This document shows positions 1 through 29,131 of a stretch of 29,131 bases of DNA, piece by piece. The notes beneath the pieces were generated by a model that made no database searches, was not told where the DNA came from, and saw only the letters and a program-made list of their open reading frames with translations. The position numbers were made by a program, and so were the translations under genes. Position 1 is the first letter of the stretch. Each line of letters starts with the position of its first letter. Source of the DNA: a virus. Where the stretch lies: positions 1 to 29,131 of the IMG/VR virus record IMGVR_UViG_3300020197_000111, one strand, 5' to 3'.

Positions 1-186
1 TGCGGACTTTCAGACGCAAAGAAAGATTTCTACTATGCAGACGGAACTAAACACTCTAGAGGCAAAGTTAAAGGTGCTGCAGGAGAATGGAAAGAACGCT
101 CCCGCAAACACCGATATGTAATGGTATTTGATAAGAAACTCGAACTTTTATGGGGCAATGAGACTGGTGTTTTTGGTGCGGATTAG
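1..186 (+). CDS. 3' end of an unrecognised phage protein (partial)
   Basis: An open frame enters from the left edge in frame 1 and ends at TAG 184-186, giving 61 C-terminal residues. The peptide is rich in Lys and charged residues (GKVKGAAGEWKER, then HRYVMVFDKKLELLWGN) and has no motif I can name. It lies tail to tail with gp53, with only 14 bases between the two stop codons, so it belongs to a different transcript from the minus-strand baseplate genes. Its codons (CGC, CTC, CCG-type triplets) look a little less AT-rich than the structural genes, which would suit an early or accessory gene. That the frame is coding is fairly likely; the function is unknown. Confidence 0.55.
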   Translation, partial: CGLSDAKKDFYYADGTKHSRGKVKGAAGEWKERSRKHRYVMVFDKKLELLWGNETGVFGAD

Positions 187-200
187 TTTTTTATCAATTT

Positions 201-1193
201 TTAGGGCATCGTGATCCTTGTATTCTCGGTGCGAATTGTCTTATCACTTACATACTGCGATGATCTGTCATAGGTCATCGCTTTTCTTGTATCATTAATA
301 ACCTGTTGAAGATATTCCGGCTTAAGAAGATAAATGCTTCTTTTTAGGGTATTTTTTCGAGTTTCATATTCATAATTACTCACACTCACAACAGGATTTA
401 TATTTGCCGTAACAATATAAATCTGACCGACCATAGATGTGTGTGATGTGCATTGATAATATAAAACACTCGGTGCATTATATTGAACATCCCAAATCAG
501 TGTTCCGTTAGAGACTCCATTATTTACAATTCCATCACTATAAACAGTTCCATTTGTTCCGATACCGGTTTGTATTCTGAATGGATGAGCATTCATATTA
601 TTTGTGAATGTGTATCTCTCCCCTTTGATTAAATATAATGGTGGATTAGATTCATTACCGGTAAATCCAGGTCCTGTAAAAGTATAAGCATTAGACCCTT
701 GAGAACCTAAAATCCACCCTGATGTATAAAATGCAGAACCGATTCCAATATTCCCATAGATATCTACATCTGGAATTCTAAAATTAGAATCTACAACCTT
801 ACCTGCAGGAAGAATTAAACGACCTTTTGAATCCTTAACTTCGATTGTTTCATAATGATGAATAGCATTTAAATCATTACCATATATTTCTTCGGCATAT
901 TGATAAATGTCATAATCTGAAAGAGGCCATTCATTTCTGATATTTACAATACCGGCACTCACCAATACAACCCAATCATATTGAGCACTTCCATAAACTT
1001 CTTCGGCAACAGTATCCGGTCTTGCTCCGTCCTGAATTTGATACTTATTAAATATCATAAAAACATTTTTTAAATCATCACGAAGTTTAACTCTACGAAA
1101 TACATTCTTTACCAGTAAGTATTCATCAGAGCCTAAACTACTTGATAGGAACGATTGATATTCTAAATTTGGAAGCTCTCTGAAGTAAGACAT
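201..1193 (-). CDS. gp53: Baseplate wedge protein gp53 with an inserted cupredoxin-like domain
   Basis: This is a T4 gp53-type baseplate wedge subunit, needed to join wedges around the hub. The gp53 part is seen at residues 1-150 (FRELPNLEYQSFL at the start; a tyrosine/tryptophan-rich stretch near 66-90, with YGSAQYDWVVL) and again at 268-325 (NYEYETRKNTLKRSIYLLKPEYL). Between them, about residues 155-263, is a cupredoxin-like beta domain with all four type-1 copper ligand positions: His203, then Cys248-x2-His251-x2-Met254 followed by VGQIYIV. The total of 330 residues is much longer than T4 gp53 (about 196), and removing the insert restores a near-normal size. The start overlaps the stop of gp48 by one base (TAATG), so translation is probably coupled. 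The family assignment is solid; copper binding is inferred from the ligand pattern. Confidence 0.85.
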   Translation of the reverse strand: MSYFRELPNLEYQSFLSSSLGSDEYLLVKNVFRRVKLRDDLKNVFMIFNKYQIQDGARPDTVAEEVYGSAQYDWVVLVSAGIVNIRNEWPLSDYDIYQYAEEIYGNDLNAIHHYETIEVKDSKGRLILPAGKVVDSNFRIPDVDIYGNIGIGSAFYTSGWILGSQGSNAYTFTGPGFTGNESNPPLYLIKGERYTFTNNMNAHPFRIQTGIGTNGTVYSDGIVNNGVSNGTLIWDVQYNAPSVLYYQCTSHTSMVGQIYIVTANINPVVSVSNYEYETRKNTLKRSIYLLKPEYLQQVINDTRKAMTYDRSSQYVSDKTIRTENTRITMP

Positions 1194-2107
1194 TAGAATC
1201 CTGTTCCTGTGAGTGTTGACTTATTATTTCCGTTCCTATCAATATAATCCTCACGGTAGATCGGAGTGAGTTCCTGAAATGATAGTATCATCTGCATATG
1301 AACCGGTGTGGCATCAGAATATGTGGCATAAGTTCCAGAACCGGTATAGTTAACGGACATAGAATTTAGAGCACATATCTTGAACTGGTGTAGAAATGGA
1401 TGAGATTTTCCACCACTCATATATTGAACTTTGAATACACTTGGTGATTTAAGAAATAATCCGGCAGCACCTCCGGTTTCTGCTCCTTTTTGTGCCGCAG
1501 ATTCTTTTTTAAAAAATAAAATAATTTCTTTAATTACCTTAGACTCTGCTTCACTGCGAGGAACTAAATCAAATGAAAATGAAAACGACCGAGGTGGTGC
1601 TACTCCATTAAAAAGTAGTTCTGTATTTGAATTAAAAACACTACCAGTTTCTCTGGAAAGATTTTGAGTAAAGTTTCCATCTCCAAGTAGTGCTGCTGTT
1701 GCTTTTGTTGCAAAAAAAGTTTGAACCGCACTTTGACCACCTGCAGTTTGCGCTGCTGATTTCAAGTTGTTTAATAAATTTGTCGCAGCTGAAATCCCAC
1801 CGTCAAATCCATTTGAAACTGCAGACTTTGTTACTCCCAGAATAGCAGTTTGTAGAGGATCCATATTACCGACACCCCAACTTGCGCCGGCAGTGCTTAT
1901 AATAGACTGTGGCATTGGAAGTATTACTGTTCCTCTACCTGTTGCAGAACCATATCCACCTTCTGAAACAATATCATCAGAACTTTTTTGTGCAAAACTA
2001 CCGGTATCTCCTAGATTTAATCCAGGAGGTTTATACTCAAAAGAGGTGATTTTCAAAAAATCATCAGATGCATTAATATTTTTAATTGGGTATCTATAAT
2101 TTGGCAC
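1193..2107 (-). CDS. gp48: gp48-type baseplate tail-tube cap protein
   Basis: This is a baseplate protein of the T4 gp48/gp54 family, which sits on the hub and connects the baseplate to the tail tube. The central and C-terminal region (about residues 160-290) has the family pattern: NSNTELLFNGVAPPRSFSFSF, then DLVPRSEAESKVIKEIILFFK, then an aromatic strand with MSVNYTGSGTYATYSDATPVHM and a closing FQELTPIYREDYI. Residues 35-155 are Gly/Ala/Ser-rich. It is 304 residues, against about 364 for T4 gp48. A late promoter box lies 21 bases upstream, inside the end of the preceding gene, and the stop overlaps the gp53 start by one base. It could instead be called gp54, but another gp54-like gene lies at 2946, so gp48 is the better name here. 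Confidence 0.72.
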   Translation of the reverse strand: MPNYRYPIKNINASDDFLKITSFEYKPPGLNLGDTGSFAQKSSDDIVSEGGYGSATGRGTVILPMPQSIISTAGASWGVGNMDPLQTAILGVTKSAVSNGFDGGISAATNLLNNLKSAAQTAGGQSAVQTFFATKATAALLGDGNFTQNLSRETGSVFNSNTELLFNGVAPPRSFSFSFDLVPRSEAESKVIKEIILFFKKESAAQKGAETGGAAGLFLKSPSVFKVQYMSGGKSHPFLHQFKICALNSMSVNYTGSGTYATYSDATPVHMQMILSFQELTPIYREDYIDRNGNNKSTLTGTGF

Positions 2108-2122
2108 TGACGTTTATAGTTT

Positions 2123-2470
2123 TTAGTTATTTATCCTAATTCTTCCAAAAGGTAGTTTTCTCAGGTCACTAACCTCATTTTGATTAACAATATGAAGAGG
2201 GCCAATAACTTCTCCAGATGTATATTGACGCTGTTCTCCCCAATGAAAGTTAATGCCACTAAATCCCCAGGAATAAACACCTGTAACGGCAACTAAAGGA
2301 TTAGCATCATATCTTAAACCAGGAGTCTTTGGTTTATAGACAAAGGTATAAAATTTACCTGCTTCAGGACTACTGGTGGTTTCTGTTAGAGCTTCAAGTA
2401 TTTCCAACATCAAATCATCCGCATCTTCAGTTCCTATTAACTTCTTGACCAATGGTGCAATACGGCTCAT
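2123..2470 (-). CDS. Small conserved phage protein between gp4 and gp48, function unknown
   Basis: This 115-residue protein starts with an ATGA overlap on the gp4 stop, so it is translationally coupled to a head-completion gene and followed by baseplate genes. The N-terminal 35 residues are predicted helical and acidic (GTEDADDLMLEILEALTET). The rest is an aromatic-rich beta region, YTFVYKPKTPGLRYDANPLV, then VYSWGFSGINFHWGEQRQYT, ending in LRKLPFGRIRINN. I recall similar small proteins beside gp4 and gp48 in T4-like cyanophages, but with no assigned role. Its place in the operon suggests a virion or assembly function. There are no catalytic motifs, signal peptide or membrane segment. A late promoter for the next two genes is embedded in its last codons. 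Confidence 0.7.
   Translation of the reverse strand: MSRIAPLVKKLIGTEDADDLMLEILEALTETTSSPEAGKFYTFVYKPKTPGLRYDANPLVAVTGVYSWGFSGINFHWGEQRQYTSGEVIGPLHIVNQNEVSDLRKLPFGRIRINN
2128..2135 (-). promoter_or_regulatory. T4-type late promoter box GATAAATA
   Basis: Read on the minus strand the bases are GATAAATA, matching the NATAAATA late-promoter form used by T4-like phages through the gp55 sigma factor and gp33/gp45. It ends 20 bases before the gp48 start at 2107, the normal spacing, and sits inside the 3' end of the preceding gene. It should drive gp48 and gp53. Confidence 0.65.
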
Positions 2471-2910
2471 TTTCTGTCAATTCCAAGTTCGTTTTCACTC
2501 AGGACTTTAAAGGACCATCCTCTGTCTTTACAGTATTCTCTTGCCGCTTCCCATTTTGATTGGTTCTTGGCATACTCATATGCTTCATAGATATATCCTT
2601 TTGTCTGTCTTTTTGGTTTTGGTGGTGGCATAGTTTGTTTATAAGGTTTAATCTCAATCATATATTTCTTGATTGACCCGTTAGGTTCTTTGACTTTTAT
2701 AAGAAAGTCCGGAAAATATCGATGAACTTTATTATCTACAGGAGAACGATAAGGTAATGCTATTTCTTCTGAACCCCATTCAATAATATTTTCATTTAAG
2801 TCACAATAGACCATAAATTTACGTTCCCAAAGAGATCTGTAAATGATATTTGTTGGATCTCCCTTGTATTTTTTTGGATAGGAAGGTTGATATTTTCCCT
2901 TATATGACAT
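2467..2910 (-). CDS. gp4: gp4 head completion protein, nuclease fold
   Basis: This is a T4 gp4 homologue, which acts after packaging to prepare the filled head for tail joining. Its 147 residues nearly equal T4 gp4 (about 150). It shows the layout of a TnsA-like/restriction-endonuclease fold: RSLWERKF with Glu29, a Glu-rich strand WGSEEIALPY, the RYFPDFLI strand with Asp68, and MIEIKPY with Glu86-x-Lys88, which together form a D...ExK metal site. A basic segment rich in Lys and Pro (about 90-105) follows, then a helix and WSFKVLSENELGI. The active-site set appears intact, so nuclease chemistry is possible, although in this family it is inferred from fold. It is the first gene of a minus-strand operon and overlaps the next gene by four bases. 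Confidence 0.88.
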   Translation of the reverse strand: MSYKGKYQPSYPKKYKGDPTNIIYRSLWERKFMVYCDLNENIIEWGSEEIALPYRSPVDNKVHRYFPDFLIKVKEPNGSIKKYMIEIKPYKQTMPPPKPKRQTKGYIYEAYEYAKNQSKWEAAREYCKDRGWSFKVLSENELGIDRK

Positions 2911-2937
2911 TATACATAGTATATAAACTCATCTAAG

Positions 2938-2945
2938 TATTTAGA
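2938..2945 (-). promoter_or_regulatory. Weak late-promoter-like box TCTAAATA upstream of gp4
   Basis: In the 35-base divergent gap between gp4 and the gp54-like gene, the minus strand reads TCTAAATA, one base off NATAAATA, about 27 bases before the gp4 start. On the other strand the gap has TATAAACT (2922-2929), a poorer match that could serve the rightward gene. Both calls are tentative. Confidence 0.35.
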
Positions 2946-3656
2946 GTGCCTACTAAAAAAAGAATATCTGATTTCAAACCATTATTTACCAACCTCGCAC
3001 AAACTTCACATTATGAAGTTAGATTTGGAGGTCTTGGATCTAGTGGTGGGGAACTAATTTCATATCTTAATAGTAAAGGGATTACTCAGAGATTCATTGT
3101 CGAAGACTGCGGACTACTTTGTTCATCGGCATCTCTTCCAACAACAAATTTGGCAACGGCAACTATTAGTGGAAATCATATGGGTACGACTGAGTATTTT
3201 GCTCATACAAGGCAATACTCTCCAATTACTCTAGAATTTTATGTAGATAAAAATTATAATGCTCTTAAATTTATGGAAAGTTGGATGGAGTTTATTGCGA
3301 GTGGATCTCATAATCCAATTGACAGTCGTCTTCCTTCGGTGAAACAAAATAGTGACGCTTATCTTTTTAGAATGCAGTATCCGGAATATTATAAATCAAA
3401 TGAGACAAAAATTACCAAGTTTGATAAAGATTATAATCAGGAAATAGAATATACTTTTAGAGGTCTTTTTCCATCAGCAATTTCATCTCTGGCAGTTAGT
3501 TATTCTGCATCTAACATTCTTACTATGGCAGTAACATTTCAATATGATCGCTATATTGCCGGTAAGTCCAGTTCGCTTTCAAATTTGCTTGGAAACAATA
3601 ATAACTTTGTTTCGAACATTGCAAATACAGCAAATTTCATTGAAAATATTTTTTAG
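2946..3656 (+). CDS. gp54: gp54-like baseplate-tail tube initiator, tail-tube fold
   Basis: This 236-residue protein has the signature of T4 tail-tube-related proteins (gp19, gp48, gp54). The N-terminus, SDFKPLFTNLAQTSHYEVRF, resembles tube proteins. An SASLPTTNLATATISGN loop comes next, and the C-terminal strands read YTFRGLFPSAISSLAVSYSA and then ILTMAVTFQYDRY, the typical tube-domain ending. By gene order it is most likely gp54, the platform on which the gp19 tube polymerises; gp19 itself is an alternative but normally sits beside the sheath gene gp18. The start is GTG: an in-frame TAA at 2934-2936 lies just upstream and there is no ATG nearby. It is the first gene of the rightward cluster and is transcribed away from gp4. 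Confidence 0.62.
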   Translation: MPTKKRISDFKPLFTNLAQTSHYEVRFGGLGSSGGELISYLNSKGITQRFIVEDCGLLCSSASLPTTNLATATISGNHMGTTEYFAHTRQYSPITLEFYVDKNYNALKFMESWMEFIASGSHNPIDSRLPSVKQNSDAYLFRMQYPEYYKSNETKITKFDKDYNQEIEYTFRGLFPSAISSLAVSYSASNILTMAVTFQYDRYIAGKSSSLSNLLGNNNNFVSNIANTANFIENIF

Positions 3657-3686
3657 ATAATATGAATACCAATATCAATTTTGCCG

Positions 3687-3694
3687 AATAAATA
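3687..3694 (+). promoter_or_regulatory. T4-type late promoter box AATAAATA
   Basis: AATAAATA lies in the 69-base gap after the gp54-like gene and ends 31 bases before the gp26 ATG at 3726. Sequence and spacing fit a late promoter for the gp26 to hub cluster. Confidence 0.65.
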
Positions 3695-3725
3695 AGTGTA
3701 GTTGAATATTTAATGTTTAAATAAA

Positions 3726-4445
3726 ATGCCTTTACCTAAAATTTCTACACCAACATATGAGTTGGAAATACCTTCGTTAAAAAAAAATATTAAATACAGA
3801 CCATTTTTAGTCAAAGAAGAAAAGGTCTTAATTATTGCGATGGAAAGTGAGGATCCAAAACAAATTGCAGAAGCGGTAAAAACCGTAATTTCAAATTGTA
3901 TTCTTACTAAAGGAATTAAAGTCGAACAACTATCAACTTTCGATATTGAATATTTGTTTCTGAATGTTCGGGGAAAGTCTGTTGGTGAGTCTGTTGATGT
4001 TTTAATTACCTGCCCAGACGACGGAACCACACAAGTTCCGGTTTCAATTAATCTAGATGAAATTAAAGTAAATGTTGGTGAGGAACACTCAAAGGATATT
4101 AAACTTGATGATACTCTGACTCTTCGAATGAAATATCCATCGATGCAAGAGTTCATTAAGACTAATTTTAATAATACTCAATCTATTAGTATTGATGATA
4201 CCTTTGAGATGATTTCTTCTTGTATCGATCAGATTTTTAGTGAAGAAGAATCCTGGATTGCTGCCGATTCGACTAAAAAAGAACTTGATGAATTTCTAGA
4301 ACAACTGACCACAAATCAGTTTAAAGCAATTGAAAAGTTTTTTGAGACAATGCCTAAACTATCTCATATCATTAAGGTCAAAAATCCAAATACCGAAGTT
4401 GAAAGTGAGGTCGTATTGGAGGGTCTAACATCTTTTTTCGCCTAG
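3726..4445 (+). CDS. gp26: gp26 baseplate hub / tail assembly chaperone, frame 0 product
   Basis: This matches the T4 gp26 baseplate family: 239 residues, starting LPKISTPTYELEIPS, with a conserved core KYRPFLVKEEKVLIIAMES. A small beta segment follows (VDVLITCPDDGTTQVPVSIN), then helical C-terminal regions rich in acidic and phenylalanine residues (DEFLEQLTTNQFKAIEKFFET). In T4, gp26 is needed for hub assembly. Its position just ahead of the tape-measure-like genes is that of the G/GT chaperones of lambda-type tails. The last sense codons are TCT TTT TTC GCC TAG, which carry a -1 slippery heptamer feeding the next small ORF, so a longer gp26-gp51 fusion of 300 residues is predicted. The identity is well supported; the chaperone role is inferred from context. 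Confidence 0.82.
   Translation: MPLPKISTPTYELEIPSLKKNIKYRPFLVKEEKVLIIAMESEDPKQIAEAVKTVISNCILTKGIKVEQLSTFDIEYLFLNVRGKSVGESVDVLITCPDDGTTQVPVSINLDEIKVNVGEEHSKDIKLDDTLTLRMKYPSMQEFIKTNFNNTQSISIDDTFEMISSCIDQIFSEEESWIAADSTKKELDEFLEQLTTNQFKAIEKFFETMPKLSHIIKVKNPNTEVESEVVLEGLTSFFA
4433..4439 (+). promoter_or_regulatory. Predicted -1 programmed ribosomal frameshift site, T TTT TTC
   Basis: The gp26 frame reads codons TTT (4434-4436) and TTC (4437-4439) preceded by T4433, a canonical X XXY YYZ slippery heptamer, two codons before the TAG at 4443. A -1 slip continues as CGC CTA GGA ATG, entering the frame of the next ORF and running open to 4627. I see no strong stem-loop just downstream, so efficiency may be modest or depend on a longer-range structure. 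Confidence 0.65.
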
Positions 4446-4447
4446 GA

Positions 4448-4627
4448 ATGGCTCATACTTCGTTGGAGTCATATTATAGAACTACTTTTCAGTTGATGCA
4501 GCATCATAAATACTCATTAACAGAATTAGAAAATATGATGCCCTGGGAAAGAGAGGTTTATATTACTCTTCTTTCACAATATGTTGAAGAGCAAAATCTA
4601 AAGAACCAACATCAACAGAATGGCTAG
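4448..4627 (+). CDS. gp51: gp51-like small hub/tail assembly chaperone ORF (frameshift extension of gp26)
   Basis: This 59-residue ORF lies two bases after the gp26 stop and overlaps the next gene by eight bases. It reads MAHTSLESYYRTTFQLMQHH, then KYSLTELENMMPWEREVYIT, ending in a Glu/Gln-rich tail. The YSLTELENMMPWERE type of helix-turn-helix resembles the second-frame part (T of G/GT) of phage tail assembly chaperones. It is far shorter than T4 gp51 (about 249), so the name follows position and is tentative. It may be made in three ways: re-initiation at its own ATG, only as a gp26 fusion by -1 frameshift, or both. The fusion would be 238 gp26 residues, Arg-Leu-Gly, then these 59. Confidence 0.68.
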   Translation: MAHTSLESYYRTTFQLMQHHKYSLTELENMMPWEREVYITLLSQYVEEQNLKNQHQQNG

Positions 4628-6314
4628 TCTATCATCTCCATTTGCACCTCCTGCTCTTCCTGCAGCACAAGCACAACCACAGGCAGGTTTGGTTAATATT
4701 GAGAGAAATTTAGAATCTCAGAAAGAACAAAATGTTAAGCAGACACAGGAAATTTCTGGACTTCGCACCACGATAGAATCTTTAAGAACAGAAGTCACAA
4801 CATTGAATAATGGTATCGGGTCTGTTTCTAATTTAATACAGCAAGATACTGCCGTCGAAAAACAACAAGAACAACAAGAAGCAGAAAGAGAGAGAAGACT
4901 TGTTGAAACTAAAGTTCGAATGGGAAAAGAGTCTCAACTAGAAAGCAGTATTACAAGTGCTCTTGTGGGACCGGTTCAGGCTCTTGAACCAAAAATTAAT
5001 AACATATTTGATAGAATTAAAACAGCTTTATTTACATTATTTACCGGTTGGTTAACGAATCAGGGAATTGAAGCACTTAGAGCAAGTGCAGAAGGAAATA
5101 AAACTGAATTAGAAAAAATTAGAGATAGAGTTCTTAATGCTTTTGGAGATGTTATAAAAGTCTTCGCAGCGATTAGAACCGGATTTAGTTTGATAATTGG
5201 AACTATTACCACACTTGCTGGAAGAATTGCTGGTTTTGTAACCAAACTTGCTCTGGCACCCATAAAAGTTTTAACAAATACTCTTAGAGGTGCTCCTCTT
5301 CTACAAAATGTGTTTGGTGAAACAAAACCTAAACCTAAACCAACAGGACCAGGACTCATTGGAGGATTATTCAGTAGTGTTGAAGCATTTATGAATTTTA
5401 GAAATGGGGAAAATGTAGATGCAATTATGAACGCTGCGTTGTTACTTCCGACACCTCCTATTGTTAAAGGACTTTTAATTGCGGGTGTAACAGTAGATAA
5501 TATAGCAGAAGTATTTGGTGGTAATCTTTTTGGGTTTAAAAATCCAAATCACGAAAGAAAGGGAAAAGAAATTGCGGAAGAAGCAAAAAAACAAAAAAAA
5601 TCTTCAACATCAACAACATCAACATCAACAACATCGACAACATCGACAACATCAACATCAACCGCACAAACTCCGTTAATGGGAGATAAAAAAGATGAAA
5701 AATCTGAAACTGATCCAAAAAATATGACTCCTGGTCCAGTACCCGGAAGTCCAAATATTCAACCTACTTCTGCTGGTGGTGCTGCTCCTGCTGGTGGTGC
5801 TACTCCTGCTGGTGGTGCTGCTCCTGCTGGTGGTGGAGATCCCGCAGGTGGTGCTGCTCCTCCTACTAGTGGTGGTGTTAGTAGTCCAATGACATCTATG
5901 GCACCACAGGCATCAGAACTTTCATTAAATAATCCTCCGGGAGCACTAGTTCCCGGACAAAGACCTGATAAAGCTCTGACTAGCGAACAATTTAAGGCAG
6001 CAACACAAGCAAGAGCACAGGGTAAAGCAGATGGATTGTCTGGAAAAGAATTGGAGATATATGTTGCAAATGCTGCTATGAATGCTGGAACACCGAGCAC
6101 CGCAAATATAAGTTCTCCAGCGCAGACTCCAAATGTTGGGGCACTTCCAGAACCGACTCCAAATGTTATTATGGCAGGAGAGCAGGGTGGTTCTCAACAA
6201 TCACCAACTCCACAGGCACCACCAGTAGGAAGCGATACTCCTATAATTAATTCTTCCAATCCTGATAATTTTTATGTCCTTTATTCTCAATTAAATTATA
6301 ATGTGGTGATATAA
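4620..6314 (+). CDS. Tape-measure-position virion protein: coiled coil, hydrophobic core, low-complexity tail
   Basis: This 564-residue protein is of the type seen after the gp26/gp51 pair in T4-like cyanophages. Residues 25-100 form a heptad-like coiled coil (NIERNLESQKEQNVKQTQEI, later a run of Gln/Glu/Arg). Residues 125-160 carry an IFDRIKTALFTLFTGWL segment, and 175-230 and 270-305 are hydrophobic helices able to cross or line a membrane (IRTGFSLIIGTITTLAGRIA). From about 327 on it is Thr/Ser repeats, GGAxPA hexapeptide repeats and Pro/Ala/Gln-rich linker, ending in the short ordered FYVLYSQLNYNVV. Directly after a frameshifting chaperone pair is the place of a tape-measure protein, and the length is close to T4 gp29 (590). 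I see no direct similarity to gp29, so tape measure or inner-tail protein is an inference. It overlaps the upstream ORF by eight bases. Confidence 0.7.
   Translation: MASLSSPFAPPALPAAQAQPQAGLVNIERNLESQKEQNVKQTQEISGLRTTIESLRTEVTTLNNGIGSVSNLIQQDTAVEKQQEQQEAERERRLVETKVRMGKESQLESSITSALVGPVQALEPKINNIFDRIKTALFTLFTGWLTNQGIEALRASAEGNKTELEKIRDRVLNAFGDVIKVFAAIRTGFSLIIGTITTLAGRIAGFVTKLALAPIKVLTNTLRGAPLLQNVFGETKPKPKPTGPGLIGGLFSSVEAFMNFRNGENVDAIMNAALLLPTPPIVKGLLIAGVTVDNIAEVFGGNLFGFKNPNHERKGKEIAEEAKKQKKSSTSTTSTSTTSTTSTTSTSTAQTPLMGDKKDEKSETDPKNMTPGPVPGSPNIQPTSAGGAAPAGGATPAGGAAPAGGGDPAGGAAPPTSGGVSSPMTSMAPQASELSLNNPPGALVPGQRPDKALTSEQFKAATQARAQGKADGLSGKELEIYVANAAMNAGTPSTANISSPAQTPNVGALPEPTPNVIMAGEQGGSQQSPTPQAPPVGSDTPIINSSNPDNFYVLYSQLNYNVVI
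5602..5660 (+). repeat. Thr/Ser trinucleotide-like repeat (ACATCAACA type)
   Basis: Runs of ACA, TCA and TCG codons alternate here and encode an alternating Thr/Ser linker (about residues 328-347). The near-identical codons suggest expansion by replication slippage. Confidence 0.8.
5775..5864 (+). repeat. 18-bp tandem repeat coding for GGAxPA
   Basis: Five adjacent 18-bp units begin GGTGGTGCT and encode GGAAPA, GGATPA, GGAAPA, GGGDPA and GGAAPP, a flexible Gly/Ala/Pro linker within the preceding virion protein. The first units are nearly identical at the base level and the later ones have diverged. Confidence 0.8.
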
Positions 6315-6315
6315 T

Positions 6316-8277
6316 ATGGCAATCTCATCACCACTTACTCCAAAAACTTCGGAAAGAACTATAAAAAACCTTCAGGGTATCATACTCAATAAAACACGAG
6401 TTAGTAGAGAAACTTTTCGAAATAAAACAATCTTACAGGATCGTAGAATTGAAAATGACAGGAGAGCTCTTCAAGAAGACGCACTTGAGGCACCTGATAT
6501 TGTGAGAAGACCACGTGGTGCCGCACAATTAATTGCCGGTAGTACCAAGGGATTTTTTGAGAGATTACTCGGATTTCTTGGTTACTTAACTGCCGGATGG
6601 CTTCTTAGTAATTTACCCACCTGGATTGCAATGGGTAAGGAGTTTATTGCCAGAACTGAAAAAATGGGCAATTTAATTGGAGGTTTTCTTTTAAATACCA
6701 CAAAAATATTCAATAATATTACGAGTCTTTTGGGTGCGACTTTAACTAATATAGTGACATTCGATTTTCTTGATACTTCGGAAAGAGTTGGCACTGCTTT
6801 CGAGGAACTTCAATTAAGTGTGGATAATTGGGGAACTGGATTTGAAGAAGCTCTTAACTTAATAACATCTCCATTAACCGAAGGTGTTGCTTCTGGTGAG
6901 AATGCTCCTCCACCAGGAACTCAATATACCGATGAGGGTGCCTATGAAACACCACCATCTTCTGGTGGCACTCCGGCACCGCAAGTAATGTTAGAGGGTG
7001 GAATATCAGGCACCACCGCTTTATTGCCAGCTAGTGCAAAGGGTGCTGATCAATATATTGGAGCCACGGATCGTTTTGGATATTCCAGTTGGAGAGGAAG
7101 GCATCATAATGGTATTGATATTGGAACAACCAAACAAAAAGGATATTACGTCGCATTTTTACTTGATGGAACGGCAACTCTTGGCAACCAACCAAAAGGT
7201 GCTGGGTTATTTGTTGAAATAAAAAGTGGTGGAACGACATATAAATTTTTTCACCTTGCTAGATTTTCTATTGCATCTGGTCCGTATAAAGCTGGAACTG
7301 CAATTGGTGAAATTGGAACTACTGGATCTAGTACTGGTATACATTTACATTATGAAGTTCATCCACCAGGATCTAAGGGAGTAGATCCAACACCATATTT
7401 AAATCTTATTAAAATTGGAAAAAAACTAGGCAAACCAACTCCTGCTCCGGCTTCGATTGCTTCTTCATCAACTAGTCAACCTCAACAAAACTTAATGGGA
7501 ACTTCTTCTTCGGGAATAAAATTGGGAGGAGGATCAAATGCGGAAAAAGTATATAAGCATTTAATTGGATCTGGATTTACTTCTCAGGCATCTGCCGGTG
7601 TAATTGGAAACTTAATGCAGGAAAGTGGTGGGGGGACATTTAATATCAATCCACAAAGTCATCAAAAGGATGGACCAGGAAGAGGTATTTTACAATGGGG
7701 AACTGGAAAAGGTAGTGGAGAAAGATGGGACACATTGTCTGCCTGGGCCAAAAAATCAGGTAAAGATCCATGGACTCTTGAAACACAAGTTGAATGGATG
7801 ATGAAAGAAATGAAAGATAGAGGAACTCTTAATCGTCTTAAAGGAATTAAAGATACACGTAAAGCAACTCTTTTATTTGAAAACGAAATGGCAGCTGCTG
7901 GAAAACCTATGATGGAAAATCGTTATCGTTATGCTGATAAAGCTCTTGCAACATTTGGTGGAAAATCTGCGACGGATATTTCCACCCCATCATCCCCATC
8001 CATAGCATCAGCACAAACATCAACCCCAACACCGGCACAAATCACACCAACCGGAACTCCTCAAAATCCACAAATGAGTCAGTCATCACAGGCTCTAACA
8101 CCAGAGAGAACCGGACCAACGGTGATCGTTGCTCAAAATCCTTCGTCTATGGGACAACGAATGATGTCTTATGGTGGTGGAGGTTCTTCTGGTGGAGGAT
8201 CACCACAAATAAGTGAATTTGCTATGTTAAATAATTTTATAAAAAATAAACTTCTACTCGATCTTGCTTACCTGTAA
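6316..8277 (+). CDS. Tail-associated murein hydrolase with M23 peptidase and tail-lysozyme domains
   Basis: In this 653-residue protein, residues 1-60 are basic and helical. Residues 78-160 are hydrophobic, with LGYLTAGWLLSNLP recalling the TGWL segment of the upstream gene. Residues 240-370 are an M23 (LytM-type) metallopeptidase: His264-x3-Asp268 (HHNGIDIG) and His343-Leu-His345-Tyr-Glu-Val supply the zinc ligands and catalytic His, with a GEIGTTGSSTGIHLHYE core. Residues 405-550 match the phage tail lysozyme family: SAGVIGNLMQESGGG with Glu436 as likely catalytic acid, then GRGILQWG and a long helix. The C-terminus is Pro/Thr/Gln-rich, then Gly/Ser-rich, ending in FAMLNNFIKNKLLLDLAYL. It should cut both peptide and glycan bonds of murein during injection, a job done in T4 by the gp5 lysozyme domain. 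It may also be part of the tape measure. One-base overlap with the next gene (TAATG). Confidence 0.85.
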   Translation: MAISSPLTPKTSERTIKNLQGIILNKTRVSRETFRNKTILQDRRIENDRRALQEDALEAPDIVRRPRGAAQLIAGSTKGFFERLLGFLGYLTAGWLLSNLPTWIAMGKEFIARTEKMGNLIGGFLLNTTKIFNNITSLLGATLTNIVTFDFLDTSERVGTAFEELQLSVDNWGTGFEEALNLITSPLTEGVASGENAPPPGTQYTDEGAYETPPSSGGTPAPQVMLEGGISGTTALLPASAKGADQYIGATDRFGYSSWRGRHHNGIDIGTTKQKGYYVAFLLDGTATLGNQPKGAGLFVEIKSGGTTYKFFHLARFSIASGPYKAGTAIGEIGTTGSSTGIHLHYEVHPPGSKGVDPTPYLNLIKIGKKLGKPTPAPASIASSSTSQPQQNLMGTSSSGIKLGGGSNAEKVYKHLIGSGFTSQASAGVIGNLMQESGGGTFNINPQSHQKDGPGRGILQWGTGKGSGERWDTLSAWAKKSGKDPWTLETQVEWMMKEMKDRGTLNRLKGIKDTRKATLLFENEMAAAGKPMMENRYRYADKALATFGGKSATDISTPSSPSIASAQTSTPTPAQITPTGTPQNPQMSQSSQALTPERTGPTVIVAQNPSSMGQRMMSYGGGGSSGGGSPQISEFAMLNNFIKNKLLLDLAYL

Positions 8278-9611
8278 TGTCAATTAACAAGTCTCTATAC
8301 GAAGAACTGGTTCTGGAATCAAACGATCAAAAAAGGACGATTGACATTAAAAATGGTGTCATCGCATTCGAATATTTCGAGGACATTTTTTCTCCAACAA
8401 TTACCGGTAGAATTAAAGTAGTCAATACAGGAAATACAATCGAATCTTTTAAGGACCCAGACGGAGAAAAGCAATCGATTTATAATGGACTTCCTCTTCG
8501 TGGTGGTGAAAGACTTTCAATTAAACTTGCCGGAAATGTTCCGGGAAGAGAATCACTAAATTTCTCAAAAGACCCCAAAGATTATTTTTATGTTTCGAGT
8601 ATTACTGATGTAATTTCAGAGGCACAAAATGAAAGTTTCACTTTGAATCTAGTTTCACGAGAGGCAATTACAAACGAAACTTCAAGAGTAGCAAAAAAAT
8701 ATTCAACATCATTAAAGATTAATGAGACGGTTCGCAAAATTTTAACCGATGTTCTAAAAACTGATAGAATCGGAACAATTGATGAGACTTCAAACAAGTA
8801 TGGTTTTGTTGGTAATTTAAGAAAACCATTCACCATATTAATTTGGTTAGCATCTAAAAGTGTTCCGGTGGTTTCCGGAGATGCGACTGCAGGATTTGTA
8901 TTTTATCAAACTCGTGATGGATTTCAGTTTCGTGCGATTGATAATCTAATTGCTCAAAAACCAAAGGCAACATATGTTTATAATCCAACAACCGTATCTT
9001 ATGATGATAATAATAAAAAGGTTGATAATGAGTTTAAAATTTTAAATTATAGCACCGAAAAAAATCAAAATTTAATTGAGAAACTTCGTCTTGGAACCTA
9101 TTCGAGTTCTAGAATTTTTTATGACCCTCTTAAATTTACATTCACCGAATCAATATTTCAACTTAAAGATTATGACAATAAATCTGAAAATCTTGGTGGA
9201 ACCGATTTAAAACTTCCTAAAATATCAGAGGGTTCTGATCAATCTCTTGGAGATGTTCCTTCTAGAATTATCACTGCTGTTCTGGATATTGGAACAATCG
9301 AAGCAGAAGTATCAAAGGATGAAAATGCTGACCCCTCTTTATATCAATCACAATCTTTAATGAGATATAATATTCTTTTTAGTCAGATTTTAAATGTAAT
9401 GGTTCCTGGAAATATAGATTTAAGAGCGGGTGATGTGATTGAGTGTTTATTTCCCACTAATTCACTAACAGACAAAAAAGAACACGACCCAGAAACAAGT
9501 GGTCTATATATGATTAAGGAACTTTGCCATCATTTTAATACGGAAAATTCCTATACATCATTAAAATTAATAAGAGATACATTCGGAGTCAACAATAAAG
9601 AAAAGAAATGA
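8277..9611 (+). CDS. gp27-like baseplate hub protein
   Basis: This is a 444-residue virion protein. The N-terminus (residues 10-70) reads DQKRTIDIKNGVIAFEYFED, then SPTITGRIKVVNTG, with LPLRGGERLSIKLAG, a barrel-type start seen in hub proteins such as T4 gp27 and the gpD/gp44 families. The middle has NLVSREAITNETSRVAKKYS and a helical KINETVRKILTDVLKT, and the end has VPGNIDLRAGDVIECLFPTN and then GLYMIKELCHHFNTENSYTS, typical of the last hub domain that orients the spike. It sits immediately upstream of the OB-fold gp5-like gene with an ATGA overlap, the usual gp27-gp5 partnership, and is close to T4 gp27 in size (391). I recognise it as a standard cyanophage structural protein; the equation with gp27 rests on pattern and synteny. 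Confidence 0.68.
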   Translation: MSINKSLYEELVLESNDQKRTIDIKNGVIAFEYFEDIFSPTITGRIKVVNTGNTIESFKDPDGEKQSIYNGLPLRGGERLSIKLAGNVPGRESLNFSKDPKDYFYVSSITDVISEAQNESFTLNLVSREAITNETSRVAKKYSTSLKINETVRKILTDVLKTDRIGTIDETSNKYGFVGNLRKPFTILIWLASKSVPVVSGDATAGFVFYQTRDGFQFRAIDNLIAQKPKATYVYNPTTVSYDDNNKKVDNEFKILNYSTEKNQNLIEKLRLGTYSSSRIFYDPLKFTFTESIFQLKDYDNKSENLGGTDLKLPKISEGSDQSLGDVPSRIITAVLDIGTIEAEVSKDENADPSLYQSQSLMRYNILFSQILNVMVPGNIDLRAGDVIECLFPTNSLTDKKEHDPETSGLYMIKELCHHFNTENSYTSLKLIRDTFGVNNKEKK

Positions 9612-12052
9612 TAGACGAATCACTACTTAAAAGTAATTTTGTAGGAAGAGACGGATTCCGTTGGTGGATTGGTCAGGTTGCCCCCGAGGATGCACAGGGT
9701 GGGCAGATAAATGGTGAGGGATGGGGAAATAGAAGAAAAGTTAGGATTATGGGGTATCATCCTCACGATATCACCGAACTTCCCGATAAAGACCTTCCGT
9801 GGGCACAGTGTATGTTGCCCACAACAACAGGAACTGGTGCCGGAAATAATGGAACTAATGTCAAAATATTGGGAGGAGATACCGTATTCGGTTTCTTTAT
9901 GGACGGTGATAATGCTCAACTTCCGGTTATTATTGGTGCATTCGGTAAGACCGCAGAAGGTGCCGTAAGCAATCAATTTAGTTTTCCATTTAAACCGTTT
10001 ACGGGATATACAAGTAAGATTAAGAATGATGGATCTAATTTAAAACGCGATCAAACGAACGAGGGAACCAAGGAGACTCAAAAATCACCATATCATCTTC
10101 CAACTAAAACCACAAATGAAAAATCGAGTGGTGAAGAGATTTCATATTTCAGTGGTATTGGGGATAAGGTACAGTTTGCATCTACAAAAGCTAATACATT
10201 TGTTGATAAAATCTCGACAGAACTTGAAAATGCAGTCAAGTTTGTTGAGACATTAAAATCTTATAAAGATTTATCAAAAGAATATATTGATGAACAAATT
10301 GAAAAATTATGTAAAGAAATTTCTAAAAAAATACAAGGTATTTCTACCGGTATTGTTGGTGGAGTCTTGAATGATACTTATAAGAAAATGATTCCATCAT
10401 TAAATGAAGGTGTCGAAAAGGTATATGATGATGTAAGTAGTAAAATTGAGGCAGCAACTAAAAGTATTTCACAGGGACATCTTGCCGGTGCCAAAGCTCA
10501 GGCAGAAACAATTCCACAATTAAAAAAACTTCAAGACGAAATCCCTAAATTAGGAAAATGTATTGTAAAGGATTTATTCAATATTATTGATGAAATGCTT
10601 TGTGCATTATTAAAAAATATTGCCAATCTAGTCTCCTGTGTGATAGATCAATTTCTTGGTGGACTATTAAATGCAATTATAGGTGCGATTGAGTTGGGAC
10701 TCAATCTTGCGATGGGAGCACTTGGCATTGCTAAATTATTACAGGGATTTGATTTAGGATCAATTATCAGAGGGAGTTCCAAAGGTATTTCCGGAGTCTC
10801 ATTTATTGCAGAGTGTGGTAAATGCCCATCTCCCTCAGATCCTGGTGTTGAAAGGTGGATGATTGGAAGTGGTGTGATTAGTTCGCCTGATACTAAGTTA
10901 AGCAAAATTTTAGAAGTTGCCAATACTGCCAAAGGAATTGTTGATGGAGTTACAGATGCCATAGATGCGGTAGAAGGCGCTATTACTGGCGTTACAGGAG
11001 CACTTGATATTTTTAACAGTTCTATTGGTGATTCTGGAACTCAAAGTGCTCTCGGAGCTTGTTATGCAGGGCCGCCAAGGTCTTGCAATCCACCTGAACT
11101 TAAAGTATTTGGCGGTGGCGGGTTTGGAGCGGAGGTAATTCCTATTTTTGGTTCAATTGTTAATGGAAATGTTGGAAGTTTAATTGGTGCTGTAATTACA
11201 AATGCGGGGTCTGGTTATATTTCTGCTCCATTTGTGGAGGTGACCGATAATTGTAATCAAGGATATGGAGGAATTGTTCAAACAACAATTAATGCGGAAG
11301 GTCAAGTTGCTAGTGTCGTGGTGATTTCCGATGGTGAAAATTACCCAGTTGGAACTCAAGACCCAGATGTATTCACAATTGTAAGTGTTCTGATTGAAAA
11401 TCCAGGAGTAGAATATGAACCAGATGATATTGTAATTGATAATCTTGGAAATGAATATAGTGTGATTATTAATAATGGTTCTATCGTTAAGGTTGACCCC
11501 GTAAATGTTAAGAATATTGAGAAGTTGCCTGTTCTTGAAGTTGTTGGTAAGAAAAATTCCATAGGAATATATGAAGTTACTCAAGGAAGAGGAGCAATAT
11601 TAAGACCAATCTTTGGTATCAAACCAGAGTTCCAGGGAGAAGTTCAACAAATTATTGATTGTGTTTATCCTAGACGTTCAGAAACACCTCTAACAACACC
11701 AACTTCTACATCAACTCCTATACCAATCACTGCATTAATTTCAACATCAACAACCACCACACCAACTTTAACAACCACCACACCAACTTTAACATCATCG
11801 GGTGGAGGTGGATCTTCTTCCCCAGCATCTTTCCCAGTACCAACACCTGTACCATCAACACCAACACCAATATCATCACCATCACCAACTCCTACACCAA
11901 CTCCTACACCAACTCCTACACCAACTCCTACACCAACTCCTACACCAACTCCTACACCAACTCCACCACCATCTCCATCACCATCTCCACCGCCATCTCC
12001 ACCGCCATCTCCACCGCCATCTCCACCATCGGGAGGAGGATATGGTTACTAA
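9608..12052 (+). CDS. gp5: gp5-like hub protein: OB-fold N-terminus, helical middle, proline-repeat tail, no lysozyme
   Basis: Residues 10-120 match the N-terminal OB fold of T4 gp5: FRWWIGQVAPEDAQGG, RRKVRIMGYHPHD, LPDKDLPWAQCMLPTTTGTG, then VFGFFMDGDNAQLPVIIGAF. In T4 this domain is followed by a lysozyme and a triple beta-helix; here neither is present. Instead residues 175-300 are helical and Lys/Glu-rich, and 310-400 are strongly hydrophobic (IANLVSCVIDQFLGGLLNAI). A Cys-containing region and a Gly-rich beta region follow, with ITNAGSGYISAPFVEV and repeated GENYPVG/GVEYEPD turns (520-690). The last 120 residues are Thr/Pro and Ser/Pro tandem repeats ending SGGGYGY. The total of 814 is far longer than T4 gp5 (575). 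The OB identity is strong; the rest is novel architecture. It follows the gp27-like gene with an ATGA overlap. Confidence 0.8.
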   Translation: MIDESLLKSNFVGRDGFRWWIGQVAPEDAQGGQINGEGWGNRRKVRIMGYHPHDITELPDKDLPWAQCMLPTTTGTGAGNNGTNVKILGGDTVFGFFMDGDNAQLPVIIGAFGKTAEGAVSNQFSFPFKPFTGYTSKIKNDGSNLKRDQTNEGTKETQKSPYHLPTKTTNEKSSGEEISYFSGIGDKVQFASTKANTFVDKISTELENAVKFVETLKSYKDLSKEYIDEQIEKLCKEISKKIQGISTGIVGGVLNDTYKKMIPSLNEGVEKVYDDVSSKIEAATKSISQGHLAGAKAQAETIPQLKKLQDEIPKLGKCIVKDLFNIIDEMLCALLKNIANLVSCVIDQFLGGLLNAIIGAIELGLNLAMGALGIAKLLQGFDLGSIIRGSSKGISGVSFIAECGKCPSPSDPGVERWMIGSGVISSPDTKLSKILEVANTAKGIVDGVTDAIDAVEGAITGVTGALDIFNSSIGDSGTQSALGACYAGPPRSCNPPELKVFGGGGFGAEVIPIFGSIVNGNVGSLIGAVITNAGSGYISAPFVEVTDNCNQGYGGIVQTTINAEGQVASVVVISDGENYPVGTQDPDVFTIVSVLIENPGVEYEPDDIVIDNLGNEYSVIINNGSIVKVDPVNVKNIEKLPVLEVVGKKNSIGIYEVTQGRGAILRPIFGIKPEFQGEVQQIIDCVYPRRSETPLTTPTSTSTPIPITALISTSTTTTPTLTTTTPTLTSSGGGGSSSPASFPVPTPVPSTPTPISSPSPTPTPTPTPTPTPTPTPTPTPTPTPTPPPSPSPSPPPSPPPSPPPSPPSGGGYGY
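11885..12030 (+). repeat. Tandem Pro-rich codon repeats, (CCAACTCCTACA)n then (CCATCTCCACCG)n
   Basis: Six consecutive near-perfect 12-bp units CCAACTCCTACA (11885-11956) encode Pro-Thr repeats. They pass into units of CCATCTCCACCG type encoding Pro-Ser-Pro-Pro. Base-level identity shows recent expansion, so copy number probably varies between relatives. The encoded stretch is an extended polyproline-type arm at the end of the gp5-like protein. Confidence 0.9.
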
Positions 12053-12074
12053 AAAATCAATTACCGTCACATAG

Positions 12075-12082
12075 AATAAATA
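12075..12082 (+). promoter_or_regulatory. T4-type late promoter box AATAAATA
   Basis: AATAAATA lies in the 74-base gap before the beta-spike gene, ending 44 bases before its ATG at 12127. It would allow separate late expression of the spike, S74 and coiled-coil genes. Confidence 0.6.
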
Positions 12083-12126
12083 CTATGATTGGAAAAAGAA
12101 CAAATTATCGATTGCATTAAAATATA

Positions 12127-12834
12127 ATGGCACCAAGAGAAGAAGACTGGCAAAGTAGAAATTTTGTAACACTCGGACCCAATTTTAGATTAGATATTCG
12201 AAATCCTCAATTGGGGTTAAATGGTGCGGATGTTTATACACAATATGGATACACTGATAATAAGGATGTCAATGTTACCGGATTGACGCAGGGAGGAATA
12301 TATAAAATCTATAATGACAAGTCAATTGAAATCGTTGCCGGACAAAAATCTCCTGGTGGTGGTGTTGATATTACAATTTTAAGTAAGGCAGGTGATATTA
12401 CAATTACAGCAGAGAAGAATGGAACTATTAGAATTAGAGGTAAAAATATTACGATTGATGCCGATGAAACCATTACACTAAATGCCGGTAAAGATATTAA
12501 TATGAGGTCCGGTGGAAAAAATGTTGTTCAGGCCCAACAAGTTGATGTAAAGGGGCAAACAGGAAATGCTTTGCCACAAGGAACTTCTATGGGAGAAAGT
12601 GCCTATGGAGCAAACCCAAAGGCAGGAACCGATGTCGTTCAAGACTATTTCTCTGGTGGTCCAACTGTTAAATACTCTTGTAATCCTCCAGAGGGACCAG
12701 TGGTGACAGCAACAGAAACACAAGAGTCTGATGATGATTTATTAAGTGAGGAAAATACAAAATTAACTGGTAATGAAACTGCTGGTTCATTTGAGACTGG
12801 TGGAGCAGCAAGTGGTGGAACCCTCGCAGAATAA
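12127..12834 (+). CDS. Beta-helical tail spike (gp5 C-terminal-like needle) as a separate protein
   Basis: This 235-residue protein has at its core (about residues 55-145) a run of short alternating strands: IYKIYNDKSIEIVAG, DITILSKAGDITITAE, GTIRIRGKNITIDADETI, TLNAGKDINMRSGG. This is the intertwined trimeric beta-helix pattern of the T4 gp5 C-terminal domain and VgrG spikes. The N-terminal 50 residues carry a GPNFRLDIRNPQLG segment that may be the docking part. The C-terminal 85 residues are polar and acidic, with CNPPEGPV and Gly/Thr-rich sequence and no visible PAAR tip domain. It follows the OB-fold hub gene, so it probably supplies the needle that the hub protein itself lacks. It has its own late promoter, and a two-base gap to the S74 gene downstream. 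Confidence 0.72.
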   Translation: MAPREEDWQSRNFVTLGPNFRLDIRNPQLGLNGADVYTQYGYTDNKDVNVTGLTQGGIYKIYNDKSIEIVAGQKSPGGGVDITILSKAGDITITAEKNGTIRIRGKNITIDADETITLNAGKDINMRSGGKNVVQAQQVDVKGQTGNALPQGTSMGESAYGANPKAGTDVVQDYFSGGPTVKYSCNPPEGPVVTATETQESDDDLLSEENTKLTGNETAGSFETGGAASGGTLAE

Positions 12835-12836
12835 AA

Positions 12837-13436
12837 ATGACAAACCCAAGAGAAGTATTTTACGGAAATCAATGTAACTTTAATCAACCACCTACATTTT
12901 GGAATGGGATGAAAGTTTTCAATACTTCAAATCTTCATGGTCACTTAAATGTGGTTAAGCATCCCAAAGAACCCTTTATACCAAATATCACAACTGATGG
13001 TAATTTGAAGGTTAACTTGAACGCAACAATTAATAAAAAACTAACTGTTAATAGTGATACTCATCTTAATAAAAAATTACTTCTTGCAAATTGTGGAAAT
13101 GTTGCTAAAAGAATTGATAGAGCAGATAGACTACCAAGTTCTGATAAGAAACTTAAAACCAATATAACTCCAATTGAAAATGCACTAGATAAAGTATTGT
13201 CATTGGAGGGTGTTGAATTTGATTTTATTAAGGGTGCCAAAACCGGATATCTTGGAGTTCATCAAGTTGGTCTCATTGCTCAGGATGTAAAAAAAGTAAT
13301 TCCAGAAGTTGTGGGAAAAAATACCGATGGAAATCTTGGACTTTCTTATCAGCATTTGGTTCCACTATTGATTGAAGCAATAAAAGAACAACAAAAAGAA
13401 ATTGAAGAACTAAAAAAAATTATAAAGGAAAAGTAA
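12837..13436 (+). CDS. Peptidase S74 (intramolecular chaperone) domain protein
   Basis: The C-terminal half of this 199-residue protein is an S74 chaperone/auto-protease domain. Ser101-Ser102-Asp103-Lys-Lys-Leu-Lys starts it, followed by TNITPIENALDKVLSLEGVE, the GLIAQDVKKVIPEVVG signature (145-160), LGLSYQHLVPLLIEAIKEQQ and a terminal coiled coil rich in Glu/Lys. In known members this domain trimerises a beta fibre and cuts itself off just before the Ser of the Ser-Asp pair, here Ser102. The preceding 95 residues are polar and beta-rich (GNLKVNLNATINKKLTVNSD), a short shaft. It probably matures as a small trimeric tip or collar protein, or assists the spike encoded immediately upstream. It abuts the next gene directly (TAA then ATG). 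Confidence 0.85.
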   Translation: MTNPREVFYGNQCNFNQPPTFWNGMKVFNTSNLHGHLNVVKHPKEPFIPNITTDGNLKVNLNATINKKLTVNSDTHLNKKLLLANCGNVAKRIDRADRLPSSDKKLKTNITPIENALDKVLSLEGVEFDFIKGAKTGYLGVHQVGLIAQDVKKVIPEVVGKNTDGNLGLSYQHLVPLLIEAIKEQQKEIEELKKIIKEK

Positions 13437-14147
13437 ATGGCAACTCAACCACAAAAAGATGATTTAAAGATACTTTTTAATGGAACAATTGATAGTAATT
13501 TGGATGGTATTGTAGATAGTGAAGCTAAAATTAAAGAAATTCAACCAATTATAGATAAGTTTGATCCTGCCTGTAAAGGTCTTGACAAAGAGATTGTAAC
13601 TATCACGGCAAGTATTAATGCTCTTAAGGCTGAAATTGTAACACTACATTTAACTGCACATAATGTTGGATGTGGAACAACAGTTGGAGTCACGACAGTT
13701 TTTTCTGATACAATAGTGGATAGCTCCTATAAGTTGAGTAGTTCTACATATGATTCTGATGATCCTTATGACATAACTAATACAACTCTTACAACATCCA
13801 ATGTAGGGTTCGGGACTTTTGTAATATATACAAAAAATAACAGTTCAAGCACCGGTCTTGGTTCTGCTTTTGCAAGTATTGGTTCTTGTTATGGAGTTAA
13901 TTGTATACCCCAAACCTGCACCACTGCCTTAACTAATATTACAGCAAAACAAAATCAAATTATCTCATTACAATCACAACTGGATAATTTAGTGTCCGCA
14001 TCAAATTCTATGAGAACCGAAAGAATCGATTATCAAGTTATAAGGTGGGCAGAAAAAAGTTCTATTCGTAGCGCAAAAGAAGAAAATGAACGAATAAAAA
14101 AAGCAATTGGTGTTTTGGAAGATGCAAAATACGACCCTTATATTTAA
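13437..14147 (+). CDS. Coiled-coil virion protein with a cysteine-containing beta insert, unknown function
   Basis: This 236-residue protein is not a family I can name. Residues 25-75 and 165-225 are helical with heptad spacing (KGLDKEIVTITASINALKAE, and LTNITAKQNQIISLQSQLDN), enough for an antiparallel coiled coil. Between them is a Ser/Thr/Gly-rich segment (80-155) ending SCYGVNCIPQTC, whose three cysteines within about ten residues, plus Cys47 and Cys79, could form disulfides or bind metal. It ends in a basic helix (RSAKEENERIKKAIGVLEDA). It follows the S74 gene with no gap and precedes the fibre block, so a structural role is likely. A late promoter lies just after its stop. Confidence 0.7.
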   Translation: MATQPQKDDLKILFNGTIDSNLDGIVDSEAKIKEIQPIIDKFDPACKGLDKEIVTITASINALKAEIVTLHLTAHNVGCGTTVGVTTVFSDTIVDSSYKLSSSTYDSDDPYDITNTTLTTSNVGFGTFVIYTKNNSSSTGLGSAFASIGSCYGVNCIPQTCTTALTNITAKQNQIISLQSQLDNLVSASNSMRTERIDYQVIRWAEKSSIRSAKEENERIKKAIGVLEDAKYDPYI

Positions 14148-14154
14148 AAAAAAG

Positions 14155-14162
14155 TATAAATA
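14155..14162 (+). promoter_or_regulatory. T4 late promoter box TATAAATA (exact consensus)
   Basis: TATAAATA, identical to the T4 late consensus, stands in the 34-base gap before the ATG at 14182, ending 19 bases upstream. It should drive the fibre block that follows. Confidence 0.75.
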
Positions 14163-14181
14163 GTTAAAATGATATCTATGA

Positions 14182-16425
14182 ATGGCAAATAAATATCCAT
14201 TAATTTTTAATTCAGATCTTGGATTAATACAGGAAGTTACTTCGAAGGATGTCATCACTCCTGATAATATTAAGACCACCAATCTAGTAGTGACCGGCAC
14301 TATTGCTGTGCCCGGCGGAGGATCATTAGATGCGCTGAGAATTAAAAGTTTTGGTATTAGTAATGATCCAACTGTGTATACCGGAACGGGTTCAATTGTA
14401 GAAAATAAATTAGTAGTTAGTGGAATATCCACATCAAGATTTTTAATTAATCAAAAAGTCAAAATACTTGGTATTACAAGTTCAACTGATTCTGCAGTAA
14501 TTCCAGCCACAGACAGTGCTTGTAGCTTTGATAGAGTCGGTAATATGACATCCGGCACCACTTATCGTTATTGGGTTGCTCAATACCATTATCGTAATGG
14601 TAAGATCGGAACATCAACTCAGGCAATTCCAACAGCCGGACTTGCCGTAACTGCAATTGGAGATTTTAATGATGTAAATCATATTGCTTTAACTCTTCAA
14701 AGAACAAGTGTAGATCACGGTCTTTTAATCTACCGCAGCGAAGATTCAGCCTCAACGGATAATGCCAAATTAGTTGCTATTCTTGGGCCAAAAGAACTGG
14801 GAGTAATAGCGACTTCTGGTATTAACTGGAAAGATTATGGTCCCTATGAAAAAACCAAGTGGTCTCCAAAAACTGCCAAGAATGAATTTGATGATACAAG
14901 TCAAATACATTTTCCGAATACAGCAACTTTAACCACATCCGCAAGAAAAGGTTGGGCAATAGATACTATTACTGCCGTAGGATCTAATTCTATTACCGTT
15001 AGTGGCAATTATACTCTTAATAGCAATAATTCTGTAAAAGTAATACACGATAATACTTTTGGATTTAAACAGGCAATAGGTGCTGCCGTATCTGAAGGTA
15101 TTTCATCACTTATTCTTCCTAGTGGAACTTATTATACAGAATCAATTGTTATTCCGAATGGATTTGCTTTAAAGGGAGAAGGAAAAAATACAATCATTAA
15201 AAAGCAATTTTTTGCAGACGACACAACAGATGGAGGAGGAAACACTCTTACATTTGATGGAAACCTAATAGGAATTGCAGCCGGAGTTGGTACACTGACC
15301 GATATCACTCTTCAAAGTTTAACAATAGATGGTAATAATGCGAATAATATTCTTTTCCTTGATGACGATGATAATTATCTTGTAAATTTGGTAAATACTA
15401 AATCTTCATTAATTTCCGATGTTGAAATTCGCAATTCTCCTGCATCTGGTTTGTACACTGTTAATTCCGATAGATTAGCCATTCAAAATTCTCAGATTGT
15501 AGACGGCTCCTTAACCGACAGATATCCTTTTTCTCCGGTAAATGCTCAGAACTCAGAAGTTCTTCGAATTAATAATTCATTGTTTCAAAACTATCCAGGA
15601 GCTTTGGATTTATCTGTGACTTCAATTTCTGCTGTAAATGGTAATGTTGTTCGTAACTGTGGAACAGGAATTAGATTATTTAGTTCTGGCAAATTTACCA
15701 CAAGTGGAAATATTATTTTGGGACCAGCAGACGAATTTATTCCTACAAATGATCTTTTTGATAGTGATTTTAATTCAGTAAATCTTGGTATTAATACCAC
15801 CGTTGATTTTACTGGTCCTGTTATGCTTTATAATGAAAATGGTTTACCAAAGAATCTTGATAGTTCTTTGGTTGCAATCACCGCAGGAATTGGAACAATT
15901 ATAAATCTTGGTTTAAGTAATGAATCACTTGGAACAAGGTTTATGAACTTCAATATTCCTACTCCAAACACCGGAACTTTTGGAAGATCGAATGGTTATA
16001 TTCAATTAAAACTCAATCTCGCACAAACAAGTACTTTGGCAATTGGAAACACATTGGGATATGATGTGAGGGGAACAGAATATTTGGATGTACCTGTTGG
16101 ATTCACAACATTTGTTGGAATTGGAACGGGAGCCTGGAACATTATCGGTGCCGGTGCCACAATGTATACCGTAACCTTAGCTACCTCAAATCAATTTAGT
16201 GCGTTTGCAGTCGGAGACATTGTGAAACTTGCAAATCATTCGGTGACTCCTGATCTTGGATTCCAAGATCTCACTGTTGCGGAAAAATTAGATGTGAATG
16301 CCGCAACTAAACAATTAAGATTAACCGGGTTTACCACAGACTCACAAACAAACGGCACGGCGACTGGATATATAACTGTAAGAAATACATTTCTCATTGC
16401 AAAAGGAAGAATCGGAGTCACCTAA
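14182..16425 (+). CDS. Tail fibre/baseplate-peripheral protein with pectin-lyase-like beta-helix
   Basis: In this 747-residue protein the N-terminus (MANKYPLIFNSDLGLIQEV, then TTNLVVTGTIAVPGGGSLDA) is a start often seen on cyanophage fibre proteins and probably attaches it to the virion. Residues 125-215 form a small beta domain (TYRYWVAQYHYRNGKIGTST). Residues 290-520 have right-handed beta-helix features: GISSLILPSGTYYTESIVIP, GFALKGEGKNTIIKK, DITLQSLTIDGN, then repeated short strands such as SLISDVEIRNSPASGLYTVN and AIQNSQIVDGS. The C-terminal 220 residues are Gly/Thr-rich beta. The fold is common in polysaccharide-binding or -cleaving tail proteins. I cannot point to catalytic residues, so receptor binding is as likely as hydrolysis. 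It is the first gene after an exact late promoter and abuts the next gene. Confidence 0.75.
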   Translation: MANKYPLIFNSDLGLIQEVTSKDVITPDNIKTTNLVVTGTIAVPGGGSLDALRIKSFGISNDPTVYTGTGSIVENKLVVSGISTSRFLINQKVKILGITSSTDSAVIPATDSACSFDRVGNMTSGTTYRYWVAQYHYRNGKIGTSTQAIPTAGLAVTAIGDFNDVNHIALTLQRTSVDHGLLIYRSEDSASTDNAKLVAILGPKELGVIATSGINWKDYGPYEKTKWSPKTAKNEFDDTSQIHFPNTATLTTSARKGWAIDTITAVGSNSITVSGNYTLNSNNSVKVIHDNTFGFKQAIGAAVSEGISSLILPSGTYYTESIVIPNGFALKGEGKNTIIKKQFFADDTTDGGGNTLTFDGNLIGIAAGVGTLTDITLQSLTIDGNNANNILFLDDDDNYLVNLVNTKSSLISDVEIRNSPASGLYTVNSDRLAIQNSQIVDGSLTDRYPFSPVNAQNSEVLRINNSLFQNYPGALDLSVTSISAVNGNVVRNCGTGIRLFSSGKFTTSGNIILGPADEFIPTNDLFDSDFNSVNLGINTTVDFTGPVMLYNENGLPKNLDSSLVAITAGIGTIINLGLSNESLGTRFMNFNIPTPNTGTFGRSNGYIQLKLNLAQTSTLAIGNTLGYDVRGTEYLDVPVGFTTFVGIGTGAWNIIGAGATMYTVTLATSNQFSAFAVGDIVKLANHSVTPDLGFQDLTVAEKLDVNAATKQLRLTGFTTDSQTNGTATGYITVRNTFLIAKGRIGVT
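16252..16270. repeat. Perfect 9-bp inverted repeat with one-base centre
   Basis: GATCTTGGA, T, TCCAAGATC form a perfect palindrome inside the 3' part of the beta-helix fibre gene (encoding Asp-Leu-Gly-Phe-Gln-Asp-Leu), 155 bases before its stop. It is not followed by a T-run, so it is not a standard terminator. It may be chance or an mRNA hairpin. Confidence 0.6.
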
Positions 16426-19400
16426 ATGCCAGACAATACTAATGTTAATAATAATGCATCTGTTGTAGTTATAGGTAGAACAGCTCCTGTCCCAGCAGGA
16501 CAACAAAAATCAGAAAAATCTGTTCCTGTTGTTATCGCAAATGATCAGTCTCCAATTCCCGTTGAAGAGCAGAATAAAATTCAATCAGAAGTTGCATTAT
16601 CCCTCCTTGGAATACCTAGATCCGAAGTTGCTCTTGGAATTTTTGCCGACGTAAATACTTATGATGTAAATCCAACGGAGTGGTCATCATTCCCGGAGCA
16701 ATTTTCCAAAGTATCTAACGCCGGAGTATATGCCGGTATTGGACAGACGATGGGATGGGGATTATCTCACGTTCCAGAAGAATCTGGAGCGATGATTGAG
16801 GCACCACCAGATAGATATTCTGTATTAACATCTAAAAGATTTTTTAGATATCAACCTGGCCGTGTTTCTGCCGCAACATTTGGTGTTAAGACAACTAAAC
16901 TAAAACCTGACGTAACTGGAGCGACTGTTCAAAACCCGTGTATTCGTAAATATGGTATTTTCGATAACTTTGATGGTTATTATTGGGAAACAAGAAATAA
17001 TGGAGCCGGCGATAATTTTTGTGTAGTAAGAAGAACTCAAGCCAATACTTTTGAAAATCCGATAGAATTCAATACACCTGGTAATAGAGAAGACTATGCC
17101 AGAACAAATCCACAAGATCCATTTGGAATAAGAGGGTCAGAATCTCAAGATGATGCAACTGCTCAGAATAATCCCCCTGCAAAACCAAAGAAATTTGGAG
17201 ATCTTGTTATTTTAAGAGATAATCTTTTGATGACTCATGCAGCAGTTTATGATCCATCTTTATTACAACCAGAATATAAAGTTGGAATTGCATCAGTCAG
17301 CGGTGGAAATACCTTACAGATTCCAGGAATTTCGAAGAGTATATCTGATGCAACCTATAATATAGACACTGGAATAATGGTGATCACAACATCTACCGCT
17401 CACGGGTTTGGTGTTGGTAAATTTATCACTCTATCCGGAATAGGAATGACTTGCTATTTGGATCCCTCTGTTCCAAAAATATATCCAAACAGAGCTAGTG
17501 GATATAATGTTATACAGGTAGATTCGCCAACTGTATTTAGAGTTAATGTTGGAGTCTCGACTGTTCCAACTTTTTATGTTTCGGGAGGAACTGCCGTTGG
17601 ACTAACAACTGGGCAATATGTTTCATATTCTAAAGGAACTAATGTTGGAGTCATTACTGGTCTCACAGATACCTCAATTTATAGAGTTGCCGGTGTCACC
17701 ACAACTGGAAATGTAACTTTAAAGCCTTTGAACAGTGATGCTGTTATTACTGGACTTTCAAATGGAACTTATACCAATCATGAAATAATTACTCCGGTTC
17801 CTTTTGTGCAACCATTATCTGGTCAGATTTCTGAAAAAAATAGATATACTTCAATAGTTCCAAGTGGAACAACCAGCACAAATCCAAATGCTGCCGGAAC
17901 CGGAATGTTCCCCTATCTTTATACTGATACTGATGGTATTACTAAGGAAGGTTACATTGACACGACATTATCATCTGAAAATTCCGCAACACTTAAAACT
18001 CAAATAGATGCCATTAATAGTTATTATGATAAGTGGGTGAATCAAAATGTTGCACAAGAATATTTGAATGTTTATGAATACAGAGTGCCTAGATCCAGAT
18101 TTAGTGGAGATAGGCTAGACAATCTTACTGATGATTTAGTTTATAGTGATGCCGTTGCTAATAATCGAGCTGGGCAGAATGTAATCGATGCAGATACTGG
18201 TGAGATAATACAAGACACTAGTATCTGGAATTTGTCTTTTGATAAAGTTACAATGTATAAAATTGAATTCTCCTGGTATGGTGCTGTTGGAGGACTCTTT
18301 TTAGCATATGTTCCTGTAAGTAATGGTGAAGCAAGATGGGTCAGAGTTCATCACCTCAGAGCATCAAACCAACTTAAAGTTTCTTCTTTGGGTAATGCGA
18401 CTCTGCCAATTACTTATTTGGTTTATGGTGGTGGTAATAAAGATAGAAATGGATATCTGGACGCTAATAGACCTGAAGCAAGTTTTTCTTATGGGACTCC
18501 TTCAGAACATATTATTAAGTATGGTGCCTCATATTATATTGATGGTGGAGACCGAGGAACCGTAAAGTTATTCAGCACCGCAACACCAACAGCTGTTGAT
18601 GTTTATGGTTCTAAGAGATCATTTACTGTTGGTGCAGCATCAACACAAGTTTCACTCACCAATGCCGGAGTTTCTACTGATCCATTCATTACTGCCGGAG
18701 AAAACGCAGGACTATCCAGTTCATATTATGTGGGGGCTAAAATTATAACGAACAATCCTTTGGATCAGGGCATTGAAGTTGTTTATGTAAATCCCATAAC
18801 CAATAAATTGCATCTAAATTCTCCATTAAACTTATCGATTCTGCCAGCAAGTATCACAATTATCCCAGATCGAAAGACTCCACTAATTGGTCTTAAATGT
18901 AAAGATTTTATTCAAAGTAGCACAGGAAGAAATGTAAGAAACAGAACACAAGTTTATCCAACAAGACTTTCAACCGGTTCAACTGGTGTAATTAAAGTCG
19001 ACTTATTGAAGACTCCTATATTCCAAACAACATCAACAGTTACTGGTATCACAACAATTTCTGCTGATGTTAATATTGGTAAGAGTGGATCACCAACCAT
19101 TGTAACTCTCACAAATACAGGTTATCTCTCAACTAGCACTGGAACCTATGGTTATTTTAGAGGGTATTTCCAAAACGATCCCTCACAAAGAAAAATTTCT
19201 GTATTAGGATACTTGGAAAATCGAGTAACAAATGGGTATCACTTTAATGCTCTTAATTCTACATCAGATAGTATTATACTAACAACAACAGATCCATTTT
19301 TAAGAGAGGAAAATCACAATCCAGTGGGAAATATTGTTTCTCCCACAACATCAGAATCCACTCTTGCCCAGTTGTCATCCGTTAAAGTGAGTCCACAAAT

Positions 19401-19629
19401 AAGAAGTCCAATTCCAAAAACAGGAACCGTTGTTTCTTCACTGTTTATTCCTGCATCAGGAGAAGAATATGATTTATCTCCATACTTTGATTATAATAAA
19501 GAATATCTATCATTCCCTCTAACGAATGTTATCGAGAGTTTATATTTGTGTGGGTCTTCTCAAATAGATTATAATTCATCTGCAGCTGCAGCTAGCGTTT
19601 CGGCAAGTTTAACTTGGGAGGAGCAGTAA
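16426..19629 (+). CDS. Giant virion structural protein, paralogue A
   Basis: This 1067-residue protein is a type seen in T4-like cyanophages, sometimes labelled VrlC-like; the function is not established. Ordered blocks shared with the next gene are: LLGIPRSEVALGIFADVNTY (about 59-80), RFFRYQPGRVSAATFGVKT (about 137-156), YYWETRNNGAGDNFCVVRRT (about 186-205), VTMYKIEFSWYGAVGGLFLA and then VPVSNGEARWVRVHHLRASN (about 608-647), and KYGASYYIDGGDRGTVKL (about 699-715). Between them lie Gly/Thr/Val-rich beta linkers (350-480, 730-1000). The end is Ala/Ser-rich, then SASLTWEEQ. No enzymatic motif is visible. It is probably a large peripheral baseplate or side-fibre component, one of a pair made from one transcript. 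It abuts both neighbours. Confidence 0.75.
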   Translation: MPDNTNVNNNASVVVIGRTAPVPAGQQKSEKSVPVVIANDQSPIPVEEQNKIQSEVALSLLGIPRSEVALGIFADVNTYDVNPTEWSSFPEQFSKVSNAGVYAGIGQTMGWGLSHVPEESGAMIEAPPDRYSVLTSKRFFRYQPGRVSAATFGVKTTKLKPDVTGATVQNPCIRKYGIFDNFDGYYWETRNNGAGDNFCVVRRTQANTFENPIEFNTPGNREDYARTNPQDPFGIRGSESQDDATAQNNPPAKPKKFGDLVILRDNLLMTHAAVYDPSLLQPEYKVGIASVSGGNTLQIPGISKSISDATYNIDTGIMVITTSTAHGFGVGKFITLSGIGMTCYLDPSVPKIYPNRASGYNVIQVDSPTVFRVNVGVSTVPTFYVSGGTAVGLTTGQYVSYSKGTNVGVITGLTDTSIYRVAGVTTTGNVTLKPLNSDAVITGLSNGTYTNHEIITPVPFVQPLSGQISEKNRYTSIVPSGTTSTNPNAAGTGMFPYLYTDTDGITKEGYIDTTLSSENSATLKTQIDAINSYYDKWVNQNVAQEYLNVYEYRVPRSRFSGDRLDNLTDDLVYSDAVANNRAGQNVIDADTGEIIQDTSIWNLSFDKVTMYKIEFSWYGAVGGLFLAYVPVSNGEARWVRVHHLRASNQLKVSSLGNATLPITYLVYGGGNKDRNGYLDANRPEASFSYGTPSEHIIKYGASYYIDGGDRGTVKLFSTATPTAVDVYGSKRSFTVGAASTQVSLTNAGVSTDPFITAGENAGLSSSYYVGAKIITNNPLDQGIEVVYVNPITNKLHLNSPLNLSILPASITIIPDRKTPLIGLKCKDFIQSSTGRNVRNRTQVYPTRLSTGSTGVIKVDLLKTPIFQTTSTVTGITTISADVNIGKSGSPTIVTLTNTGYLSTSTGTYGYFRGYFQNDPSQRKISVLGYLENRVTNGYHFNALNSTSDSIILTTTDPFLREENHNPVGNIVSPTTSESTLAQLSSVKVSPQIRSPIPKTGTVVSSLFIPASGEEYDLSPYFDYNKEYLSFPLTNVIESLYLCGSSQIDYNSSAAAASVSASLTWEEQ

Positions 19630-19632
19630 TTT

Positions 19633-22600
19633 ATGTCTCTTGAAAAAGATGTAAAAATTGGTGATGATAAACGTCCGATCAGCACAACAATTTCTCAAGA
19701 AAAACTTTATAATATAGCAAATGGTGAAGTTTTAACCGATGAATTTGGTAATGAAATTGTAACAGAAGTTGAAACTTATGTTTTGTCCGGAGTAACGATG
19801 GATAAATCGACTTCGGTTGTTTTCAATACGAAATCTCAAGGTTCGGTAAATTTTAATAAAATCTCAATAGCTTCTACAATTGCAACATATTCTTCTGGTA
19901 ATACTAATAATATTGGAATTACAACGACAAATCCAAATATTAATGTAGGAGATTTTATTTCGGGAACATCTATTCCTGATGGAACAAGAATTTCGAGAGT
20001 TGGAATTGGAAGTATTTTTATTTCAAATAATACAACCAATACAACATCTCTGTCAGAACTCGTACTGATAGAAAGAAAGAATTTTTTTAAAACAAAATCA
20101 AAACCAACCATTAAGGTTGAAGAACAGTTTAAAGAGTCAAGTGAAGTTAGTACGACCTTACTTGGTGTAAATCGTGCCGAAACGCAACTTAGTCTATTTT
20201 CAAATGTATCCTCATACGGATTAGATCCCGATGAATTTGAATTTTATTCTTTTAATGATGGAATAAGTTTCGGTTCTTGGGAAACAAGAAGAAATGCCAT
20301 TTATGGATATAGATATCAGGCAAAACAAACTGAAGAAACGCAGGAATCGGGAATTAGACTTACAGCATTTCCAACTCCATACTCATTTCCATTCGGTCCA
20401 AAATTTCAAAAATTAGGGGTATATAATTCACTTTTATTTAAACGATATATCAATTTTATTGAACTAGGAAATAAGTTACATGATTATTTTAATACTGGGA
20501 CAGGAGGAAGCGGATATCCGTCTTCTTGGAAACAGAATTTTTTGCCAAAAGAATTTGCAGAAGTAACCGGTAATGATGTAAAGTATAGTGTCGATATTGA
20601 AAGTGCATTTGCAAGAATCGATACCTGGACTGATACTTGGAGAAATATTAAAGACGGAAGTTTAATAGATCCAGTAACTAATCAAAGTTTTAATTTTGAA
20701 AAAGTAAATCAAATAACCTTACCTTCTGTATATGGTTCTGATACCACTAGACCTGGTTATTCAGACAAAAATAAAAGATATGCTTATCTACAGTCAAGAA
20801 GAGTATTCAGATATCAACCAGGTCGAATTAGTGGATTTACATTTGGATTAAGATCTTCCGTAGAAGCAGTCACCGGTATTACTTTGGAGTGGGGAATATC
20901 TAATCCAACGGATGAATATGTTTTTAAAATCGACGCAGGTCAATTTTCAATTGTTCGTAGAAGCACAGTTCCTCTTGAAACAGAGGTTTTAACGAGAAAT
21001 GGTTTAACTATAACAGATCAAAAATATATACCGAGCGGAAATCCTTTTGATTCTAAATCATATTATACTATTACTATTCCAAGAGACAAATTTAATGGAG
21101 ATCCTTTAAATGAAAAGGGTCCTTCTAACTGGGGTATTAAACCAGAAAAAGTAACCATGTACAAAATTGAATTTGGTTGGTATGGTGCAATTGGTGCCAG
21201 ATTCTATGTTTATGTACCAACTGGTAATGGAGATGCCAGATGGGTTGTTGCCCATACTCTGATAATTGAAAATTCATTAACCGCCCCTTGTCTTCGTGAC
21301 TCTTATTTTAGATTTAAATACTCACTTAACATCGAAGATACCGGAGATGTAAAAACTCCACAATACTTGTATAAGTACGGTGCATCATATTATATTGATG
21401 GTGGAGACGAAGGGACATCTGAAATATATTCTGTAAGTTCTGGTATTTCCTCTACTTTTAAAACTACAGAAAAAACTCTTTTGGGTATTACTCCTAAACA
21501 ATCTATATTAAATCGTGATGGAATTCCAGTAGAAAATAAAAAATTAATTATTCCAACAAACTTAAATATATCAACAGATTCTTTAACAGAAGTAAAAACG
21601 GTAAGTTGTTCTGCCTGTCCTGGATTTGGGCACGTTTATACTCCCGGAATTGGGACAACCGAGAGTGGTAGAAATGTGAATATTACATTTACAAGTGGAG
21701 ATACAATTTCCGCAAATCCGGGAAGTTATTTTTATAAAAGCGATATTGGTGCAAAACTAATTGCACCATCAATTTATAATGCATATATTGCATCTGTGGA
21801 TAATCAGGTTGGTAGTGGAATTTCTTTTCAAACAGCTAAGATAGAAGGATTTCAAGGATACAGTAGTTTTATTCTGGGACCCAGAGACCTTTCTGGAACC
21901 GAGAGATTAGATAGAGTCGCAGGAATTGTGACTACAGTAAATACGACCGGTAATGTTTCATATCCATATCCGGTTAGATTAAGTAATTATAATGCCGTTG
22001 CCGCATCAGATTTTAATTTCACTGGATCAAAAATTGAAATAGAGTTTGTAAATCCTAATAAGGGGGATAGTTATGCCCACTTTGCAGATTTTCTTATTGG
22101 TGTCACAGATAAAAAACCAAATGTATCAGAGTCTGGCGAATTGAATGGATTTTTTATTGGTGCGGCATCAACTACGATTTTACCTAACAGTGATATATTA
22201 TTTGGAAAACACACTCACAGTTATGCATATTTTAATGAAAGTGGAGTCGAGCTTGGTGAGGGCTGGGCCCCGCTGCAACCACCATTAAGAATGGGTATTG
22301 ATTATCGAATTCCTGGACTTGCAGATCCTGCAGGCGGAACTTGCTCAAAAGTCACTATCACGGTTGATAACCCTATTTCAGTTTCAAATGCTAAAGAATA
22401 TTTGGGAAATCCAAAAACTAACCCACCATTTCCTGACGGATTTTATTATATTCAAATACCGGGCTCTTTTCCCTCATTAACATATACGGGTGGTCAGATT
22501 GTCTTACTTAATCCCTCTAGTAACACCCCTAATACTCCTATTTTTACTAATTTAACATATATTGGTGAACCTGTGGGACCATACCTTATTTCTGGGGTTT

Positions 22601-23166
22601 TATATTCTCATATTAGAATATCCCAAACAACGGGTCTAACTAATTTTAGTTTATTATTAAGACCAGTTAAATTAACAGGAACGGGTAACGTTAATACCTC
22701 AAAATTATATAATTATAATCCGTTTCCACTTTATTTGGTTGCTAAATTACAGGATAATTCTCAAATTAATAATATAACCGTTAAGGAAACAGTAGGAAAC
22801 TTTCAAAGAACTATAACTCCAAAATGGTATGTAAATAGTAGTGCAACACTTGAACTTTATGGTGGCAAAACAGATAATTTTGGAACACCTCCCACAAACT
22901 TTTTAGAAATTGATAGACTGTCATCGGCATTAATCGATACTCAAAATAATTCCCAATTAAGACCATCACAAACCAGAGATGTTCTTTATATTGGTCAAAA
23001 TACTACAAAGACAATAAATATGAGTAAGATATTTGGTCAGGACAGGAGAGTAATTACTCCGGATAATAATAATATTGAGGCAACATTTATGGTTGCCAAA
23101 AAACTTGATGGGGCTCCAGGAGATACCGGAACCATACAAACTAGTTTGAACTTTAAAGAGCAATAA
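19633..23166 (+). CDS. Giant virion structural protein, paralogue B
   Basis: This 1177-residue protein is clearly homologous to the upstream gene. It shares TTLLGVNRAETQLSLFSNVS (about 175-195), VFRYQPGRISGFTFGLRSS (about 391-409), VTMYKIEFGWYGAIGARFYV and then VPTGNGDARWVVAHTLI (about 507-545), YKYGASYYIDGGDEGT (about 580-595), and the final SLNFKEQ, which parallels SLTWEEQ. The first 150 residues include a module of the INVGDFISGTSIPDGTRISR type. Unique parts are LGVYNSLLFKRYINFIELGN (about 260-280), a CSACPGFGHVY stretch (about 660) and a long polar C-terminal half including GKHTHSYAYFNESGVELGEG (about 857). Function is unknown; a peripheral baseplate or fibre role is inferred from neighbours, size and beta-rich composition. 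It is two bases from the next ATG region. Confidence 0.75.
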   Translation: MSLEKDVKIGDDKRPISTTISQEKLYNIANGEVLTDEFGNEIVTEVETYVLSGVTMDKSTSVVFNTKSQGSVNFNKISIASTIATYSSGNTNNIGITTTNPNINVGDFISGTSIPDGTRISRVGIGSIFISNNTTNTTSLSELVLIERKNFFKTKSKPTIKVEEQFKESSEVSTTLLGVNRAETQLSLFSNVSSYGLDPDEFEFYSFNDGISFGSWETRRNAIYGYRYQAKQTEETQESGIRLTAFPTPYSFPFGPKFQKLGVYNSLLFKRYINFIELGNKLHDYFNTGTGGSGYPSSWKQNFLPKEFAEVTGNDVKYSVDIESAFARIDTWTDTWRNIKDGSLIDPVTNQSFNFEKVNQITLPSVYGSDTTRPGYSDKNKRYAYLQSRRVFRYQPGRISGFTFGLRSSVEAVTGITLEWGISNPTDEYVFKIDAGQFSIVRRSTVPLETEVLTRNGLTITDQKYIPSGNPFDSKSYYTITIPRDKFNGDPLNEKGPSNWGIKPEKVTMYKIEFGWYGAIGARFYVYVPTGNGDARWVVAHTLIIENSLTAPCLRDSYFRFKYSLNIEDTGDVKTPQYLYKYGASYYIDGGDEGTSEIYSVSSGISSTFKTTEKTLLGITPKQSILNRDGIPVENKKLIIPTNLNISTDSLTEVKTVSCSACPGFGHVYTPGIGTTESGRNVNITFTSGDTISANPGSYFYKSDIGAKLIAPSIYNAYIASVDNQVGSGISFQTAKIEGFQGYSSFILGPRDLSGTERLDRVAGIVTTVNTTGNVSYPYPVRLSNYNAVAASDFNFTGSKIEIEFVNPNKGDSYAHFADFLIGVTDKKPNVSESGELNGFFIGAASTTILPNSDILFGKHTHSYAYFNESGVELGEGWAPLQPPLRMGIDYRIPGLADPAGGTCSKVTITVDNPISVSNAKEYLGNPKTNPPFPDGFYYIQIPGSFPSLTYTGGQIVLLNPSSNTPNTPIFTNLTYIGEPVGPYLISGVLYSHIRISQTTGLTNFSLLLRPVKLTGTGNVNTSKLYNYNPFPLYLVAKLQDNSQINNITVKETVGNFQRTITPKWYVNSSATLELYGGKTDNFGTPPTNFLEIDRLSSALIDTQNNSQLRPSQTRDVLYIGQNTTKTINMSKIFGQDRRVITPDNNNIEATFMVAKKLDGAPGDTGTIQTSLNFKEQ

Positions 23167-23167
23167 A

Positions 23168-25591
23168 ATGGCATTAAGAAATCCAAAAATATTTGGCCTT
23201 GACGTAACAAAGAATTTAGCAGATGTTAAAGATAAAGAGACTGCTTTACAGTTCTTAAATATACCAAGAAGCGCTTTAAATGTAATTCAAGGATCTGCAA
23301 ATGCCGGGGCTTCAAGAGAGGACTGGATGAGTCTCTCTAGACTTACGGATCCAATTTATAAAACATTAGATCGATCATTTCAAGAATCATTAAATTATGG
23401 TGGATTATTAGATAGTCGTGCCGGAACAGAAAAAACTTTGTTTGGAAATTTAAATATTAATGGATCGATAAGTGGTAATGCGATTAGATTTCGTTATCTT
23501 GATGGAACTGGATCAGGCGCCACTGTAAAAATTGCTGATATTTCAACATCAAGAGTGAGTGCTTGGAGTTCTGTAGGCACAGGAGCTGCAGTTCCAATTT
23601 CTTATGGAGCTAGAGTAAGTATTAGAAGCACCGGTGCCTTACAATTTGGAACACAATCTGGAGTATCGGGTCCCAGACTACAAACATCTATCACTCCACA
23701 ATTGAAAGAATTTGATTCTGAATTTCCAACACATAAAATTAGTTGCACCATAGGAGGATCATCGGTTGTTCTCTATGCAATGAAAGGAATACCGGTTGTT
23801 TTTACCGGATTTTTTAGAGATTTGGATGCCACCATCAATTTAACAACTCTTGTTAATAACACTCCGGCAAGTTGGAAGATCGTAGAGACGGGAAATGCAA
23901 ACAATTTTTCAAAATTTAAAAATCAGGGAAATACAACATCCTCGATTAACTATAGATCTTCAATTTCACGAGAAAGATATATTCAATTTTATTATAATCC
24001 AGATAATATTCAAAGAATTACTTTGACTTCGGCAAATATTTCCGAACTTCCTGTTGTTAAATTTAATGCCGCAACACATATTAATTTTTCTTCCAATCAA
24101 CTTCGTGAATTTCCCAATTTAAATACTATTACTCCGAGTCTTAAAAGTTTAAATTTAATAGCAAATCCTCTTCATCAGAGTAGTATTCCAACGGAAAGAA
24201 AATTAAATTCTGCCGTTATTGATAAAATACCTCAAGGTTTAGAGGAGTTATATCTGGCACAAACATTTTATGGGTCAATAACACAAAATATTATTGCGAA
24301 TCGATTTACCGGATTAAAGGTTTTATATTTAAGTCGAGGTGGCGGCCAATATTTTCATCCCGACAATGATGATCCAAACTGTAAATTACCAAATGTTCCA
24401 GATACTTGTCAGACCTATCAGGTTTCGAATAATGATTTTAGAGCATTTGACGCATCATCGGGAAATGCAAAGACTATAAATGACCTTACAAATTTAGTAA
24501 CTCTTGATCTTAATGGTAATTATTATTTGAGTGGCACAGTTAATATCAATAATGATAATAAAAAAATACAGTCAATAAACGCCGGGGGCACTAATTTAAC
24601 CTTACCAACAGGTCTTGCGGGTAAAAGTTCATTTACAACTTTATATCAAGACTATGCTAGAAGTGCCGGACCACTTGTAGTAAACGGAAATTACTTATAT
24701 AACGGATGTAACTCACTCAGTACTTTATCTCTTTATGCATCAAATGTAACAGGAGCACTACCGAAGTTCACAAATGCTGCTTTAAGTTATCTTGAACTTC
24801 GTAATACTAATTTAACTGGTGGAGATCCAAACGGAGACACTTCTTTTGTAATACCAGAAAAAACATTCGAAAATTGCACCAATTTACAATATATGTTTTT
24901 ACAATCTGGTAATTTACTTCCAAATAAACCAATTCATCCTAATGCTTTCTCATATACACCAAATCTATATTACTTCTGGTATATTTCATATGGAAGAACC
25001 ACTGATAAAATTCCCAATTTAGGAACAAATACAAATCTAACATATCTAGTTCTGCATAATAATAATTTTACGGGATCGATGCCATCTTTGGCATCTAATA
25101 AAAATATTCATTATGTGGATGTGTCTTATAATGCTTTAAGTGGTGCTATTCCGGCATTTAGTAATCTATCAAATTTATATTATTTGTATATGTATAATAA
25201 TCAATTTACATCATTAAATCAATTTAAAAATCTTTCAAATCTTGCTTATTTTTATGCTCATAATAATAAACTAGCAGGCGAAATACCAAGTTTTGAGGAA
25301 TGTCCTAATCTATATTATCTTATTCTTTTTAATAATCAATTAATAAGTTATAAAACCGGAGCACTTAAAAATAATTATAATTTAAAATATTTGGATTTAT
25401 CGGGAAATTTATTAACTGGGCAAGCAATCAATCAAATTCTTGCCGATTTACTCTTAAATTATAATGCCGCGAACCGTGGGGGTGTGACTGTCAATTTAAG
25501 ATCCCAGGGAGGCGGGGGTCCAAGTGGAAAACCCGCACTAGATACTATTGATATTTTAAGATCGAAAGGTTGGTCAATCGTGTATAACTAA
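23168..25591 (+). CDS. Leucine-rich-repeat tail fibre/adhesin protein
   Basis: In this 807-residue protein the first 60 residues (NLADVKDKETALQFLNIPRS) resemble the virion-anchoring start of cyanophage fibre proteins, followed by a beta region to about 270. From about 275 to 765 there are leucine-rich repeats with LxxLxLxxNxLxG spacing: SLKSLNLIANPL, GLEELYLAQTF, GLKVLYLSRGG, NLVTLDLNGNYYLSGTVNI, NLTYLVLHNNNFTGSMPSLA, NIHYVDVSYNALSGAIPAFS, NLYYLYMYNNQFTSLNQF, NLAYFYAHNNKLAGEIPSFE, NLKYLDLSGNLLTGQ. The N-x-L-x-G-x-I-P form is the plant-type/bacterial-surface LRR. The repeats should form a curved binding solenoid, so a receptor-recognition role is a reasonable inference. It ends RSKGWSIVYN. It lies in the fibre operon with a one-base gap on each side. 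Confidence 0.82.
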   Translation: MALRNPKIFGLDVTKNLADVKDKETALQFLNIPRSALNVIQGSANAGASREDWMSLSRLTDPIYKTLDRSFQESLNYGGLLDSRAGTEKTLFGNLNINGSISGNAIRFRYLDGTGSGATVKIADISTSRVSAWSSVGTGAAVPISYGARVSIRSTGALQFGTQSGVSGPRLQTSITPQLKEFDSEFPTHKISCTIGGSSVVLYAMKGIPVVFTGFFRDLDATINLTTLVNNTPASWKIVETGNANNFSKFKNQGNTTSSINYRSSISRERYIQFYYNPDNIQRITLTSANISELPVVKFNAATHINFSSNQLREFPNLNTITPSLKSLNLIANPLHQSSIPTERKLNSAVIDKIPQGLEELYLAQTFYGSITQNIIANRFTGLKVLYLSRGGGQYFHPDNDDPNCKLPNVPDTCQTYQVSNNDFRAFDASSGNAKTINDLTNLVTLDLNGNYYLSGTVNINNDNKKIQSINAGGTNLTLPTGLAGKSSFTTLYQDYARSAGPLVVNGNYLYNGCNSLSTLSLYASNVTGALPKFTNAALSYLELRNTNLTGGDPNGDTSFVIPEKTFENCTNLQYMFLQSGNLLPNKPIHPNAFSYTPNLYYFWYISYGRTTDKIPNLGTNTNLTYLVLHNNNFTGSMPSLASNKNIHYVDVSYNALSGAIPAFSNLSNLYYLYMYNNQFTSLNQFKNLSNLAYFYAHNNKLAGEIPSFEECPNLYYLILFNNQLISYKTGALKNNYNLKYLDLSGNLLTGQAINQILADLLLNYNAANRGGVTVNLRSQGGGGPSGKPALDTIDILRSKGWSIVYN

Positions 25592-25592
25592 A

Positions 25593-26522
25593 ATGGCAAC
25601 AAAACCAAATCAGGGATTTTTAAAGAGTTTAAATTTAATAGAAACTCCAACTGACACCATAGCAATTAATAATCTGGCAGGTGCCGGAATTGCCGAAGAC
25701 TTGAAAATTATTCAAAATAATCTTCGAAATATTTCTACTATTTCTGTCACAAGTAGCAATATACCCGTAAGTGGTGGATTTTTTACATATCCAAATAATA
25801 ACTTTGTTTTTACGGATGATGATGTTGTTCAAGTTAGTGTAAATGTAAATGTTGGGTCAACAACTTTATCTGTGGGAACAAATTATTTTGTATGTAATTC
25901 AGATGGAGAGACGCAGTTTAAATTATCATTCACACCATCTACTTCAGGTATTAATACAATTACTGTAGGGACTAATCCTAATTATAACTTTATCCTTAAT
26001 CGTAAAGATGCCGTAACAGAACAGAATCTTATTAACTATATTCAACCAGATATTCAGGATACCGAAAATTTTTCATATCTAGGTGGTGGTGCTAGTATTA
26101 ATAGCACAATGACTGCCACCGCATCAAATAACGAATCTTCGGCATTTTTTATCACAAAAAAATATAGAGTAGATAAAGATACAACAACTCAAAAGGACCT
26201 TAAATTTGAGGGTACAGTAATTATAAAAGATCCGGTTGCATTGAATGTAAATACTGCTGGTTTGGCAAATGAAAGGTCTCCAGGTGTTTTTATTGGAACT
26301 ACTCGGGCATTTTCAAGTGATAATAATCCTTGGTCGGAAGTTGGAAGCGCACTTCAAACTTCAAGCACCGAAGTCTCCGTTGGTGAGTTAAACTTTGCTG
26401 ATAATATTATAATAGAAGGACTCACTGCAACTTCTGCAGAATCAACTTTAGCAACGACCTTTACTCATAAATTACCCGTTGTCATTAATGGTGAAACGTA
26501 CTTCTTACTATTAAGCACATAA
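25593..26522 (+). CDS. Small fibre-block virion protein, unknown function
   Basis: This 309-residue protein ends the rightward fibre block. The N-terminus (FLKSLNLIETPTDTIAINNL, later AEDLKIIQNNLRNIS) looks like a shortened version of the anchor in the LRR and PA14 proteins. Residues 50-140 are a beta region of the VVQVSVNVNVGSTTLSVGTN type. Residues 170-250 include STMTATASNNESSAFFITKK and GTVIIKDPVALN, and the end is THKLPVVINGETYFLLLST. No known catalytic or binding motif is visible. Its last 12 bases overlap the 3' end of the convergent PA14 gene. It is probably a fibre adaptor, tip or chaperone; this is inferred from position only. Confidence 0.65.
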   Translation: MATKPNQGFLKSLNLIETPTDTIAINNLAGAGIAEDLKIIQNNLRNISTISVTSSNIPVSGGFFTYPNNNFVFTDDDVVQVSVNVNVGSTTLSVGTNYFVCNSDGETQFKLSFTPSTSGINTITVGTNPNYNFILNRKDAVTEQNLINYIQPDIQDTENFSYLGGGASINSTMTATASNNESSAFFITKKYRVDKDTTTQKDLKFEGTVIIKDPVALNVNTAGLANERSPGVFIGTTRAFSSDNNPWSEVGSALQTSSTEVSVGELNFADNIIIEGLTATSAESTLATTFTHKLPVVINGETYFLLLST

Positions 26523-28766
26523 AATGTTAAGAATTGTTGTGGTTCCAGCACCAACGTTATCAAGTAATTTTAATACAGAAGGAGTTTGAATTGGTATTCT
26601 TTTAGTAGAAGAGTCTGTTGAACTTATATTTGTAATATTTGCAGCAGACACTGTCGCAGTCAGAGCACTAAACTTTACATTACCACTATCAATTTTTAAA
26701 TTTGGAAAACTAGATGTTGTCTCTAATCCATCTTCTGTTGGACTAAATGGTGGAGAAGTATCTGTTGGTGGGCAACATAGATCTCGATCACCATCATTAG
26801 CACTAGCTGGTGCATTAGTATTTGTGACTGTGAAGTTTCCTCCCGAAGCCAAAGCAGCGGTTGTTGGCTTATTAATAGTAATTGTTGAACTGGTAAAACT
26901 TGAAACTGTTGTGTTGGAGGCAAATTGAGCTCCCAGAACTCTCCTACCATTCGCAACACCCGTTGTGCTTGTGACATTAAGAATCGTCGCTCCAGCTCCG
27001 GTCGGTGAAGTTGTGAATATACAAGTTGTGTCGCCAGGAACACAGAATGCTGCCAGACCCTCATTTATCAATCCTCTAGATTGATAAAAATAAACAGTTG
27101 TACCTGCACCGATTGTTTGAGATGGTGAAATCGTAAATGCCGATGTTGATCCAGTTGTTGTGATTCCCGTGTAAGATTGAACACCAGAACCAATCATAAT
27201 CATTCCACTCTTTAAGTTAGTTGTATTTTCACTACTTAAAGAAAATGATCCGCCACTTTCACTGCTTTTACCGACTGCTCTTTTTACAAATCCACGATGG
27301 TCAATAAAGGTTAGAGTCACTGAACCACTGGCAGTTGATGCATTGCTTACAGTAATAAAAGCGTTGATATTAATATCAGTCACAACCGTATTTGTTGGAA
27401 CTCCAGTTCCAAATATATAATTTCCAACTTCAATACCAGAAGTATCAGAGATTGAAATAATTTTAGTTCCGTTCGTTGTTGTACAAGGTCTGCTCGCTTT
27501 TTCTATTCCTGCATATGATGATTTAGGTGCATAAGTAATATCTACTTTTTTTGTTGACTTAACTTTGACGTAGTCGTCAGATGATGCGGCCTTTCCCAGT
27601 GTTCCTCCACCAGAAAGAATAGAATTATCTAAGAATACATTAAATTTACCTTTTGCAGCATCACTAAAATTGTAGTCTGATGCATAAAGATAATTATATC
27701 TTAAATTAGAGTTACTTATTGCCCCCGGATAAAAAATGTCAAAATTAATATTACGAATTACACCGATTGCATCAACCGTTGATGGAATATAATATCTTGC
27801 TCGTATATTATATTTCCTATATGCTTCTAAAACATAAGTACTATAAGTTATACGTGTGTCCTGACCGATTGCCTTACTGAATACAATATTTCCATTTGTA
27901 ATTACATCGGTGATTGCGGTGGTAAATCCAACCGGAGGAGTTAGAGTAATCACTCCCGTTGTTCGGTTGTAACCATCAACAGTTGTTCCGGTTCGAATAT
28001 TAGTTCCAGATACACTCTGCCCGATACCAATAAAACTTGTAATTGTTAGTATTCCGACTGTCCCGGCTGCTAGTGTGATGGTATTTGAAAATTTAGATGC
28101 ACTACCAACAAGAGTTGTGGTTAAACCAATTCGTGAATGTTCGGTATATGTTCCAATCCCAGATGTATATCCTTCGGTTTCAAATTCAAAACTCATGAGA
28201 GCTGTGGTATTTACAGAAAATGTATGACTTCCTGACGTGGTTGGTATAAAATATCCACTCCATTCCACACCACCATTTGTGTCTACGGACTCCGGAGTAA
28301 TTTTTTGCGAATAAGAAAAATTTCCATTCTCCCAAAAATTATTTGTAACAATCGGAGTTCCGGTGAATACTGTTCCTGTTATGGGTATGGGGTTTATTAC
28401 CTGATTTGAATTATAATATTTTGCGGTTAGTCCATTACCGCCATTAATTCTTGGAATTCCTGAAAATATTTTAAATTTATCTAATTTATTTTGATATGTA
28501 ATTCTTGGGGAAAAATCTAGATTTTCCCCTTCACTATTAGTAAATTCTACTCTACTTCCAATAATGTTTCTATAACCGCCAGATGATAACCCATATGAAA
28601 ATATATTTCGAATTGCATCCAAGTCTTCAGATATAAACGTTGATGGTGAGGTCGTTGGTTCAGCTAATGTATCCAAGAGATTATTTAATGATAATGTCTT
28701 ATCCGATAAATCGCCAAGATTACTGTCTCTTTGAATACCAATTCTTTTGTATATCTTTTGTGCCAT
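26511..28766 (-). CDS. PA14-like tail fibre protein with repeated beta modules
   Basis: In this 751-residue protein, residues 1-65 (IQRDSNLGDLSDKTLSLNNL) share the Asn-Leu-x-Asp...Asp-Lys...Leu anchor pattern of the LRR gene. Residues 112-350 have PA14-type features, a beta-sandwich usually binding sugars: NGLTAKYYNSNQVINPIPIT, GVEWSGYFIPTTSGSHTFSV, then YVLEAYRKYNIRARYYIP. The domain is interrupted at about 205-296 by an inserted module. Three more copies of that roughly 60-residue module lie at 432-488, 502-562 and 590-650 (for example SGIEVGNYIFGTGVPTNTVV). Residues 575-582 and 660-668 contain cysteine pairs. It is transcribed alone from an exact TATAAATA late promoter and converges on the fibre block with a 12-base overlap. 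Host-surface glycan binding is inferred. Confidence 0.75.
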   Translation of the reverse strand: MAQKIYKRIGIQRDSNLGDLSDKTLSLNNLLDTLAEPTTSPSTFISEDLDAIRNIFSYGLSSGGYRNIIGSRVEFTNSEGENLDFSPRITYQNKLDKFKIFSGIPRINGGNGLTAKYYNSNQVINPIPITGTVFTGTPIVTNNFWENGNFSYSQKITPESVDTNGGVEWSGYFIPTTSGSHTFSVNTTALMSFEFETEGYTSGIGTYTEHSRIGLTTTLVGSASKFSNTITLAAGTVGILTITSFIGIGQSVSGTNIRTGTTVDGYNRTTGVITLTPPVGFTTAITDVITNGNIVFSKAIGQDTRITYSTYVLEAYRKYNIRARYYIPSTVDAIGVIRNINFDIFYPGAISNSNLRYNYLYASDYNFSDAAKGKFNVFLDNSILSGGGTLGKAASSDDYVKVKSTKKVDITYAPKSSYAGIEKASRPCTTTNGTKIISISDTSGIEVGNYIFGTGVPTNTVVTDININAFITVSNASTASGSVTLTFIDHRGFVKRAVGKSSESGGSFSLSSENTTNLKSGMIMIGSGVQSYTGITTTGSTSAFTISPSQTIGAGTTVYFYQSRGLINEGLAAFCVPGDTTCIFTTSPTGAGATILNVTSTTGVANGRRVLGAQFASNTTVSSFTSSTITINKPTTAALASGGNFTVTNTNAPASANDGDRDLCCPPTDTSPPFSPTEDGLETTSSFPNLKIDSGNVKFSALTATVSAANITNISSTDSSTKRIPIQTPSVLKLLDNVGAGTTTILNILCA

Positions 28767-28781
28767 ATTGACTTTTTTGAG

Positions 28782-28789
28782 TATTTATA
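28782..28789 (-). promoter_or_regulatory. T4 late promoter box TATAAATA (exact consensus)
   Basis: On the minus strand the bases read TATAAATA, ending 15 bases before the PA14 gene ATG at 28766. It lies in the short divergent gap shared with the rightward coiled-coil ORF. Confidence 0.75.
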
Positions 28790-28794
28790 TTAAG

Positions 28795-28992
28795 ATGAGA
28801 AGTAATTCATTCTATTTCAATATGGACTCCAAAGAAATGCTTACGGACTTAACTAGTCAAGCAGAAAATTTGAGAAAGGATTTAATAGATCTCGAACAAT
28901 TGTTTAATATGAAGAAAGAACAGTTTATTAAAGTTCAAGGTGCCATTGAAGCTTTGACTGCTCTTGATGAAGATGTTGAGAAAACCACTTGA
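28795..28992 (+). CDS. Small coiled-coil phage protein
   Basis: ATG 28795 gives 65 residues; an internal ATG at 28822 (MDSKEMLTDLTSQAENL) gives 56 and may be the true start, because conservation in similar short cyanophage proteins seems to begin there. An upstream TTG in the same frame at 28747 would run through the divergent late promoter and encode a hydrophobic leader, so I reject it. The body is one amphipathic helix with heptads, ENLRKDLIDLEQLFNMKKEQ then FIKVQGAIEALTALDED, typical of a small dimer or trimer. Function is unknown. Its TGA overlaps the -35 box of the next promoter. Confidence 0.65.
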   Translation: MRSNSFYFNMDSKEMLTDLTSQAENLRKDLIDLEQLFNMKKEQFIKVQGAIEALTALDEDVEKTT

Positions 28993-29017
28993 CACCCGCT
29001 CTAGGACACCCTATAAT
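28989..29017 (+). promoter_or_regulatory. Perfect-consensus sigma-70 promoter, TTGACA-N17-TATAAT
   Basis: TTGACA (28989-28994) and TATAAT (29012-29017) are separated by exactly 17 bases, the ideal vegetative promoter for host RNA polymerase. The expected start is near 29024, about 19 bases before the next ATG. The late genes of the window have no comparable element, so this marks an early or host-polymerase-driven unit. Confidence 0.9.
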
Positions 29018-29019
29018 AT

Positions 29020-29041
29020 GGGGGTAATCAAGAAAACCCCC
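29020..29041. repeat. G5/C5 inverted repeat at the transcription start
   Basis: GGGGG (29020-29024) and CCCCC (29037-29041) flank 12 AT-rich bases, just after the -10 box and directly before the ATG. The predicted start lies within or beside the G arm, so this is better read as a possible operator on DNA than as a complete RNA hairpin. Confidence 0.5.
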
Positions 29042-29042
29042 A

Positions 29043-29131
29043 ATGACCACCGCACAAGAAACCGTTCAAGGTATTGTGATTGATGTATGCACCCGCACCT
29101 TCCTGCTGTTGAGTGATCAGGGCAGCGAGCG
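29043..29131 (+). CDS. 5' end of an early gene (partial, unknown function)
   Basis: ATG 29043 opens a frame that runs off the right edge after 29 complete codons: MTTAQETVQGIVIDVCTRTF, then LLLSDQGSE. The spacing from a perfect sigma-70 promoter supports it strongly. Codons such as CTG, CGC, GGC, AGC and GAG are more GC-rich than the late genes, so it differs in composition and perhaps origin. The start resembles a small beta-type domain, but too little is present to assign a family. Confidence 0.7.
   Translation, partial: MTTAQETVQGIVIDVCTRTFLLLSDQGSE

Follow-up and report, generated by a model that had tools for sequence, protein, structure and literature searches.

A probable cupredoxin module of cyanophage tails inserted in a gp53-like baseplate wedge protein

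The 29,131-nucleotide stretch analysed here (the window; IMG/VR record IMGVR_UViG_3300020197_000111) encodes a gp53-like baseplate wedge protein in which the initial annotation had noticed a cupredoxin-like domain with four intact copper ligands. This raises the question of what such a domain is doing in a structural wedge protein, and whether its ligands mark a real metal site. We think it likely that the insert is a mobile cupredoxin module from the adsorption machinery of cyanophages, one that gp53 has gained or lost recently, and that it binds copper in a mainly structural role. The gene and its parts are the following:

201..1193, minus strand: gp53-like baseplate wedge protein of 330 aa with an inserted domain (ORF, PF11246, phrog_232, T4 gp53-like model core)
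399..776, minus strand: inserted segment, about aa 140-265 (alignment with L007 and L008; flanking DNA 92-99% identical)
405..722, minus strand: predicted cupredoxin-fold domain, about aa 158-263 (AlphaFold2 model; Foldseek and VIA-align matches)

The 330-aa ORF matches the Pfam family Phage_gp53 (PF11246) with 24.4 bits, above the gathering cutoff of 21, and phrog_232 with an E value of 7.6e-67, the best stretch being residues 1-143. Its modelled core resembles T4 gp53 (5iv5_BF; Z 10.6 over 161 residues) and also a Klebsiella phage gp53 (9f4a; Z 9.4), and the Pfam score together with this predicted fold places the protein among the gp53s. We also note three other genes of the window, all on the plus strand: a 653-aa protein joining an M23 peptidase to a phage tail lysozyme domain (6316-8277), a gp5-like baseplate hub (phrog_1922; 9608-12052) with a long terminal tail of low-complexity (PT)n/(PS)n sequence, and an 807-aa gene in the tail cluster (23168-25591) with leucine-rich repeats (PF12799, E 3e-16), which are unusual for a phage tail region and whose PHROG matches are weak.

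The insertion has a precise empty counterpart. In the closest relatives, contigs L007 and L008, gp53 is only 215 aa long and aligns without the module; a short linker, TIPNPQII(T/I)QTL, stands in place of about 126 window residues, so that the net gain is 115 codons. Thus gp53 is indeed interrupted, as had been proposed. The inserted segment (about residues 140-265, window positions 399-776) is slightly wider than the limits first given, about residues 155-263; the folded domain spans about 158-263. The flanking DNA is 96.4% and 94.4% identical between the window and L007, and 99.0% and 97.5% identical when the insert-bearing L004 is compared with the insert-free L008; such near-identical flanks indicate that gain or loss of the module takes little time. 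The same insertion is found on four other contigs in two sequence types (L002 and L003 identical; L004 and L005 92% identical), and from one type to the other the insert alone is 92% identical. In these small samples dN/dS is about 0.42 for the insert versus 0.18-0.20 for the gp53 core. The gp53 loop at the insertion point varies in length across gp53s, and in another relative (L006, 3001-3891) it holds about 80 inserted residues unrelated to the module; the loop thus tolerates insertions. A full-length model built from gp53 relatives only left the insert unfolded, with pLDDT of about 30 there. T4 gp53 links adjacent baseplate wedges, so the insert probably projects from the wedge.

For the module itself, an AlphaFold2 model was made without templates from an alignment with 68 relatives from viral contigs. 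The model (pLDDT 93.3, pTM 0.86) is an eight-stranded beta-sandwich, and the PDB matches that Foldseek lists are either cupredoxins proper or share their fold (rusticyanin, amicyanin, plastocyanin, three-domain copper nitrite reductase, AcoP, CueO, coagulation factors V and VIII and others). VIA-align superposes 96 residues on the N-terminal domain of Hyphomicrobium denitrificans nitrite reductase at 2.4 A (Z 11.0) and gives Z 9.6 with rusticyanin; laccases are also among the best structural matches. When a profile of 14 phage copies is searched against the PDB, the best-ranking matches are copper nitrite reductase, amicyanin and plastocyanin (E 0.002-0.05), and hhalign of the phage module against amicyanin plus nitrite reductase gives a probability of 91%. 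Individual scores are modest, yet nearly all matches fall in one superfamily. As a single sequence the insert has no significant cupredoxin match in the PDB or Pfam, and a profile is required to see the likeness. The window domain also falls short of the amicyanin model TIGR02657 (14.5 bits; curated cutoff 110.2) and of the gathering score of the plastocyanin/azurin family PF00127, to which 5 of the 14 phage copies show weak matches (best E 0.019). An eight-stranded sandwich whose matches are solved cupredoxins is thus predicted, and AlphaFold2, Foldseek and VIA-align agree in pointing to that fold.

The four putative ligand residues, which are those the initial annotation had named, lie as follows:

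585..587, minus strand: His203, predicted first copper ligand, just ahead of a strand, in an HPF motif
450..452, minus strand: Cys248, predicted thiolate ligand, at the end of the penultimate strand
441..443, minus strand: His251, predicted second His ligand, in the loop joining the last two strands
432..434, minus strand: Met254, predicted axial ligand, directly before the last strand

This is the type-1 ligand order, H...C-x(n)-H-x(n)-M, with two His, one Cys and an axial Met, and Met254 is followed by VGQIYIV. In domain numbering the model puts H54 before strand 56-59, C99 at the end of strand 94-99, H102 in a loop and M105 before strand 106-112, and these strand positions suggest a cupredoxin layout. 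The likeness of the C-x2-H-x2-M spacing to amicyanin stands: the same spacing occurs in a PDB amicyanin chain (CTAHPFM, the P94A mutant) and in copper nitrite reductase (CTPHPFM). In sequence alignments, the hhalign one included, the Cys, second His and Met are in register and the first His is one residue off the classical PHN His; its predicted secondary-structure position agrees with that in cupredoxins. In multicopper oxidases the first His of the HPxHxHG motif serves as a type-1 ligand, and HPF in the module is therefore not unusual.

Conservation was assessed in 155 distinct copies, each 75 residues or longer. All four ligands are kept in 153 of these, so the set is far from chance and the homologues show no free variation in it. 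Neither result that the initial annotation had named as refuting, a fold other than a cupredoxin or freely varying ligands, was obtained. Of the two copies that differ, one reads FAVM (in S-B05, with the same copy in RB11-B) and the other DSTI (a second copy in L162). The FAVM copy has lost three ligands and keeps 10 of 10 other conserved residues, and the DSTI copy has lost four and keeps 8 of 10; the fold residues therefore persist without the site. That all seven lost ligands fall in two of 155 rows would have a chance of about 1e-11 if losses were independent, a figure that leaves relatedness unmodelled and serves only as a guide. One of the retrieval patterns for copy set A2 includes the ligand Cys, and Cys conservation is partly built into that set; in set A3, retrieved by patterns without any ligand column, HCHM is present in 54 of 54 distinct copies. 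Near-invariant and lost as a set, the ligand pattern is what a selected metal site looks like, and the real metal site initially proposed is well supported by inference from the predicted fold and this conservation. The FAVM copy sits in a 782-aa tail fibre common to S-B05 and RB11-B (L101, L286), and RB11-B has an additional intact copy in another gene. Exactly one Cys is present in 150 of the 155 copies, and Cys248 is the sole cysteine in all 330 aa of the window protein; a disulfide role was rejected on the count of one Cys per copy.

The module is not peculiar to gp53. The ligand set is present in the wedge protein, as first described, but it is part of a module that is widespread in cyanophage tails: matches at E up to 1e-3 occur in 354 of the 50,697 phage records, and almost all of these records are named Synechococcus, Prochlorococcus or cyanophage. 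The C-terminal domain of PHROG 677 matches the window module with an E value of 6.3e-33 (profile positions 306-410 of 412), tail-fibre PHROGs also match it, and the BFVD matches are cyanophage tail fibres and connectors. Carriers include the wedge-fibre connector (as its C-terminal domain), tail fibres, other baseplate proteins and many others, and extend to proteins of the T7-like phages P-GSP1 and P-SCSP2. The tail-fibre carrier of S-SCSM1, a phage whose virion proteome has been studied by mass spectrometry (PMC9602691), is annotated "virion protein". Whole-genome searches often find two or more copies per genome, and no copy at E 0.01 or better in S-SRM01. The module is common; its presence in gp53 is rare. 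A FastTree phylogeny built from 156 copies places the gp53 inserts together with the tail-fibre and connector copies L104, L105, L112 and L120 (support 0.84), and on this sequence tree the gp53 copy most likely derives from another phage tail gene. We also note that five bacterial contigs (L184-L188; marine Alphaproteobacteria/Gammaproteobacteria genomes and Bacteroidetes) encode the module in surface-type proteins, and that collagen-like Gly-X-Y repeats precede it in L187 and L188.

The reading we favor is that the insert is a cupredoxin domain whose two His, Cys and Met would form a type-1-like copper site. The module would be mobile among the outer parts of the adsorption apparatus (the C-terminus of the gp9/gp10-like connector, tail fibres and other baseplate proteins), and gp53 of this phage group would have gained it, or it may segregate there. 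In that case the domain would be a compact and sturdy module for decoration or contact that juts from the wedge, with the metal serving mainly to lock the beta-sandwich and its C-x2-H-x2-M loop in shape outside the cell. We infer both metal binding and copper as the metal; sequence cannot tell copper from zinc or from an empty site.

That the insert is a chimeric assembly or a broken gene is highly improbable: it is found on only four other contigs of the viral collection, but these show the same junctions in two sequence types, the frame is open throughout and the dN/dS of the insert is that given above. Chimeric assembly was rejected on the shared insertion in L002-L005. A domain that binds no metal is a better candidate, though still an unlikely one. 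Phage tails commonly bear Ig-like decorations, and a similar domain derived from a cupredoxin could bind a receptor, a polysaccharide or a neighboring virion protein, with H, C, H and M being just packing residues; the two ligand-less copies that retain their fold residues fit this idea. However, packing alone would not give set-wise loss of ligands with the other conserved residues kept, and a lone Cys in 99% of copies is unusual for a packing residue.

Slightly less probable is that the site holds another metal in vivo, either Zn or Fe, or that virion metal serves as a bait or nutrient store, as proposed for tail-fibre iron. Zn can occupy 2His-Cys-Met sites in vitro. Iron-binding HxH sites have been described in the tail fibres of phages, namely T4 gp37 and Alteromonas phage R22Y (PMC11705849), but the cupredoxin fold and the C-x2-H-x2-M spacing are those of copper proteins and do not fit the trimeric HxH sites in T4 gp37. 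The module may have a role in redox chemistry or host sensing, but this is unsupported, and we consider it improbable that this is a working redox centre, in which type-1 copper would swap electrons at the host surface or quench oxidants, for example as an adsorption contact or redox sensor. The full and strongly constrained type-1 ligand set, the nearest folds (electron-transfer cupredoxins), the photosynthetic hosts and the occurrence of plastocyanin genes in cyanophages (PMC3037559) speak for such a centre. Against it, no redox partner, type-2/3 copper domain or electron path was found within the gp53 protein, and the module is present in many different structural proteins. Moreover, type-1 copper sites keep a nearly constant shape between oxidation states, and with so little change on oxidation such a site is a poor switch.

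Neither gp53 nor the fold family is new, and databases already list the phage module under tail names. The open-access literature searched (cyanophage, tail fibre, virion copper) contained no account of it as a cupredoxin or copper site, which is not proof of absence. If the putative site is occupied, the infection apparatus of an abundant class of marine viruses contains an ordered copper site, a metal chemistry undescribed for phage tails in that literature, and copper joins the discussion on phage-tail iron and trace-metal cycling; many virus particles of these related phages may carry copper. A broader proposal, which we offer only tentatively and hold somewhat doubtful, is that cyanophage virions are copper proteins, with a mobile blue-copper module decorating baseplate and fibres in a large proportion of marine cyanophages, and that several copper centres per particle play a part in contact with the photosynthetic host or in exchanging copper with it. 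In any case, a family now annotated only "baseplate wedge tail fiber connector" gains a named, testable domain, and there is a natural pair of gp53 genes with and without it that are 99% identical at one flank.

Comparison with known systems is informative in placing the module. T4 gp53 (5iv5) resembles the core of the window protein, as the Z score and PF11246 match above indicate, but unlike the window gp53 it has no inserted domain. Amicyanin (TIGR02657) agrees with the window module in predicted fold, in the order of the ligands and, exactly, in the C-x2-H-x2-M spacing; it has HN after the first His where the module has HP, and, unlike amicyanin, the module is part of a virion protein without a known redox partner. 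The N-terminal cupredoxin domain of the H. denitrificans copper nitrite reductase (2dv6, 6tfd) and rusticyanin are the best structural matches, but they are only about 18% identical to the module and are enzymes or electron carriers of bacterial respiration. The HxH tail-fibre sites of T4 gp37 and R22Y likewise place a metal site (a putative one in the module) in a phage adsorption protein, but theirs are octahedral His sites in trimeric fibres, with iron the proposed metal, whereas the window module is a predicted cupredoxin. The closest counterpart is the PHROG 677 connector of cyanophages such as S-H34, syn9 and P-SSM7, which has a homologous module with the same four residues, and whose predicted structure in S-H34 superposes on the window module with a TMq of 0.91. 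There the module is the C-terminal domain of a gp9/gp10-like protein, whereas in the window it lies inside gp53, and the connector annotations do not name it a cupredoxin.
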